From: an uncultured Chitinophagaceae bacterium
GTDB lineage: Bacteria; Bacteroidota; Bacteroidia; Chitinophagales; Chitinophagaceae
Direction of reading: 5' to 3'
Assembly (NCBI GenBank): GCA_937862815.1
Contig: CALMED010000010.1
Span: 1 to 64,000 of the forward strand
DNA length: 64,000 nt
Of the stretch, positions 1-64,000 are shown one piece after another (the first letter of the stretch is position 1; each line of letters opens with the position of its first letter). Below the pieces are notes generated by a model. That model had not been told where the DNA came from. It was given only the letters and a program-made list of their open reading frames with translations, and did not search any database. The position numbers and the translations under genes are program-made.

Positions 1-30
1 TTGGATTTCATTCGGTTTTCAACGGATTTG

Positions 31-73
31 GATTTGGTTTTTCGTTTGGATTTGGTTTTTCGTTTGGATTTGG
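31..73. repeat. 18-bp tandem repeat, G/T-rich
   Basis: The unit GATTTGGTTTTTCGTTTG occurs twice exactly (31-48, 49-66) and begins a third time (67-73). Related GGATTT words continue to about position 130. No convincing reading frame covers it. It lies downstream of a minus-strand promoter at 198-228, so it would be in the untranslated leader of, or early in, a gene left of the window. Apart from this repeat, that promoter and the terminator at 353-380, I see nothing in 1-408. Confidence 0.7.
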
Positions 74-197
74 ATACGGTTTTGGTTTTCAGGATATGGG
101 TTTTCTCAGGACTTGGATTTTCTGGTTTTCAAGGGAATTGGTTGGTGGTGATTTTCAAGGTTCGCAACCGTGTTGATGCATCAATTAACTTCCGGTA

Positions 198-228
198 CAA
201 AAGTAGAAGGGGTGTCCAACCTGCACAA
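198..228 (-). promoter_or_regulatory. Bacteroidota-type sigma-A promoter reading out of the window
   Basis: On the minus strand TTG (226-228) is separated by 20 nt from TACTTTTG (198-205). This fits the TTG-N17-23-TAnnTTTG consensus known for this phylum. No minus-strand gene starts between here and position 1, so its target lies left of the window. Confidence 0.55.
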
Positions 229-352
229 GAGCAAAACTTCCCTATTTCGGGTTTCGGGTAATTACCACGGGGCTCGTAAAGCTGCGGAAACGGCACACGT
301 AGAACTACGAAGTTCCTGCACGTAAAACAACGGGCGGGATGTGTACCCCCAT

Positions 353-380
353 AAAAAAAAGCGCCGGCAGCAGGCGCTTT
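353..380 (-). terminator. Rho-independent terminator of the CBS-like gene
   Basis: AGCGCC and GGCGCT form a 6-bp stem around a 7-nt loop. On the minus strand the stem is followed by eight Ts. It sits about 30 bp past the stop codon at 409. Confidence 0.85.
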
Positions 381-408
381 CGTAAGCAAGATCAATTCTC
401 CAGAACCC

Positions 409-1767
409 TTACCGGGCAAGGCTTTGCAGCAAATCGTACTTGGTAATGATGTGCATGTTGCCGGCCTCGTCTTTGCTCAGCACAGCGCCCTGTTCCCGGG
501 TGATGAGGGTGCTGAGCCGCTCAACCGGGGTATCGAAGGGAACCACCGGCAAGGGCCTTTCCAGTACCGATGCTATGCTGGATTCCCGCAGATTGGGGTT
601 GGTAAAGAGCTTGTTGAACAGGCCGTTTTCCGATACGGAGCCAATGAGTTCCTGTTCGGCCAGCACGGGTATCTGTTCTATATCATACTTCTGCATAAGG
701 GCCACCGCGTCGTTCACTGTTTGATCGGCCGTTACTGAAATCAGTTTGTTGTTCCGGCGGGCTCCTACGATATCCCTGAAGGTTTTCACTTCCAGGAAGC
801 CGCGCTCCATCATCCACTGGTCGTTGTATACCTTTCCTACGTACCGGCTGCCATGATCATGCAGAATACAAACCACGAGGTCGTCTTTTTTGAGGCGGTC
901 TTTCAATTGCAGCAACCCCTGCAGGCAACTGCCGGCGCTGTAACCGCAGAACAATCCCTCTTCTTTGGCCAGGCGGCGGGCCATCACGGCCCCGTCCTTA
1001 TCGGTCACCTGCTCAAAGTGATCGATGTACTGCATGTCGTAGTTCTTCGGTACAAAATCCTCTCCAAAGCCCTCACTGATGTAGGGATGCACTTCATTCA
1101 TGTCAATCTCTCCTGTGCGGTAATACTTCGTGAGCAGGGAGCCGTACACATCAATGGCCCATACCTGGATGTTGGGATTCTTTTCTTTGAGGTACATGGC
1201 CGTACCCGTTATGGTGCCACCGGTACCGGCCGTACACACCAGGTGGGTGATCCGGCCATCGGTCTGCCGCCAGATCTCCGGGCCGGTGGATTCGTAATGG
1301 GCCTGGCGGTTGGCCAGGTTGTCGTACTGATTCATGTGCACGGAGTTGGGGATCTCCCGGGCCAGCCGGGCCGCCACACTGTAATAACTGCGGGGATCTT
1401 CGGGTAGTACGTTGGTGGGACAAACAATCACTTCGGCACCCACCGCTTTGAGAATATCGGCTTTCTCCTTCGATTGCTTATCGGTGGTAACGAATATGCA
1501 CTTGTATCCTTTTACAATGGCCGCTAACGCCAAGCCCATACCGGTATTACCACTGGTGCCCTCAATGATGGTACCGCCGGGTTTCAGCCGTCCTTCCTCT
1601 TCGGCCACTTCCACCATTTTAAGGGCCATGCGGTCTTTGATGCTGTTACCCGGGTTGAAGTAATCCACTTTTGCCACCACCGTGCAGGGGAGGTGACGGG
1701 TAACGCTGTTGAGACGGATGAGGGGCGTGTTTCCGATCGTCTCGAGTATGTTGTTTTTTATATCCAT
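409..1767 (-). CDS. PLP-dependent cystathionine beta-synthase-type enzyme with C-terminal CBS pair
   Basis: The 452-residue protein is a fold-type II PLP enzyme of the cysteine synthase/cystathionine beta-synthase family. SIKDR carries the predicted Schiff-base lysine (Lys44), TSGNTG at 71-76 is the substrate loop, and GTGGT at 181-185 binds the PLP phosphate. Residues about 335-452 look like two CBS domains, the regulatory module found on cystathionine beta-synthases. The likely reaction condenses serine with homocysteine, but O-acetylserine sulfhydrylase activity cannot be excluded from sequence. The ATG at 1767 gives the expected N-terminus, and a TAnnTTTG element lies just upstream. The gene follows the S41 protease on the same strand and ends at a strong terminator, so it is probably transcribed alone. 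Confidence 0.9.
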   Translation of the reverse strand: MDIKNNILETIGNTPLIRLNSVTRHLPCTVVAKVDYFNPGNSIKDRMALKMVEVAEEEGRLKPGGTIIEGTSGNTGMGLALAAIVKGYKCIFVTTDKQSKEKADILKAVGAEVIVCPTNVLPEDPRSYYSVAARLAREIPNSVHMNQYDNLANRQAHYESTGPEIWRQTDGRITHLVCTAGTGGTITGTAMYLKEKNPNIQVWAIDVYGSLLTKYYRTGEIDMNEVHPYISEGFGEDFVPKNYDMQYIDHFEQVTDKDGAVMARRLAKEEGLFCGYSAGSCLQGLLQLKDRLKKDDLVVCILHDHGSRYVGKVYNDQWMMERGFLEVKTFRDIVGARRNNKLISVTADQTVNDAVALMQKYDIEQIPVLAEQELIGSVSENGLFNKLFTNPNLRESSIASVLERPLPVVPFDTPVERLSTLITREQGAVLSKDEAGNMHIITKYDLLQSLAR

Positions 1768-1783
1768 TCGGATTGGTTTGCTG

Positions 1784-1791
1784 CAAAATTA
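1784..1791 (-). promoter_or_regulatory. -7 element (TAATTTTG) of the CBS-like gene
   Basis: The minus strand reads TAATTTTG, matching TAnnTTTG, 16 bp before the start codon at 1767. I found no TTG at the proper distance for a -33 box. Confidence 0.45.
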
Positions 1792-1852
1792 ATGGAGCGC
1801 CGGGCGTTGCGGTGTTAGTTATTTGATAATAAACGTACCGGCAATCACCGCT

Positions 1853-3445
1853 TCAGCGGATGAGTTCCAGCGCCCTTGCAATCATGGGATCGGAGAGGTT
1901 GTTCATCTTATGATATCCTTCCCGCCGCCAGAGCTGCCGGGCCACCAGGCTGCGAACCTGCCGCAGCAACAGTTGTTGTTGCTGAACGGTGTACGAAAAT
2001 ACGCCGGAAGTATCTGCAGCCAGGTTGCGCTGCAGCGAAGCTGCCAGGCGATTATCAGCTTCCAGAAAGGCCGCCAGTTCGGGTGCATTTTTAAACTGCG
2101 TGAGCGTATCCCGTGTGAGCATGAAATAGGAAAAAGCCGTCTTGGCCAGCAAGCGCCGCGGAAAGCGGTTTCCCTTAAAGAAGGCAAATTCGGCCGAATC
2201 CATGGCCACGTACTGATCGGGCATGATGCCGCCGCCGCCGTAAACGGTTCGACCTCCCTTGGTTTTGTACGGTGTACCCTGGGGCACTGCGCCTCCCGCA
2301 TGCAGCATTTCGCCATTCTGATAACGATCACTCACCTCATGGTCATATGCAGCGCCGTTTCCTTTCTGGTAAGGTTTCTGGATGCTGCGGCCCACAGGGG
2401 TGAAATAGCGGGAAACGGTGAGGCGGATGGCACTGCCGTCGCTCAGGTAAAACTGCTCCTGCACCAGCCCCTTTCCAAAGGAACGCCGCCCGATGATGGT
2501 GGCGCGGTCCCAGTCCTGCAAAGCGCCCGCCAGCACTTCGCTGGCGCTGGCCGATCCTTCGTTGATCAGCACCACCAGCTTGCCCTCTTCCAGCAAGCCC
2601 GGACGGCGGGCGGTATAGATCTGCCGGGGCACCGATTTGCCCTCGGTGTACACAATTTCACGGGAGCCGCCCAGGAATTCATCGGCTATCTGAATGGCAT
2701 CATCGAGGATGCCACCTCCGTTATCGCGGAGATCCAGCACCAGGTGCTGCATGCCTTCTTTCTTGAGCCGTTCCAGGTGCTGCATGAATTCCTCGTAGGT
2801 GGTGGAAGAAAACTTATTGAGGCGGATGAAACCAATGCCCGGCTCCAGCAGGTACGCCGCATCCACACTGCGTACGGGGATGACGCCGCGTTGTATGGAT
2901 ACCGTGAGTGGCGCACCGTGGCGGAGCAGCCGGATACGAACCGACGTGCCCCGGGGACCTATGAATAGGGACCGGACTTTATCACTGCTGGCCTTCACAC
3001 CACTCACAAGGGAGTCGTTGGCCTGCAGCAACTGGTCGCCTACTTGTAAACCAGCCGTTTCCGCAGGTCCTTTGGGGAAAAGGTTCAGCACGGTAACCGT
3101 ATCATCCAGCAGTTCAAATTCAACACCAATGCCTTCAAAATTTCCTTTCAGTTCATTGCTGACGTTCCGCAGTTCGGCTGCATTGATATACACCGAGTGA
3201 GGATCAAGCTGACTCAGTACATTCGTAATTGCCATTTGACCCAGTGTATCCACATTCACACTGTCCACATAGCGGCTACGTACCAACTCCAGGATCTCCT
3301 GCAGGGTGGTTTGTTTCTGGCGACCGGGGAAAGCGGGACCGTACTGCCCCATGGTATCTTTCAGCTTGTAGCCAAAAAACATACCGGTGATAAGGGTCAG
3401 CGAGAGGAGGAAGGGTAGCCAGACCTGGATGTTCTTACGCGACAT
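1853..3445 (-). CDS. S41 family C-terminal processing peptidase with PDZ domain
   Basis: The 530-residue protein has one N-terminal membrane segment (about 8-27), so the protease probably faces the periplasm. A PDZ domain spans roughly 95-185 and contains GNFEGIGVEF and the GLQVGDQLLQ loop. The peptidase core follows. Its catalytic dyad is Ser300 in GSASASE and Lys325 in SFGKG, with the 25-residue spacing known from plant D1 protease. The C-terminal 130 residues are helical and less conserved. Such proteases trim the C-termini of envelope proteins; the substrate is unknown here. The gene diverges from the sugar kinase at 3562. The 85 bp between its stop and the next minus-strand gene show no clear terminator. 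Confidence 0.92.
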   Translation of the reverse strand: MSRKNIQVWLPFLLSLTLITGMFFGYKLKDTMGQYGPAFPGRQKQTTLQEILELVRSRYVDSVNVDTLGQMAITNVLSQLDPHSVYINAAELRNVSNELKGNFEGIGVEFELLDDTVTVLNLFPKGPAETAGLQVGDQLLQANDSLVSGVKASSDKVRSLFIGPRGTSVRIRLLRHGAPLTVSIQRGVIPVRSVDAAYLLEPGIGFIRLNKFSSTTYEEFMQHLERLKKEGMQHLVLDLRDNGGGILDDAIQIADEFLGGSREIVYTEGKSVPRQIYTARRPGLLEEGKLVVLINEGSASASEVLAGALQDWDRATIIGRRSFGKGLVQEQFYLSDGSAIRLTVSRYFTPVGRSIQKPYQKGNGAAYDHEVSDRYQNGEMLHAGGAVPQGTPYKTKGGRTVYGGGGIMPDQYVAMDSAEFAFFKGNRFPRRLLAKTAFSYFMLTRDTLTQFKNAPELAAFLEADNRLAASLQRNLAADTSGVFSYTVQQQQLLLRQVRSLVARQLWRREGYHKMNNLSDPMIARALELIR

Positions 3446-3561
3446 ATTTGGATTTTACAAAAGCAACTGCAAATTTCACGAAAATAACCCATAAACTGCG
3501 GAGTATTTGCGTGGTTTGTAATAAATTACACCAGTGGCAGGAATGAGAAAAACAACAGGTT

Positions 3562-4410
3562 ATGGCAAAAACGATCTTAATAGCCGACAGTGGCGCCACC
3601 AAGGCTGAATGGTGTCTCCTGAAAGGTAAAAAGCGGAAAATTATATTTACACAGGGCATCAGCCCGTATTTCATGGACCGGGATTCCACAGCCGGTATGC
3701 TGCTGCAGGAACTCCTCCCCAGGATCAAGAAGGAAACGATCGATATCATCTGGTATTACGGCACCGGCTGCAGCAATCCTGTTAATGCCCGCATGATTCA
3801 ACAGGCACTTAAAACCGTATTTCCGGGTGCCGGCCAGGTGAAAGTGGACCACGATCTCATGGGTGCGGCCAAGGCCCTTTGCGGTCATGAACCGGGAGTG
3901 GCCTGCATCCTGGGTACCGGTTCCAACTCCTGTTTCTTCAACGGCAAACGCATTGTAAAAAACAGCCCCGGCCTGGGTTATATCCTGGGCGATGAGGGGA
4001 GCGGCGCCTACCTGGGACGCAAAGTGATCCAGCACTTCCTCTACAATACGTTTGACGGGGAACTGCTGGATAAATTTAACGCCCGCTTTCAGACCAACCG
4101 GCTGGAGATTCTCGACAAGGTGTACCGCCAGCCACTTCCCAACCGGTATATGGCTTCGTTTGCACTTTTTCTCTCAGAAAACCGGGGGCATTACATGATT
4201 GAAAATATCCTGGAAGATTCCTTCAACGATTTCTTCTTCAACCACCTGTACAAATACAAAGAGAGCTGGAAGCATCCCATTCATTTCGTGGGTGGCGTGG
4301 CGTATGCGTTCCGGGATGTTCTGAAAGGACTTTGCACCACTTACGGACTGCAGGCAGGCACCATCCTCAAGCATCCAATGGAAGGCCTGATCACCTACCA
4401 CAGGGGGTGA
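3562..4410 (+). CDS. BadF/BadG-type sugar kinase (N-acetylglucosamine or N-acetylmuramate kinase-like)
   Basis: The 282-residue protein shows the ASKHA ATPase signature. DSGATKAEW near the N-terminus is the phosphate-1 loop, LGTGSNS at about 120 is phosphate-2, and GDEGSGAYLG follows at about 145. The family includes mammalian-type N-acetylglucosamine kinase and bacterial MurK, which phosphorylates MurNAc and GlcNAc. The next gene, 78 bp downstream on the same strand, is murQ, which needs MurNAc-6-phosphate. Production of that substrate by this kinase is therefore a reasonable inference, as in the murTKQ locus of Tannerella. No transporter or exo-muramidase gene lies nearby. Substrate choice cannot be read from the sequence. 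Confidence 0.85.
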   Translation: MAKTILIADSGATKAEWCLLKGKKRKIIFTQGISPYFMDRDSTAGMLLQELLPRIKKETIDIIWYYGTGCSNPVNARMIQQALKTVFPGAGQVKVDHDLMGAAKALCGHEPGVACILGTGSNSCFFNGKRIVKNSPGLGYILGDEGSGAYLGRKVIQHFLYNTFDGELLDKFNARFQTNRLEILDKVYRQPLPNRYMASFALFLSENRGHYMIENILEDSFNDFFFNHLYKYKESWKHPIHFVGGVAYAFRDVLKGLCTTYGLQAGTILKHPMEGLITYHRG

Positions 4411-4488
4411 GAGACGTTCCTGCAGGTTTTTGAGCCTCATAGACGCACCCGCTGTAACTTGCGCCGGATCCCTTAAACCCACAACCAC

Positions 4489-5310
4489 ATGTTGAACGGA
4501 TTTGAAAAAATTACAGAAGCCGAGTCCCGCTATCGCCACCTGGAACAGATGAGCGTGGCCGAACTGCTGCACAATATCAACCGCGAAGACCGGGTGGTGC
4601 CGGAAGCAGTGGCAAGGGCCATCCCACAGCTAGAACCCCTGGTCACCGCCATCGTGGATAAGATGCTGATGGGCGGCCGCCTCTTCTACATCGGCGCCGG
4701 TACCAGCGGCCGCCTCGGCATCGTGGATGCCAGTGAATGTCCGCCTACCTACGGAGTTCCGTACGGCCTCGTGATCGGCATCATAGCCGGCGGCGAAAAA
4801 GCCATTACGTCGGCGGTGGAGTTTGCCGAAGACAACCCGGACCAGGGTTGGAACGACCTGCAGGAACACCGGGTATCTGATAAAGACGTGGTGATTGGCA
4901 TCGCCGCCAGCGGCACCACTCCCTACGTCATTGGTGCGCTGGAAGCCTGCCGCAGGGCGGGCATCGTTACCGGCAGCATCAGCTGCAACCCGCAGTCACC
5001 CGTAAGTGCTGCGGCCAACTATCCCGTTGAAGTGGTGGTGGGCCCCGAATTTGTCACCGGCAGCACCCGCATGAAGAGTGGAACGGCCCAGAAACTTGTG
5101 CTGAACATGATCTCCACCTCTGTGATGATCCAGCTGGGCAGGGTAGAAGACAACCGGATGGTGAACATGCAGCTGAGCAATGAAAAGCTGGTGGACCGCG
5201 GTGTGCAGATGCTGATGCTGCGGAGCGGCCTTACCGATTACGAAAAAGCCAAAGCCCTCCTGCTGGAACAGGGAAGTGTGCGGAAAGCCCTGGATGCGTT
5301 GGGCGAGTAA
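4489..5310 (+). CDS. murQ: N-acetylmuramic acid 6-phosphate etherase MurQ
   Basis: MurQ cleaves the lactyl ether of MurNAc-6-phosphate to give GlcNAc-6-phosphate and D-lactate in peptidoglycan recycling. The 273-residue product has the SIS-fold signature GAGTSGRLGIVDASECPPTY at about 64-83, including the acidic residue used in catalysis. GIAASGTTPYVIGAL and TGSTRMKSGTAQK follow. Length and order match the family, although it is slightly shorter at the C-terminus than the 298-residue E. coli protein. It follows the BadF-type kinase and probably shares its transcript. The stop is followed by an 8-bp hairpin (about 5312-5343) without a T-run. Confidence 0.95.
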   Translation: MLNGFEKITEAESRYRHLEQMSVAELLHNINREDRVVPEAVARAIPQLEPLVTAIVDKMLMGGRLFYIGAGTSGRLGIVDASECPPTYGVPYGLVIGIIAGGEKAITSAVEFAEDNPDQGWNDLQEHRVSDKDVVIGIAASGTTPYVIGALEACRRAGIVTGSISCNPQSPVSAAANYPVEVVVGPEFVTGSTRMKSGTAQKLVLNMISTSVMIQLGRVEDNRMVNMQLSNEKLVDRGVQMLMLRSGLTDYEKAKALLLEQGSVRKALDALGE

Positions 5311-5378
5311 ACCGGCTTCTTTTCTGCGGGCTTGCAGAAGCCGTAAATTCAGCGTACTTTTCCTCTAAACTTTCCGGC

Positions 5379-6578
5379 ATGCGACTCAAACAATTGCTGC
5401 TTCCTCTGCTACTCGTACAACAGGGAACCTTTCTCCTTGCACAGAAAAATTCTTTCTATGCCATCGGAGCTCCCAATGAACAGATGCAATGGTTGCAGGT
5501 GGAGGCCTTTGGTAAGGGTGCAGCAGAACGGCAGGTTATTTACAATCACCTCACTCAACCCGGCATTTTTCCACTGGTTGAGCGGGCAAACCCGCCGGCC
5601 GGACTGCCGCTGGGGCCTTCGTCTCACCTGATGGCCGCACTGGGGTACAGCGCCGGCACCCGCCAGTTGTTTTTCATGCCGATCTTTCAGCCGGAACTGC
5701 GCTGGGTGGACCTGGGGAACCCCGGCCAACCCCGCTTTCACCGCCTGCCACTAGCCGTTATGCAAATGCCCGACCCGGCCGATCCGGGCCAGCACATCAC
5801 CCGCATGACCATCGGCGCCAACCAGATGGGCTACGCCCTCTCCAACGATGCCCGTCATTTCTATGCATTCACAACCGGTGCACAGCCGCAGCTCACCGAA
5901 CTGGGTCCGCTCCGCGATGCGCCCGGCAACGGCGGTAACAGCCTGTTCAATGCCTGCACCAGCTGGGGCGGCGACCTGGTGGCCACCACCGATGGCGACC
6001 TGCTCCTCTTTACCCAACGCAATTATGTGTACCGCATCGACCCGTCCACCCGCCTTGCCACCTGGTTGGGGCAGGTACAGGGACTGCCGGTCAACTTCAC
6101 CTCCAATGGTGCCGCCGCCGATGAAAACGGCCAGGTGCTGCTGGCCTGCTCGGTGGGGAATCATACCCTCTACCGCGTGAACCCGCTGACCCTGCAGGCC
6201 GAAGCACTGCCGGGGGAGGAGTTGTACAACTACTCCGACATGGCGAGCAGCTACCTCGCACAAGGGAAAAACCGTTCATTTGTTCCTGCCGCGCCGCAGG
6301 TAAGCCTGGAAGCAACCACCAGCATCCGGTCGTATCCCAACCCCGTTATCAACAACCGGCTGCTGGTACGATTTGACCCGGGAATGGCCGGACGCTATCA
6401 CCTGCAGGTGTTGGATGTAAACGGTCGTATCCTCTCGCAACAGGTGCTGCAACTTTCCGGCAGCGGACTGGTGACCGAGTTGCCGTTTGACCCGGCCTGG
6501 TCGCGGGGTACCTACCTGCTGCAGGTTACCGGCGAATCCGGTGGTCGTCCCTACATGCAGAAGATTGTTCTGCAGTAA
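5379..6578 (+). CDS. Secreted protein with C-terminal type IX secretion sorting domain
   Basis: The 399-residue protein starts with a signal peptide (MRLKQLLLPLLLVQQGTFLLAQ, written here only as a family trait of Lys/Arg then Leu-rich core, cut after about 22). The middle (about 25-300) looks like a repeat-built beta-propeller of the ligand-sensor type. Gly-Asn and Asp-Gly turns recur, for example TTDGDLLLFTQ and DENGQVLLACS. I could not assign a function to it. Residues about 315-399 form a Por secretion sorting domain, with SYPNPV at its start, LQVLDVNGRIL, and a final GTYLLQVTG plus basic KIVLQ end. Such proteins cross the outer membrane through the T9SS and are attached or released. The next gene is the thr leader, so this is probably a single-gene unit. 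Confidence 0.8.
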   Translation: MRLKQLLLPLLLVQQGTFLLAQKNSFYAIGAPNEQMQWLQVEAFGKGAAERQVIYNHLTQPGIFPLVERANPPAGLPLGPSSHLMAALGYSAGTRQLFFMPIFQPELRWVDLGNPGQPRFHRLPLAVMQMPDPADPGQHITRMTIGANQMGYALSNDARHFYAFTTGAQPQLTELGPLRDAPGNGGNSLFNACTSWGGDLVATTDGDLLLFTQRNYVYRIDPSTRLATWLGQVQGLPVNFTSNGAAADENGQVLLACSVGNHTLYRVNPLTLQAEALPGEELYNYSDMASSYLAQGKNRSFVPAAPQVSLEATTSIRSYPNPVINNRLLVRFDPGMAGRYHLQVLDVNGRILSQQVLQLSGSGLVTELPFDPAWSRGTYLLQVTGESGGRPYMQKIVLQ

Positions 6579-6637
6579 CGGGCCGGGGCAGCAACCTGCG
6601 TACATCAACTTCTTTTTTTGCAGCTAACACTTGTTGT

Positions 6638-6748
6638 ATGCCCAAGGCCGCCTATCTTGTGGCCATCATGAACATGATGGCACACCCTTTTTCTCCTGCT
6701 CCACTGCGTACCACCGGTACCACCATTACCCGTATTACAATCCGCTGA
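6638..6748 (+). CDS. Putative threonine-operon leader peptide (Thr/Ile-rich)
   Basis: This small ORF is too short for routine gene calling. It ends in RTTGTTITRITIR and then TGA (6746-6748). Six Thr and three Ile fall within the last 13 residues, the two amino acids that control thr attenuation in enterobacteria. ATG codons in frame at 6638, 6668, 6674 and 6677 allow peptides of 36, 26, 24 or 23 residues. The stop codon is the loop of a perfect 10-bp hairpin (6736-6758). thrA begins 94 bp further on. Composition, position and hairpin support a regulatory leader. Translation is not shown, and no classical U-tract terminator is visible before thrA. Confidence 0.6.
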   Translation: MPKAAYLVAIMNMMAHPFSPAPLRTTGTTITRITIR

Positions 6749-6758
6749 GCGGATTGTA
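6736..6758 (+). promoter_or_regulatory. Perfect hairpin at the end of the thr leader ORF
   Basis: TACAATCCGC, loop TGA, GCGGATTGTA: a 10-bp perfect stem whose three-base loop is the leader stop codon. It would be melted or covered by a ribosome finishing the leader, and free to fold if translation stalls earlier or fails. It has no following T-run, so I call it an attenuator element only by context. Confidence 0.6.
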
Positions 6759-6842
6759 CATGTTCATATCAACCCCGGCCCCTTTCAGGGTGAAAACAAA
6801 GCAAACCTTTTTACACGCAAACGACCAGAACCCATTCCCACT

Positions 6843-9284
6843 ATGAACGTACTGAAATTCGGAGGCACCTCCATGGGCAGCGCCGCTGTAATGCAGCAGG
6901 TAGCCCGTATCCTTGAAGCCACCCCCCAACCGCTGGTGGTGGTGGTAAGCGCCATGAGCGGCACCACCGATCAACTGATCCAGAGCGGCGAACTGGCAGC
7001 AGCCGGTGATGAACGCTACAAAGACCTGCTGCGGGAGATCGAGCATCGCCACCTCCACGCCTGCAAAGAGCTGATCCCGGTGCAGCAGCAGAGCAGCGTG
7101 CTGAGCCTTGTAAAAAAAGCCTGCAACGAAATGGAAGATATCTGCAACGGCATCTTCCTGCTGAATGAATGTTCGCCGCGTACACGGGATAAACTCATGA
7201 GTTACGGCGAATTGCTCTCATCGCAGCTCTTTGCGGCCGCCCTCAGTCATGGCGGTCGGGAGGCCGCCTGGAAAGACGCCCGGGAGCTGATCCGCACCAA
7301 CGCCCGGGCCGGGAATGCCCAGGTCGACTTTGGCGTCACCAACCAGCAGGTACGCCAGTTTTTCGCCGGGCAAAAAGCCGCCATCACCGTCCTGCCCGGT
7401 TTCATCGGGAGTGATCTGAACGGAGTTACCACCACCCTCGGCCGCGGCGGATCGGATTACACCGCCGCCATCATCGCCGGCGCGGTGGGAGCGGAGGTGC
7501 TCGAAATCTGGACCGACGTAAGCGGCATGATGACCGCAGACCCCCGCTGGGTGCCCAACGCCCGCATCATCCCTTCCATCTCCTACCAGGAAGCAATGGA
7601 ACTGTCGCATTTCGGGGCCAAAGTGCTGTACCCGCCCACCATCCAGCCGGTGCTGGGGCAGGGCATTCCCATCCGCATCAAGAACACATTTGCCCCGGAA
7701 GACCCCGGTACGCTCATCGAACGTGCATCGGCCCGCGACAACATCATCCGCGGCATCTCCAGCATCAACGCCATCGCCCTGCTGAGCCTTGAAGGCAGCG
7801 GCATGGTGGGCATTCCCGGCATCTCTGCCCGGCTCTTTGACGCGCTGGCAGGAGCCGGGATCAACGTCATCCTCATCACACAGGGATCGTCGGAACACTC
7901 CATCTGCGTGGGCATCAACACGGCCGAAGCCGCTAAAGCCAAAGAAGCGGTGGACCATGCTTTCCAATTGGAAATTGAAACAGGCAAGGTGGACCCGCTG
8001 TACGTGGAAACCGACCTCGCCATCGTGGCGCTGGTGGGCGACAACATGAAGTTTCATACCGGTGTGAGCGGTCGCATGTTCAGCTCCCTGGGCCGCAACG
8101 GCGTAAACATCCGCGCCATTGCGCAGGGCTCCACCGAACGCAATATTTCCGCAGTGGTGGCTTCCCGCGACGTACGCAAAGCCATCAACGTGCTGCACGA
8201 AGAATTTTTCGAAACCGTAAAAAAGCAAGTGCACCTTTTCGTTACCGGCACGGGTAATGTAGGACGACGCCTGCTGGAACAACTGCGTAAACAGCTTTCC
8301 TTCCTCGAAAGCCAGTTGCGCCTGCAGGTACGGGTGGCCGGCATTGCCAACAGCCGCCACATGCTGGTGGACGAAAACGGTATTGCGCTCGACAACTGGG
8401 AAGCCCTGTTGGAACAGGCGCCGGCAGCCAGTCTCGATGACTTTGTGCAGGCGGTGGTGGAAAAGAACCTGCCCAACTCCGTATTTGCCGACATCACCGC
8501 CCACGAGGTGGTGGCACAGGTATATGAGCGACTACTGGAAAAAAGCATCGCCGTGGTGGCCTGTAATAAAATCGCGGCCTCTTCGGTTTACAGCCGCTAC
8601 AAACACCTCAAAGAGCTCTCGCGGGAGTTCAACGCACCGTTCCTCTTTGAAACCAACGTGGGAGCCGGACTGCCCGTTATTGGCACCCTCAACGACCTGC
8701 TGCGCAGCGGCGACCGGGTGCAGAAGATGGAAGCCGTGCTCAGCGGCACCCTCAACTTCGTATTCAATCACTACGATGGCAGCCGCAGTTTCGCCGATGT
8801 GGTGCGGCAGGCACAGGAGGAAGGCTATACCGAACCCGATCCGCGCCTCGACCTCAGCGGTACCGACGTGATGCGTAAGATCATGATCCTGGCCCGCGAA
8901 GCAGGCGTTCCGCTGGAAATGGATGAAATTGTGTGCAACGGCTTTCTGCCGGAGAGTTGTTTTAAGGGCAGCGTGGACGATTTCTACCGGCAGATGGCCG
9001 CGGAAGAAAGTCATTTCCAGGGGCTGCTGAAGGAAGCGCAGGGCGCTGGCTGCAAACTCAAATTCGTGGCCCGCTTTGAACACAACGAAAGGGGCGTGCA
9101 TGCATCCGTTGGGCTGCAGCACATTGCCCCTCACAGCGATTTTTATCACCTTTATGGCAAAGACAACCTGGTGCTGTTTTATACCGACCGGTATGCAGAA
9201 CAGCCGCTCGTGATCAAAGGAGCGGGCGCCGGCGCAGAAGTAACCGCCAGCGGCGTGTTTGCCGATATCCTGCGGGCCGTATGA
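6843..9284 (+). CDS. thrA: Bifunctional aspartokinase / homoserine dehydrogenase
   Basis: This 813-residue fusion catalyses the first and third steps from aspartate to threonine. The kinase half begins with KFGGTS at residues 5-10 and contains the TTLGRGGSDYTAA substrate motif. Two ACT domains (about 310-460) include GVSGRMFSSLGRNGVNIRAI and are the usual site of threonine feedback. The homoserine dehydrogenase half starts at about 463 with the NAD(P) motif GTGNVGRR and carries EPDPRLDLSGTDVMRK near 665. The length equals that of E. coli ThrA. It is the first gene of thrA-thrB-thrC, behind a Thr/Ile-rich leader ORF that suggests control by translation-coupled attenuation. thrB follows after 16 bp. 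Confidence 0.97.
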   Translation: MNVLKFGGTSMGSAAVMQQVARILEATPQPLVVVVSAMSGTTDQLIQSGELAAAGDERYKDLLREIEHRHLHACKELIPVQQQSSVLSLVKKACNEMEDICNGIFLLNECSPRTRDKLMSYGELLSSQLFAAALSHGGREAAWKDARELIRTNARAGNAQVDFGVTNQQVRQFFAGQKAAITVLPGFIGSDLNGVTTTLGRGGSDYTAAIIAGAVGAEVLEIWTDVSGMMTADPRWVPNARIIPSISYQEAMELSHFGAKVLYPPTIQPVLGQGIPIRIKNTFAPEDPGTLIERASARDNIIRGISSINAIALLSLEGSGMVGIPGISARLFDALAGAGINVILITQGSSEHSICVGINTAEAAKAKEAVDHAFQLEIETGKVDPLYVETDLAIVALVGDNMKFHTGVSGRMFSSLGRNGVNIRAIAQGSTERNISAVVASRDVRKAINVLHEEFFETVKKQVHLFVTGTGNVGRRLLEQLRKQLSFLESQLRLQVRVAGIANSRHMLVDENGIALDNWEALLEQAPAASLDDFVQAVVEKNLPNSVFADITAHEVVAQVYERLLEKSIAVVACNKIAASSVYSRYKHLKELSREFNAPFLFETNVGAGLPVIGTLNDLLRSGDRVQKMEAVLSGTLNFVFNHYDGSRSFADVVRQAQEEGYTEPDPRLDLSGTDVMRKIMILAREAGVPLEMDEIVCNGFLPESCFKGSVDDFYRQMAAEESHFQGLLKEAQGAGCKLKFVARFEHNERGVHASVGLQHIAPHSDFYHLYGKDNLVLFYTDRYAEQPLVIKGAGAGAEVTASGVFADILRAV

Positions 9285-9300
9285 TCACCCGGTAAAAACC

Positions 9301-10281
9301 ATGAACACAATGAACCATCCGCTGCATCCTTCAACCAATGCCCCCCAACCTGCCACACCCGGTTGGGTGGAAGTGCACAGCCCGGCCACGGTGGCCAACC
9401 TGGTGTGCGGCTTCGACATACTGGGCCTGGCGCTGGAACAACCGTACGACCGCATGCGCCTGCAGCTGCTCGACGAGCCGGTGGTGCGCATCAGGCACCA
9501 CGATGCTCACGGACTGCCCACCGACCCGCTGCAGAACGTGGCGGGTGTGGTATTGCTGGAGATTATGCGGCAGACGGGCAACGCCTTTGGCTTTTCGTTG
9601 GAAGTGGAAAAACACATCAAACCCGGCAGCGGCCTCGGCTCCAGCGCAGCCAGCGCGGCCGGCGCGGCCATAGCGGCCCACCACCTGTTGCAGCAGCGGT
9701 TCAGCCTCCGCGAGCTGGTGCAATTTGCGATGATCGGCGAAAAACTGGCAACCGGGGTGAAGCACGCCGACAACATCACCCCCTGCATCCTTGGCGGCAT
9801 CACCCTCATCCGCTCCATCCACCCGCTCGACATCGTGCAGCTGAACGCGCCCAACCTGCATGCCGCCGTCGTGCATCCGCAGATCGAAGTGAAGACCAGC
9901 GATGCCCGGCAGATCCTGCGCAAGGAAGTGCTGCTGAAAGATGCCATCCGGCAATGGGGCAATATCGCGGGACTGGTGGCCGGCTTTGAAAAAGGCGATT
10001 ACGACCTCATCGGCCGCAGCCTGGAAGATGTGATCATTGAACCCGTTCGCAGCATCCTCATTCCCGGCTTCGACGAGGTGAAAACCAAAAGCCGGGAAGC
10101 GGGCGCACTGGGCGGAGGTATTTCCGGCAGCGGGCCTTCCATTTTCATGCTTTGCCGGGAGCAGGCAACGGCCCAAACGGTGGCAGGCATCATGGAAGAG
10201 GTGTACCACCGCCTGGGCATTGATGCTAAAGTCTATGTAACAACCGTAAAGAAAACCGGGGTGGAGGTACAATCCGCGTGA
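9301..10281 (+). CDS. thrB: Homoserine kinase
   Basis: ThrB phosphorylates homoserine. The 326-residue protein is a GHMP kinase: SPATVANLVCGFDILGLAL near the N-terminus is the family's substrate region, PGSGLGSSAASAAGAA at about 106-121 is the ATP loop, and GGISGSGPSIFML near the end is motif 3. I chose the ATG at 9301 (another follows at 9310). An upstream in-frame ATG at 9259 would overlap thrA by 26 bp and add a tail with no family resemblance. The spacing from thrA and the same-strand thrC 51 bp later indicate one operon. Confidence 0.95.
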   Translation: MNTMNHPLHPSTNAPQPATPGWVEVHSPATVANLVCGFDILGLALEQPYDRMRLQLLDEPVVRIRHHDAHGLPTDPLQNVAGVVLLEIMRQTGNAFGFSLEVEKHIKPGSGLGSSAASAAGAAIAAHHLLQQRFSLRELVQFAMIGEKLATGVKHADNITPCILGGITLIRSIHPLDIVQLNAPNLHAAVVHPQIEVKTSDARQILRKEVLLKDAIRQWGNIAGLVAGFEKGDYDLIGRSLEDVIIEPVRSILIPGFDEVKTKSREAGALGGGISGSGPSIFMLCREQATAQTVAGIMEEVYHRLGIDAKVYVTTVKKTGVEVQSA

Positions 10282-10332
10282 TCAAAAAAAGAACAGTGAT
10301 TCCGATCAACCACCCGCAAACCCAAACAACCA

Positions 10333-11661
10333 GTGAAGTACTATAGTCTGAACCAGCAATCACCCCGGGTGGGGTTCCGGGAAGCCACCCTCCGGGGGCA
10401 GGCGCCCGATAAAGGCCTTTATTTTCCGGAAACCATCCCGCAGGTGGATAAGAGCCTGCTGGAGAACATCGAATCCTGCAGCGAAGAAGAAATTGCGTTC
10501 CGCGTCATTCGTCCCTACGTGGCGGGGGAGATACCCGATGCTGCACTGCAGCGTATCGTTGGCGAAACCGTTAACTTTCCCGTACCCCTCGTAGCGGTAA
10601 CCGGCGATATTTTCTCCCTCGAACTGTATCACGGTCCCACGCTCGCCTTCAAAGACACCGGCGCCCGTTTCATGAGCCGCTGCCTGGGCTACTTCGTACA
10701 AAGCGGACAAGTGAGCGCCGGCACACGCAGTGGCAAAATCGTGGTGCTGGTTGCCACCAGCGGCGATACGGGTGGCGCCGTAGCCAACGGATTTTACGGC
10801 GTGGAAGGCGTGGAGGTGGTGATCCTGTATCCCTCCGGAAAAGTGAGCAAAGTGCAGGAACAACAGCTTACCACACTGGGAAAGAATGTACATGCACTGG
10901 AAGTGGACGGCACCTTCGACGATTGCCAGCGGCTCGTAAAACAGGCATTCGCTGATGCATCGCTCCGCGAACATTGCTTTCTCACGTCCGCCAACTCCAT
11001 AAACGTGGCCCGCTGGCTGCCGCAGCAGTTCTACTATTTCTTCGCGTGGAAGCAATGGCGGCAATCGGGAAGAGGAGAGACCCCGCCCATTTACTGCGTA
11101 CCCAGTGGTAATTTCGGCAATATCTGTGCCGGCATCCTGGCTCACCTGGGCGGACTCCCGGCATCGCATTTCATTGCGGCCTGTAACGCCAACGATGTGG
11201 TACCCCGCTTTTTGCAGACAGAGCAGTATGAACCCCGACCGGCCGTGGCTACCCTCTCCAACGCAATGGACGTGGGTGATCCCAGTAACTTCATCCGGAT
11301 CCTGGAATTGTTTCAGCACCGCTTTCCCGCACTGAGCCAACTGCTTTCAGCTGTAAGTGTGACCGATGCGGTGACCACCGAAACCCTGTTGCAGGTATAC
11401 CGGCAGCACCACTACCTCCCGGATCCGCACGGAGCCGTGGGCTTCCGGGCGCTGGAAGATTACCTGCTGGCACATCCCGGGCAGCAAGGCATTGTACTGG
11501 AAACCGCCCACCCAGTGAAATTTTATGATGTGGTGGAACCTGTCACCGGCAACCCGATACCCCTGCCGCCGGCTGTTGCGGCTATCATGAACCTGCCGAA
11601 GCAGGCCAGGTCCCTGGCAGCTAACTACGACGAACTGCAGGATTTTCTTAAAAAAATCTGA
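10333..11661 (+). CDS. thrC: Threonine synthase
   Basis: ThrC turns O-phosphohomoserine into threonine with PLP. The 442-residue protein starts at a GTG, giving MKYYSLNQ, the usual N-terminus of this family in Bacteroidota; no ATG gives a better start. HGPTLAFKDTGARF carries the PLP lysine (Lys107), VATSGDTGGAVANGF is the phosphate-binding loop, and SGNFGNICAG is also conserved. It closes the thr operon. The 44 bp after it lead directly to an unrelated gene, without a recognisable terminator. Confidence 0.95.
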   Translation: MKYYSLNQQSPRVGFREATLRGQAPDKGLYFPETIPQVDKSLLENIESCSEEEIAFRVIRPYVAGEIPDAALQRIVGETVNFPVPLVAVTGDIFSLELYHGPTLAFKDTGARFMSRCLGYFVQSGQVSAGTRSGKIVVLVATSGDTGGAVANGFYGVEGVEVVILYPSGKVSKVQEQQLTTLGKNVHALEVDGTFDDCQRLVKQAFADASLREHCFLTSANSINVARWLPQQFYYFFAWKQWRQSGRGETPPIYCVPSGNFGNICAGILAHLGGLPASHFIAACNANDVVPRFLQTEQYEPRPAVATLSNAMDVGDPSNFIRILELFQHRFPALSQLLSAVSVTDAVTTETLLQVYRQHHYLPDPHGAVGFRALEDYLLAHPGQQGIVLETAHPVKFYDVVEPVTGNPIPLPPAVAAIMNLPKQARSLAANYDELQDFLKKI

Positions 11662-11705
11662 AGCGCACGGGAGCAAAGAATTGTTCGGATATTTGCACCC
11701 GGCAC

Positions 11706-12272
11706 ATGCACGACATCGAACCATATTACAACTGGCGGCACATCTACACCAGCGAAGAAGATGAACATTCGCCGTTCTTCGGCCGGGAGTACTCGGAATT
11801 TGAATTTACGCAAACCATCTACAACTATTACATTCACCCGCAATGGGATGATTTTGGCAGCCGCACCACTTACCTCAAAGTGCTGATGGCCGACTACAAT
11901 GAAGGATACACCGTGATTGAACTCATCGGGGAATGGAACGATGCCATTGAAAACGATATCATGACCCTCAAACGGGAGGTGATGGACAAGTTCATGGCGG
12001 CCGGCATCTTCAAATTCATCCTTATCGCCGAAAATGTGCTGAACTTCCACGGCAGCGACCGCGACTACTACGAAGAGTGGTACGATGAAGTGACCGAAGA
12101 AAATGGTTGGGTGGTGGTGGTGAATATGCCGGAACAAACCCAGTACGACTTCCGGAAGCTGAAACTGCAGCGCTACCTGGAGTTAATGGAAGTTGACAAC
12201 TGGCGCATCTACAAACCCTTCCACTTATTCCGGAAAATTGACGGAGAACTAAACCTGCGGCTGACGGTGTAA
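11706..12272 (+). CDS. Hypothetical protein, acidic and aromatic-rich
   Basis: I do not recognise this 188-residue protein. It has no signal peptide or membrane segment and is rich in Tyr, Trp, Glu and Asp, for example YYNWRHIYTSEEDEHSPFFG at the start and DRDYYEEWYDEVTEENGW at about 118-135. A predicted alpha/beta core includes VVVVNMPEQTQYDF. It looks like a compact cytosolic protein. It follows thrC by 44 bp on the same strand, so it may be read from the thr transcript. A weak terminator-like hairpin lies 140 bp downstream, before sdhC. Coding appearance is good: codon use resembles the neighbours and there is no competing long frame. Confidence 0.75.
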   Translation: MHDIEPYYNWRHIYTSEEDEHSPFFGREYSEFEFTQTIYNYYIHPQWDDFGSRTTYLKVLMADYNEGYTVIELIGEWNDAIENDIMTLKREVMDKFMAAGIFKFILIAENVLNFHGSDRDYYEEWYDEVTEENGWVVVVNMPEQTQYDFRKLKLQRYLELMEVDNWRIYKPFHLFRKIDGELNLRLTV

Positions 12273-12413
12273 CCCACTAAACACTGCCGGTCTTTCCCGT
12301 TTATATGTCGCTGTAATGCCCAACCAACACAGCAGGCGGACACTGGAAATAAACCCTGTATTTACGCAATCGTTTCCGGCTTAAACGCACAGGTTGTTAA
12401 CGGTTAAAATCAT

Positions 12414-12444
12414 CTGAAAATAAGCGTATTTCAGGCTGTTTTTT
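12414..12444 (+). terminator. Possible terminator upstream of sdhC
   Basis: CTGAAAATA-AGCG-TATTTCAG forms an imperfect stem with one bulged A, followed after GCTG by six Ts. It would end the transcript of the 188-residue protein. The rest of the 252-bp gap (12273-12524) shows only the sdhC -7 element. Confidence 0.4.
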
Positions 12445-12488
12445 ATGCAAGATCGGCCTGACAATGAACTTTTTGAGGCTTCAAACCT

Positions 12489-12496
12489 TAAATTTG
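12489..12496 (+). promoter_or_regulatory. -7 element (TAAATTTG) for sdhCAB
   Basis: TAAATTTG matches TAnnTTTG 28 bp before the sdhC start. The nearest upstream TTG (12473-12475) is only 13 bp away, too close for a standard -33 box. Confidence 0.45.
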
Positions 12497-12524
12497 CACG
12501 GCTTTCACAAAACCAATTTTACGT

Positions 12525-13235
12525 ATGACCTGGAAACAGATGTTCACTTCTTCGGTAGGGAAAAAATTAGTGATGGGCCTCACGGGTATTTTCCTGATCA
12601 GCTTCCTTGTGGTGCATGCCGGCATCAACGCCTGTATTTTCGCAGATCTCGATGTATTCAATCCCGACGATAACGGCAGCATGTTTAACCGGGCGGCCCA
12701 TTTCATGGGGTCCACCGTGGTAATCCGCATTATGGAAGTAGGCTTGTTTGCGGGGATTATCCTGCACATTCTCCAGGGCTACCTGCTCGAGCTGCAGAAC
12801 CGCAGGAGCCGGGGGGTAGGTTATGCCAAACCCATGGGAAATGAGGGCAGCAAATGGTACAGCCGCAGCATGGGACTGCTGGGCACACTCATTCTCCTGT
12901 TCCTGATCCTGCACCTGAGTCATTTCTGGGTGCCGGCGCGTTTTACCCACGAAGGCCTGGACCCGGTGGTGTATAACGGCGTGGTGATGCACGATATGTT
13001 TGGCCTGATGAAAATCACGTTCAGTGAATTGTGGGTGGTGATTGCGTATGTTTTGGGTTGCTTTTCGCTGTTCTGGCACCTCATGCATGGCTTCCTCAGC
13101 GCCTTTCGCACCCTGGGCCTCAGCAACAAACGCTATGTGTTGCTGTTAAACTCCATTGGCGTGGGTTACTCGGTGATCATTTCATTGCTGTTCGCCGCCA
13201 TGCCCGTGGCCATGTACCTTAAATGGGTGGAATAA
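12525..13235 (+). CDS. sdhC: Succinate dehydrogenase cytochrome b subunit (b558 type)
   Basis: This 236-residue membrane protein anchors complex II and carries heme for electron transfer to menaquinone. About five hydrophobic helices can be seen, starting with LVMGLTGIFLISFLVVHAGI at about 15-34. Histidines suited to heme ligation lie in HAGI, HILQGYL, HLSHFW and HLMHGF. The single-gene, five-helix form is the one used by Bacteroidota and Bacillus, in place of separate SdhC and SdhD. It is the first of sdhC-sdhA-sdhB, and sdhA begins about 100 bp later. Confidence 0.92.
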   Translation: MTWKQMFTSSVGKKLVMGLTGIFLISFLVVHAGINACIFADLDVFNPDDNGSMFNRAAHFMGSTVVIRIMEVGLFAGIILHILQGYLLELQNRRSRGVGYAKPMGNEGSKWYSRSMGLLGTLILLFLILHLSHFWVPARFTHEGLDPVVYNGVVMHDMFGLMKITFSELWVVIAYVLGCFSLFWHLMHGFLSAFRTLGLSNKRYVLLLNSIGVGYSVIISLLFAAMPVAMYLKWVE

Positions 13236-13334
13236 CCGGGATTGTGGGAAGGGCATCGCAGCTAAGCGCACCCAAAGTTGAACAGACAAGAAATAGTTGC
13301 TCTACAAAAAATAATTTCGATTCAAACCAACGAT

Positions 13335-15305
13335 ATGCTGAATTCAAAAATTCCTGCCGGTCCGTTAGACAGCAAGTGGAAGCAATACAAGGCTACCTGT
13401 AAACTGGTGAATCCCGCCAACAAACGTAAGCTGGAAATCATCGTGGTGGGCACCGGCCTGGCCGGGGCATCGGCGGCCGCCTCACTGGCCGAACTGGGCT
13501 ATCAGGTAAAAGCTTTCTGCTTCCAGGACAGCCCCCGCCGTGCCCACTCCATTGCGGCGCAGGGTGGTATTAACGCCTCCAAAAACTATCAGAACGACGG
13601 CGACAGCGTCTATCGTTTGTTTTACGATACCATCAAGGGCGGCGACTACCGGGCGCGGGAATCCAATGTGCACCGGCTCGCGGAAGTAAGCGGTAGTATC
13701 ATTGACCAGTGTGTGGCACAGGGTGTTCCTTTTGCCCGCGAATACGGCGGTCTGCTCAGCAACCGGTCGTTTGGCGGTACCCAGGTGCAACGTACGTTCT
13801 ACGCCGCCGGCCAGACCGGTCAGCAGCTGCTCATCGGCGCCTACCAGGCCCTGGAGCGGCAGGTAGCGCTGGGAAACGTACAGATGTACAACCGGCATGA
13901 AATGCTCGACGTGGTGGTGATTGACGGAAAAACCCGGGGCATCATCTGCCGCAACCTGGTAACCGGCGAACTCGAACGTCATTTCGGGCATGCGGTACTG
14001 TTGTGCAGCGGCGGATACGGCAACGTTTTCTACCTCAGCACCAACGCCATGGGCAGCAACGTCACCGCCGCCTGGAAAGCACACAAGAAAGGCGCTTACT
14101 TTGGCAACCCCTGCTTCACACAAATTCACCCCACCTGTATACCGGTGAGCGGCGACCACCAGAGCAAACTTACCCTCATGAGTGAGAGCCTTCGCAACGA
14201 TGGACGCATCTGGGTACCCAAGCAGCAGGGCGATAGCCGCAAACCCAACGAAATCCCCGAAGAAGAACGGGATTACTACCTCGAACGCCGCTATCCCGCC
14301 TTCGGTAACCTGGTTCCACGCGATGTGGCGTCCCGGGCCGCGAAAGAGCGCTGCGATGCGGGCTACGGCGTAGGTTCCAGCAAACAGGCGGTGTATCTCG
14401 ATTATGCCGATGCCATTCAGCGCTATGGCAAAATTGAAGCCAATAAACGCGGTATCCAGGCCGATGCAGCCACCATCACGGCCATGGGTAAAGAAGTGGT
14501 GAAGGAAAAGTATGGTAACCTGTTCGACATGTACGAAAAGATTACCGGCGAAAACCCGTACGAAGTGCCCATGCGCATCTATCCCGCCGTACACTATACC
14601 ATGGGAGGCCTGTGGGTGGATTATGAACTGATGACCACGGTGCCCGGCCTCTACGCACTTGGCGAAGCGAACTTCAGTGACCACGGCGCCAACCGGCTCG
14701 GCGCCAGCGCCCTGATGCAGGGACTGGCCGACGGATACTTCGTGATTCCCTACACCATCGGTAACTACCTGGCCGATGACATCCACACCAAACCCATCCC
14801 CACCGACCACCCGGCCTTTGCAGAAGCCGAAAGCCAGGTGCGTGACAGGATTCATCTGCTGATGAACATCCAGGGTACGAAGACGGTGGAAAGCTTTCAC
14901 AAGCGGTTGGGTAAAATCATGTGGGACAAATGCGGTATGAGCCGGAATGCAGAAGGACTGAAACAAGCTATTCGCGAAATACAGCAGCTGAAGCAGGAGT
15001 TCTGGAGTGATGTGCGCATCCCCGGCAACATCAACGAAATGAACCCCGAACTCGACAAAGCCAACCGCGTTGCCGACTTCATTGAGCTGGGCGAACTCAT
15101 GTGCCTTGATGCCCTCCAACGCGAAGAAAGCTGCGGTGGTCACTTCCGCGAAGAGCACCAGACACCCGAAGGAGAGGCCCTGCGTCACGACGACCAGTTC
15201 ATGTACGTATCAGCGTGGGAAATGAAAGGTGAGCACGAGTGGGAACTCCACAAGGAGGAGCTGCTGTATGATGTGGTGAAGCCGAGTCAGCGAAGCTATA
15301 AATAA
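13335..15305 (+). CDS. sdhA: Succinate dehydrogenase / fumarate reductase flavoprotein subunit
   Basis: SdhA oxidises succinate to fumarate using covalently bound FAD. From the ATG at 13335 the protein has 656 residues. An upstream TTG at 13278 would add 19 residues that do not fit the family start. [20 protein letters not shown] is the FAD Rossmann motif, [12 protein letters not shown] holds the flavin-linking histidine, and HPTCIPVSG and [20 protein letters not shown] are typical of the b558-linked class. The stop codon coincides with the left arm of an inverted repeat (15303-15342). The reading frame is not disturbed by it, so SdhA is intact. Confidence 0.96.
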
Positions 15306-15342
15306 TGTGGTAATGTAGCAATGTGTAAATGTGGTAAAGTGC
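15303..15342. repeat. Left arm of an imperfect inverted repeat around the four-helix-bundle gene
   Basis: The reverse complement of this 40-bp arm aligns to the right arm at 15837-15874 at about 32 positions with two one-base gaps. Both start GCA and end CACATTA, and both contain ACATTTACACATT. The arm overlaps the sdhA stop codon. Confidence 0.7.
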
Positions 15343-15459
15343 AGGAAGGAAGAGTGGAATGGATTTGATAGGATTGAATGCGAAGCAGCAACGTGACGGA
15401 ATTTGAATTTTTGGTAATTTGTGTGGGTAACCTTATTGCTAACTTTTAAATTTCTAGAC

Positions 15460-15875
15460 ATGAAAAACTACCGCGAAATGTCATTGTTGACAAAACACTT
15501 TCTTTTGCTTTAGACACAATTGAGTTCATTGAAATTCTTGAAAACGAAAGGAAATATGTAATTGCCCGGCAATTGCTACGTTCCGCTACAGCAATTGGCG
15601 CCAGTGTTTTTGAGGCACAACAGGCAGAAAGCAGATCGGATTTCATACACAAAATGAAAATTGCAGCCAAAGAGGCCCACGAAACATTATATTCGCTACT
15701 CCTGTGCGAACAAAGTAAGCATTATCCAACTGATAAAAGATTACTGCTGCAGAATGAGGAGATCATAAAAATTATTTCAAAAATCATCTCATCTGCAAAA
15801 GGGAGAATACCTGGTTTCATCTGGACAATAATTTTTGCATTTACACATTTACACATTTTCAAATTTTCACATTAA
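15460..15875 (+). pseudogene. Four-helix-bundle (23S rRNA intervening-sequence-type) protein, start frameshifted
   Basis: The frame reading to 15875 is open from 15450 and encodes the typical core of this family: VDKTLSFALDTIEFIE, then ARQLLRSATAIGASVFEAQQ and DFIHKMKIAAKEAHETLY. In that frame no ATG, GTG or TTG precedes the TTG at 15573, which would lose the first helix. An ATG at 15460 in another frame begins MKNY and stops at 15513. One extra A in the AAAAA run at 15463-15467 would give MKKLPRN joined to the core. A 1-nt deletion or a read error is therefore likely. The C-terminal residues after about 15810 run into the inverted repeat. The family is known from 23S rRNA intervening sequences; its function is unknown. 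Confidence 0.75.
15837..15874. repeat. Right arm of the inverted repeat, next to the sdhB start
   Basis: This arm pairs with 15303-15342 and ends 5 bp before the sdhB ATG at 15880. It holds two overlapping copies of ATTTACACATTT. Similar words recur at 28770-28815 without a neighbouring four-helix gene. Confidence 0.7.
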
Positions 15876-15879
15876 TTAT

Positions 15880-16644
15880 ATGGAACATAAAAATATCAAC
15901 CTCAAACTGAAGGTTTGGCGGCAGAAAAACAAAGACGACAAAGGCGGGTTTGAAACCTACCAGGCCAACAACATTTCCACGGAAATGAGTTTCCTGGAGA
16001 TGTTCGACGTGCTGAACGAAGAACTCATTGCGGAGGGAAAGGACCCTGTGGCCTTTGACCACGACTGCCGCGAAGGGATCTGCGGAATGTGCAGTATGTA
16101 CATCAATGGCCGTCCGCACGGACCCTGGGAGGCCAATACCACCTGCCAGCTGCACATGCGGGCCTTCAACGACGGCGACACCATCGTGGTGGAGCCCTGG
16201 CGCGCCAAGGCCTTCCCCGTCATCAAAGACCTGATGGTGGACCGTTCGGCCTTTGACCGCATCATTCAGGCCGGGGGGTACATATCCGTAAATACCGGCA
16301 ACGCGGTGGACGGCAACTCCATCCCCATTGAAAAAGAAAAAGCGGATGCTTCTTTTGCCGCCGCCATGTGCATCGGCTGTGGCGCCTGTGTGGCAGCCTG
16401 TAAGAACAGCAGCGCTATGCTCTTCACCAGCGCCAAAGTAGCCCATTTGTCGCTGCTGCCGCAGGGTGATCCCGAACGAAGCACCCGCGTGCTGAACATG
16501 GTGGCGCAGATGGACAAAGAAGGGTTTGGCGCCTGCACCAACACCGGCGCCTGTGAGGCCGTTTGTCCAAAAGAAATCGGCATTACCAACATTGCCCGGC
16601 TCAACGCGGAATACACCGCCGCCAGCCTTACGGCAGCCAAATAA
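15880..16644 (+). CDS. sdhB: Succinate dehydrogenase / fumarate reductase iron-sulfur subunit
   Basis: SdhB passes electrons from the flavin to the heme subunit. From the ATG at 15880 it has 254 residues. The N-terminal ferredoxin part has [14 protein letters not shown] for the 2Fe-2S cluster. The C-terminal part has [11 protein letters not shown] and [12 protein letters not shown] for the two further clusters. A longer frame from 15835 would translate the repeat arm and is rejected. It is separated from sdhA by the roughly 570-bp repeat-bounded insert, so transcription from the sdhC promoter must read through that insert unless sdhB has its own promoter. A strong terminator follows 20 bp after the stop. 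Confidence 0.96.
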
Positions 16645-16663
16645 CCCGGTTTCCGGTTACCAC

Positions 16664-16694
16664 AACCTCCTGCAGCGACAGGAGGTTTTTTTTT
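16664..16694 (+). terminator. Rho-independent terminator of the sdh operon
   Basis: AACCTCCTG and CAGGAGGTT form a perfect 9-bp stem with a 6-nt loop, followed by a T-run of nine. Confidence 0.93.
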
Positions 16695-16790
16695 GCCCGC
16701 TGCGCCCATTGGTAAAACAAACCGGCGGCGGGACAATAAATTTTAAATTTATCCATTCTAATTCCAGAAATACAACCCATCCGGCTCCTG

Positions 16791-19700
16791 TTGGCAACCA
16801 TATTACTGCTTTTAGTGAACTGTACCGCCCGGGCACAGCAGGGACCCTCATTTTCCAACCTGCGCATCAAAAAGATCAGTACACGCGACAGCACAGTGCA
16901 ACTTGACAGCCTCAGCATCGTACCCCAAACCTTCCGCGCCTCCGGCCTGACGGAGAAAAACTACCGGCTCGATGAATGGAACGCCGTCTTCACCTGGCTG
17001 CAGCCACCGGCAGCCGATTCGGTGGAAGTGAGCTACCGCGTATTTCCCTTCCGGCTCACGGCAGGGGTGCAGCGCATGGACTTTGAATCCGTCAAGAACA
17101 ACTTTATCACCCGACCCATCACGCCGGAAGGAGCCGATGGTCCCGGCAAGGGATTGTTTGACTTTGGAAACGTTAATTACAACGGTAGTTTCGGACGCGG
17201 CATCAGTTTCGGTAACAACCAGGACGCCGTGGTGAACGGCCTGCTCAACCTGCAGATCAACGGAATGATCGGCGACAGCATGCAACTCTCCGCTGCGCTC
17301 ACCGACAATAACATCCCCATCCAGGCGGAAGGCAACACCCAGCAGTTGAATGAATTTGACCAGGTATGGATCCAGCTGAAAAAGAAAGGCTGGCAGCTCA
17401 ACCTGGGCGATATTGACATCCGGCGCAACGACGCCTACTTCCTGAGCTTCTTTAAACGGTTGCAGGGCGCGGCCTTCCAGACCGAAAACAAAGTCTTCCG
17501 CAACAGCAAAAACTCGCTGCTGGTAAGCGGAGCAATTGCCAAGGGTAAGTTCAACCGCTACGTATTCCAGGGGCAGGAAGGTAACCAGGGACCCTACCGG
17601 TTGCAGGGGCCCAACGGCGAACTGTTCTTCATCGTTCTGGCCGGCACCGAACGGGTCTTTATTGACGGCGAGCTCATGCAACGGGGCGAAGACCAGGACT
17701 ACATCATCAACTACAATACCGCTGAAGTGACCTTCACCCCCCGGCGCATGATCAACAAAGACCGCCGGATCCAGATAGAATTTGAATACGCCGACCGTAA
17801 CTTTCTCAATTCGCAGTTTTTTATCAGCAACCAGCTGGAAGTAAACCCCCGCCTGCAGATACGGGTCAACGCTTTTTCCAATACCGATTCCAAAACCTCG
17901 TCCATCAACCAGCAGCTGACCACCGAACAGAAGATTTTTCTCGCACAGGCGGGCGATGTACCCGATGGGGCCCTGTTTTCCTCGGTTGTGCGGGACACTT
18001 TTTCCATCAACCGCATCTTTTACCGCCTCACCGATACCATCGTCAATGGGATCCCGTATGATTCGGTACTGGTGTTTACCCCCTTTGCACTGCCCGATGT
18101 GTACAGCGCCGCCTTTATTGACGTAGGGGAGGGCAATGGCGACTATGTACAGGAGGTGATTGGTGCCAACGGCCGCACTTTCCGCTGGGTGGCCCCGCAG
18201 GGAGCACGAAAAAGCGGCCGCTTTGCGCCGGTGGTGCGGCTGATTGCCCCGCGCAGCCAGCAGATGGTGACCGGGGGCGTGGATTACCGCCTCAGCAACC
18301 GGCTCCTGCTGAAGTCGGAACTGGCGCTGAGCCGTTTTGATCTGAATACTTTTTCCGAAAAAGAAAAAGGAAATGACGCGGGCCTCGCCGGCCGGATACA
18401 GCTGCAGTACCAGAGTCACCCCTCGGGAGCTGCGCCCCGCGTACTGCGCTATAAAGTCAATACTTCATACGAACAGGTGCAGGAGAACTTCCGGGCGCTG
18501 GAACGGTTGCGGCCGGTGGAATTTACCCGCGAATGGGGCCTGCCCATCTTTCTGCAGCAGGAAAAAGAACAGCTGGCCGAAGCATCGCTGGAAATGGATC
18601 GCGGTGAACGCAACAAAGCGGCCATCACATTGCAGCACTACCGCCGCGGAGCGCTGTTCAACGGCTGGCGCAGCATCGTGCACCACACCATCCGCGAAAA
18701 AGGGTGGGTGTGGGACGGACGCTTTAACTATTCTTCCACCGACAGTGGCAGCACCCGGGGCTATTTCCTGCGTCCGCAGGTGGGAATCAAACGCACGTTC
18801 AGCAAGCTGGCCCAACTGGAAGCAGGAGGGGAGTATTACCTCGAGCACAACGAACTGCGCAACCGCAGCACCGACTCGCTCAGCGCTCTTAGCTTCGGCT
18901 GGGATGTGTGGACGCTGTTCCTGCGGTCGGCGGAGCGGGCCAACAAGTGGGGCTTCAACTTCTTTTCGCGGCGCGACCGGCTGCCATTGGGCAAAACCAT
19001 GGAGCAGGTAGACCGCAGCTTCAACTACAACGCCTACCTCGAGCTGATGGAAAACGAACGTCACCAGCTGCGCCTCACCGCCACGCTGCGTGACCTGGTG
19101 GTGTACAACCCCGGCCTCACCAACCTGCAACCGGAGCGGACCCTGCTGGGACGGACCGAATATTTTGTGAATGAATGGAAAGGTTTACTCACAGGCAATC
19201 TCCTGTATGAAATCGGCTCAGGGCAGGAGCAACGGCGCGACTTCTCCTACCTTGAAGTGCCGGCCGGGCAGGGCGAATACACCTGGAACGATTACAACGG
19301 CGACGGCATCCCGCAACTCAACGAATTTGAACTGGCCCAGTTCCGCGACCAGGCCCGCTACATCCGGGTATTTACCCCCACGCTGGATTTCATCCGCGCC
19401 AGCTACAACCAATTCAACTACACCGTCAACCTCAATCCCCGGGCCGTACTGGATCCGGCAAAAACCAATGGCTTTGGCAAACTTCTTGGCCGCTTTTCGG
19501 GCCAGGCCGCCCTGCAGGTATTTAAAAAAGAAATCACCGGCAAGAACTTTCAACTCAATCCCTTTTCCCGGCCGGGGGTTGACACCAACCTCATATCGCT
19601 CAATGCCGTGATGAGCAACACCCTCTTTTACAACCGAACCAGCAGCGTGTGGGGATTTGAAGTTACGCACCTGCGCAACAGCAACCGGAGCATCCTGACC

Positions 19701-20246
19701 TACGGATTGGAAACCCGTACGCTGCGGGAGATCAACAACCGCCTTCGCTGGAACCTCAACAAGCGCATTGCCACTTCGGCCAACCTGCGTTTCATCAAGA
19801 ACCGGCTGGAAACGCCGGCTTTCAACAACCGTAATTTCTTCCTCCATCAAATTACCCTGGAACCCACCGTCAGTTTCCAGGAAGGAACCAAATACAGGTT
19901 CTCGCTCAGTTACCGGTACGAGCACAAAGACAACCAGGAAGGCTTGCAGGAGCAGGCCCGCATCCATTCCCTGATCACCGAAGCACGGTACAATGTGCTT
20001 TCCAGCAGTACCATCAACGGCAAACTGCAGTTCAGCAACATCCGGTTCACGGGCGCCAACAACAACAGCACGGTGGCGTTCATCATGCTCGACGCGTTGT
20101 TGCCCGGCCGAAACTTTGTGTGGAACCTCGATTTCACCCGGCGTCTTGCCAACAACATGGAGATCAGTTTCCAGTACGATGGCCGCAAACCGGGTGAAGG
20201 CAAAACCATCCACACCGGGCGGGCTTCGGTACGGGCCCTGTTCTAA
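16791..20246 (+). CDS. Very large predicted outer-membrane or cell-surface protein
   Basis: I cannot name this 1151-residue protein. The N-terminus is a signal peptide ending near TARAQQ. Afterwards alternating hydrophobic and polar stretches with many Tyr, Phe, Asn and Arg, plus a closing strand HTGRASVRALF that ends in Phe, resemble outer-membrane beta-barrel proteins. A 12-residue loop at 834-845 (DYNGDGIPQLNE) has Asp, Asn, Asp, Gly and Glu at the positions of an EF-hand calcium site. No ATG fits the start. TTG at 16791 is usable, but the same frame upstream reads QPIRLLLA directly after an ATA at 16770, a better signal-peptide start. It stands alone between the sdh terminator and a convergent gene. 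Confidence 0.75.
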   Translation: MATILLLLVNCTARAQQGPSFSNLRIKKISTRDSTVQLDSLSIVPQTFRASGLTEKNYRLDEWNAVFTWLQPPAADSVEVSYRVFPFRLTAGVQRMDFESVKNNFITRPITPEGADGPGKGLFDFGNVNYNGSFGRGISFGNNQDAVVNGLLNLQINGMIGDSMQLSAALTDNNIPIQAEGNTQQLNEFDQVWIQLKKKGWQLNLGDIDIRRNDAYFLSFFKRLQGAAFQTENKVFRNSKNSLLVSGAIAKGKFNRYVFQGQEGNQGPYRLQGPNGELFFIVLAGTERVFIDGELMQRGEDQDYIINYNTAEVTFTPRRMINKDRRIQIEFEYADRNFLNSQFFISNQLEVNPRLQIRVNAFSNTDSKTSSINQQLTTEQKIFLAQAGDVPDGALFSSVVRDTFSINRIFYRLTDTIVNGIPYDSVLVFTPFALPDVYSAAFIDVGEGNGDYVQEVIGANGRTFRWVAPQGARKSGRFAPVVRLIAPRSQQMVTGGVDYRLSNRLLLKSELALSRFDLNTFSEKEKGNDAGLAGRIQLQYQSHPSGAAPRVLRYKVNTSYEQVQENFRALERLRPVEFTREWGLPIFLQQEKEQLAEASLEMDRGERNKAAITLQHYRRGALFNGWRSIVHHTIREKGWVWDGRFNYSSTDSGSTRGYFLRPQVGIKRTFSKLAQLEAGGEYYLEHNELRNRSTDSLSALSFGWDVWTLFLRSAERANKWGFNFFSRRDRLPLGKTMEQVDRSFNYNAYLELMENERHQLRLTATLRDLVVYNPGLTNLQPERTLLGRTEYFVNEWKGLLTGNLLYEIGSGQEQRRDFSYLEVPAGQGEYTWNDYNGDGIPQLNEFELAQFRDQARYIRVFTPTLDFIRASYNQFNYTVNLNPRAVLDPAKTNGFGKLLGRFSGQAALQVFKKEITGKNFQLNPFSRPGVDTNLISLNAVMSNTLFYNRTSSVWGFEVTHLRNSNRSILTYGLETRTLREINNRLRWNLNKRIATSANLRFIKNRLETPAFNNRNFFLHQITLEPTVSFQEGTKYRFSLSYRYEHKDNQEGLQEQARIHSLITEARYNVLSSSTINGKLQFSNIRFTGANNNSTVAFIMLDALLPGRNFVWNLDFTRRLANNMEISFQYDGRKPGEGKTIHTGRASVRALF

Positions 20247-20248
20247 TT

Positions 20249-20276
20249 AAAACCGGCACCCTTGCGGATGCCGGCC
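20249..20276 (-). terminator. Terminator of the coiled-coil protein gene
   Basis: On the minus strand CCGGCA and TGCCGG form a stem around a 10-nt loop, followed by TTTTAATT. It lies in the 68-bp gap between two convergent genes and could stop both. Confidence 0.6.
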
Positions 20277-20314
20277 AGCTTCAGAGGTACATTGTTTGAA
20301 TGTGAAGCGATTTC

Positions 20315-21283
20315 CTATTTCAGATTTTTGGAGCCTTCCCCGATTTTAAACCCGTTATTATAGATGGCTACTTTGTACACACCGGTGGTGAACTTCACGC
20401 CCGGTTTCCATTCCACGGTTACCGGTGTGGGCTTGCCGGCGCTGAAGTTAACAACGCTCTTTTTGGTAAACACCTGCTCGCCTGCATCGCGGGAAGTGAA
20501 ACGACCACTTCCGAGCGCTTCGTTGCTTACCACCTGTCCACCAGGATCAGTGATCACTACAAAGATCTCTTTGCTGCCTTCTTCGCCAACGCGGTTAAAC
20601 ACATCGAAGGTTACGCGGATCATATCCACGCGTTTGGCACGGGTCTTTTCCACTTCCTTGCCGCTCCGGCGCTCATCAATGGTAACGATGTTGATATTGT
20701 TGGCATTGAGCGTGGAAGCGACGTCCAGCTTTTCTTCCACCTGCTGCTTCTGCTGGCGGGTTTGATCGTATTCCTGCTGCAGATTTTGTTTCTGGGTAAT
20801 CAGCTCTTGCTTCTCAGTTTTCAACTGCAGGTTTTCTGTGCGCAGTTCTTCCACTTCCTGCACGTAGCCGGAAATCTTGCTGTTGAGTTCTGTGATCAGG
20901 CGCCGGGCTTCGGCCAGGTCGGCCTCCGTTTTATTCTGCTTGTTGAGCAATGCCTGGATGCGTGATTTCAGGTTTTGCACCTCGGTATTGCGGGAACGCA
21001 CGATGCTGTCCATATTGGCGTTCATGGACGTAAGTTCATCCAGCCGCTGCAACGCCGAATTGTATTCCGTTTGTATGGCATCTTTTGTACTGTCGCTGGT
21101 GGTAAGCTGTGTCTGCAGCTGCGTGGTAAATTCTTTTGTCTTGGACTTGTCGAAGATCAGGTATCCCCAGGTGCCCAGCAGGGCGGTGATAAGAAGTCCG
21201 TATACCAGGTTGCGGTTGTCTTTTTTCGGTGCAGGATCCGGAGTTTCCTGCGGAGTTGCCGAAGGATAATTAGAATACGTCAT
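20315..21283 (-). CDS. Membrane-anchored coiled-coil protein of unknown function
   Basis: The 322-residue protein has a proline-rich cytosolic start, one membrane segment at about 27-44 (LVYGLLITALLGTWGYLIF) and a long coiled coil at about 50-190 rich in Gln, Glu, Lys and Leu heptads, for example LRTENLQLKTEKQELITQK. The C-terminal part (about 190-322) is a predicted beta domain with FDVFNRVGEEGSKEIFVVIT and a GVYKVAIYNNGFKIGEG end. The topology suggests a periplasmic sensor or scaffold. I do not recognise the family. It diverges from the exonuclease gene at 21319 across 35 bp that contain the symmetrical word TAAATTTA. Confidence 0.8.
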   Translation of the reverse strand: MTYSNYPSATPQETPDPAPKKDNRNLVYGLLITALLGTWGYLIFDKSKTKEFTTQLQTQLTTSDSTKDAIQTEYNSALQRLDELTSMNANMDSIVRSRNTEVQNLKSRIQALLNKQNKTEADLAEARRLITELNSKISGYVQEVEELRTENLQLKTEKQELITQKQNLQQEYDQTRQQKQQVEEKLDVASTLNANNINIVTIDERRSGKEVEKTRAKRVDMIRVTFDVFNRVGEEGSKEIFVVITDPGGQVVSNEALGSGRFTSRDAGEQVFTKKSVVNFSAGKPTPVTVEWKPGVKFTTGVYKVAIYNNGFKIGEGSKNLK

Positions 21284-21318
21284 AATGTTTGTTTTAAGAT
21301 TTCTACCTAAATTTAAGC

Positions 21319-22059
21319 ATGGCCGAGCACACTTCCATTGAACCGGAGCAACTTTTACTAATTGATTTGGAAACAGTTCCCCAGCATGCCTCTTTCACAT
21401 CGCTGCCCGATGCATGGAAAGGGCTTTGGGCAGACAGGGTTTCCAAAACCATGCCAGAAAATTCCGATCCAGCAGAAATGTATGAACAACGGGCCGGCAT
21501 ACACGCGGAATTCGGCCGCATCATCTGCATCAGCACCGGCTTTTTTTACACCGATGCGGGCGGAAGACGCTGCTTCCGCCTGCGCTCCTGCAATCACCCC
21601 GATGAAAAAACGCTATTAGCCGATTTTATCGGCCAGGCCGACGCCTTCCGGAAGAAAAATCCCCGCTTTTCCTTCGCGGGCCACAACATCCGGGAATTCG
21701 ATATTCCTTTCATCTGCCGGCGGCTGCTGATCAACCAGCTGCCGCTGCCCGACTTCCTCGACTTCAGCGGCAAAAAACCCTGGGAAGTGAACCTGGTTGA
21801 TACCCTGCAACGCTGGAAATTCGGTGATCATAAAAACTACAGCTCCCTCCAGCTGCTTGCACATGCCCTCGGCATTGAAACACCCAAAGCCGACATGGAC
21901 GGCAGCATGGTGAAAGATGTCTATTACAAAGAAAAGGACCTTGAACGTATTACCGCCTACTGCGAACGGGATGTGGTGGCCGTTGCCCAGGTCCTGCTCC
22001 GCTTTTTACATTTGCCGCTTATGCCGGCAGCCAATATTTTTGTGGCACCAAAATCATGA
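21319..22059 (+). CDS. Predicted PolB-like 3'-5' exonuclease
   Basis: The 246-residue protein has the three DEDDy exonuclease motifs: LLIDLET at about 13-19, GHNIREFDIPFICR at about 120, and YCERDVVAVAQ at about 212 with the motif III tyrosine and aspartate. It matches the stand-alone exonuclease family related to the proofreading domain of family B polymerases. The stop overlaps the start of holA by 4 bp (ATGA), so the two are probably translationally coupled. This suggests, without proof, a job close to replication or repair. Confidence 0.85.
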   Translation: MAEHTSIEPEQLLLIDLETVPQHASFTSLPDAWKGLWADRVSKTMPENSDPAEMYEQRAGIHAEFGRIICISTGFFYTDAGGRRCFRLRSCNHPDEKTLLADFIGQADAFRKKNPRFSFAGHNIREFDIPFICRRLLINQLPLPDFLDFSGKKPWEVNLVDTLQRWKFGDHKNYSSLQLLAHALGIETPKADMDGSMVKDVYYKEKDLERITAYCERDVVAVAQVLLRFLHLPLMPAANIFVAPKS

Positions 22060-23054
22060 GTGCAGAAAAAATTGCCGCCAGCTGGAAGAAAAAGCAATTC
22101 AAACCGGTCTACTGGTTCGAAGGGGAGGAAGACTATGTCATTGACCAGCTGGTGCATGCCGCCGAGCATACCCTTCTTTCGGAAGCGGAAGCGGGCTTCA
22201 ACCTGAGTGTTTTCTATGGCAAGGATGCCAGCTGGAGCGATGTGGTGAATGCCTGCATGCGCTACCCCATGTTTTCCGAAAAACAGGTGGTCATTCTCAA
22301 AGAAGCCCAGCAAATGAAGGAGCTGGATAAGTTGGAAAATTATATCGCCAACCCGCTGTCTTCCACGATTTTTGTTGTGGCCCACAAAGAAAAGAAAGTG
22401 GACGGCCGCAGCAAACTGGCCAAACTGCTGAAAGATAAAGCAGAAGTGCTGACCACGGCAAAAATGAAAGACAACCAGTTGCCGGGCTGGACGCAGCAAT
22501 ACATGGAGAGTAAAGGTTACCAACCTTCCTACAAAGCCGTGCACCTGCTTACTGAACACATCGGCAACGATTTGAGCCGGATTGCCAACGAAGTGGATAA
22601 GCTGGTGCTGAACCTGCAGGGGCGTACCACCATCACCGAAGAAGACATTGAAACCTATGTGGGCATCAGCAAGGAGTACAATGTATTTGAACTGGTGAAC
22701 GCCGTAGGCAAAAAACAACTGGCCCGGGCCATCCAGATTGTGCAATATTTTGAAAGCAATCCCAAGGCGGCCCCCATTCAATTAATACTGCCTTCGTTAT
22801 ACGGTCACTTTTCCAAAGCATTGATGGTATCCGGCATCCAGGGCGACGACAACCTGGCCGCCCAACAAATGGGAATGAAAAGCAGTTTTTTTATAAAAGA
22901 GTTCCGCACCACCATATCCCTCTACGGCCAGGAAGGCATTCACGCCGCATTGTTGCTGCTGCACGAATACAACCTGCGCAGCGTAGGCATCCGCAACGCC
23001 GGCTACGACGATGCTTCCCTGCTGAAGGAAATGCTCTATAAAATGATGATGTAA
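22056..23054 (+). CDS. holA: DNA polymerase III subunit delta
   Basis: HolA is the clamp-opening subunit of the replicative clamp loader. The 332-residue protein opens with AAKIAASWKKK-type sequence followed by KPVYWFEGEEDYVIDQLV, the usual delta N-terminus. The AAA+ domain includes LDKLENYIANPLSSTIFVV and the middle has HIGNDLSRIANEVDKL. The C-terminal helical bundle carries SLYGHFSKALMV and NLRSVGIRN. Family identity rests on this pattern and on size. It overlaps the exonuclease gene by 4 bp, and glmM follows 44 bp later. Confidence 0.9.
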   Translation: MSAEKIAASWKKKQFKPVYWFEGEEDYVIDQLVHAAEHTLLSEAEAGFNLSVFYGKDASWSDVVNACMRYPMFSEKQVVILKEAQQMKELDKLENYIANPLSSTIFVVAHKEKKVDGRSKLAKLLKDKAEVLTTAKMKDNQLPGWTQQYMESKGYQPSYKAVHLLTEHIGNDLSRIANEVDKLVLNLQGRTTITEEDIETYVGISKEYNVFELVNAVGKKQLARAIQIVQYFESNPKAAPIQLILPSLYGHFSKALMVSGIQGDDNLAAQQMGMKSSFFIKEFRTTISLYGQEGIHAALLLLHEYNLRSVGIRNAGYDDASLLKEMLYKMMM

Positions 23055-23098
23055 CCCCATAACCAGCAACCAATAACCAGCAACCCGTAACTTTCCCC

Positions 23099-24487
23099 AT
23101 GCCATTAATGAAATCCATCTCCGGCATCCGCGGCACCATTGGCGGCACTCCCGGCGAGAACCTGACCCCTGTTGATATTGTCAACTTTACCGCAGCCTAC
23201 GCCACACTGCTGCTGCAGGAAGGCAAAGGGCGCAAAGTGGTGGTGGGTCGCGACGGCCGCATGAGTGGCCCCCTGGTGCAGGAACTGGTGATGCAAACCC
23301 TGGTGAGTATGGGCATGGAGGTGGTAGACCTGGGCCTCAGTACCACCCCCACCGTGGAAATGGCCGTTGTGTTTGAACAGGCAGCAGGCGGCATCATCAT
23401 CACCGCCTCCCACAACCCCAAACAGTGGAACGCACTCAAATTACTGAATGAAAAAGGGGAGTTTATCAGTACCACCCTGGGAAAACAGCTGTTGGACGTT
23501 GCCGCGGCACAGGCTTTTCATTTCGTTCCGGTGGATGAACTGGGTACCATTCTGCCCGGTACCGGTTTATTGGAGCAGCACATACAAGCCATCCTGGCCC
23601 ATCCGTTGGTCGACCGTTCCGCCATCGCAGCCCGGGGCTTTAAAATAGTGGTGGATGCCATCAACAGTTCCGGCGCCCTGGCCGTTCCGGCCCTCCTGCA
23701 GGCGCTGGGAATTACCAGTTTCACCGTATTGAACGGGGAGATGCACGGCAATTTTGTGCACAACCCCGAGCCTTTAGCGGAACACCTCACTGAACTGTCG
23801 GCTGCCGTGGTGGACCAGCAGGCCGACCTGGGAATTGCCGTGGATCCCGATGTGGACCGGCTGGTCTTTGTATGTGAAGACGGACGTCTCTTTGGCGAAG
23901 AATACACCCTGGTGGCGGTGGCCGACTATGTGCTGCAACACCGCAAAGGAAACACCGTCTCCAATCTTTCCTCCACCCGTGCCCTGCGGGACGTAACCCG
24001 GAAGCACGGAGGAACTTATTATGCCAGCGCAGTAGGAGAGGTGAACGTAGTGGAAAAAATGAAAACCGTGGACGCCGTCATAGGAGGGGAGGGGAACGGC
24101 GGCGTCATTGACCCGCACCTGCATTACGGGCGTGATGCACTGGTGGGCATTGCCCTGTTTCTGAGTCACCTTGCAAAAAGCGGCGCAACGGCCACCGGTT
24201 TGCGGGCCACCTACCCCAACTACCACATGAGCAAAAACAAAATTGATCTGCAACCCGGCACCGATGTTGCGGCCATCCTGGCGAAAATCCAGCGGCAGTT
24301 TGCGGCGGAAGAAGTGAACACAACCGATGGCGTGAAGATTGATTTCGCCGACGGATGGGTACACCTCCGGGCCAGCAACACCGAGCCCATCATCCGTATC
24401 TATGCCGAGGCCGGCAACCCGGAAAGAGCCGATGCGCTGGCTCAGGACCTGCTGCAACGCATGGCCGCACTGGAGCAAAAAGGATGA
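23099..24487 (+). CDS. glmM: Phosphoglucosamine mutase (alpha-D-phosphohexomutase family)
   Basis: The 462-residue protein belongs to the phosphohexomutases. TASHNP holds the phosphorylated serine (Ser104), DPDVDR near 245 binds magnesium, GGEGNGGVI near 330 recognises sugar, and RASNTEPIIRIYAE near the end binds phosphate. The likely reaction is glucosamine-6-phosphate to glucosamine-1-phosphate for UDP-GlcNAc synthesis. A phosphomannomutase role is possible, since Bacteroidota often carry several paralogs. The gene ends 40 bp before the cysteine desulfurase, which has its own -7 element. Confidence 0.88.
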   Translation: MPLMKSISGIRGTIGGTPGENLTPVDIVNFTAAYATLLLQEGKGRKVVVGRDGRMSGPLVQELVMQTLVSMGMEVVDLGLSTTPTVEMAVVFEQAAGGIIITASHNPKQWNALKLLNEKGEFISTTLGKQLLDVAAAQAFHFVPVDELGTILPGTGLLEQHIQAILAHPLVDRSAIAARGFKIVVDAINSSGALAVPALLQALGITSFTVLNGEMHGNFVHNPEPLAEHLTELSAAVVDQQADLGIAVDPDVDRLVFVCEDGRLFGEEYTLVAVADYVLQHRKGNTVSNLSSTRALRDVTRKHGGTYYASAVGEVNVVEKMKTVDAVIGGEGNGGVIDPHLHYGRDALVGIALFLSHLAKSGATATGLRATYPNYHMSKNKIDLQPGTDVAAILAKIQRQFAAEEVNTTDGVKIDFADGWVHLRASNTEPIIRIYAEAGNPERADALAQDLLQRMAALEQKG

Positions 24488-24506
24488 TCGCCGCGCCGAA
24501 AGCCAT

Positions 24507-24514
24507 TATATTTG
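24507..24514 (+). promoter_or_regulatory. -7 element (TATATTTG) of the cysteine desulfurase gene
   Basis: TATATTTG fits TAnnTTTG and lies 13 bp before the ATG at 24528, so the mRNA leader would be only a few nucleotides long. No -33 TTG is visible at the proper distance. Confidence 0.45.
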
Positions 24515-24527
24515 CGACACCGCTTCC

Positions 24528-25658
24528 ATGAGCAACCGCATCTATTTAGATAATGCCGCCACCACCGCCCTCGACCCCGGGGTGCTGGAGGTCATGCTGC
24601 CCTATCTCCGCGATAAATTCGGAAATCCCTCCTCCATTTATTCCTACGGGCGGGAAACAAGGCTGGCCATTGAAAATGCCCGAAAAAGCGTTGCCCGTAT
24701 TCTTAACGCCCACCCGGCCGAAATCTTTTTCACCAGTGGCGGCACCGAAAGCTCCAACACCGCTATCTCCGGTGCAGTAAGGGACCTGGGTTGCCGGCGC
24801 ATCCTTACTTCACCCATTGAGCACCATGCCACGCTGCACACGGTGGAATACCTCACTAAACGAAAGGAAGCACGGGTGGAATACCTGCGGGTGATGAATG
24901 ACGGGCACGTGGATCTTGACCACCTGCGGGAACTGCTGGCTGCTTCGGACGAGAAAACGCTCGTGAGTCTTATGCATGCCAACAACGAAATTGGCAACCT
25001 CACCGACCTGCATGCGGTGGGCAACCTGTGCAACGACTTCGAGGCCATCTTCCATTCCGATACCGTGCAAACGGTGGGACACTTTCCATTCGACCTCCGG
25101 AACACCCCCGTTCATTTCATTACCGGCTCCGCCCACAAATTTCACGGACCCAAAGGCGCCGGTCTGCTCTACATCAACGAAAACGTACGCATTCAGCCAT
25201 TCCTCCATGGCGGCGGTCAGGAACGCAACATGCGGGCCGGCACAGAAAACGTGTACGGCATTGCCGGCTTTGCCAAAGCGCTGGAACAGGCAACCGAAAA
25301 CCATGCGGCAGAGAGTGCGCATATACGCGAACTCAAGTACTACATGGCCCAACAGCTGCAGGCGAAGCTGCCCGCCGTATCCTTCAATGGAGACCCCTTC
25401 GGCGCCAGCAACTACACCGTGCTGAATGTAAGCTTTCCTCTATCAGAAAAATCCGAAATGCTGCTGATGAACCTTGACATGGCGGGGATCTGCGCTTCCG
25501 GAGGAAGTGCCTGCACCAGCGGCGCCCAGCAGGGGTCGCATGTGATCCAGGCCATCAACAGCAACCCCAACCAGGTTCCGGTGCGTTTTTCCTTCAGCAA
25601 ATACAATACAAAGGCTGAAGTGGATACCGTGGTGGCCCGGCTGACAGATCTAATCTGA
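24528..25658 (+). CDS. Cysteine desulfurase
   Basis: The enzyme removes sulfur from cysteine as a persulfide for Fe-S clusters or tRNA thiolation. From the ATG at 24528 the protein has 376 residues and begins with the usual IYLDNAATT. GSAHKFHGPKG holds the PLP lysine (Lys204), and SGGSACTSG holds the active cysteine (Cys329). These are nearly the E. coli IscS positions. No iscU or sufE lies beside it, so I give no gene symbol. An upstream frame from 24339 is a shadow of glmM. Confidence 0.93.
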   Translation: MSNRIYLDNAATTALDPGVLEVMLPYLRDKFGNPSSIYSYGRETRLAIENARKSVARILNAHPAEIFFTSGGTESSNTAISGAVRDLGCRRILTSPIEHHATLHTVEYLTKRKEARVEYLRVMNDGHVDLDHLRELLAASDEKTLVSLMHANNEIGNLTDLHAVGNLCNDFEAIFHSDTVQTVGHFPFDLRNTPVHFITGSAHKFHGPKGAGLLYINENVRIQPFLHGGGQERNMRAGTENVYGIAGFAKALEQATENHAAESAHIRELKYYMAQQLQAKLPAVSFNGDPFGASNYTVLNVSFPLSEKSEMLLMNLDMAGICASGGSACTSGAQQGSHVIQAINSNPNQVPVRFSFSKYNTKAEVDTVVARLTDLI

Positions 25659-25735
25659 CCGAAATCATACTTCCAACCCTTTACCGTTCTTTTACAACAG
25701 CAGGAATTGCGTCAATTTTCCTTAAAATTTCCTGT

Positions 25736-27094
25736 ATGAACTCCCGTCGTAACTTCCTGAAGCAAAGCATGCTGGCATCGGGTGGACTACTGTTGGCCAC
25801 GCCGGATGTATTCAGCTTTTCCATCCCGCAGGCAAACAAGGTCATTGTAATGGGCGCCGGATTTTCGGGCCTGGCCGCCGCCTTGCAACTGCGGAAAAGA
25901 GGCATGGATGTAATTGTGCTGGAAGCACGCGACCGACTGGGCGGACGTGTATTTACCTACACCCTTGATGCCAAAGAGAAACTCAACGTGGAACTGGGGG
26001 GCGAATGGATTTCAAAAGCCCAGAAACGGATACTCAGTCTTTGCGATGAGTTCGGACTGGGCCTGCAGGACAACCAGATGCAGGCACACCTCCTCTATAA
26101 AAACCAGTATTCTAAAGCAGGAGAGTGGGGAGTAAGCCCCGAATGGAACCGGCGGCTGGCCAAACTCAAAATTGACTTTGTGGACCTTCGGCCAGACGAA
26201 CAGAATGAACTGGACAAACTTGACTGGTGGCGCTACCTCAACAACAATGGTTGCGACGGACGTGATCTGGACCTGCAGAACCTGACCGATAGCATTGATT
26301 TTGGCGAGACCATCCGGCAGGTATCGGCCTATGCCGCTATGAATCATTTCACCACCGTTGCCGAGCGCAAAGAGCTGCCGTATAAAATTGTAGGAGGTAA
26401 TACGCGACTGGCTGAAGCCATGGCAGACCGCATCGGGCGTGACCGGATTAAAATCAACCACCAGGTACAGAAAATTGAACAAGGCAATAAAGTGCGCATA
26501 ACCTGTACCAACGGGGTGGTATTTGAGGCCGATAAACTGATCTGCAGCATCCCCACGCAAGCCATGAAAAAAATTGATTGGTTCCCGCGGCTTCCGGTGG
26601 ACAAAACCGAAGCCATTGACGAATTGCAGTACGGCCGGGCCAATAAAAACCTGCTCCTTTTCAACCGCCGCTTCTGGAAAGATGAAAGCTTCAGCATGGT
26701 GACCGACAGCACTTCGCACTTCTTTTACCATGGCACCAAAAACCAGCGCTCCGCAAAAGGTGTACTCATTTCTTATGCGGCCGGCGACAAAGCTGATGTG
26801 GTATCCAAACAAAACGATGCCGGCAGGGCTTTACTTATGCAGCAGGCATTGCAGCCCGCTTTTGGCACCGTACGCCCCTTCCTGGAAAAGCAATTTAATT
26901 ATTACTGGGGGGATGATGAATTTTCAAAAGGTGCCTATGCCATCTACCGGCCGGGCCAATGGTTCCGGTTGCGACCGGCCTTGCGCAAACCGTTTATTCA
27001 TACACTGTTTGCCGGCGAACACGTGGCCGATCTCCAGGGTTCCATGGAAGGTGCCATTGTGAGCGGCGAACAGGCTGCTGCTGCACTTACGTAG
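25736..27094 (+). CDS. FAD-dependent amine oxidase-like protein, Tat-exported
   Basis: The 452-residue protein starts MNSRRNFLKQ, a twin-arginine signal, followed by a hydrophobic core, so it should be exported folded with its flavin. VIVMGAGFSGLAAALQLRKRG at about 35-55 is the FAD Rossmann motif, and VLEARDRLGGRVFT is the motif after it. FAGEHVADLQGSMEGAIVSG near the end is the second flavin contact of flavin-containing amine oxidases. The substrate is unknown; candidates are amines and amino acids. The gene is alone, 77 bp after the cysteine desulfurase. Confidence 0.85.
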   Translation: MNSRRNFLKQSMLASGGLLLATPDVFSFSIPQANKVIVMGAGFSGLAAALQLRKRGMDVIVLEARDRLGGRVFTYTLDAKEKLNVELGGEWISKAQKRILSLCDEFGLGLQDNQMQAHLLYKNQYSKAGEWGVSPEWNRRLAKLKIDFVDLRPDEQNELDKLDWWRYLNNNGCDGRDLDLQNLTDSIDFGETIRQVSAYAAMNHFTTVAERKELPYKIVGGNTRLAEAMADRIGRDRIKINHQVQKIEQGNKVRITCTNGVVFEADKLICSIPTQAMKKIDWFPRLPVDKTEAIDELQYGRANKNLLLFNRRFWKDESFSMVTDSTSHFFYHGTKNQRSAKGVLISYAAGDKADVVSKQNDAGRALLMQQALQPAFGTVRPFLEKQFNYYWGDDEFSKGAYAIYRPGQWFRLRPALRKPFIHTLFAGEHVADLQGSMEGAIVSGEQAAAALT

Positions 27095-27207
27095 CATGGG
27101 GCAAGGGATGAATGAGTAAGTGAATGAATGAATGCCTTTGTGGGTGAAGGGGTGATTGAATCATACCTGTGCCTGCTGTATACCAATACGAGGTGTTACA
27201 ACATCAA

Positions 27208-27244
27208 TTTTTGGCAACGGACTCTTTTTTTATGTTGCCAAAAA
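27208..27244. repeat. Perfect 11-bp inverted repeat upstream of the amylase gene
   Basis: TTTTTGGCAAC at 27208-27218 and GTTGCCAAAAA at 27234-27244 are separated by a T-rich 15-bp spacer. The right arm ends 26 bp before the start codon. It may be an operator or a leader hairpin. Confidence 0.6.
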
Positions 27245-27270
27245 GTGATACTTTTCAAAAAAAATTATCC

Positions 27271-28611
27271 ATGTACATTCGCCTGATCCAACTGTTTTGC
27301 GCCTTCTTTTTGCTGGCCTTTGTTTCCTGCAAAGAAACCCCAAAGGAAGCAACTGCCTTCCCCGATTACCTCCTGCAATCCAATATTTATGAAGTAAATG
27401 TGCGGCAATACACGCCGGAGGGCACGTTTAAAGCTTTCGAGGCACATCTGCCCCGGTTGCGGGAAATGGGCGTAGACGTTCTTTGGTTCATGCCCATCAC
27501 ACCCATCAGTCTGGAAGACCGCAAAGGGGTATTGGGATCGTATTATGCCGTGGCCGACTACAAGGCCGTAAACCCTGAGTTTGGTACGATGGACGATTGG
27601 AAAGCATTGGTGAAAAAAGCACATGAAATGGGCTTTAAGGTGATCACCGACTGGGTGGCCAACCACACGGGAGCAGATAACCGCTGGTTGAAAAGCAACC
27701 CCGGCTTTTTTGTCCGCGACCGGATGGGAAAAGCTGTTTACGCGTTTGACTGGAGTGATACCCGCGACCTCGACTACTGGAATCCCCAGCTCCGCGACAG
27801 CATGACCCATGCGCTGAAATTCTGGGTAACCGAAACCGGCATTGACGGTTTCCGCTGCGATGTGGCCAGCGAAGTACCGCGCCTGTTCTGGGAGGATGCT
27901 ATCCGGCAGTTGAAAGTGGTGAAACCTGATATCTTCCTGCTGGCCGAAGCAGACGTGGCCTGGGTGCATGATGCCGGATTCCACGCCAGCTACGGTTGGA
28001 GTGCCTTTGCGAAAATGAAAGAGGTGGCCGCCGGCACTGCTTCTCCGCGTGTATTGGACACCGTTATCCGCCACATGGAAGAGACCTTCCCTTCCAAAGC
28101 CCTAAAAATGTATTTTACCAGCAACCACGATGAAAACAGCTGGAACAAGGCCGACTATGCCACCATGCCTGGCGATGTGCATGCACCGTTCGCCGTGCTG
28201 AGCATGACCTGGAAAAACGCTCTTCCGCTGATCTACAGCGGGCAGGAAGAGCCGTTCCTGGATTCACTTTCCTTTTTCTACAAAGACACCATCACGTTTG
28301 GCAAATACGAAAGGGCACCGTTCTATAAAACTCTTTTGTCGTTGCGCAAGAGCACACCGGCCCTGGCGGTAGACGCTGCCTACACCCGCCTGGAAACCAC
28401 CAGCGACGATGCCGTTTATGCCTACCTGCGGGAAAAAGGCGGGAAGAAAGTGCTGGTACTGCTCAACCTCTCCAAAGAGCCGCAAAGCTTTATGGTCAAC
28501 CTGAGCCAGGGCGGAGAAGCCACCAATGTGTTCTCCGGCACAAAAGAACAACTGAGCGACGGTAAAAACTTTGAACTGGCTCCGTGGGGTTACCTGGTGT
28601 ACAGTTTTTAA
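27271..28611 (+). CDS. GH13 alpha-amylase family lipoprotein
   Basis: From the ATG at 27271 the 446-residue protein has a lipoprotein signal with lipobox LAFVSC, so Cys17 or a nearby cysteine would be lipidated. The (beta/alpha)8 domain shows all four GH13 regions: DWVANHTG; GFRCDV with the nucleophile Asp197; LLAEADV with the acid/base Glu226; and SNHDEN with Asp287. A short C-terminal beta domain ends the protein. It probably cuts alpha-glucans or maltodextrins at the cell surface or in the periplasm. No SusC/D pair or regulator is adjacent. Low-complexity GAATGA stretches lie on both sides of the gene. Confidence 0.9.
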   Translation: MYIRLIQLFCAFFLLAFVSCKETPKEATAFPDYLLQSNIYEVNVRQYTPEGTFKAFEAHLPRLREMGVDVLWFMPITPISLEDRKGVLGSYYAVADYKAVNPEFGTMDDWKALVKKAHEMGFKVITDWVANHTGADNRWLKSNPGFFVRDRMGKAVYAFDWSDTRDLDYWNPQLRDSMTHALKFWVTETGIDGFRCDVASEVPRLFWEDAIRQLKVVKPDIFLLAEADVAWVHDAGFHASYGWSAFAKMKEVAAGTASPRVLDTVIRHMEETFPSKALKMYFTSNHDENSWNKADYATMPGDVHAPFAVLSMTWKNALPLIYSGQEEPFLDSLSFFYKDTITFGKYERAPFYKTLLSLRKSTPALAVDAAYTRLETTSDDAVYAYLREKGGKKVLVLLNLSKEPQSFMVNLSQGGEATNVFSGTKEQLSDGKNFELAPWGYLVYSF

Positions 28612-28662
28612 TGAATGAAGGATTGAATGAATGAGTGAATGGGGTTGCGTTCCGCCGCCGCC

Positions 28663-28686
28663 GTGGTTCGTGTCCGCACGAACCAC
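28663..28686. repeat. Perfect inverted repeat with 4-bp loop
   Basis: GTGGTTCGTG-TCCG-CACGAACCAC. The stem is GC-balanced with no following T-run. It could be a transcription barrier after the amylase gene or a dispersed palindrome; only one copy is in this window. Confidence 0.6.
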
Positions 28687-28769
28687 TTCAAGCCAGCCGC
28701 CGGCAGGTAATTTTCAATTTATCACAGCATACGATTTTCAACATTTACCCCTGCACACCCGGCCGAACG

Positions 28770-28815
28770 GACACCCATTTACCCATTTACACATTTCCAC
28801 CTTCGCACATTTACA
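28770..28815. repeat. ATTTACACATTT repeats without a gene
   Basis: CCATTTACCCATTTACACATTT and GCACATTTACACATTTG resemble the arms that bracket the four-helix-bundle gene in the sdh operon. No inverted partner is seen nearby. Confidence 0.5.
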
Positions 28816-28931
28816 CATTTGTAAACGCAACGTCCCGGACAACACACAAGTGGCAGAGAAAGAGTAGTGCCATCCCCGTGTATTCACCCTGCCTCCATCT
28901 TGAAAAAACCTAGCAAGGACAACCGGCACGA

Positions 28932-29993
28932 TCAGAAATTGCCGAAGCTCAACGCCCGGATCAGGGCATCCGGCAGTGCGGGAAGTTTACGCCGCTCAAT
29001 GAGGTAGGTGCTCAAAGCGGCAAGATCGCGGTAGATATAATGTTGATGCACCGCTCCCTCGAGGTAACCGGCCCCGGTGGTATTGCCCGTGCCCACCCGC
29101 ATACCAATCATACGGCGCACCATCACATAGTGCTTGTGCCGCCAGCCGGCCAGCCAGTGATCGATTTCCACCAGGGCATCCAGCAACTGGAAAGAGGTCT
29201 GGAAAACCGGGAAATCGCGGTACAGCATGATAAAGAGGGCACTCCGCATGGCTGCCGCGCTGAAGCCGCCGGGATGGGCGCCGGGGCCCAGCAGTTGCTG
29301 ATCAAAGTCCTGCAGCTTGTGTCGTTCCCGTTCCGTGAGACTGGCCTCGTACAGCGAACGGTAATCGCTCCAGAAGGGGTGGGGAGTGGGGTTGACCGTT
29401 GCTCCGGAATGGTAGTTCTCCCAATACCGCAGGTCAAAAAAGGGCATGCGTTCCAGCCAGCGGTTCACCAGCTGCAGAAGCGACGCGGTATGCTCCACCT
29501 GTTCAATTTCGGAGAAATCATGTTGCGTAAAGCCCCCCTCGTTGGTTCGCTTGTAGTAGTCTTGCTGGTGCCGTTTCTCCATCTGCAGCCCCAGCGTCGC
29601 TTCAATGAGGCGGAACTGCTTGCTCTGAAAACCGGAAGCCGGGGTGAGCAGGTTGCGGAACTCCAGGAAATCGAGCGGGGTCATGGTATCCAGGATGGTC
29701 ACCTGCTGGTTCAGCAGTTCCAGGATGCGGATGACCCGGTGCAGACGGTGGCGGCAGAGGTTGAGGTCTTCGCTGTTGTCATCTACCTGGTCCCGGGAAA
29801 AGACCCCTTTTACATAATCCAGTTCAAACAGGATTTGTTTAAACCAGAGTTCGTAGGCCTGGTGGATGACGATGAACAGCATCTCATCGTGTGCCGGGGT
29901 TTGTCCCGGTTCAAAGCTGAGCGGATGCTGGCTGTCAAGCACCTGTTCCAGCCGCAGGTAAGAAGGGTAGTACTGCCCGTTGTCCATTTTCAT
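28932..29993 (-). CDS. kynA: Tryptophan 2,3-dioxygenase
   Basis: This heme enzyme opens the indole ring of tryptophan to N-formylkynurenine. From the ATG at 29993 the protein has 353 residues. The distal helix region HDEMLFIVIHQAYELWFKQI, the heme-proximal segment DHWLAGWRHKHYVMVRRMIG and the loop GTGNTTGAGYL are all diagnostic. The reading frame stays open for another 1.4 kb over gyrA on the opposite strand, but that part is antisense shadow. No other kynurenine pathway gene is in the window. gyrA starts divergently 217 bp away. Confidence 0.95.
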   Translation of the reverse strand: MKMDNGQYYPSYLRLEQVLDSQHPLSFEPGQTPAHDEMLFIVIHQAYELWFKQILFELDYVKGVFSRDQVDDNSEDLNLCRHRLHRVIRILELLNQQVTILDTMTPLDFLEFRNLLTPASGFQSKQFRLIEATLGLQMEKRHQQDYYKRTNEGGFTQHDFSEIEQVEHTASLLQLVNRWLERMPFFDLRYWENYHSGATVNPTPHPFWSDYRSLYEASLTERERHKLQDFDQQLLGPGAHPGGFSAAAMRSALFIMLYRDFPVFQTSFQLLDALVEIDHWLAGWRHKHYVMVRRMIGMRVGTGNTTGAGYLEGAVHQHYIYRDLAALSTYLIERRKLPALPDALIRALSFGNF

Positions 29994-30182
29994 ACTGCAT
30001 GCAATTTGGCGGCAAAGTAGTCCTAAATCCCCATATGAAGACAGGGAAGGGACCTCTCCATTTTTCAGCCTGGCGCTGAAGGAGAAAGAGTCCCGTTTTC
30101 TTTTCCACAACCGGCCCGAACTTGTTGAAAAAATAGCACGAAAACGGAGGGGTTTTTCCCTCTCAGAACGGGTGGTTTTTGG

Positions 30183-30190
30183 TATCTTTG
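30183..30190 (+). promoter_or_regulatory. -7 element (TATCTTTG) of gyrA
   Basis: TATCTTTG matches TAnnTTTG and lies 19 bp before the gyrA ATG. The -33 region has a T-run but no TTG at the right spacing. Confidence 0.5.
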
Positions 30191-30209
30191 GCGCCTTTGG
30201 AACGAACAT

Positions 30210-32777
30210 ATGGATCAAACAGAACAAACAATGGAAAACGGCCCGGAAAACAAGGGACGGATCATCCCGGTCAATATCGAAGAACAAATGAAAACGGCCT
30301 ACATCGATTACTCGATGTCGGTCATCGTAGGACGGGCTCTTCCCGATGTGCGGGATGGACTTAAACCCGTACACCGGCGCATTCTGTTCGCCATGAACGA
30401 GCTGGGTATCCAGTACAACAAGCCCTATAAAAAAAGCGCCCGTATTGTGGGGGAGGTGCTGGGTAAGTACCATCCGCACGGCGACACCGCTGTGTACGAT
30501 GCCATGGTACGCATGGCCCAGGAATGGAGCATGCGCTATACCCTCATTGACGGGCAGGGAAACTATGGCAACCAGGACGGCGACGGACCGGCGGCCATGC
30601 GTTACACTGAAGCCCGGATGGAGCGGCTTACCGAAGGAATGCTGGCAGATATTGACAAAGAAACCGTGGATTTCCAGCTCAACTTCGACGATTCGGAGAA
30701 GGAGCCTACGGTGCTTCCGGCCCGCATCCCCAACCTGCTGGTGAACGGCTCCAGCGGCATCGCGGTGGGGATGGCCACCAACATGATGCCCCACAACCTC
30801 AGCGAGGTGGTGGATGGCTGTATCGCTTATATTGACAACCGCGACATCAGCATTGAAGAGCTGATGCAGCACATCAAGGCACCCGACTTTCCCACTGCCG
30901 GCACCATCTACGGCATGGAAGGCATCAAAGGGGCGTACCACACCGGACGGGGTCGCGTGGTGCTGCGGGGAAAAGTGAATATTGAAACCAAAACGAGCGG
31001 GCGGGAGCAGATCATCATCACGGAAGTGCCCTACCAGGTGAACCGCGATACGCTTACCGATAAGATCGGCCAGCTGGTTAATGAGAAAGTGATTGAAGGC
31101 ATTGTACACGTTAACAATGAAAGCAACCAGAAAGAGGGCACCCGCATTGTGGTGGACCTGAAGCGGGATGCGGTGGCCCAGGTGATTGTCAACCAGCTCT
31201 ACAAATACACCGAACTGCAGACCTCCTACGGCATCAACAATGTGGCGCTGGTGAAAGGACGTCCCCGCACCCTCAACCTCAAAGACCTCATCTCCGAGTT
31301 TGTGGAGTTCCGCCACGAGATCGTGGTGCGCCGCGCCCGCTACGAACTGCGCAAGGCCCAGGAGCGCGCCCACATCCTGCAGGGATATCTCATTGCCCTC
31401 GATCACCTCGACGAGGTGATTGCCCTGATCCGGGCATCGGCCACACCGGATATTGCAAAAGAAAACCTGGTGAATGCCGGATGGGGACTGGATGAAATCC
31501 AGGCCAAGGCTATTCTGGAGCTACGCCTGCAGCGGCTCACCGGCATGGAGCGGGAAAAGATCAAGCAGGAATACGATGAACTGATGCAGCTGATTGCCCA
31601 CCTGAATGAACTCCTTTCCAACGAAGGCATGCGGTTTGAGCTGATCAAAACCGAATTGCTGGAAATTAAAGACAGGTTCGGGGATGCCCGCAAAACGGAA
31701 ATCACCTACCTCGATAATGAAGTGCGGATTGAAGACCTGATCAAGGAAGAAGATGTGGTGATCACCATTTCCCACCTCGGTTACATCAAGCGTACCAGCG
31801 CCACCGAGTACCGGCAGCAACGCCGGGGCGGCCGGGGAGCCATAGGCAGCAAAACCAGGGAAGAAGACTACATCGAGCATCTTTTTGTAGCATCCACCCA
31901 CCATACGCTCCTGTTTTTCACCGAAAAAGGCCGGTGCTACTGGCTGAAGTCCTATGAAATACCGGAAGGCGACAAAACCAGCAAGGGCCGGGCCATCCAG
32001 AACCTGATGCAGATTCCGCCGGACGATAAGATCCGGGCGATCATTGATGTGAAGAACCTGGAGGATGGGGAATTTGTAAAAAGTCATTACATTGTCCTGT
32101 GCACCCGCAAGGGCATCATCAAAAAGACGCTTTTAGAAGATTTTAGCAGACGACGTGCAACCGGGGTGAACGCCATTACCATCGTGGAAGGAGACCAGCT
32201 CCTGGAAGCCCGGATGACCGACGGCAACAGCGAAATCATGATGGCCGTGAAAAGCGGGCGGGCCATCCGCTTCCCCGAAGAGAAAGTGCGTCCCACCGGA
32301 CGTGGTGCCATCGGGGTGGCCGGCATTGAGGTGGATGATGAAAAAGACGAAGTGGTGGGGATGATCTGCGTGAACCGGGAAGATACCAGCCGTACCGTGC
32401 TGGTGGTGAGTGAAAAAGGATACGGCAAGCGGACAGCGGTGGACGAATACCGCATCACCAACCGGGGAGGTAAAGGGGTGAAGACCATCAGCGTAACCGA
32501 TAAGACCGGGCCGTTGGTTGGACTGCTGGATGTGACCGGAAAAGAAGACCTGATGATCAGCTGCCGGAGCGGCATTACCATCCGTATGGCCATTGGCCAG
32601 ATCAGCGAACAGGGCCGTGCCACCCAGGGTGTTAAACTGATACGGGTGGATGAAGGAGATGAAATTGCAGCTCTCACAAAGATTGAAGAAGACGAAGCTG
32701 TTTCGGAAACTGAGGAACAACCCGCATCAGATGGCACCTCAAGCGAATCAAACGAACAAGCTGATAATCAACCATAA
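30210..32777 (+). CDS. gyrA: DNA gyrase subunit A
   Basis: GyrA breaks and rejoins DNA during negative supercoiling. The 855-residue protein has the catalytic Tyr132 in AAMRYTEAR and the quinolone pocket [10 protein letters not shown], where Thr93 and Asp97 take the places of E. coli Ser83 and Asp87. The C-terminal pinwheel contains QRRGGRG, the GyrA box that marks gyrase rather than topoisomerase IV. The C-terminal tail is acidic ([14 protein letters not shown]), as usual. The gene stands beside a TPR protein 28 bp downstream and probably is co-transcribed with it. Confidence 0.97.
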
Positions 32778-32805
32778 ACAACATTTAACTCACATAAAAA
32801 TCAAC

Positions 32806-34077
32806 ATGATGAAACAAACATTTCTCGCGTTGCTTAGCCTCCTGTTCATAACCGCATCGTTTGGGCAGGACATGAAAAAGGTGCGCAACTTTTACGACAA
32901 AAAGGACTGGGCAAAGGGCAAAGAGGCGATTGACCTGGTACTGGCGAATGAAAAGGAACAAAAGAACTGGGAGGCCTGGTACTACAAGGGCCTGATTTAC
33001 GGGCAGGTTGCCAAAGATGCCAACCTGAGCAGTACCGTACCAGATGCCTGGATGGTTTCTTTTGAGAGCTACCTCAAAGCTATGGAGCTGGACAGCAAGC
33101 AGGCAGAGACATTTATGACACTGCGGAACTTCCCGGTGTTCGACAATTACCTGGAATTGCAGCGGCAAGGCAACGATTTGTTCAATAAACAGGATTACAA
33201 AACAGCATTTGAGCGCTATAAGCAGGCCGACAAAGTAGGACGCTTCATTTTTAAAAATAAATGGGCCCTGTCGGAGGTGGACACCATCCTGTATTATTAC
33301 ATGGGTGCGGCGGCCATGCAGTCGGACAATATGGAAGGAGCGGTTGAGTACTTTAAAAAGATCTGTGACGCCAATATTGGTGGAGAGGGATTTGACGTGT
33401 GCTACCGCTATGTTTCGTACTACTTTGACAAAAAAGGCGATGTTGAAACAGCGGACAAATATGCCGCTATGGGACGGAAACTGTACCCGGAAGACTCATA
33501 CTACGACCGGGTGGAACTGGACCGGGAGCGTAAAAAGAACGGAATAGGTCCGGCGCTTTTTGAAAAATACGATGTGGTACTCCAGCGGGACACCAAAGAT
33601 TATGACCTGCGCTACGACTATGCAGCCGAAGTCTTTAACTGGATGTACAATGATGGAGAGGCCCCCGCCGATCAAAAAGAGAAGTACTTCAATAAAATCG
33701 TTGAGCAGTTGAAAATCTGTACCGAAATTGACCCTGCTAAAATTGATGGTTATCTGCTTTTGGGTAAAACGTATTTCAATGATGCAGCCTTTTTACAGGA
33801 AGACCTGAAAAAAATCAGGGGCAAAACGCCGGAAGATGAAAAAAAGAAGGCCGATATGAAGGCAAAGATGGAAACCCGCATGAAAGAAGCTCTTCCATTC
33901 CTGGAACGCTCACACGAAATGTTCAAAAAGGTGAAAGAGGAGGAGTTTAAGGCTGAAAAGCGACTCCGCAATGAATACAAAACAACTTTGTACCTGCTCA
34001 CCGAAGCGCATCGCTTCCTGGGCAACACCGAAAAAGAGAAATTCTACGACAAGGAATATCAGAAACTTAACCAGTAA
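32806..34077 (+). CDS. Secreted TPR-like protein of unknown function
   Basis: From the ATG at 32806 (a second ATG follows directly) the 423-residue protein has a signal peptide ending near ITASFGQ. The mature part is helical with degenerate TPR units: NWEAWYYKGLIYGQVA, FNKQDYKTAFERYKQADK and ILYYYMGAAAMQSDNMEGAV. A Lys/Glu-rich helix lies at about 340-380. It probably works as a periplasmic or outer-membrane-associated scaffold. The frame continues upstream over the gyrA end, which is not coding. It lies 28 bp behind gyrA and ends at a strong terminator. Confidence 0.85.
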   Translation: MMKQTFLALLSLLFITASFGQDMKKVRNFYDKKDWAKGKEAIDLVLANEKEQKNWEAWYYKGLIYGQVAKDANLSSTVPDAWMVSFESYLKAMELDSKQAETFMTLRNFPVFDNYLELQRQGNDLFNKQDYKTAFERYKQADKVGRFIFKNKWALSEVDTILYYYMGAAAMQSDNMEGAVEYFKKICDANIGGEGFDVCYRYVSYYFDKKGDVETADKYAAMGRKLYPEDSYYDRVELDRERKKNGIGPALFEKYDVVLQRDTKDYDLRYDYAAEVFNWMYNDGEAPADQKEKYFNKIVEQLKICTEIDPAKIDGYLLLGKTYFNDAAFLQEDLKKIRGKTPEDEKKKADMKAKMETRMKEALPFLERSHEMFKKVKEEEFKAEKRLRNEYKTTLYLLTEAHRFLGNTEKEKFYDKEYQKLNQ

Positions 34078-34095
34078 TCAATAACACTTTTTCGA

Positions 34096-34125
34096 CAGGC
34101 TGCTCCAAAAGAGCAGCCTGTTTTT
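34096..34125 (+). terminator. Rho-independent terminator of gyrA-TPR unit
   Basis: CAGGCTGCTC and GAGCAGCCTG form a perfect 10-bp stem with loop CAAAA, followed by five Ts. Confidence 0.95.
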
Positions 34126-34145
34126 ATTATCAATCAGCCTGTTAT

Positions 34146-34745
34146 ATGTCACTCTTGTTGAACAGAACCGAATTTGGAAGTCCGGCCAATTCCGGAAACG
34201 TATTGAGCCGGGAAACAGCGGAAGCACTACTGATGGACTGGGTAGTCAACGATCGGCTGCGCCTGCACATGCGGCAGGTGGGGCACCTGATGCGAAGCTG
34301 GGCTGCTGAAAAGGAAGGTCTGGATGAAGCCGGCCAATGGCGCTGGGAAATGGCAGGACTACTGCACGATGCCGACTGGGACCGGTGGCCGGAGCAGCAC
34401 TGCCGGAAAATCATCGAAGAGCTGGAAACCCGGGAAGTGGACCCGGAAATCATCCGGGCCATAGCCAGTCACGGTCCAATGCACTTTGGCGTGGAACCGG
34501 TTACGGCCATGGATAAAATGCTGTTTGCCTTTGATGAGTTAAGCGGGCTCATTCATGCGTACGCGCTGATGCGGCCGGGCGGATATGAGGGAATGGAACT
34601 GAAAGGAGTAAGGAAGCGCCTGAAAGAAAAGGCTTTTGCCGCAAATGTCAACCGGGAGGAGATAGCCGATGCGGTACAGCGGGCAGGGCTGGAACTGGGT
34701 GAGCTGATCCAGTTTATACTGGGACACCAGGGCCAGGTAGCGTAA
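34146..34745 (+). CDS. HD-domain phosphohydrolase-like protein
   Basis: The 199-residue protein carries an HD metal-binding core: an early histidine in RLHMRQVGHLMRSW, the HD pair in GLLHDADWDRWP at about 75, a histidine in ASHG, and a later aspartate in AMDKMLFAFDELSG. Small HD proteins of this type are often annotated as predicted hydrolases that act on nucleotides; the substrate is not known. It starts 20 bp after the terminator of the gyrA unit and ends 26 bp from the convergent GSCFA gene. An AT-rich palindrome (CATAAT-ATTA-ATTATG) separates the two. Confidence 0.8.
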   Translation: MSLLLNRTEFGSPANSGNVLSRETAEALLMDWVVNDRLRLHMRQVGHLMRSWAAEKEGLDEAGQWRWEMAGLLHDADWDRWPEQHCRKIIEELETREVDPEIIRAIASHGPMHFGVEPVTAMDKMLFAFDELSGLIHAYALMRPGGYEGMELKGVRKRLKEKAFAANVNREEIADAVQRAGLELGELIQFILGHQGQVA

Positions 34746-34771
34746 AGGAAAATATTCTATTTAACATAATA

Positions 34772-35761
34772 TTAATTATGCGCTATTTGGCTTGAAAAAT
34801 ATACTTCCAACTCGCTGAGATCCAGGTACCCGTAGCGCTGCGCCAGTTCCCGTGTTTTGGCCAGCTTGGCCTCGAGAAATTTCAAGTGCTGCTGCGAAGC
34901 GGCATGAAACGGCCGGTGATTCCGCGCCAGTTGTAGTTGCCGCAGTTCCTGGTTAAGCGCCCTGGTATCATCCGTAAAGGCGAAATCCGAAAATTTCTCC
35001 ATTACAAATTGCGTTGCCGCATAATTGGGATGCGCCAGGTCCACATCATAAAAGCGGTAATCCCGCAGCACATCCATCACCAGTTCATACGCCGGGAAAT
35101 AGAAAATGCGGTCGAATTTCTGTACCAGGTGGTGCACGGTCTCAATGAGCCGGGCCTTGCTCCGGTTATTGTCCACCACACCATCCCGCAAATGCCGCAC
35201 CGGGCTGATGGTGAAGATGATCTTGAGCTTTGTATTGGCATGAAATAACTGGTGGATGCAGTTGTCGAGCAAGGCCACCTGCTCTTCGATGGGTACCAGG
35301 TACTTCTCAAACCACTGGCCGGGCGCCTTGTGGCAATTGGCCACATCGGCCCGGGTTTCATACAGCCGGTATACAAACGACGACCCCAATGTGATGATCA
35401 GCCAGTCGGCCTCCAGCACAAACGCGTGCGCCCGCTCCTGCGATTCGTTAATTTGCTGCAAACAGGCAGCTTCATCCGGGTGCGAAAACCGACCGTGATG
35501 ATCCCAGCTGTGGTACAACTCATTCAACTGAAACAGATCGGCCGGTGTATACCGCCTGTCCTGCACATAAGAAACCAGGCTGCGGCAGACACTCTTTGTT
35601 TCAAATATTATTCCATTTGGATTTTCTAATACATTAAATATCAGCTCTCTAAGTGATTTACTAATGTGCTCTGTAAAACAGGATCCCACCATCAGTACCT
35701 TGTGCAAATGCTGGATGGGCATGGGCAACGGGTGAATGGTAATATCGCTCATCCACTTCAT
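34772..35761 (-). CDS. GSCFA domain-containing protein
   Basis: The 329-residue protein has VGSCFTEHIS at about 25-34, the motif that names this family, and ITLGSSFVYRLYET at about 128. The fold is thought to be SGNH/GDSL-hydrolase-like. Known members are bacterial and of unproven function. ISPVRHLRDGVVDNNRSKA and DLAHPNYAATQFV are further conserved patches. No signal peptide is seen. Its ATG overlaps the stop of the HMG-CoA lyase gene by 4 bp, so translation is probably coupled. This pairing says little about function. Confidence 0.85.
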   Translation of the reverse strand: MKWMSDITIHPLPMPIQHLHKVLMVGSCFTEHISKSLRELIFNVLENPNGIIFETKSVCRSLVSYVQDRRYTPADLFQLNELYHSWDHHGRFSHPDEAACLQQINESQERAHAFVLEADWLIITLGSSFVYRLYETRADVANCHKAPGQWFEKYLVPIEEQVALLDNCIHQLFHANTKLKIIFTISPVRHLRDGVVDNNRSKARLIETVHHLVQKFDRIFYFPAYELVMDVLRDYRFYDVDLAHPNYAATQFVMEKFSDFAFTDDTRALNQELRQLQLARNHRPFHAASQQHLKFLEAKLAKTRELAQRYGYLDLSELEVYFSSQIAHN

Positions 35762-36639
35762 ACGGCTCCGGTTGTTTTGGGTTGAAAAATGCTGGCGGCC
35801 ATGGCAAGGCTCCGGTTCAGGGCCGCAGGGTTCAGCGGTGGCAAAGCGCCCTTTTCTTCAAAAAAGGCAAGCATCCATTCCGTATTCATATTGCCCACCA
35901 GTTCGTCGTTGGCCATCGGGCACCCACCGATGCCCTTGAGGGCGCCGTCGAAGCGCCGGATCCCGGCGTCCCAGGCCGCCGCCAGTTTTTCCCGCCAGTT
36001 GCGGGCGGTGGAATGCAGGTGTACACCAGTGGTGGTGCCGGGCAACGCTGCGCGGAAGCGGCTGCAGAGCCGGTACACCTGGTCGGCCGTGGCCATTCCC
36101 ACCGTATCCGCCAGCGACAATACATCCACCCCCAACTCCACCAGTTCCTGCCCCCAATCAAGCACCAGCTCTTCACTCCAGGGATCACCATAGGGGTTGC
36201 CAAAGGCCATGGACAGGTACACCACCAACTGCTTATCGTTAGCCTGGCAGAGGTCGCGGATGGAGCGAACCCGTTCCAGCGACTCCCGGATGCTGCTGTT
36301 GGCATTGCGTTGCTGAAAGGTTTCGGAAACGGAAAAGGGAAATCCCACAAACCGGACTGCTGGTTGTGTCACCGCTGCGGCCGCTCCCCGTTCGTTGGCC
36401 ACAATCACCAGCAGCCGGGTCGCGCTTTGCTGCCAGCGCAGACCGGCCAGCACCTCGGCGGTGTCGGCCATCTGGGGAATGGCTTTGGACGAAACAAAGC
36501 TGCCGCAGTCGAGGGTGTCGAACCCCACTTCCAGCAGGCTGTTGAGGTAGTTAATCTTGGTGGCCGTTGGAATGTGTTGCTTCCAGCCCTGCATGGCGTC
36601 GCGGGGACATTCAACCAGTTGTACCGGTACCTGATTCAT
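35758..36639 (-). CDS. Hydroxymethylglutaryl-CoA lyase
   Basis: The enzyme splits HMG-CoA into acetyl-CoA and acetoacetate, the last step of leucine breakdown. The 293-residue protein has VECPRDAMQGW at the N-terminus with the substrate-binding Arg-Asp, LADTVGMATADQVY at about 186, HLHSTARNW with metal-binding histidines, and GIGGCPMAND with the catalytic cysteine. It shares a 4-bp overlap with the GSCFA gene. A -7 element lies only 5 bp before the ATG. No other leucine catabolic gene is in the window. Confidence 0.92.
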   Translation of the reverse strand: MNQVPVQLVECPRDAMQGWKQHIPTATKINYLNSLLEVGFDTLDCGSFVSSKAIPQMADTAEVLAGLRWQQSATRLLVIVANERGAAAAVTQPAVRFVGFPFSVSETFQQRNANSSIRESLERVRSIRDLCQANDKQLVVYLSMAFGNPYGDPWSEELVLDWGQELVELGVDVLSLADTVGMATADQVYRLCSRFRAALPGTTTGVHLHSTARNWREKLAAAWDAGIRRFDGALKGIGGCPMANDELVGNMNTEWMLAFFEEKGALPPLNPAALNRSLAMAASIFQPKTTGAV

Positions 36640-36644
36640 TGGTT

Positions 36645-36652
36645 CAAAGATA
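36645..36652 (-). promoter_or_regulatory. -7 element (TATCTTTG) of the HMG-CoA lyase gene
   Basis: The minus strand reads TATCTTTG 5 bp before the ATG at 36639. The transcript would start at or next to the start codon, so the mRNA may be leaderless. Confidence 0.5.
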
Positions 36653-36708
36653 CATCACTACCGATCGCAGGTTGATAATTGTTGCTAACCTAAAAAATCG
36701 ACGGATAA

Positions 36709-37485
36709 TTATTGCAGAGCGGGCACCCGCTGCTTCATCGCTTCATACAGGATCATACCGGTGGCCACGGATACGTTGAGCGATTCAAACCCGTGATGCA
36801 TGGGGATGGAAAAACGTTCATCGCAGATCTTCATGAGGGCGGGATAAACCCCTTTCTCCTCCCCTCCCATCACAATGGCGCAGGGTTCATTGAAACAGCA
36901 ATCATATACCGGCTTCGTGGCCGTCATTTCACTGGCCAGCACCCGGATGCCGTTGAGGTGCAGCGTGTCCACCGCCTTCATGAGGCTGTTCACCCGGCAT
37001 ACGGCAATCTGCTCCAGGGCGCCGGCGCTGGTGAGCAGTGCATCTTCGTTCAGTGCCCCCACCCCTTTCTCCGGGATGATCAGCGCCTGCACGCCACAGC
37101 ACCAGGCAGTACGGGCTATGGCGCCGATGTTGCGGATGTCGGTGATACCGTCGAGCAGTAAAAACAAGGGTACCTGCCCCCGTTCCGTTACAAAACTGAT
37201 CACATCCTGCAGATCCTGGTACCGCACCCGCGAGCGTTGGGCGATGCAACCGCCGTGTTCCGGCACATGAAAACTGTTGAGCTTTTCCACCGGCACTTTC
37301 TGCACCGGCACCTGCCGCAACAAAGCTTCCGTGCGTAGAGGATCAAGCAAAGCCGCCGTCAACTGGTGTTGTACGTAAATGCGGTCCAGTTGTTCACCGG
37401 CACGCAAGGCTTCTAACACCGCTGCTGGGGTGGCAATAAGGGCCGATTTTTTGGGACGCTGCTGCTTGTTACGGAAGGATTTCAC
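36709..37485 (-). CDS. rlmB: 23S rRNA 2'-O-ribose methyltransferase of the SpoU family (RlmB-like)
   Basis: The protein is a SPOUT methyltransferase. An N-terminal substrate-binding domain (about 15-95) precedes NIGAIARTA (motif 1), AIVMGGEEKGV (motif 2) and SLNVSVATGMILYEA (motif 3), which form the knotted SAM site. RlmB modifies G2251 of 23S rRNA; a tRNA target cannot be excluded. I place the start at the GTG at 37485 (258 residues). The longer frame from the ATG at 37515 would begin inside the metK terminator stem and adds a Phe-rich tail unlike the family. Confidence 0.85.
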   Translation of the reverse strand: MKSFRNKQQRPKKSALIATPAAVLEALRAGEQLDRIYVQHQLTAALLDPLRTEALLRQVPVQKVPVEKLNSFHVPEHGGCIAQRSRVRYQDLQDVISFVTERGQVPLFLLLDGITDIRNIGAIARTAWCCGVQALIIPEKGVGALNEDALLTSAGALEQIAVCRVNSLMKAVDTLHLNGIRVLASEMTATKPVYDCCFNEPCAIVMGGEEKGVYPALMKICDERFSIPMHHGFESLNVSVATGMILYEAMKQRVPALQ

Positions 37486-37500
37486 GCTGCAAAGAAAGGA

Positions 37501-37535
37501 AAAAAAGAAACCCATAAGCCGGGTAGCTTATGGGT
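37501..37535 (-). terminator. Rho-independent terminator of metK
   Basis: ACCCATAAGC and GCTTATGGGT form a perfect 10-bp stem with a 6-nt loop. On the minus strand it is followed by TTTCTTTTTT. It lies 22 bp after the metK stop. Confidence 0.92.
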
Positions 37536-37556
37536 CGTTTTTCCGATTAAAAATGA

Positions 37557-38813
37557 TTATTTGAGTCCAAAGGCTTTCTTCACCTTGCTTACATAGTCGA
37601 GCTTCTCCCAGGTAAAGAGTTCAACTTTCATCTTCTTTACTTTGCCATCGGGCGTGCGGAAACTCTTCTCCACCACTTCGGGTACCCGGCCCATGTGCCC
37701 GTAGGCGGCCGTCTCGCTGTAAATGGGTTTCCGGAGTTTCAGGCGTTGCTCAATAAAGTAAGGACGCATGTCAAAAACACCTTCTACAATTCTGGCAATT
37801 TCGCCATCGGTGAGATTCACTTTGGCTGTACCGTGCGTATCCACGAAAATGGAAGTTGGCTTAGCTACACCAATGGCATACGATACCTGCACCAGCACTT
37901 CATCGCATACGCCGGCAGCCACGAGGTTCTTGGCAATGTGGCGGGTGGCATAGGCAGCAGAACGGTCCACCTTGGAAGGATCCTTGCCGCTGAAAGCGCC
38001 ACCGCCGTGGGCGCCCTTCCCTCCATAGGTATCTACGATGATCTTCCGACCGGTAAGACCGGTATCGCCGTGCGGACCGCCTATCACAAACTTACCGGTG
38101 GGGTTGATGTGATATTTAATATCGCCGTTGAACAGCTTTGCGTATTTCCTGTATTTGCTCTTGATCCGGGGGATGAGAATGTTAATCACATCTTCTTTGA
38201 TCTTGGCCAGCATTTTATTTTCGGCATCAAAATCATCGTGCTGGGTAGAGATTACAATGGCGTCGATGCGGATGGGACGGTTGTTGTCGTCGTACTCCAG
38301 GGTCACCTGGCTCTTTGCATCCGGTCGCAGGTAGGGCATCTTGGAATTTTTCTCGCGGCGGATGGCGGCCAGTTCAATCAGGAGGTTGTGAGCGAGGTCC
38401 AGTGCCAACGGCATGTAATGTTCGGTCTCGTTGGTGGCATAGCCAAACATCATCCCCTGGTCGCCTGCGCCCTGTTCTTCTTTCTTTTTACGGTCCACAC
38501 CCTGGTTGATATCCGGACTCTGCTCGTGGATGGCGGAAAGCACACCGCAGGAGTTGGCCTCAAACATGTATTCGCTCTTGGTGTAGCCGATGCGTTTGAT
38601 CACATCACGGGCAATCTGCTGAACGTCGAGGTAAGCTTTGGATTTTACTTCCCCCGCCAGCACCACCTGGCCGGTGGTCACCAGTGTTTCACAGGCCACT
38701 TTGGACTGAGGATCAAATGCAAGGAAATTGTCAATCAAAGCGTCAGAAATCTGATCAGCAACTTTATCCGGATGTCCTTCCGACACACTTTCGGATGTAA
38801 ATAAGTAAGGCAT
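37557..38813 (-). CDS. metK: S-adenosylmethionine synthetase
   Basis: MetK makes SAM from methionine and ATP. The 418-residue protein has [15 protein letters not shown] at about 9-23, [12 protein letters not shown] near 115 (adenosine loop), and [19 protein letters not shown] near 275. All metal and phosphate ligands in these motifs are kept. Only about 57 bp separate it from the upstream DUF4270 gene, too short for a SAM riboswitch, and I see none. A TATCTTTG -7 element gives it a promoter of its own, and a strong terminator ends the transcript. Confidence 0.97.
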
Positions 38814-38841
38814 AGCGCAGTGGTTTGATTTTTTACAGGCG

Positions 38842-38849
38842 CAAAGATA
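38842..38849 (-). promoter_or_regulatory. -7 element (TATCTTTG) of metK
   Basis: The minus-strand TATCTTTG lies 28 bp before the ATG at 38813, inside a small GGCGC/GCGCC hairpin. No -33 TTG is seen. Confidence 0.45.
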
Positions 38850-38869
38850 AGCGCCGGTTGCTTAAATCC

Positions 38870-40354
38870 TTATTGTTTGGAATAATAAATACGCACAAAC
38901 ATGGGATACTGGGGATGTGTGCCCCCTCCCAGTTGTACCCGTCCGAAACTCAGGGGGTTGATGGAGCTGGCGCTGAGGATTCCCCCGCTGAACTCGGCAA
39001 GATAAGGCGCGGCCAGTTTGAAATCGCGCCGCGAAGCCCTGCCTGTTGCAATGTTTTGCACATACCGGGTAATATTCATGCGGTATTCCACCACCTGGTT
39101 ACCCGAACCATCGGTGAAAAAACTGGGAATACCACCTGTGTAATCTATGGAAATGGTGGAAAGAAAGGTTTGCCGGAAAAAGTCATAATTGCTGATCTGA
39201 AAATAATTCAGACTGTCGAACGGGATCGGCGCATTCTGTCCGTTTGCATTCTGCGTATAGAGGTGCATAACAGGAGGCCGGAATATATTTTCAATGGCCA
39301 ACGGACCCTGAAAAATCTGGCGGGCCACCAGTTCGGCCCGGTGAATCACGTAGGGCTTATTTCGGAGGGTGTCTAAAGCCGGAACGCGGATATTCACCGA
39401 CGTGCCGGGAGCTGTTTGAACATAAGCAAGGCTGGCCGGCAAACCGGAAGCAAGTGTGGGAAGAGCAAGGCTGCCATTATAATTTCGATGAATCTTATTT
39501 GCATTAGCAGAGCGGATGGTATCCGGCCGGAAGGGGAACACAGCTACCGAGGTATCAAGCGCTCCATCCGTCCGGCGCGCCCGGTAATACAGGTTGAGTT
39601 TGCTGTCGAAATCGGTGAGGGAAAAATAATGAACGGCGTTCCCGGAGGTGGTGGAATCGGGTAACAAGGCCAGGCCGTTCAAAAACTGTTTGAAAAGGGT
39701 ATCGTTCCGGAAAGCCCCGGTAACATTGTCCTGGTCAAGCAAGGCCCTGCCCAACTGGTCGCTCAAACGGATACGGAGTTGATTGAATATGCTGTCGCCC
39801 CGGAAAGCCAGTTTATATCCCTTACGTAACTGCGTGGCGGTAAATGTGCGGCTGCCCAGGAATTCTGTAACGGAAAAGGCCGGCGCCTCGTGCACTGAAT
39901 AACGGCGGTTAGGGCGGAAGCCGGGGTCCTGTATGCGGTAAACATTTACGGTGGTGGTGGCAGCGGTATCGCCGTTCAGGCCGTTAAACTTCAGGGATAA
40001 CACCAGCGAGTCGAGGAAGAGGCTGTCTTTGGAAACAGGCAAGGAAAACGGGTACGAAACCGGCAGCATCTGGAAAAACATGCTGGCGGAAGTGGTTCCG
40101 AACATAGGATCATTTACAAAGCCAACCAGGTGCGGATCGGTCTTGCTGACGAAGGATGTATCCAGCTCAATAAACGAAGTGGTGGATACCGGCAACAGGA
40201 TGGTGTCGGTGATAAGCCGGTCGCTGCCCGGAATAAGGTCCCCTCCCAAACGGGTTTGCTCCAGCCGGGTACAGGCGGTGAAAAAAAGAATAAAACCAAG
40301 CAGGGAGAATAAGAATGTAGTTTTGTGCAACGGACCAAAGCCTCGGCGAATCAT
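38870..40354 (-). CDS. DUF4270 family lipoprotein
   Basis: The 494-residue protein starts with a signal sequence ending in a lipobox (FFTAC, Cys28), so it is an envelope lipoprotein. DLIPGSDRLITDT follows, the typical start of DUF4270, and VGFVNDPMFGTTSASMFFQ at about 77 is another hallmark. The rest is beta-rich. DUF4270 is confined largely to Bacteroidota, and its function is unknown to me. It follows the glycogen-synthase-like gene after 11 bp on the same strand, so the two form one unit. Confidence 0.88.
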   Translation of the reverse strand: MIRRGFGPLHKTTFLFSLLGFILFFTACTRLEQTRLGGDLIPGSDRLITDTILLPVSTTSFIELDTSFVSKTDPHLVGFVNDPMFGTTSASMFFQMLPVSYPFSLPVSKDSLFLDSLVLSLKFNGLNGDTAATTTVNVYRIQDPGFRPNRRYSVHEAPAFSVTEFLGSRTFTATQLRKGYKLAFRGDSIFNQLRIRLSDQLGRALLDQDNVTGAFRNDTLFKQFLNGLALLPDSTTSGNAVHYFSLTDFDSKLNLYYRARRTDGALDTSVAVFPFRPDTIRSANANKIHRNYNGSLALPTLASGLPASLAYVQTAPGTSVNIRVPALDTLRNKPYVIHRAELVARQIFQGPLAIENIFRPPVMHLYTQNANGQNAPIPFDSLNYFQISNYDFFRQTFLSTISIDYTGGIPSFFTDGSGNQVVEYRMNITRYVQNIATGRASRRDFKLAAPYLAEFSGGILSASSINPLSFGRVQLGGGTHPQYPMFVRIYYSKQ

Positions 40355-40365
40355 GCGCAGCCAGA

Positions 40366-41184
40366 TTATTTTGAAGAAAGGTCGGTATATAGTTGTAAAT
40401 AGTCTGTTAAATCCCCATCGGGCCGGTAAGGGACCACTTTTTTTCCCTTCACTTTTCCGAATTCTTCCAACAGCTTCTTATCCACCTTCTCGGCTCCAAA
40501 AGTGATGGCATCAGATGATGTGGCCCCTCCGCGGAACATGGCCGCATTATTGGTGTCTTTAAAGGGAACCAGATCTTTTTCCTTGATGTTGGCATGGATA
40601 CCGGCCAGTTTCAGGAAGCGGGGACCCAGCTTTTCCTTGAAAGTATTCTGGCCGATGGTATATACCAGTTTACTGTTACTGAAAACCGGCTCTTTCTTAT
40701 ATGCCGTTTTAAGGAACATGGGAATGAGCCCCGTCATCCAGCCGCTGCAATGAATGATATCCGGTGGCCATCCGAATTTCTTTACGGTTTCCAGCGCCCC
40801 TTTGCAGAAGAAGATGCTGCGCAGGTCATTGTCCTCAAACCACTTTTCATTTTCATCGTGGTAAATGAACTTGCGTTTGAAAAAATCCTCGTTTTCCAGG
40901 AAATACACCTGCAGACGGGCGTTGGGAAGGGAGGCCACTTTAATCTGCAGGGGATAGTCATCGTTGTCAATGGAAACGTTAATCCCGCTCAACCGAACCA
41001 CTTCGTGCAGGCGGTGCCGGCGTTCATTGATCACGCCAAAGCGGGGCATGATGCAACGCACTTCAAATCCACTGTCGTTCGCCTTGATGGCCAATTGGTT
41101 GACCACAGCCGAAAAGTCGGTCTCCTCCAGGTAGGGCGACATTTCACTGGCTATGAATAAAATTCTTTTCTTTGCTGCTACCAT
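40366..41184 (-). CDS. Short glycogen/starch synthase-like protein (GT5 N-terminal domain only)
   Basis: From the ATG at 41184 the protein has 272 residues and begins KKRILFIASEMSPYLEETDF, like the N-terminal Rossmann domain of ADP-glucose glycogen synthases. PDIIHCSGWMTGLIPMFLK matches the conserved HDWHT-type region with Ser-Gly in place of Asp. The C-terminal nucleotide-sugar domain of a full GT5 enzyme (about 480 residues) is absent. The product therefore may not be an active synthase; it could be regulatory. It is in a unit with DUF4270 and divergent from panC. Bacteroidota often show this neighbourhood. Confidence 0.8.
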   Translation of the reverse strand: MVAAKKRILFIASEMSPYLEETDFSAVVNQLAIKANDSGFEVRCIMPRFGVINERRHRLHEVVRLSGINVSIDNDDYPLQIKVASLPNARLQVYFLENEDFFKRKFIYHDENEKWFEDNDLRSIFFCKGALETVKKFGWPPDIIHCSGWMTGLIPMFLKTAYKKEPVFSNSKLVYTIGQNTFKEKLGPRFLKLAGIHANIKEKDLVPFKDTNNAAMFRGGATSSDAITFGAEKVDKKLLEEFGKVKGKKVVPYRPDGDLTDYLQLYTDLSSK

Positions 41185-41225
41185 TGCCGTCTGTTGATGT
41201 AGTCTGATTCTATAAATCAGGAGCG

Positions 41226-41259
41226 CAAAGGTACTGTTTTTTTGCCGAACAGCTCCCAA
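41226..41259 (-). promoter_or_regulatory. Promoter of the glgA-like/DUF4270 unit
   Basis: On the minus strand TTG (41257-41259) and TACCTTTG (41226-41233) are 23 bp apart, at the upper limit of the Bacteroidota consensus. The start codon is 41 bp downstream. Confidence 0.55.
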
Positions 41260-41292
41260 AACGCTGCACCGGTTCTCTAAACCACCCCCGGC

Positions 41293-42144
41293 ATGCTCAT
41301 TTTTCATCACATTCACGACCTGCAACGGTACCTGTACAGGCAGCGACGGAGCGGACAACAGGTTGGCTTTGTACCCACCATGGGCGCCCTGCACGCGGGT
41401 CACCTTTCCCTGCTGCAGGCCGCCCGCCGGGAATGCAACCTGGTGGTTGTCAGCATTTTCGTGAACCCCACGCAGTTCAACGACCGTTCCGATTACGAGC
41501 TGTATCCCCGCACCACAGGTGCCGACATGGGCCTGCTCTTGCAGCAAGACTGCGACGTTTTGTTCCTGCCCACCGAGGAAGAAATCTATCCGCCTGGACA
41601 GCCCCCCACACCTGCCTACCTTCTGGGCCACCTCGAAACCCTTCTGGAAGGGGCTTTCCGCCCCGGCCATTTCCAGGGTGTATGCCAGGTGGTGGACCGT
41701 TTGCTGGTTGCAGTGGAACCCCATTTCCTCTACCTGGGGCAAAAAGACTACCAGCAATGCAGGGTGATTCAACAACTGCTTGTACTGACCAACCGTCCGC
41801 CCGGCATGCTGCAAATCCGGGATACCGTACGGGAGGCCGACGGGCTGGCCATGAGCAGCCGGAACCAGCGGCTGAATGCCGAAGAACGGCAGCGTGCCCC
41901 CGGAATATACCATGCGCTGTTGTATCTGCAGCGACACCTGTTACCGGGAAGCCTGGCGGCATTGAAACAGCAAGCAGTAGCCAATCTCTCCAGCCAGGGT
42001 TTCCGAGTTGAGTATGTTGAAGTGGCAGATGCCGAAACCCTGGAAATACGAAACGAATGGGACGGACATCAAAAGCTGGTGGCGCTGATTGCCGCCTTCA
42101 ACGGACCGGTGCGCCTGATTGATAACCTGATTTTAACCAAATGA
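41293..42144 (+). CDS. panC: Pantoate-beta-alanine ligase
   Basis: PanC joins pantoate and beta-alanine with ATP to give pantothenate. The 283-residue protein has VPTMGALHAGHLSLL at about 26-40 with the HxGH nucleotide motif, FVNPTQF, GQKDYQQCRVI at about 150 and MSSRNQRLNAEER at about 188, where Ser-Arg binds phosphate. It is the first gene of the plus-strand block panC-panD-membrane protein-ppk1-ppx-panB, which brings together three of the four usual pantothenate genes. panE/ketopantoate reductase is not seen. Confidence 0.95.
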   Translation: MLIFHHIHDLQRYLYRQRRSGQQVGFVPTMGALHAGHLSLLQAARRECNLVVVSIFVNPTQFNDRSDYELYPRTTGADMGLLLQQDCDVLFLPTEEEIYPPGQPPTPAYLLGHLETLLEGAFRPGHFQGVCQVVDRLLVAVEPHFLYLGQKDYQQCRVIQQLLVLTNRPPGMLQIRDTVREADGLAMSSRNQRLNAEERQRAPGIYHALLYLQRHLLPGSLAALKQQAVANLSSQGFRVEYVEVADAETLEIRNEWDGHQKLVALIAAFNGPVRLIDNLILTK

Positions 42145-42168
42145 ATCCCGGCATCAGCGGGTATGGCC

Positions 42169-42176
42169 TACCTTTG
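42169..42176 (+). promoter_or_regulatory. Possible -7 element (TACCTTTG) before panD
   Basis: TACCTTTG matches TAnnTTTG and ends 4 bp before the panD ATG, so any transcript from it would be leaderless. panD may simply be read from panC. Confidence 0.35.
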
Positions 42177-42180
42177 TTCC

Positions 42181-42525
42181 ATGGAGATTGAAGTATTAAA
42201 ATCAAAAATCCACCGGGCCACGATTACAGAAGCCAACCTGCATTACGTTGGAAGCCTTACACTGGATGAAGACCTGATGAACGCAGCCAATATTATTGAA
42301 TACGAAAAAGTGCAGGTGGTAAACGTGAACAACGGCAACCGGCTGGAAACCTATATCATAAAAGGGAAAAGAGGCAGCGGTGTTTGCTGCCTCAACGGTC
42401 CCGCTGCCCGGCAAGGCGCCGTAGGCGATGTAGTGATCATCATCTCCTATGCCACCATGCCGTTTGAGGAGGCCCGGACCTTTAAACCCTGGTTGGTCTT
42501 TCCCCAACACGGTAACCTGCTGTAA
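42181..42525 (+). CDS. panD: Aspartate 1-decarboxylase proenzyme
   Basis: PanD makes beta-alanine from aspartate. The 114-residue proenzyme is cut between Gly24 and Ser25 ([10 protein letters not shown]), which creates the pyruvoyl cofactor. [19 protein letters not shown] and [13 protein letters not shown] are the other family signatures. An in-frame ATG at 42163 would add six residues that do not fit, so I start at 42181, giving [13 protein letters not shown]. It lies 36 bp after panC, which uses its product. Confidence 0.96.
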
Positions 42526-42534
42526 CCTTATACC

Positions 42535-43557
42535 ATGACCCTGCTGCGAAAACGTATTCTCACCATCCTGCAATTGCTCCTCTTCCTGGGGCTGGGCATC
42601 TTCATTGTGTGGTGGATGGCCCGCGGCATTGACAGCAATGGATGGACACAAATCCGCGAATCGCTCAGCCGGGCCAACTATTGGCTTTTTGTACCGGTGT
42701 TGGTAATCCTTGTCCTGAGCCATTACGTACGGGCCCTGCGCTGGAAAATCCTGATGGAACCGCTGGGCTACCAACCCTCCACGTTCAATGTTTTTAACGC
42801 GGTGATGATCGGATACATGGCCAATCTCGCTTTCCCGCGGCTGGGCGAAGTGCTTAAATGCACCATCCTGGCCCGGTATGAAAAGACCGGCCCGGATAAA
42901 CTGATCGGTACCATTGTGGCCGAACGGGCGGTGGACCTGGTTTGCCTGCTGAGCATCTTTGTTTTAACGGTTCTGGTGCAGATTGATACGGTGGGGGCTT
43001 ATGCGGCCGGGCTGCTGCAGCAGATCTGGAAGGGCGCCAACGAACAGTTTTCCTGGCTGCGTTTACTGGTAGCCGTTGGCCTGCTGGTGCTCCTCTTCGT
43101 CACCATCGTATGGTTCTTCCGGCGGTACAGTCACCTTAAGCCGGTACAGGCAGTAAAGGGGGTGGTGAAAGGAATCTGGAGCGGACTCATCAGCATCCGC
43201 TACATCCGTAACAAAGGTGCGTTTATCCTGTATTCCGTACTTATCTGGACACTGTATTATGCCGGTACCCGCATCGGGTTCTATGCCCTGCAGGAAGTGA
43301 GCCACCTCGGCGCCCGTGAAACGCTATCCATCCTTTCATTCGGCAGCATTGGCATGATCGTCACCCAGGGCGGCCTGGGCGCATACCAGTACGCCGTGCA
43401 GGAAACATTGGTATTGTACGATATCCCGCGGGTGATGGGCTTTATCTACGGGTGGATCCTGTGGATTGCGCAAACCGGTGTAATCCTGCTGGGGGGCCTG
43501 TTCAGCCTTGTTGTATTGCCCGTGATTAACCAGAAAAAAGACCGCCCGGTTAAATAG
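42535..43557 (+). CDS. Lysylphosphatidylglycerol synthase-type transmembrane protein (flippase-like)
   Basis: The 340-residue protein has about eight hydrophobic helices, starting with ILQLLLFLGLGIFIVWWMA. It resembles the membrane domain of MprF (UPF0104). RALRWKILMEPLG, GYMANLAFPRLGEVLKCTIL and TIVAERAVDLVCLL are typical of the family, as is TQGGLGAYQYAVQETL near the end. It lacks the aminoacyl transferase half of MprF, so it may move a lipid or be a transporter of unknown cargo. It lies 9 bp after panD and in related genomes often keeps this position, which suggests co-transcription. Confidence 0.85.
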   Translation: MTLLRKRILTILQLLLFLGLGIFIVWWMARGIDSNGWTQIRESLSRANYWLFVPVLVILVLSHYVRALRWKILMEPLGYQPSTFNVFNAVMIGYMANLAFPRLGEVLKCTILARYEKTGPDKLIGTIVAERAVDLVCLLSIFVLTVLVQIDTVGAYAAGLLQQIWKGANEQFSWLRLLVAVGLLVLLFVTIVWFFRRYSHLKPVQAVKGVVKGIWSGLISIRYIRNKGAFILYSVLIWTLYYAGTRIGFYALQEVSHLGARETLSILSFGSIGMIVTQGGLGAYQYAVQETLVLYDIPRVMGFIYGWILWIAQTGVILLGGLFSLVVLPVINQKKDRPVK

Positions 43558-43614
43558 GTTCCGCTGTTATTCCGTTTTGAAAAAAACTTAACACAGACGG
43601 CGGCAGCCCTTCCT

Positions 43615-43622
43615 TACATTTG
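43615..43622 (+). promoter_or_regulatory. -7 element (TACATTTG) of ppk1
   Basis: TACATTTG fits TAnnTTTG and lies 18 bp before the ATG at 43641. No suitable -33 TTG is present. Confidence 0.4.
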
Positions 43623-43640
43623 AAGCAGCATGTAACATCT

Positions 43641-45740
43641 ATGGCAAAACCGGTACCGAAAACGAATGTTCGCGACATCAGCTGGCTTTCATTTAATGCA
43701 CGTGTGCTGCAGGAAGCCAACGACCCCACAGTTCCCTTGCGGGAACGTCTGCGATTCCTGGGCATTTTTTCCAATAACCTTGATGAGTTTTTCCGCGTGC
43801 GGGTAGCCACGCTCCGCCGGATGGCCGAACTGGGAAGCAAACTCCAGCACAAAATGCACCTGGAAAAAAATCCGGCACAAATCCTGGAGCAGATCCAGCA
43901 AACTGTGCTTCAGCAACAGAACGAGTTCAACCGCATCTGGGCCCATGTGCAACAGGACCTTAAAAAAGAACGCATCCACCTGGTTACAGAAAAACGGCTC
44001 AACCGGGAGCAGAAACGGTTTGTGGAGAATTACTTCGAAGAAGAAATCCGCTCCGCAGTAATACCGCTCATGATAGAAAGCAATCCCAACATGCCCTACC
44101 TACGGGAACGCTCTCTCTACCTCGCGGTGAGCATGAGCAGCTCAAAAAATGCCTACCACCGGAAATACGCTTTGATTGAAGTGCCGGCCCACAACAAACG
44201 CCGCTTCATCAAACTGCCTGCCCCCGCCGGGCAGCACCACATCATCCTGATGGAAGACATCCTGCGGCATTGCCTGCCCCGGATATTTTCGTTTATGGGC
44301 TACGACACATTCAGCGCCCATATCATCAAGGTGACGAAGGACGCTGAAATTGATCTCGACAGCGACATCAGTTCCACCCTGATTCAGAAAATTGAAAGCG
44401 GTCTCAAAAACAGACGCAAGGGACGCCCGGTGCGGTTTATCTACGACAAGGAAATTGATGCCGGACTGCTCGAATACCTCATCCGCCGGCTCAACATCTC
44501 CCGCCGCGACTACATCACACCGGGAGGTCGTATCCACAACTTCCGGCATTTCATGGATTTCCCCCCGGATGTATTCAGTACCAAAACCATACGGAAAAAA
44601 CCCTTCCCCCACCCGTTGCTCCAGCAACCTGTGCGGGTGAGTGAAATCGTGCAACAACGGGATGTACTGCTCCATTTCCCCTATCACTCCTATGAAGCGG
44701 TGATTGAACTCCTGCGGGAAGCGGCCATGGACACCGATGTGGTGGAAATCAAGATCACCGCCTACCGGCTGGCCGAAAGCTCCAAGGTGATTAACGCGCT
44801 GGTAAACGCGGCCCGCAACGGGAAGAAAGTAACGGTAATGCTGGAACTGCGGGCCCGCTTCGACGAGGAAGCCAACCTGGAGTGGAAAGAACGACTGGAA
44901 CTGGAAGGTGTGCGGGTGATGGTAGGCGTTCCCAACATGAAAGTGCATGCTAAACTCTGCCTGATCCGGAAAAGGAGCAAAGGCAAAACCGTTCAGTACG
45001 GGTTTGTCAGCACCGGAAACCTCAACGAAAGTACAGCGCGGGTGTACGGCGACCATTGTCTGCTCACTGCCAACCGGAATATCATGGCCGACATCAACCG
45101 CATGTTCCGGTACCTGGAAAAACCCCTGGTGAGCCGGATGAAATTCCTGCGCCAGTGCAAAACCCTGCTGGTGAGCCCAACCGCCATGCGGGCCCGCTTC
45201 ACCGAACTGATTAACAACGAAATCAGGAACGCACATAAAGGACTGCCTGCCGCCGTCACCATAAAGATGAACAGCCTGAGCGATGATGCCATGATCACGA
45301 AATTGTACGAGGCGGCACAGGCCGGTGTCCGGTTGCGCCTGATCATCCGGGGCATATTCTGTATGCGCCCCGGTAATAAAAAATTTAAGGAACAGCCCTA
45401 CGCCATCAGTATCGTGGACCAATACCTGGAGCACAGCCGGGTGTTGGTATTTCACAACCGGGGCAACGAAAAAGTTTTTCTATCTTCGGCCGACTGGATG
45501 GTGCGCAACCTCGACCACCGCATTGAAGCCGCGGCAGAGATCACGCATGCGGAAAGCAGGCAGGAACTCCTGGACTATGTGTCCATTCAGCTCAAAGACA
45601 ATAACAAAGCACGGATACTGGACAATGAACTGGAGAACAGGTATGTTCCGCGAAAAGGAAAACTCCTGCGCAGCCAGGTAGAACTGTACCAGTACCTGTA
45701 TCAAAAAACGGTGAACCACATTGAAACTGGCAGCCATTGA
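43641..45740 (+). CDS. ppk1: Polyphosphate kinase 1
   Basis: PPK1 reversibly makes polyphosphate from ATP. From the ATG at 43641 the protein has 699 residues. The N-terminal part opens with RDISWLSFNARVLQEAND, a family hallmark, and FSNNLDEFFRVRVA. KVHAKLCLI carries the phosphorylated histidine (His436, equal to E. coli His435), and TGNLNESTARVYGDHCLL and LSSADWMVRNLDHRIE are conserved C-terminal motifs. A TTG 21 bp upstream is in frame but not needed. The 3' end overlaps ppx by 20 bp, so synthesis and breakdown of polyphosphate are encoded side by side. Confidence 0.96.
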   Translation: MAKPVPKTNVRDISWLSFNARVLQEANDPTVPLRERLRFLGIFSNNLDEFFRVRVATLRRMAELGSKLQHKMHLEKNPAQILEQIQQTVLQQQNEFNRIWAHVQQDLKKERIHLVTEKRLNREQKRFVENYFEEEIRSAVIPLMIESNPNMPYLRERSLYLAVSMSSSKNAYHRKYALIEVPAHNKRRFIKLPAPAGQHHIILMEDILRHCLPRIFSFMGYDTFSAHIIKVTKDAEIDLDSDISSTLIQKIESGLKNRRKGRPVRFIYDKEIDAGLLEYLIRRLNISRRDYITPGGRIHNFRHFMDFPPDVFSTKTIRKKPFPHPLLQQPVRVSEIVQQRDVLLHFPYHSYEAVIELLREAAMDTDVVEIKITAYRLAESSKVINALVNAARNGKKVTVMLELRARFDEEANLEWKERLELEGVRVMVGVPNMKVHAKLCLIRKRSKGKTVQYGFVSTGNLNESTARVYGDHCLLTANRNIMADINRMFRYLEKPLVSRMKFLRQCKTLLVSPTAMRARFTELINNEIRNAHKGLPAAVTIKMNSLSDDAMITKLYEAAQAGVRLRLIIRGIFCMRPGNKKFKEQPYAISIVDQYLEHSRVLVFHNRGNEKVFLSSADWMVRNLDHRIEAAAEITHAESRQELLDYVSIQLKDNNKARILDNELENRYVPRKGKLLRSQVELYQYLYQKTVNHIETGSH

Positions 45741-46632
45741 CATCGGCAGTAACGCGGCACGTCTTCTTATTTCGGAAGTCACGGAAACAGAAAAAGGCGG
45801 GCCCCATTTCAATAAACTCAACCTCGTACGGGTTCCCCTCCGCCTCGGCTTCGATGTTTTTGACAGCGGCTCCATCCCCAAAGAAAAAATCCGCAAGATC
45901 GTGGAAACGATCAAAGCCTATAAGCACCTGCTCAATATTTACGAAGTACAGTACATCAAGGCCTGCGCCACCTCCGCCATGCGGGATGCCGCCAATGCAG
46001 GCGATGTTTTACGGAAAGTGAAGCTGGAAACAGGCATTGAAATAAAAATCATCAGTGGCGATGAAGAAGCTTCGTATATATACGAAAACCACATCGCCGA
46101 CACCATGGCCACCGATCACTCGTACCTGTACATTGATGTGGGCGGTGGTAGCACCGAGCTCACTTTTTTTGCCCGCGGCAAACTCCTGTTTAAAGAATCC
46201 TTCAACATCGGCACCATCCGGCTGCTGAAGCAACAGGTGACCGACCGGCACTGGGAAGAGATGAAAGAATACATCAAGCTGGGCACCAAAGGCTTCTCCG
46301 ACCTCATCGCTATCGGATCGGGAGGTAACATCAACAAAGTGTTTTCCCTTTCCAAACGAAAGGAAGGCAAACCTCTCCAGCTGGACCTGCTGAAAGATTA
46401 CCTCAAAGAACTCGGCAGTTTCTCGGTACAGGAGCGCATGCGGCTTTACAGTCTGCGGGAAGACCGTGCCGATGTGATTGTGCCGGCGCTGCAGATTTAT
46501 GTTAACGTGATGCGATGGGCTGATGCCAGCGAGATTTACGTACCCAAAATCGGATTGGCCGACGGCTTGATCCACCTGCTCTACGATGAAGTGAAATCCC
46601 GCAAACCCAACCGCACCCACCTCCTCACCTAA
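45721..46632 (+). CDS. ppx: Ppx/GppA family exopolyphosphatase
   Basis: The 303-residue protein is the short, two-domain form of the ASKHA family that removes phosphate from polyphosphate or pppGpp. AAIDIGSNAARLLI is at the start, GDEEASYIYE at about 116, IDVGGGSTELTFF at about 138 (phosphate loop) and AIGSGGNINKVF at about 198. It starts at a TTG inside the last 20 bp of ppk1; the next ATG is far inside the domain. The C-terminal HD domain of long Ppx proteins is absent. The overlap suggests coupled expression with ppk1. Confidence 0.92.
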   Translation: MKLAAIDIGSNAARLLISEVTETEKGGPHFNKLNLVRVPLRLGFDVFDSGSIPKEKIRKIVETIKAYKHLLNIYEVQYIKACATSAMRDAANAGDVLRKVKLETGIEIKIISGDEEASYIYENHIADTMATDHSYLYIDVGGGSTELTFFARGKLLFKESFNIGTIRLLKQQVTDRHWEEMKEYIKLGTKGFSDLIAIGSGGNINKVFSLSKRKEGKPLQLDLLKDYLKELGSFSVQERMRLYSLREDRADVIVPALQIYVNVMRWADASEIYVPKIGLADGLIHLLYDEVKSRKPNRTHLLT

Positions 46633-46641
46633 TCCACCACC

Positions 46642-47457
46642 ATGAGTGTACATAAAGAAAACAGGCGGGTCACTACGCACACCCTGCAAAAAATGAAGGC
46701 CACCGGTGAACAGATATCCATGTTAACGGCCTACGACTTCTCTTTTGCCCGACTTTTCGACGCTGCCGGTATAGATGTACTGCTCGTGGGCGACTCGGCC
46801 AGCAATGTCATGGCCGGCCATGAAACCACCCTGCCCATCACACTCGACCAGATGATTTACCATGCGCAATCGGTGGTTCGCGGTGTACAACGTTGCCTGG
46901 TGGTGGTGGATCTTCCCTTTGGAACGTACCAATCGAATGCCGACCAGGCCGGTGCCAGTGCCATCCGCATCATGAAAGAAACGGGGGCACATGCCATCAA
47001 AATGGAGGGAGGCACTGCCATCGGCGAAGCGGTGAAACGGGTGGTGGCCGCCGGCATACCGGTGATGGGACACCTGGGACTCACCCCACAATCCATCTAC
47101 CAGTTTGGTACCTATACCGTGCGGGCCCGCGAAGAGGCGGAAGCAGCACAACTGCGGTCCGATGCTCTTTTTCTGCAGGAAGCCGGATGCTTTGCCCTGG
47201 TACTCGAAAAAATTCCGGCCGTACTCGCCCGCGAAGTATCCCAAAGCCTGCACATCCCCACCATCGGCATCGGTGCCGGACCGCATTGCAACGGGCAGGT
47301 ATTGGTGATGCACGACATGCTGGGCATTACCACCGAATTCAATCCACGCTTTTTGCGGCGGTATCTCAACCTGCAGGAAAACATCACCGACGCGGTGCAG
47401 CACTACATCCGGGACGTAAAAAGCAACGAATTCCCCAATCAACAGGAGTCTTACTGA
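46642..47457 (+). CDS. panB: 3-methyl-2-oxobutanoate hydroxymethyltransferase
   Basis: PanB adds a hydroxymethyl group from methylene-tetrahydrofolate to ketoisovalerate. The 271-residue protein has [20 protein letters not shown] at about 49-68, GADAIRIM-like [20 protein letters not shown] and [16 protein letters not shown], plus [20 protein letters not shown]. These carry the metal ligands and catalytic residues. It lies 9 bp after ppx, so it ends the pan/ppk run. Its 3' end overlaps the convergent gene by 7 bp. Confidence 0.96.
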
Positions 47458-47864
47458 TAATAAGCATTAACGTGGAGTACCGTCCACAAACTGATGCCCG
47501 GATACTTATCCTGCAGTCCTTTCATGTGATGTGGTAAGGGAATGCGGATCTTGCCTTCTTCCACCACTTCCACCCGGGTGAAAAATATTTTGGAGAGATA
47601 CCTGCGTTCGCGCTGCAGCAGGTAGTCCGCTTTCATACGGGTACGGGCGGGCGGTTGGCCTGCCACGGCTTCCGCAAAAACAGCCATCCACAACTCCTTT
47701 CGATGCTGGTCGCGGAGGTACAACACCTGGTAATATACCAGTGTATCACCCGTTCTTACCTTCCCCGGCCGGCGTGTGGTATCGGCCGGCTGCCACGCAG
47801 TACCCGCCTGCAGGGCGGCAGCAAGCAAAATGAATGCGCTCACAAGCAGAATGGATTTATACAT
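47451..47864 (-). CDS. Small secreted hypothetical protein
   Basis: From the ATG at 47864 the protein has 137 residues with a clear signal peptide ([20 protein letters not shown]). The mature part, about 115 residues, is basic and beta-rich ([38 protein letters not shown]). I do not recognise it. It overlaps panB tail to tail by 7 bp and diverges from the TonB receptor. No function can be inferred. Confidence 0.65.
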
Positions 47865-48018
47865 AAACAGCCGTCGTAGCAGGTTGTGTTGTAAATTTAT
47901 GGCATAAGATAACCTGTTTTTTAAACATAAACCCGGACGAACGAACACTGCTAATGGAATACCACGGCACCAAGCTGGTGATAGTACCGGAAATAGCCGT
48001 CTGTTGCCCGGCGGCAAC

Positions 48019-48026
48019 TATCTTTG
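48019..48026 (+). promoter_or_regulatory. -7 element (TATCTTTG) of the TonB receptor gene
   Basis: TATCTTTG fits TAnnTTTG and lies 16 bp before the ATG at 48043. An upstream TTG is 13 bp away, too close for a standard -33 box. Confidence 0.45.
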
Positions 48027-48042
48027 CCACCAAACCAACCGC

Positions 48043-49965
48043 ATGTTGAGCCGTCTTTGCATCCTGCTGATTTTATTTCCTGTTGCCCTGCTGCTCCGGG
48101 CCCAGGAACAGTCGATTGAACTGGACCCGGTAACCGTAACTGCCACCATCACGCCCCTGCAGGCCTCCAAAACCGGGCGCAACATCATCCATGTAAAAGG
48201 TGAACTCCTGCGCCAGCTGCCCGTACAGTCGGTAGACGAACTGCTACGGTACCTGCCGGGACTGGAAGTGCAGAGCCGCGGACCAATGGGCACGCAAAGC
48301 AACATCACCATCCGGGGTGGCACATTTCAGCAGGTACTGATCCTGCTCGACGGTATCCGTCTCAACGATCCCCTCACCGGGCACTTTAATTCCTACATTC
48401 CCATCTCACCGGGCGAAATTGAACGAATAGAAATTCTGAAAGGAGCTTCTTCCGCCGTTTACGGCACCGAAGCCGTGGGTGGTGTGGTGCACATCATCAC
48501 GCGTTCCTTTGCGGCACAGAAAGACAAACAGGCACAACAGTTGCAGGCCCAGCTTACATCAGGCCAGTACGGCCTGCGGAACGCACAGGCGGGTTTTTTC
48601 TACCAGAAAAACAAAACGGTGCTGGGGGGCGGCCTTCAGCAAAACGTGGCCGATGGGCAGCCGTTGCGGGGTACCAACGGTTTTTTCAACCTCAATACAG
48701 TATCGTTATCGGTGAAACAGTTTGTGGGCAACCGTTCCAGCATCGCCTACCGGGGTGGGTACGACGACCGCAACTTCAACGCCCAGAACTTCTACACCCA
48801 GCTGCTGAGCGACAGCGCCACCGAGCGGGTGATCAGCCGCTGGCATCACCTCAACTATTCGCTGCAGCAGGGACGCGGGAAGCTGACCATAGACGCCGGT
48901 TACAAAGATGCCTCCGACAGGTTTCAGCTGCGCAAGAACCTCCCCCCCAACACCAACCGTTCCACCGTGGCACAGGCCCTGGCACTCCACAGCTATCAGT
49001 TCAGCAATACCACCACGTTAACATCGGGTCTGCAGTGGATCAACCGCGGTGTTCGTTCCAACAACCGGGGCAACCACAACATTCAAACGGCCGGCGCCTT
49101 CGTGGTGCTGCACCAGCAACTGGGTGAAGGTTTCCAGTTCAATCCGGCCCTGCGGGCCGACTGGAACGAGCGGGCAGGCTGGGAGCTGATTCCACAGGTG
49201 AACCTCTCCTACCGTACCGGCCGCCTGCAACTGCGGGGCAGCGCAGGACGCAGTACCCGGGATGCCGACTTCACCGAGCGGTTCAACAACTACCAGCCAC
49301 CGGTGGTTGCTTCGGGCAACCGGATCGGTAATCCCGGCCTCACGGCCGAATCCTCCTTCAGCTATGAGGCAGGTACGGATATATTCCCGCTGGAAGGCGT
49401 GAAACTGTCTGTGGGTTGGTTTCAACGCTTTCACCGCGACCTGATCGACTATGTAACTACGCCCTACGCCTCCATGCCCCGGCCGGTGAACCTGGTGCCC
49501 GGCGGCACGTACAGCCTGGCAAAAAACCTGGACCGGGTCAATACCCGTGGCCTGGAAACCGACCTGCAACTCAGCCGCAGCTTTGGCAACCGTCATTCGC
49601 TGTTGCTTACCCTGGGCGGCATCTGGATGAAGAGCACCAGCAGCGATACCGTGCCTTCGCTGTACGTATCCAATCATGCACGTTTCCTCTTTAATTTCAG
49701 CTCCGCCTGGCGTTACCGCTCGCTGGCCCTTTCCCTAAACGGTTTGTACAAGGAGCGCCGCCCCCAACAGGGTAATGCGGCCTTTGTACCCCTCAGCCGG
49801 GATTATTTTCTGCTCAACCTGCGGGTGGAAGGCTACCTCATGAACGACCAGCTTTGCCTGTTTGCACAGGCCGACAATGCCCTCAACCGGCGCTACGCCG
49901 ACATCCTCGGCACAGTAATGCCCGGCAGTTGGCTCATGGGTGGTATAAAACTAAACCTGAAGTAA
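48043..49965 (+). CDS. TonB-dependent outer membrane receptor (BtuB-like size)
   Basis: From the ATG at 48043 the 640-residue protein has a signal peptide ending at LLRAQ. The plug domain starts with LDPVTVTATITP (TonB box region) and contains SVDELLRYLPGLEVQSRG, TIRGGTFQQVLILLDGIRLND and IERIEILKGASSAVYGTEAVGG. The rest is a beta-barrel with a C-terminal strand GGIKLNLK. Size and lack of a carboxypeptidase-like repeat domain place it with the BtuB/FepA class rather than SusC. The cargo is unknown. I looked for a cobalamin riboswitch in the leader and found none. The ALDH gene follows after 30 bp. Confidence 0.9.
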   Translation: MLSRLCILLILFPVALLLRAQEQSIELDPVTVTATITPLQASKTGRNIIHVKGELLRQLPVQSVDELLRYLPGLEVQSRGPMGTQSNITIRGGTFQQVLILLDGIRLNDPLTGHFNSYIPISPGEIERIEILKGASSAVYGTEAVGGVVHIITRSFAAQKDKQAQQLQAQLTSGQYGLRNAQAGFFYQKNKTVLGGGLQQNVADGQPLRGTNGFFNLNTVSLSVKQFVGNRSSIAYRGGYDDRNFNAQNFYTQLLSDSATERVISRWHHLNYSLQQGRGKLTIDAGYKDASDRFQLRKNLPPNTNRSTVAQALALHSYQFSNTTTLTSGLQWINRGVRSNNRGNHNIQTAGAFVVLHQQLGEGFQFNPALRADWNERAGWELIPQVNLSYRTGRLQLRGSAGRSTRDADFTERFNNYQPPVVASGNRIGNPGLTAESSFSYEAGTDIFPLEGVKLSVGWFQRFHRDLIDYVTTPYASMPRPVNLVPGGTYSLAKNLDRVNTRGLETDLQLSRSFGNRHSLLLTLGGIWMKSTSSDTVPSLYVSNHARFLFNFSSAWRYRSLALSLNGLYKERRPQQGNAAFVPLSRDYFLLNLRVEGYLMNDQLCLFAQADNALNRRYADILGTVMPGSWLMGGIKLNLK

Positions 49966-49995
49966 GCTACCTTTACAGTTCAAACTTATCCGTCC

Positions 49996-51522
49996 ATGCA
50001 GGACTTTCTTACCGCGCTTGCCCTTCACCCGCAGAACCCGGGTGTATCCATCGGCAGTCACTGGCTGCCTTCCAACGGTCCCCATTTTATGTCCACTTCA
50101 CCGGTTGATGGCTCCCTCATCGCCCAGGTGAGCGGGGCCGACCGCGCCGCCTACGACGCCGTGGTCCGCCAGGCAGAAATAGCCTTCCGCGAGTGGCGCC
50201 TGTGGCCAGCCCCCCGTCGCGGAGAAGTGGTGCGGCAAATCGGGGAAGTGTTGCGGGCGAAGAAAAGCTGGCTGGGTAAGTTGGTGTCGTACGAGATGGG
50301 CAAAAGCCTCCAGGAGGGGTATGGCGAAGTACAGGAAATGATTGACATCTGCGATTTTGCCGTGGGTCTTTCCCGGCAATTGCACGGCCTTACCATGCAC
50401 AGTGAACGGCCGCAGCACCGCATGTACGAACAGTGGCATCCGTTGGGCATCACCGGCATCATCTCCGCCTTCAACTTCCCCGTGGCGGTCTGGAGTTGGA
50501 ACAGCATGCTGGCTTGGGTCTGCGGCAACGTATGCATATGGAAACCCAGCGAAAAAGTACCGCTCTGTGCCGTTGCCTGCCAGCAACTGGTGGCCGAAGT
50601 TTTTGCCCGCAACAACGTACCCGAAGGTGTAAGCTGCCTCGTGGTGGGTGGGCGCGATACCGGAGAATGGATGAGCCAGGACGAACGCATCCCCCTTGTT
50701 TCCGCCACCGGCAGCACCCGCATGGGCAAAGCGGTGGCCTCCGCCGTGGCGGCCCGCCTGGGCCGCAGCCTGCTGGAACTGGGCGGAAACAACGCCATCA
50801 TCATCAGCCAGCATGCCGATCTCAATATCGCGATCCGGGGAGCTTTGTTTGGCGCCGTGGGCACGGCCGGGCAGCGATGCACCACCACCCGCCGGCTCAT
50901 CATTCACCGCAGTATCTACGAACAGGTGAAAGAAAAACTCAGGGCCGCCTATGCCCAGCTGCGCATCGGCAACCCGCTGGATGAAAGCGTACACGTTGGA
51001 CCGTTGATCGACACCGATGCTGTGAACGCCTACCGGTCCGCCCTGGACGCCTGCAGGTCCGAAGGAGGGCATTTCCTTGTTGAAGGTGGTGTACTGGAAG
51101 GAAAAGGTTTCGAAAGCGGATGCTACGTAAAGCCCTGCATTGCCGAAGCGGAACCTCACTACAAAATTGTGCAGCAGGAAACCTTCGCCCCTATCCTTTA
51201 CCTGCTTGCCTATGACACGCTGGAAGAAGCCATTTCCATCCAGAACGGTGTTCCCCAGGGACTGTCATCCGCTATCATGACGCTGCACCTGCGGGAAGCC
51301 GAGCAGTTTCTCAGCATAGCGGGAAGCGATTGCGGCATCGCCAACGTTAACATTGGCACCAGCGGCGCCGAAATTGGCGGCGCCTTTGGCGGGGAGAAAG
51401 AAACCGGCGGCGGACGGGAAAGCGGCAGCGATGCCTGGAAAAACTACATGCGCCGGCAAACCAACACCATCAACTATTCAACCGAACTGCCGCTCGCCCA
51501 GGGTATACACTTTGACCTGTAA
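49996..51522 (+). CDS. Aldehyde dehydrogenase, ALDH7-like
   Basis: The 508-residue NAD-dependent dehydrogenase has the catalytic Cys295 in GQRCTTTRR and the general base Glu261 in LELGGNNA. ISAFNFPVAVWSWN near 157 and GSTRMGK near 237 bind NAD. The Asn-Asn in ELGGNNA and the phrase EMGKSLQEGYGEVQEMID resemble alpha-aminoadipic semialdehyde dehydrogenases (ALDH7A1/AmaB), which work in lysine breakdown. That substrate is an inference. It shares the strand with the TonB receptor 30 bp upstream. Confidence 0.88.
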   Translation: MQDFLTALALHPQNPGVSIGSHWLPSNGPHFMSTSPVDGSLIAQVSGADRAAYDAVVRQAEIAFREWRLWPAPRRGEVVRQIGEVLRAKKSWLGKLVSYEMGKSLQEGYGEVQEMIDICDFAVGLSRQLHGLTMHSERPQHRMYEQWHPLGITGIISAFNFPVAVWSWNSMLAWVCGNVCIWKPSEKVPLCAVACQQLVAEVFARNNVPEGVSCLVVGGRDTGEWMSQDERIPLVSATGSTRMGKAVASAVAARLGRSLLELGGNNAIIISQHADLNIAIRGALFGAVGTAGQRCTTTRRLIIHRSIYEQVKEKLRAAYAQLRIGNPLDESVHVGPLIDTDAVNAYRSALDACRSEGGHFLVEGGVLEGKGFESGCYVKPCIAEAEPHYKIVQQETFAPILYLLAYDTLEEAISIQNGVPQGLSSAIMTLHLREAEQFLSIAGSDCGIANVNIGTSGAEIGGAFGGEKETGGGRESGSDAWKNYMRRQTNTINYSTELPLAQGIHFDL

Positions 51523-51606
51523 CACAAAAATTGTTAAATGTTGTCAATGGGTATGCCGGATATCACGCCGGTAACGGAATTTTACAACCGAATAACTAAT
51601 CACTAC

Positions 51607-53301
51607 ATGAAAATGATCAAACGCTGGATGCTTCCGCTGGTACTAATCCTGCTGACCGCATCTGTAACCACTGCACAAACAGCCGCCAAAGAGGATGTGC
51701 TCAAGGGTTGGCACCTGCGTGACCAGTCCAAAGACGGCTTCTTCGGCATCAGCCTCGAACAGGCGTACCAGTTCCTGGGTAACCGCAAAAGCGCCCCTGT
51801 TATTGTGGCTGTTATCGACAGCGGTATTGACACCCTGCACGAAGACATTATTCCGGTGCTCTGGCGCAACCCGGGCGAAATTCCCGGAAACGGAATTGAC
51901 GACGATAAAAACGGCTATGTGGACGATGTGTATGGCTGGAACTTCCTTGGCGGCAAAGACGGCCGTAACGTGAAGGAAGACTCTTACGAAGCCGCCCGCC
52001 TCTATCACATGCTGAAGAAAAAGTACAACGGAAATGTGGACGAAACACGGTTAAGCGCCGTGGAAAAAGAAGAATACCGTACGTTTCTCCGCGCCAAAGA
52101 AGACATCGAGAACAGCGCCACCGATGCGCAGGGCAACCTGCTTTTCCTGCGGGGGCTGTTTAAAAAAGCCGGCACTTCCGACAGCCTGCTGCGGGAAAAG
52201 TTCAAACCTGAATACACAGGTAACGAACTGGCCTCCTTTAAACCGGCCAACTCAAAAGAAAGCGACGCCAAGTCCACTATGTCCACCCTCTTCCGCGGTT
52301 TTGAAATGATGGACGCAACCAACGTATTCATTATGGAAGAGTTCACCAGCTATTACAACGGCCTCGAGAAAAAGTCGGAAGCCATGGACCTGCCGCCAAA
52401 AAACTACCGCCAGGACATTGTACAGGATGACTATTACGACTTCAACGACCGCTACTATGGCAACAACGATGTAATGGCCAGCACACCCTTCCATGGCACG
52501 CATGTGGCCGGTATTATAGCCGCTGCCCGTAACAACGGCCTGGGAATGGACGGCGTGGCCGATAATGTGCGCATCATGGTGATCCGGGCGGTACCCGATG
52601 GCGACGAACACGACAAAGACATTGCCCATGCCATCCGCTACGCAGTGGACAATGGCGCCAAAGTGATTAACATGAGTTTCGGCAAAAGCTTTTCACCCCA
52701 GAAAAAATGGGTGGACGATGCCATCCGTTATGCCCGCAGCAAAGGGGTATTACTCGTACACGCGGCCGGGAACGATGGTAAAAATCTCGACAGTACACAT
52801 AACTATCCCAACCCGGTTTTTGCCGATACGAAAGAACGGGCCACTAACTTTATTACCGTAGGTGCCAGCGGTGACCCTAAAAGCGGCGGACTTGCAGCCG
52901 ATTTCTCCAACTACGGCAAACAGGAAGTGGATGTGTTTGCACCGGGTGTGAAAATTTATTCCACCATCCCCGGCGGTAACACCTATGGCTTTTCGCAGGG
53001 CACCAGCATGGCCAGCCCCGTGGTAGCCGGTTTGGCGGCGCTCCTCCTGAGTTATTTCCCCGATCTTACGCCGGAGCAGGTGAAGTACTGCATCGAAAAA
53101 GGCGCCCGCAATCCGGGCATGCAGGTGAAGAAGCCCGGCAGCGAGGGAAAAGAAGACTTCGCTAATTTCAGCCGTACCGGCGGAATCATTAACGCATATG
53201 AGTCTGTGAAGATCGCAGCTTCCCTCAAAGGAGAACGCACCGACGGTCCGCAGCCAACCCCCCAGCCGAAACCCAAAGTCAAAAAATCCAATAAAGGATA
53301 A
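51607..53301 (+). CDS. Secreted subtilisin-like S8 serine protease
   Basis: From the ATG at 51607 the 564-residue protein has a signal peptide ending at VTTAQ. The catalytic triad is Asp71 (VIDSGID), His299 (HGTHVAG) and Ser467 (GTSMASP). About 228 residues lie between Asp and His, far more than in classical subtilisin, because of a long charged helical insert. A pro-domain is short or absent. The C-terminal tail is Pro/Lys-rich (PQPTPQPKPKVKKSNKG) and not a T9SS sorting domain, so it is probably periplasmic or exported otherwise. A terminator follows 7 bp after the stop. Confidence 0.92.
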   Translation: MKMIKRWMLPLVLILLTASVTTAQTAAKEDVLKGWHLRDQSKDGFFGISLEQAYQFLGNRKSAPVIVAVIDSGIDTLHEDIIPVLWRNPGEIPGNGIDDDKNGYVDDVYGWNFLGGKDGRNVKEDSYEAARLYHMLKKKYNGNVDETRLSAVEKEEYRTFLRAKEDIENSATDAQGNLLFLRGLFKKAGTSDSLLREKFKPEYTGNELASFKPANSKESDAKSTMSTLFRGFEMMDATNVFIMEEFTSYYNGLEKKSEAMDLPPKNYRQDIVQDDYYDFNDRYYGNNDVMASTPFHGTHVAGIIAAARNNGLGMDGVADNVRIMVIRAVPDGDEHDKDIAHAIRYAVDNGAKVINMSFGKSFSPQKKWVDDAIRYARSKGVLLVHAAGNDGKNLDSTHNYPNPVFADTKERATNFITVGASGDPKSGGLAADFSNYGKQEVDVFAPGVKIYSTIPGGNTYGFSQGTSMASPVVAGLAALLLSYFPDLTPEQVKYCIEKGARNPGMQVKKPGSEGKEDFANFSRTGGIINAYESVKIAASLKGERTDGPQPTPQPKPKVKKSNKG

Positions 53302-53307
53302 AATAAG

Positions 53308-53337
53308 ATCCCGCCCTTACCCCGGGCGGGATTTTTC
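53308..53337 (+). terminator. Rho-independent terminator of the S8 protease gene
   Basis: ATCCCGCCC and GGGCGGGAT form a perfect 9-bp stem with a 7-nt loop, followed by TTTTCTTT. Confidence 0.93.
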
Positions 53338-53363
53338 TTTCAAATAGATTGCCCTTCACCGTT

Positions 53364-53873
53364 ATGCCTAAACCTGCCCCCACCGATTCGGCGCCGTTTT
53401 ATCACGGCTATATCCGCAACGTTACCGAACATGATTTGTCTGCGGCCTTCCGCAACCAGGAAACGCTGGTAACGGATTTCCTGTACAAACTGCCCGAAGA
53501 GAAAGCATCGTTCAGCTATGCCCCCGGCAAATGGACGGTGGCACAAGTGATGCAGCACCTCATTGACACCGAGCGCATTTTTGCCTGCAGGGCCCTCTGG
53601 TTTGCGCGGATGAGCCCGGATGCACTGCCCGGTTTTGATGAAAACGCGTTTGCAGACAAAGCGCCTGCCCGTCACCGCAGCCTGGCAGCTTTGGTGGAAG
53701 AATTTCTCGCGCTACGGAAAAGCACCCGCTTGCTCTTCGACAGTCTTCAGCCGGAGGAACTCGCACGGGGAGGTACTGCCAGCAGCCATTACGTAACCGT
53801 TAATGCTATTGGCTTTATGACCCTGGGGCATTTTCTGCATCACAAAGCCATACTGGAAGAGCGGTACCTGTAA
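53364..53873 (+). CDS. DinB/YfiT-like metal-binding protein
   Basis: From the ATG at 53364 the 169-residue protein is a four-helix DinB-fold protein. The three metal-binding histidines are visible in QVMQHLIDTERIFA and in TLGHFLHHKAIL. Such proteins can be thiol-dependent transferases or hydrolases, and many remain uncharacterised. Five upstream residues are in frame but do not fit the family. It lies between a terminator and a hairpin, as a single-gene unit. Confidence 0.85.
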   Translation: MPKPAPTDSAPFYHGYIRNVTEHDLSAAFRNQETLVTDFLYKLPEEKASFSYAPGKWTVAQVMQHLIDTERIFACRALWFARMSPDALPGFDENAFADKAPARHRSLAALVEEFLALRKSTRLLFDSLQPEELARGGTASSHYVTVNAIGFMTLGHFLHHKAILEERYL

Positions 53874-53880
53874 AAAGGGA

Positions 53881-53904
53881 CAGTCCCGGCGGATGCCGGG
53901 ACTG
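53881..53904. terminator. Hairpin between DinB and rnpB
   Basis: CAGTCCCGGC-GGAT-GCCGGGACTG is a perfect 10-bp stem. On the minus strand it is followed by TCCCTTTTTA, so it ends read-through from rnpB; on the plus strand it has no T-run. Confidence 0.7.
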
Positions 53905-53924
53905 AAGTAATCACCTGAACGGTG

Positions 53925-54354
53925 AAAAAAATCTGCAGAACGATAAGCCGGATTCTGTTCCCCCGTACAGACCGGAGTCTGCCGGAAAGCGACCATCATT
54001 TATCTGTTCCGGCATTTGCACACCGGAATCCATCTGCCTACCCTCCATCGCTCCTGCCGGAGCAGGATCGGACGAGCCGCCCTCGGGCGATGGTATATGT
54101 GGCATTTCAGCACGCAAGGTTTACCCCAGGCAGCAGTTACCCGCTGCCTCCGTGAGCTCTTACCTCACGTTTTCACCCTTGCCCGGAAGCGAACCAGGTT
54201 CGGCATCCCGGCGGTTATTTTCTGTGGCACTTTCTGTTCCTGTTCTGTTTTTCAACGAAACAGGACCCGGCTCTTCACCGGTGCGTTGCTCTGTGCTGTC
54301 CGGACTTTCCTCCCTCCCGCCAGTGGCGGAAACGCGATGGTCTGTTCTGCAGCA
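53925..54354 (-). ncRNA. rnpB: RNase P RNA, bacterial class A
   Basis: On the minus strand GAGGAAAGTCCGGAC (54298-54312) is the 5' universal core, and ACAGAATCCGGCTTAT (53943-53958) is the 3' core that pairs to form P4. CTGCAGAAC at 54344-54352 pairs with GTTCTGCAG at 53933-53941 as helix P1, which fixes both ends. A seven-T run follows P1 on the minus strand. The RNA is the catalytic subunit that trims tRNA precursors. A TACCTTTG -7 element lies directly upstream, so it is expressed on its own. ORFs in the area are shadows. End positions are accurate to a few bases. Confidence 0.95.
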
Positions 54355-54358
54355 GGTG

Positions 54359-54366
54359 CAAAGGTA
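54359..54366 (-). promoter_or_regulatory. -7 element (TACCTTTG) of rnpB
   Basis: The minus strand reads TACCTTTG about 7 bp before the predicted 5' end of the RNA, which is the spacing expected for a -7 box. Confidence 0.65.
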
Positions 54367-54381
54367 CGCAAGATCCGGCGA

Positions 54382-55401
54382 TCAGTACTGGAAGTAGATC
54401 TCGGTGGCTCCGTAGCCATACAGCGGGTGGTATTGGTTGACGTAAGATTTCACTTCCCGCCGCAGGCGCAGTCGTTCGTGAATTTCGTCTTTCAATACGC
54501 CCTCTCCCACCCCGTGGATCACCACAAGGCTGGGCTGCAGGTGGTGCAGGGCCGCGTCCATGTATTTTTCAAATTCGCTGAGCTGGAGGGAAAGAATCTC
54601 GTAGTTGTTCATCCCCCGCCAGTTATTGGTAATTTTTTCGATGTGCAGATCAATCACCGACCGGGCTGCCGGCAGGTGAGAATGTACAGCTTTGCCGTCG
54701 TACACTTTAAACCCGGCAGCAGAAAGTTTTTCGAAATTGAAACCTTCGGGCTCCACCCTATCCGGATAGGATTCCATCAGCAAATAAGAAAACGTGGCTT
54801 CCTGGTTTTGCAGCAGACGCTCAATGCGTTGAAACAGCTGCCGTGCTTTGGGACGGAAGGTAGCTTCGTAATACTCCGCTTTCTTTTTTTGCGGAGGCTG
54901 CAACCGCAATTCAACATCAAAACGGGGTCCGTCGTTCATACTTTCGAAAGACACATCGTGCAGGTAAAAATCGTTGTAGGCCAGGATCTGATTGGTGAGC
55001 GAAAAACCGTCTGCATGCAGATAGCTTAGGTGATAGTCAAATGCATAAGCAGCATCTGTATTGTTAACAAGGTACACTCGGAAATAGTCCACCACATCAT
55101 CGTCAAAAATGTCTTTGTCAAAGACGGGTAAAAACGAAAGCCATACCCCCTCGCCCACGTTGTATTGCTTCACCGTTTGTTTTTCCTGCTTTACCTGGTC
55201 TATATATTTTTTGGGTGGCGGAGCCGGATTCTTCTTTTCCGTAAACCGCTTAAAGTAGGGAAAATCCAGCTGGTCGGTGTATACCGGAAACTGAACACCC
55301 TGCACATCCACCATCACCATTTCCTTGTTGATGATGTCCACCACCTCCCCCTCTTCCTGGGAATGCAGCAGCAGCACTTTATCACCGATCTGAAATTTCA
55401 T
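54382..55401 (-). CDS. DUF2027 and Smr domain protein
   Basis: The 339-residue protein begins KFQIGDKVLLLHSQEEGEVV, an SH3-like start seen in Bacteroidota DUF2027 proteins. A beta-rich middle part follows (about 85-230). The C-terminal 85 residues are an Smr domain with RSVIDLHIEKI (LDLH-type motif) and VVIHGVGEGVLKDEI (HGxGxG motif). Smr domains are nucleases that act on branched or RNA substrates. The usual LDLHG is altered to IDLHI here. It lies upstream of rnpB on the same strand. Confidence 0.85.
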   Translation of the reverse strand: MKFQIGDKVLLLHSQEEGEVVDIINKEMVMVDVQGVQFPVYTDQLDFPYFKRFTEKKNPAPPPKKYIDQVKQEKQTVKQYNVGEGVWLSFLPVFDKDIFDDDVVDYFRVYLVNNTDAAYAFDYHLSYLHADGFSLTNQILAYNDFYLHDVSFESMNDGPRFDVELRLQPPQKKKAEYYEATFRPKARQLFQRIERLLQNQEATFSYLLMESYPDRVEPEGFNFEKLSAAGFKVYDGKAVHSHLPAARSVIDLHIEKITNNWRGMNNYEILSLQLSEFEKYMDAALHHLQPSLVVIHGVGEGVLKDEIHERLRLRREVKSYVNQYHPLYGYGATEIYFQY

Positions 55402-55447
55402 ACAATCTTTTTAACAGCAGTCCGTCCATCCTGTTCGCGTTATCACT

Positions 55448-55485
55448 GCAAAAATAATAATGCCGGCGCAGCGGCCGGCATTATT
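55448..55485 (-). terminator. Terminator of the DoxX gene
   Basis: AATAATGCCGGC and GCCGGCATTATT form a perfect 12-bp stem with a 6-nt loop. On the minus strand ATTTTTGC follows. It lies between doxX and the Smr gene. Confidence 0.85.
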
Positions 55486-55500
55486 CATCATCAGGAAACA

Positions 55501-55965
55501 CTACTCCCACTTGTGTTTATGCGGGCGTTCGTCTGAGTGCGTTTTCATCCATTGATCCACGCTGATGGGACCACTACCCTCCAGGGTAAAAAACACGAGG
55601 AGAATCAGGATGAGAAAAGAGAACCAGAGTTCTGATTGCGTGAACAACCCGGCGGGCGCATTCACGAAAATGACGGCGCCCAGCAGGATCGGTATCTGTA
55701 CGATGCAGGCAAAACGGGTGAGCAGGCCGGTGGCAATGAGCAGCCCGCCAATGAGATGGGCAAAGATGACGTAGTGCGAAACAATGGCCACCAGTGCAGT
55801 GCTGGTAAATGGCCCTTTGTTGAGCAGCGCCGAAAGACTGGTCATGTTGTTGATGTACTGTACACCTTTCAGTACAAGAACGATACCCAGAACGATGCGG
55901 ATAAAATCGATCCATTTGGGGTGATGTTCATCTCCCCATTTTTCCAAGCGTTGAATGAGGTTCAT
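55501..55965 (-). CDS. DoxX family membrane protein
   Basis: The 154-residue protein has four membrane helices: IVLGIVLVLKGVQYI, a long segment around FAHLIGGLLIATGLL, VQIPILLGAVIFV and FSFLILILLVFFTLEG. The pattern is that of DoxX/SURF4-type proteins, whose function is often linked to thiol or quinone chemistry but is usually unknown. A charged, His-rich C-terminus (ERPHKHKWE) lies in the cytosol. It has its own terminator. The 86-bp gap to mgsA shows nothing else. Confidence 0.88.
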   Translation of the reverse strand: MNLIQRLEKWGDEHHPKWIDFIRIVLGIVLVLKGVQYINNMTSLSALLNKGPFTSTALVAIVSHYVIFAHLIGGLLIATGLLTRFACIVQIPILLGAVIFVNAPAGLFTQSELWFSFLILILLVFFTLEGSGPISVDQWMKTHSDERPHKHKWE

Positions 55966-56051
55966 AATGGCAGTTTAGGAGTTAACAATCATACCTAAAA
56001 GGTACGACCTAAACGCCGCATTTGCAAGTTCATTTTTAAAACAGGTTGCTG

Positions 56052-56510
56052 TCAGGTACGGGGTGTACGCCGGTTGAGGTAAGCGCTGAAATCCTGCTGC
56101 CGGCAATGGTACTCCTGCAACATAAGCGGCGAAGTGAAAATAAAATCGGCCGTGGCCCGGTCGCAGGCCGTTGGGATGTTCCAGGTAACCGCGAGTCGCA
56201 GCAGTGCCTTTACATCCGGATCGTGCGGCTGCGCTTCCATGGGGTCCCAGAAAAAGATGAGCACGTCCACTTTCCCCTCGGCAATGAGGGCCCCGATCTG
56301 CTGGTCGCCGCCCAGCGGACCGCTCAGGAGCTGCTGCACCGGCCGGTCCAGCTTTTCTTCCAGCAGGCGGCCCGTAGTGCCGGTTGCCAGTAATTCGTGC
56401 CGGGCCAGGGCTTCCCGGTTGTACCAGGCCCAGTCGAGCAGGTCCTGCTTGCGGTGATCGTGCGCCACCAGGGCTATGCGTTTCCGGGGTGCAAGAATTC
56501 TGCTTTGCAT
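56052..56510 (-). CDS. mgsA: Methylglyoxal synthase
   Basis: MgsA turns dihydroxyacetone phosphate into methylglyoxal and phosphate, a bypass of lower glycolysis. The 152-residue protein has LVAHDHRKQDLLDW at the start, TGTTGRLL at about 43 (phosphate-binding loop), SGPLGGDQQIGA at about 63 with the catalytic aspartate, and FFWDPMEAQPHDPDVKALLR at about 86. All are hallmark motifs. It is on the same strand as the permease, 27 bp downstream of it, and could share its transcript. Confidence 0.96.
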   Translation of the reverse strand: MQSRILAPRKRIALVAHDHRKQDLLDWAWYNREALARHELLATGTTGRLLEEKLDRPVQQLLSGPLGGDQQIGALIAEGKVDVLIFFWDPMEAQPHDPDVKALLRLAVTWNIPTACDRATADFIFTSPLMLQEYHCRQQDFSAYLNRRTPRT

Positions 56511-56537
56511 AGTTGAGGATTGTACAGCTTAAAACGG

Positions 56538-58220
<1,683 letters not shown>

Positions 58221-58269
58221 AGCAGTTGGTTGGTTTACCGCATCAAAATAGGGAAAAAAAGAAAGCAAT

Positions 58270-58447
58270 GACCGGGGTCATACGAAAACAATTTTGAGAT
58301 CATGCAGGCAATTGAAGCAAATCATTGATGGCGCACAACTGCTGGTGCATCTTTACACCATCTGGTAATAAAGGCAAATCAGGTGCAGATGGGCTCATTG
58401 GTTTGAGTGCCCAACCCGGATGCAGGAATGCACCCGGGTTTTTTTAT
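58270..58447 (+). ncRNA. Candidate small RNA ending at a plus-strand terminator
   Basis: The plus strand ends at a strong terminator (58415-58447), but no plus-strand ORF precedes it. A 7-bp helix can form between CCATCTG (about 58358) and CAGATGG (about 58385). A CAATTTTG word at about 58290, one base off TAnnTTTG, could be the promoter. I see no similarity to a known RNA family. Evidence is limited to this layout. Confidence 0.35.
58415..58447 (+). terminator. Plus-strand terminator without an upstream gene
   Basis: AACCCGG and CCGGGTT pair, with TGCA/TGCA inside (one mismatch), and seven Ts follow on the plus strand. It touches the stop of the minus-strand gene at 58448, where it has no T-run in that direction. 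Confidence 0.8.
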
Positions 58448-59413
58448 TCAGTAATCACGCTGCACGAGGAAAGCGGCCAGCTGCCGCAGCGGCTCTTTCC
58501 GTTTGCTGAGAACGGCAATTTCGTCCAGGTGCTGCATGGCTTCATTGAGGTACTGCTTTTTGAGTTCCCGGGCCCAGGCATCCACGCCCGTACGCCTGAA
58601 AACGCCCAGCACCTGCTCCACTTTATCGGACGGATTGGACAACATGAGCTCCTGCAACAACACACGGTCTCCGGAGGAAGCACTGCTCGCCGCGTGAATC
58701 ATCAGAAAGGTCTTTTTATTGGCCAGGATATCCCCCCCCACCTGTTTACCGAATTTAGCCGGATCGCCAAAGGCATCGAGGTAATCGTCCTGCACCTGGA
58801 AGGCAATGCCCAGGTTTTTGCCGAATTCATACAAATGCTTCGCATTGCCGGCGCCTGCGCCACCCATCACTGCTCCCATTTCCAGGCTGGAAGCCAGCAA
58901 AACGGAGGTCTTGAGGGTAATCATCTGCTTGTATGCGTCGAGGGTCACATCACTCCGCTGTTCAAAATCCATGTCCAGTTGCTGCCCTTCCGATACTTCC
59001 AGTGCAGTGCGGTTGAACAGGGCCAGGATGGCGGGTAACGCGTCTTTGTGCACCCGGCGAATGTAATCATACGCCATGATCATCATGGCATCACCTGCCA
59101 GGATGGCGGTGTTAACACCAAATCGCTGGTGCACAGTTTCCATCCCCCGGCGCAGGGGTGCCTGGTCCATAATATCGTCGTGGATGAGCGTGAAGTTGTG
59201 AAAGAGCTCCACGGCAGCGGCAACCTGCCAGGTGTCAGGGTGTATGGCATCGAATAGTTCATTGCCCATCAGGCACATGACCGGACGTACGCGTTTGCCC
59301 CCGATGCCCAGGATGTATTGGGCCGGATCGTACAGGGTGGCCGGTTGATCCGGAAAATGACGGGTATTGAAACGATCATCAAATTGCTGCAGGAGTTGTT
59401 CAAATGAATGCAT
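58448..59413 (-). CDS. Polyprenyl (farnesyl/geranylgeranyl-type) diphosphate synthase
   Basis: The 321-residue trans-prenyltransferase has LIHDDIMDQAPLRRG at about 78 (first Asp-rich motif with the FARM region) and QVQDDYLDAFGD at about 205 (second Asp-rich motif). GGKRVRPVMCLMGNEL near 35 binds the diphosphate. Chain length cannot be read safely from the residues before the first motif. It probably feeds menaquinone, carotenoid or undecaprenyl precursors. It is 52 bp from RNase R on the same strand. Confidence 0.92.
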   Translation of the reverse strand: MHSFEQLLQQFDDRFNTRHFPDQPATLYDPAQYILGIGGKRVRPVMCLMGNELFDAIHPDTWQVAAAVELFHNFTLIHDDIMDQAPLRRGMETVHQRFGVNTAILAGDAMMIMAYDYIRRVHKDALPAILALFNRTALEVSEGQQLDMDFEQRSDVTLDAYKQMITLKTSVLLASSLEMGAVMGGAGAGNAKHLYEFGKNLGIAFQVQDDYLDAFGDPAKFGKQVGGDILANKKTFLMIHAASSASSGDRVLLQELMLSNPSDKVEQVLGVFRRTGVDAWARELKKQYLNEAMQHLDEIAVLSKRKEPLRQLAAFLVQRDY

Positions 59414-59465
59414 GGCGTTCTAATTACAGTTCTGGTTGTTTATTCCTGGTGCCGGAAATGGCTAT

Positions 59466-61505
59466 TTATCGCTTTCGCTTGCTTCCTTTCGGATGATTTT
59501 TGCCTGGTTGTTTCCTGCGAAGAACCACTTCCTCGGTATGGTTCACATGCCCGAGAACAAGTTCATAGTCGAGTTGCCGCTTGTCGAGGCTGGCAGCCAC
59601 TACCTTGATGTTCACCTTATCGCCGATGCGGAAGGCTTTCCCGCTGCGACGACCCATGAGGCAGTAATCCTCTTCAATAAACCGGAAATCGTCAAAATCA
59701 CTAAGGGAGAACAAACTAACAAGTCCTTCGCATTTATGTTCAACCGTTTCCACCCAGAAGCCGAAGGAAGCCACACCGCTCACCACGCCCGCGAACTCCT
59801 CACCGAGGAACCGGCTCATATACTCCACCTGTTTGTACTTGTTAGCCGCCCGTTCACTTTCCATGGCCGCCCGCTCCCGGTCGCTGCAATGCCGGCACTT
59901 CTGTTCCATTTTCTTATCCACTTCCGGCGCGCCATCGAGACACTGTTGCAGGATGCGGTGTACCAGCACATCGGGATAGCGGCGGATGGGTGATGTAAAA
60001 TGACAGTAATGCGCAAAGCCAAGACCGTAGTGCCCGATATTTTCCGCCGTGTACACCGCCTTGGCCATGGTACGGATGCCCAGTGTTTCCAGCACATGCT
60101 GCTCGGGCTTACCGGCCGCATCGCGGAGCATCTGGTTGAAGGAGGCTGCGATTTTTTCCGGTGAGCTGGTGTCAAACGTATGCCCGTATTTGCGGGCGAA
60201 AAGCATGAAGATGCCCAGTTTGGTCTCATCCGGCGTATCGTGTACCCGGTAGGGAAACGGGAGAGGCTTGTCCTTCACCTGGATGCCACCCACGTGCAGC
60301 GCTACGTGTTTATTGGCCAGCAGCATGAATTCTTCGATCAGCTGGTGGGCTTCCTTGCTTTCCTTCACGGTTATGCCAATGGGTTTCTTGTTTTCATCCA
60401 GCACAAACCGCACTTCCTGCGAGGAGAAATTGATGGCTCCTTTGCGGAAACGCTCTTTCCGCAACTTCTGGGCCAGTTCATTCAGCAGATGAATTTCATC
60501 GCGGTACAACCCCTCCCCGCTTTCAATGATTTCCTGGGCCTCCTCGTAGGTGAAGCGGTGGTTGGAATGGATGACGGTACGCCCCAGCCACACGTCTTTC
60601 ACTTCCGCTTTGGCGGTTATCTTGAACACAGCAGAGAATGTGAATTTATCTTCCCGCGGGCGCAGGGAGCAGAGTTCGTTGGAGATGCGCTCGGGCAGCA
60701 TAGGTACCACCCGGTCGGGCAGGTACACCGACGTGGCCCGCTGGTAGGCCTCGGCATCGAGGGCCGATTCCGGCAGTACAAAATGACTCACATCCGCAAT
60801 GTGAACGCCAATTTCATACAAGCCGTTGGGAAGGAGGCGTACCGACAGGGCATCATCAAAGTCTTTTGCATCCACCGGGTCAATGGTAAATGTCAGTACA
60901 TCACGAAAATCACGGCGCTTTTTCAGATCTGCCGGGGTGATCACATCGTGCATACGGGCGGCCTCTTCCAGGGCCTCGTCGGGAAAGTGGAGGGCAAAAC
61001 CGCTTTGCAACAGGATCTGCTTCATGGCCATGTCGCCGGCATCTTCCTCCCGCAGCACTTCCTGCACCACGCCTTCCGGTATGCGCTTCTTCGCATCCCA
61101 CTGGGTGAGTTGCACCACCACTTTATCGCCATGCGTGGCCCCGTTGAGGTCGGATTCCCGGATGTAGAGATCCGGCATGGGACGATCGGTTTCGGGAAGA
61201 AAGAATGCATGTTGTTTCTGAAACTGCAGGTAGCCAATAAAGATGGTCTGGCGCCGTTTGAGTACCCGTACGATGCTGCCTTCGGTTTTACCACTGCCGC
61301 TGTGCCTGGTTATTTCCACCTCCACTGTATCACCGTGCAGCGCCGTCTGAAAATGCTGCGGCCGCACCAGCACATCGCGGTGCATTTCTTCCACGGTTAC
61401 ATACCCCATACCGCTGCGGGTGATTTCGATGGTTCCGCGGTAGACCGTACGGTGTGCTTTCTGCTCCGGTCGCTTCCTGTTTTTGCTGCTTGCTTTCTTT
61501 CCCAT
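59466..61505 (-). CDS. rnr: Ribonuclease R
   Basis: RNase R degrades structured RNA from the 3' end. From the ATG at 61505 the protein has 679 residues. A basic, low-complexity start (KKASSKNRKRPEQK) precedes cold-shock/OB domains (about 20-190). The RNB domain has DPVDAKDFDDALSV at about 225, with the metal-binding aspartates, and GHYGLGFAHYCHFTSPIRRYPD at about 490. An S1 domain (about 580-655) and a basic tail end the protein. A longer frame from 61610 is rejected because it overlaps lpxK. It follows lpxK by 10 bp in a minus-strand run. Confidence 0.95.
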   Translation of the reverse strand: MGKKASSKNRKRPEQKAHRTVYRGTIEITRSGMGYVTVEEMHRDVLVRPQHFQTALHGDTVEVEITRHSGSGKTEGSIVRVLKRRQTIFIGYLQFQKQHAFFLPETDRPMPDLYIRESDLNGATHGDKVVVQLTQWDAKKRIPEGVVQEVLREEDAGDMAMKQILLQSGFALHFPDEALEEAARMHDVITPADLKKRRDFRDVLTFTIDPVDAKDFDDALSVRLLPNGLYEIGVHIADVSHFVLPESALDAEAYQRATSVYLPDRVVPMLPERISNELCSLRPREDKFTFSAVFKITAKAEVKDVWLGRTVIHSNHRFTYEEAQEIIESGEGLYRDEIHLLNELAQKLRKERFRKGAINFSSQEVRFVLDENKKPIGITVKESKEAHQLIEEFMLLANKHVALHVGGIQVKDKPLPFPYRVHDTPDETKLGIFMLFARKYGHTFDTSSPEKIAASFNQMLRDAAGKPEQHVLETLGIRTMAKAVYTAENIGHYGLGFAHYCHFTSPIRRYPDVLVHRILQQCLDGAPEVDKKMEQKCRHCSDRERAAMESERAANKYKQVEYMSRFLGEEFAGVVSGVASFGFWVETVEHKCEGLVSLFSLSDFDDFRFIEEDYCLMGRRSGKAFRIGDKVNIKVVAASLDKRQLDYELVLGHVNHTEEVVLRRKQPGKNHPKGSKRKR

Positions 61506-61515
61506 CTGCGGATGT

Positions 61516-62592
61516 TTAGGTGGTTTTAAATTGACGGATAAACCGGTACACCTGTTCCCGGAATGCCGGCGCTTCTCCAAAGAGGAACCGGTGTTCCACG
61601 GGGAGTACATAGAGCGGGAGCTCCTGCAGCTGTTCCCGGAATTTCAGCAGGCGAACGGCATCCTTTTCGGTGGTGAGAATGAGTTTATCGGCTCCTTTCA
61701 TCCGGACATATGCCTGTTTTATTTCCGCCAGGTCGTCTATGGTAAAAATGTGGTGGTCGCTGTAGGGCATCCTTTCGTAACTGAACACCTCCTGCAACAT
61801 GTACCGCTTCAACGGTTCACTGTTGGCGATGCCGGTTACCAGCAGCACTTCGGCAGTTTTGCGGAGCGGTTGCTTTTTCTCTGCATCGAGAATGTGATAA
61901 GGTGTACCATAAACCATGGAGGCAAAAAACACCGTCTGCTCCGGTCGTGGATCCAGTTCCCGCATCAAACGGTCGCGTTCAACCGCGGTAAGGGCGGGAT
62001 CGCATTTGGTCACTACAAGTACATTGGCCCGCCGGTAGCTGCCGCGTTCATCCCGCAGGTCACCGGTGGGTAAAAAGAAATCACGGGTGAAGAGATTGCC
62101 GGCATCCGTCAGCAGGATGGAAAAACCCGGTTTTATGGAACGGTGTTGAAAGGCATCGTCGAGCAGTACCACCTCCGTATCCGGCGCGTCCTGCAGCAGT
62201 TGCGGTATGGCCTCCACGCGTTCTTCGCCCACCGCCACAGCCACTCCCGGGAATTTGAGATGAAATTGCATGGGCTCATCTCCTATCTCCAGCGCTGTGG
62301 TGCCCTCAGCGGCGATGGCATAGCCACGTGTTTTGCGCTTATACCCCCGGCTGAGGGTGGCCAGGCGGTAATCGGCATGCAGCATCCGGATGAGGTATTC
62401 GATCATGGGCGATTTACCGGTACCGCCCACACTGAGATTACCCACACATATCACCGGCAGATTGAAGCTAACAGTCGAAAGTATCCGGTGGTCGTAGAGC
62501 CGGTTGCGCACCCATACAGCGGCACCGTACAACAGGGAAACAGGCAACAGCAGAATGCGGAACGATTGCAACGTGAAGTCAGTCAAATTCAT
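61516..62592 (-). CDS. lpxK: Tetraacyldisaccharide 4'-kinase
   Basis: LpxK phosphorylates the lipid A precursor at the inner membrane. From the ATG at 62592 the 358-residue protein has a membrane-associated N-terminus ([19 protein letters not shown]), then [21 protein letters not shown] with the P-loop (about 45-65), YKRKTRGY, and [11 protein letters not shown] with the catalytic Asp-Asp. Its start overlaps the cyclo-ligase end by 14 bp and rnr follows closely, so the run rsmD-cyclo-ligase-lpxK-rnr may be one operon. Confidence 0.94.
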
Positions 62593-63145
62593 AGATGCGT
62601 TGCGGCGTGATGCAGCAGGATAAAGGTAGGTCAAAATGAGCAGTATCACTGATCCGCTCTAAGGGATCAAAATAGCTGAAGCCGATGCGGAGTACACCGG
62701 GCCGGCACCTCGCCAGAAAACGGTCGTAATATCCTTTTCCATAGCCCACGCGGTTGCCTTGCCGGTCGAAAGCCAGCAAGGGTACCAGTACCAGGTCGGC
62801 GTCGCAGGGCGGCAGCACCGTTCCGTTCACCGGCTCGGGTATGCCCCATGTACCGGGTTGAATGGCCGTGTCATCGGTGTATAAAACCTGCTCAATTTCG
62901 TTGCCGCTTATGCGGGGAATCGTAATCTGCAGGCCGGGATGGCGGAACGCCAGGTAATGGAGGAAATGATCGGTTTCTATTTCCCCCCGGTCTTTCAGTG
63001 CCAGGTAGGTATGTACGCAGTGCAGCGGTGGCAGTTGCAGCTGCTGCAGCCCGATGAGCAGCAGGTCATCGAGGCGGTTGCGCTCACTAGCGGTAAGCTG
63101 CAACCGCTTTTCGGAATAGATGTGCCGCGCTTCCTGCTTCGTCAT
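62579..63145 (-). CDS. 5-formyltetrahydrofolate cyclo-ligase
   Basis: The enzyme converts 5-formyl-THF to 5,10-methenyl-THF with ATP. From the ATG at 63145 the protein has 188 residues. [20 protein letters not shown] and YYDRFLA at about 135-160 are the family signature, and [13 protein letters not shown] lies mid-chain. The start overlaps the rsmD stop by 4 bp, and the end overlaps the lpxK start by 14 bp. A longer frame from 63262 runs over rsmD and is a shadow. Confidence 0.93.
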
Positions 63146-63690
63146 GATCCGGGTTCTTTGTTTACAAAAATGGAAAACACCGTGGTGCCGTAATTGCGTT
63201 GCACGCGGAAGTAAGGGAACCCGCTGTACTGGTTGCGGGGTGTATGCTCCAGAACCATCCAACCGCCTGGCTTCAGCAGTTGCCGCTCAAACACCTGCCG
63301 GGGCAGTTCGTCTATTGCAGCCAACGCATAGGGCGGGCCTGCAAAAATGAAATCGTATTGCTCGCCGCATTGCCGGATAAAGGCAAACACATCCATCTGC
63401 ACCACCTGCAGGTGCATGCCCAGTTTGGCGGCGGTTTGCCGGATGAAAGCGGACATGGCAGGGTCTTTTTCCACGATGGTCTGGTTGGTGGCACCGCGGC
63501 TGGCCAGTTCGTAGCTGATACTGCCCGTTCCGCCAAAAAGGTCCAGTGTTTTCAGCGTGGAGATCGCCAGGTTATTTTCAATTATATTGAACAGCCCTCC
63601 CTTCGCCAGATCGGTGGTAGGCCGGGTGTGGGGCATCTTAGCCGGTGGCTGAAAGGTTCGCCCGCCATATATTCCACTTATGATACGCAT
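63142..63690 (-). CDS. rsmD: 16S rRNA guanine-N2 methyltransferase RsmD-like
   Basis: RsmD methylates G966 of 16S rRNA. From the ATG at 63690 the 182-residue protein has [11 protein letters not shown] at the start, [18 protein letters not shown] at about 57 (SAM motif I), and IFAGPPYAL at about 116. Motif IV is normally (D/N)PPY or DPPF; here Gly118 takes the place of the acidic or amide residue. Its start overlaps the preceding DUF3822 gene by 13 bp and its stop overlaps the next gene by 4 bp, so expression is tightly coupled. Confidence 0.88.
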
Positions 63691-64000
63691 GCCAGAACGC
63701 GGTCGGGGAGTGCCAGTACATACGGGGGATGTCCATCGTCCCAGGCGGGATACCGGTACTGCAGGGTGGATGAAAATGAAATGCTTCCGATGTATTGCTC
63801 CAGCAACTGCATTACGGCTGAATCGGCAGCCAGCATGCCCTCCAGTACAACGGGGGTGTCGGCCGGGGATAAATCCCACTGTTGCATGATCTGCAGGAGA
63901 AGATAGAGCAGGTCTTCGGGTGTGTGGCACCGGCAGTTACGCAGCAATAACCACTTGTCATCCCGCTCCACTGTAACGTGATACTGTTTCAGCAACACGG
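63678..64000 (-). CDS. DUF3822-like protein, C-terminal part (cut by window end)
   Basis: About 107 residues of the C-terminal portion are seen; the 5' part lies beyond 64000. The sequence contains CHTPEDLLYLLLQIMQQWDL, VVLEGMLAADSAVMQLLEQYI and FSSTLQYRYP, which fits DUF3822. These proteins commonly precede rsmD in Bacteroidota and appear to be actin-fold-like. The stop overlaps the start of rsmD by 13 bp. The methionine codon at 63998 need not be the true start. Confidence 0.65.
   Translation of the reverse strand, partial: VLLKQYHVTVERDDKWLLLRNCRCHTPEDLLYLLLQIMQQWDLSPADTPVVLEGMLAADSAVMQLLEQYIGSISFSSTLQYRYPAWDDGHPPYVLALPDRVLACVS

Follow-up and report, generated by a model that had tools for sequence, protein, structure and literature searches.

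The window analysed here (64,000 nucleotides of contig CALMED010000010.1 from an uncultured Chitinophagaceae bacterium) carries the threonine biosynthesis genes thrA, thrB, and thrC, which are preceded on the plus strand by a short leader open reading frame (ORF) (Table 1). The leader ends in RTTGTTITRITIR followed by the stop codon TGA at 6746 to 6748, its last 13 residues comprise six Thr and three Ile residues, and 94 nt lie between its stop codon and the ATG of thrA (6843). The stop codon forms the loop of a hairpin (designated P1), the arms of which (i.e., TACAATCCGC, 6736 to 6745, and GCGGATTGTA, 6749 to 6758) pair perfectly over 10 bp. A sequence-only reading had called attention to the Thr/Ile-rich leader end, to the perfect 10-bp hairpin whose loop is the stop codon, and to the order thrA-thrB-thrC 94 bp behind the leader. 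The first two can be read directly in the sequence, and the gene order was confirmed by NCBIfam matches. The gene upstream of the leader lies on the same strand and encodes a protein with a T9SS sorting tail. The region from 6638 to 6842 is more stably folded than its shuffles (z = -2.94). An identical ThrA is encoded on two contigs of this genome, G000 (i.e., C10 and C19; 73,883 and 73,836 bases); since the assembly is flagged as 8.5% contaminated, this looks like a duplicated contig.

Table 1. Features of the thr leader region and of the operon in the window
Feature	Position	Strand	Basis
Promoter (inferred): CTTG (6630-6633), 19 nt, TATCTTGT (6653-6660)	6630..6660	+	Position kept in the genus
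Leader ORF, 26 codons, MNMMAHPFSPAPLRTTGTTITRITIR + TGA (probable start)	6668..6748	+	Sequence read, relatives compared
Thr/Ile codon run closing the leader (6 Thr and 3 Ile in 13)	6707..6745	+	
P1 hairpin, 10 bp, stop codon as loop	6736..6758	+	
M2 element (CATAT), located 14 nt behind the GGA in the 3' arm of P1	6765..6769	+	
P2 small hairpin; lowest-energy form ACCC (6772-6775) with GGGT (6788-6791)	6772..6791	+	
P3 candidate weak terminator-like hairpin: GGGT (6788-6791) with ACCT (6805-6808), then TTTT	6788..6812	+	
thrA, bifunctional aspartate kinase/homoserine dehydrogenase I	6843..9284	+	NCBIfam NF006959
thrB, homoserine kinase (start inferred)	9301..10281	+	TIGR00191
thrC, threonine synthase (start per ORF list)	10333..11661	+	TIGR00260

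The earlier reading had begun the ORF at position 6638, which is probably wrong. The ATG at 6638 lies within a conserved promoter-like stretch, so the true leader start is probably the ATG at 6668. On this comparison of sequences, 6668 is the most likely start codon, with a 5' untranslated region of almost nil length and an inferred transcript start near 6666. The pattern CTTG-19 nt-TA[TA]CTT, which we read after the promoter consensus of the Bacteroidota, occurs at the same place in all 12 leader-bearing loci of the genus that were scanned (the window included; L084 and L088 are the same), and the leader start codon follows it by 6 to 8 nt. Within the window, the pattern alone has one match against 1.9 expected (i.e., it is no rarer than chance), so the evidence for the promoter is its conserved place. 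The promoter scan was less certain in other genera, where for several loci it returned either GTG or TTG alone as start codon or none at all. In the leader-less locus L082, a similar promoter can be seen by eye directly before thrA.

We compared 106 distinct regions upstream of thrA, which remained from 80 loci of one scan and 30 of a second search after the removal of identical regions. With a leader defined by at least seven Thr or Ile residues among the last 16 and by a stop codon 50 to 160 nt upstream of thrA, a Thr/Ile-rich ORF was present in 95 of the 106 regions (the window counted), and its stop codon lay 64 to 148 nt from thrA. All 95 leaders pass the 7-of-16 threshold, and 1.35% of 4,000 random anchors in the same loci yielded such an ORF. 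Codon statistics were computed for 91 sequences (i.e., four loci with displaced stop codons were omitted). Codons -9 to -2 before the stop encode Thr or Ile in 80 to 97% of these sequences, and the two residues exchange freely along the run. Position 1 of the codons is nearly fixed to A and position 2 is mainly C or T, while position 3 varies (1.2 to 1.8 bits at codons -9 to -3; only 0.09 bits at codon -2, which lies inside P1). Judged from this pattern, in which the first two positions keep Thr/Ile and the third drifts, the reading frame of the leader is under selection. An alignment of relatives had been proposed in the sequence-only reading; in it, the frame, the Thr/Ile codons, and the hairpin are retained while the remainder drifts.

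No leader was found in 11 of the 106 regions (L006, L071, L082, L100, L107, L038, L051, L105, L108, L109, and L110); the contig of L006 extends just 107 nt upstream of thrA. L082 belongs to the same genus as the window, L100 and L107 to the family f1, and L105, L108, L109, and L110 to other families of the order, while L051 and L038 are labelled Chitinophagaceae and Chitinophagales, respectively. Since close relatives possess thrA without a leader (L082/L001, L100, L107, L051, and L038), the leader is dispensable. L082 and L001 lie on one contig of a same-genus relative with a 2.4-Mb genome (G005), in which the loss of the thr leader amounts to a natural attenuator deletion.

At least 5 bp can form around the stop codon in 93 of the 95 loci and at least 6 bp in 87, compared with at least 6 bp in 203 of 1,626 control places; these counts include misplaced hairpins at L048 (in the 93) and L066 (in both), which with L072 and L104 are the four loci where the true hairpin lies just before the stop codon and the automatically placed one is not P1. 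The P1 loop measures 3 to 5 nt in nearly all loci, with no single length. In an alignment of 86 model matches, which was fitted to the model and is hence biased towards structure, 28 cells of P1 had changed on both sides, versus 8.5 in shuffles (0 of 500 reach 28), and sliding the partner along gave at most seven such cells. All shuffles were likewise exceeded by the covariation score and by the proportion of paired cells. Two of the five measures did not beat the shuffles, i.e., the pairs with both sides changed (3 versus 1.8; reached by 91 of 500 shuffles) and the further pair types (6 versus 6.6; reached by 490 of 500). A comparison of cognate with non-cognate (other species) arms, which is independent of the model-fitted alignment, gave t values of -10.4 and -11.4. 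On the strength of these sequence comparisons, P1 covaries across relatives. Among M2, P2, and later regions, none proved to be an alternative partner of the P1 3' arm (t = -0.6 to +4.8). An RNAalifold consensus computed on alignment A1 contained three pairs only, which we believe is because the loop length of P1 varies; it was replaced by a named structure, the covariance model R1, and pair counts.

Downstream of P1, a CATAT-like element (M2) scores in 95 of 95 loci with an invariant ATA, the best match in L067 being oddly placed. Counted from GG[GA] in the 3' arm of P1, CATAT follows at a spacing of 14 in 78 of the 95 loci and of 12 to 15 in 94, while its distance from the stop codon lies between 3 and 17, apart from an outlier of 30; the four displaced-stop loci retain the P1-M2 spacing. 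Since the P1-M2 spacing is nearly fixed and the distance from the stop codon varies, M2 is positioned with respect to the hairpin and not to the stop codon. The evidence for M2 is this spacing rather than a chance expectation for CATAT. A second CATAT near the leader start (M1) occurs in 81 of the 95 loci against 33.5 expected by chance; M1 is real as a group and weak in single loci, and it is out of its usual frame in 15 of the 81. Its position is approximately 16 nt past the start codon of the leader, and GGTAC- or GTTGTAC-like letters often precede it (e.g., L018, L056, and L087). The leader-start region and the P1-M2 region of the family leaders resemble direct repeats that flank the Thr codons.

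The covariance model R1 was built from 74 of 89 prepared sequences, with the four displaced-stop loci kept out, on alignment A2, in which MAFFT had shifted P1 by one column in some rows. Checked over 99 sources, R1 found 86 of the 90 leader-bearing and 0 of the 9 leader-less ones; it missed L022, L052, L048, and L104 and found the displaced-stop loci L066 and L072. The genome of the window has one strong site (8.6e-13, on the two contigs C10 and C19), and the next best match is at 0.46. Matches at an E value of 0.1 were present in 33 of 59 relatives, and strong matches (6e-5 or better) in 26 genomes, all of them among the 36 of f1 and none among the 23 from other families. Of 294 family genomes, 166 have a match at an E value of 0.001 and 128 have none at that threshold. 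We tested 57 of 67 model-fetched loci by tblastn (ten weak own-genome matches, L113 to L122, were left out). thrA lies downstream in 53 of them (52 within 80 nt; L144 at approximately 216 nt), and the remaining four are weak matches with E values of 0.004 or worse. A strict ThrA N-terminal motif had missed many true neighbours in this check and was replaced by tblastn. Among ten weak R1 matches that were read individually, nine look like chance or coding sequence and one (L158) is the thrA leader of G019. As far as these searches reach, the strong element is found only upstream of thrA.

From 247 genomes of the phylum, 60 regions upstream of thrA were obtained, and 25 with a Thr/Ile-rich ORF were carried forward; L193 and two f1 loci outside these 25 contain such an ORF too. 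The Thr/Ile leader thus occurs in seven further families (f22, f23, f24, f27, f28, f30, and f42), and no Thr/Ile-rich ORF was found at a comparable distance in the regions fetched from f32, f33, f35, and f36. P1 and M2 are common to f23, f42, and most f24 loci. In 15 of the 25 other-family loci, P1 is accompanied by a CATAT 14 to 16 nt from the start of its 3' arm (14 by script, and L210 by eye, where the script had taken a nearer chance CATAT). The f27 loci have P1, with the arms inverted from CCC/GGG to GGG/CCC in two of three. In four f24 loci (L190, L191, L192, and L197), the small GGGC..GCTG hairpin between M2 and thrA is replaced by a longer one, the 5' arm of which is rich in U and the 3' arm rich in purines. 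One f28 locus (L188) can be drawn by eye as a four-segment attenuator, with a poor automatic terminator score (-4.4); the other (L189) gave no leader. Regions upstream of ilvD showed no clear common leader.

Three smaller helices are less well backed by these sequences than P1, and the t values given for them are indicative, as they come from related sequences under an 80% identity filter only, with 91 and 28 region pairs scanned. The 5' part of the leader pairs with its own Thr codon run (P0) beyond expectation (t = -4.8 to -4.4), and the excess holds against shuffles among synonymous codons (t = -3.8), where control regions gave +1.8 and -0.9; the P0 of the window itself differs from the genus type. 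Coevolution of the P2 pairing gave t = -2.2 with coarse regions and -3.6 when centred on its GG, and the P3 arms gave t = -5.0. Over 79 loci, the P3 hairpin and the U-rich tail behind it score better than dinucleotide shuffles (t = -4.3), which is not so on the reverse strand (+0.5). A 9-bp pairing of the leader start AUGAACAUG (6668 to 6676) with CAUGUUCAU (6758 to 6766) was rejected as a family feature. Its cognate tests gave t values of approximately 0 over the family, and it is therefore treated as particular to the window species, where this pairing, just after P1, would hide the leader's own start codon.

These helices bear on the first rival explanation, i.e., ordinary attenuation by an intrinsic terminator, in which P3 would be a short AT-rich terminator and P2 or another helix the antiterminator. 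The coevolving arms of P3 and its advantage over shuffles speak for it, as do the use of one GGGT arm by both P2 and P3 in the window species, the pairing between the 3' arms of P2 and P3 (t = -2.4; the sole hint of a switch), and the f22 relatives, in which a strong terminator (scores, -20 to -24) and an antiterminator strand in the leader tail can be recognized by eye. The terminator scores, however, point the other way. The thr leader of the window scores -4.3 and the His terminator of its genome -18.7, and the median is -4.2 for the 95 thr leaders versus -18 for 12 His leaders (the same genome included), which are the hisG loci with a visible His leader out of 20 found. A score of -8 or lower was reached by only 4 of the 95 thr leaders and by 12 of the 12 His leaders; the scoring would therefore have caught a strong thr terminator. 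A terminator scan gave hits in 52 of the 95 loci, where mononucleotide shuffles predict 27, yet these are mostly P1 itself. Thus, as the sequence-only reading had noted for the window, no classical U-tract terminator is seen, and the scores suggest that the thr leader of the family is mostly without a strong intrinsic terminator. We regard ordinary terminator attenuation as doubtful.

Control at the level of translation seems unlikely, whether the thrA start would be opened or closed by ribosomes that read the leader or thrA would be translated by re-initiation. In its favour, the two reading frames share an inferred transcript, with 94 nt between them, and control of starts by RNA structure does occur in the Bacteroidota. 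However, the upstream sequence of other species is a better pairing partner for the thrA start region than its own (t = +6.6 and +4.4), a test that is only indicative, since further regions nearby behave likewise (e.g., the P1 3' arm with M2, +5.2). The stop-to-start distances of 64 to 148 nt are also far above the 11- to 14-bp peak given for leader genes of the Bacteroidetes (PMC4833913). Part of the sequence-only reading is affected by this result: its view of the element as attenuator-like agrees with the retained frame, codons, and hairpin, while its suggestion that the helix might mask a site, taken as the thrA start, is disfavoured to the extent that the pairing test indicates.

An action of the peptide itself, as a small protein or through nascent-chain arrest, is very unlikely; an early His-Ile pair gives many loci some N-terminal similarity, but the M1 CATAT stands in another frame in 15 of 81 loci, so that this similarity is partly at the RNA level, and Thr and Ile interchange freely along the run. 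It is still less probable that P1, a perfect palindrome near a promoter, is a DNA operator bound by a regulator with the ORF incidental, given that its arms change together (with the inversion in two of three f27 loci), its loop has 3 to 5 nt rather than one length, codon identity is kept, and it lies approximately 70 nt inside the inferred transcript.

The element before thrA is probably a ribosome-mediated attenuator of thrABC in a terminator-poor variant. The leader looks translated and Thr/Ile-rich, with a conserved RNA structure. That it senses the charging of Thr- and Ile-tRNA through the dwell time of the ribosome follows from this conservation, and we consider this half of the reading highly probable. 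We favour the output half only somewhat; in it, transcription would, conditionally, end before thrA with no strong intrinsic terminator to stop it. Transcription would begin just before the ATG at 6668, and a ribosome would load almost at the 5' end of the RNA and read the 26-codon leader, with the supply of charged Thr- and Ile-tRNA setting its dwell time on the Thr/Ile codons. When threonine is plentiful, the ribosome would reach the stop codon inside P1, P1 would be opened and then released, and most transcripts would end between the leader and thrA. When threonine is scarce, the ribosome would stall before reaching P1, on the Thr/Ile codons, and the polymerase would continue into thrABC.

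Candidates for the output step are the loading of Rho on the C-rich and G-poor codon run when it is free of ribosomes, the weak terminator P3, and polymerase pausing at P1-M2. A rho gene was found in the genome, and the leaders contain 30% C and 13% G, versus 18% C and 24% G in early thrA (the window leader alone, 39% C and 12% G). The C-rich, G-poor composition arises from the Thr/Ile codons whatever the mechanism, and both it and the presence of rho are thus weak as evidence for Rho. A hairpin with an element at a fixed distance is the geometry needed for a hairpin-stabilized pause, and the P1-CATAT lock of approximately 14 nt holds across several families even with a moved stop codon. We tentatively suggest that P1 and CATAT, locked approximately 14 nt apart, could form a terminator-independent unit at which RNA polymerase is halted or marked, or to which a factor such as Rho is recruited; whether the leader ribosome opens or spares P1 would then decide elongation into thrABC, with no terminator/antiterminator switch.

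In Escherichia coli, the thrL leader (the enterobacterial Thr_leader of Rfam, RF00506) is likewise Thr/Ile-rich and precedes thrABC. The element of the window differs in that it is without a strong U-tract terminator, has a CATAT at a near-fixed distance, and starts nearly leaderless. RF00506 had no match between positions 5500 and 8000 of the window even at an E value of 10, and neither this region nor 18 further sources yielded an Rfam family for this leader type; among the three f22 leaders, two match Thr_leader below the threshold (38.0 and 36.5 bits; cut-off, 55). Another amino acid-rich leader before a biosynthetic gene, the His leader, lies upstream of hisG in the same genome (L250, on contig C6), and its MKQLAHHHHLSYLPG is followed by a strong terminator. 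It has an antiterminator strand and a strong T-tract terminator, whereas neither was found in the thr leader. An automatic scan found a His-rich ORF before hisG in 13 of 20 loci; that of the window genome was seen by eye only. At the Rho-dependent tnaC of E. coli, a stalled leader ribosome would likewise shield RNA where Rho could load, but tnaC differs from the thr leader in sensing free tryptophan.

A 2004 study by Vitreschak (FEMS Microbiol Lett) reportedly predicted some attenuators in the Bacteroidetes/Chlorobi. In a 2010 survey, leader-peptide systems, ermC aside, are described as known only in the Proteobacteria and Actinobacteria, to which the Firmicutes were then added (PMC2965389), and a 2013 survey of Rfam motifs suggests that amino acid attenuators may have arisen in the gamma-proteobacteria, with few transfers (PMC3766115). 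Leader-peptide elements before amino acid operons, without Rfam hits, were reported from transcriptome data of Flavobacterium psychrophilum (PMC9723704); in the passages considered here, that report names pheA and hisG among others, and not thrA, and gives neither a mechanism nor a motif. The Bacteroid-trp RNA (RF01692; PMC2864571) is also a cis-regulatory RNA of the Bacteroidetes, by its name located before trp genes, and its covariance model had no match at positions 5500 to 8000 of the window or in the 18 further sources. A literature search by titles and the openings of abstracts, mostly without subscription full texts, found no thrA leader in the Bacteroidetes. Leader attenuation as such is known; on the basis of that search, this Bacteroidota thr element appears to be a new form of it.

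These comparisons reveal a widespread threonine leader in the Bacteroidota, which is without an Rfam family and has an RNA architecture of its own, beside a textbook His leader in one and the same cell. The thr/His pairing offers a clean test of the control of elongation by a leader ribosome without a strong terminator, in a phylum with poorly known translation and termination signals. On the evidence of conserved sequence, the thr leader is very likely a sensor that raises thrABC when threonine is low and that is built unlike the textbook version.
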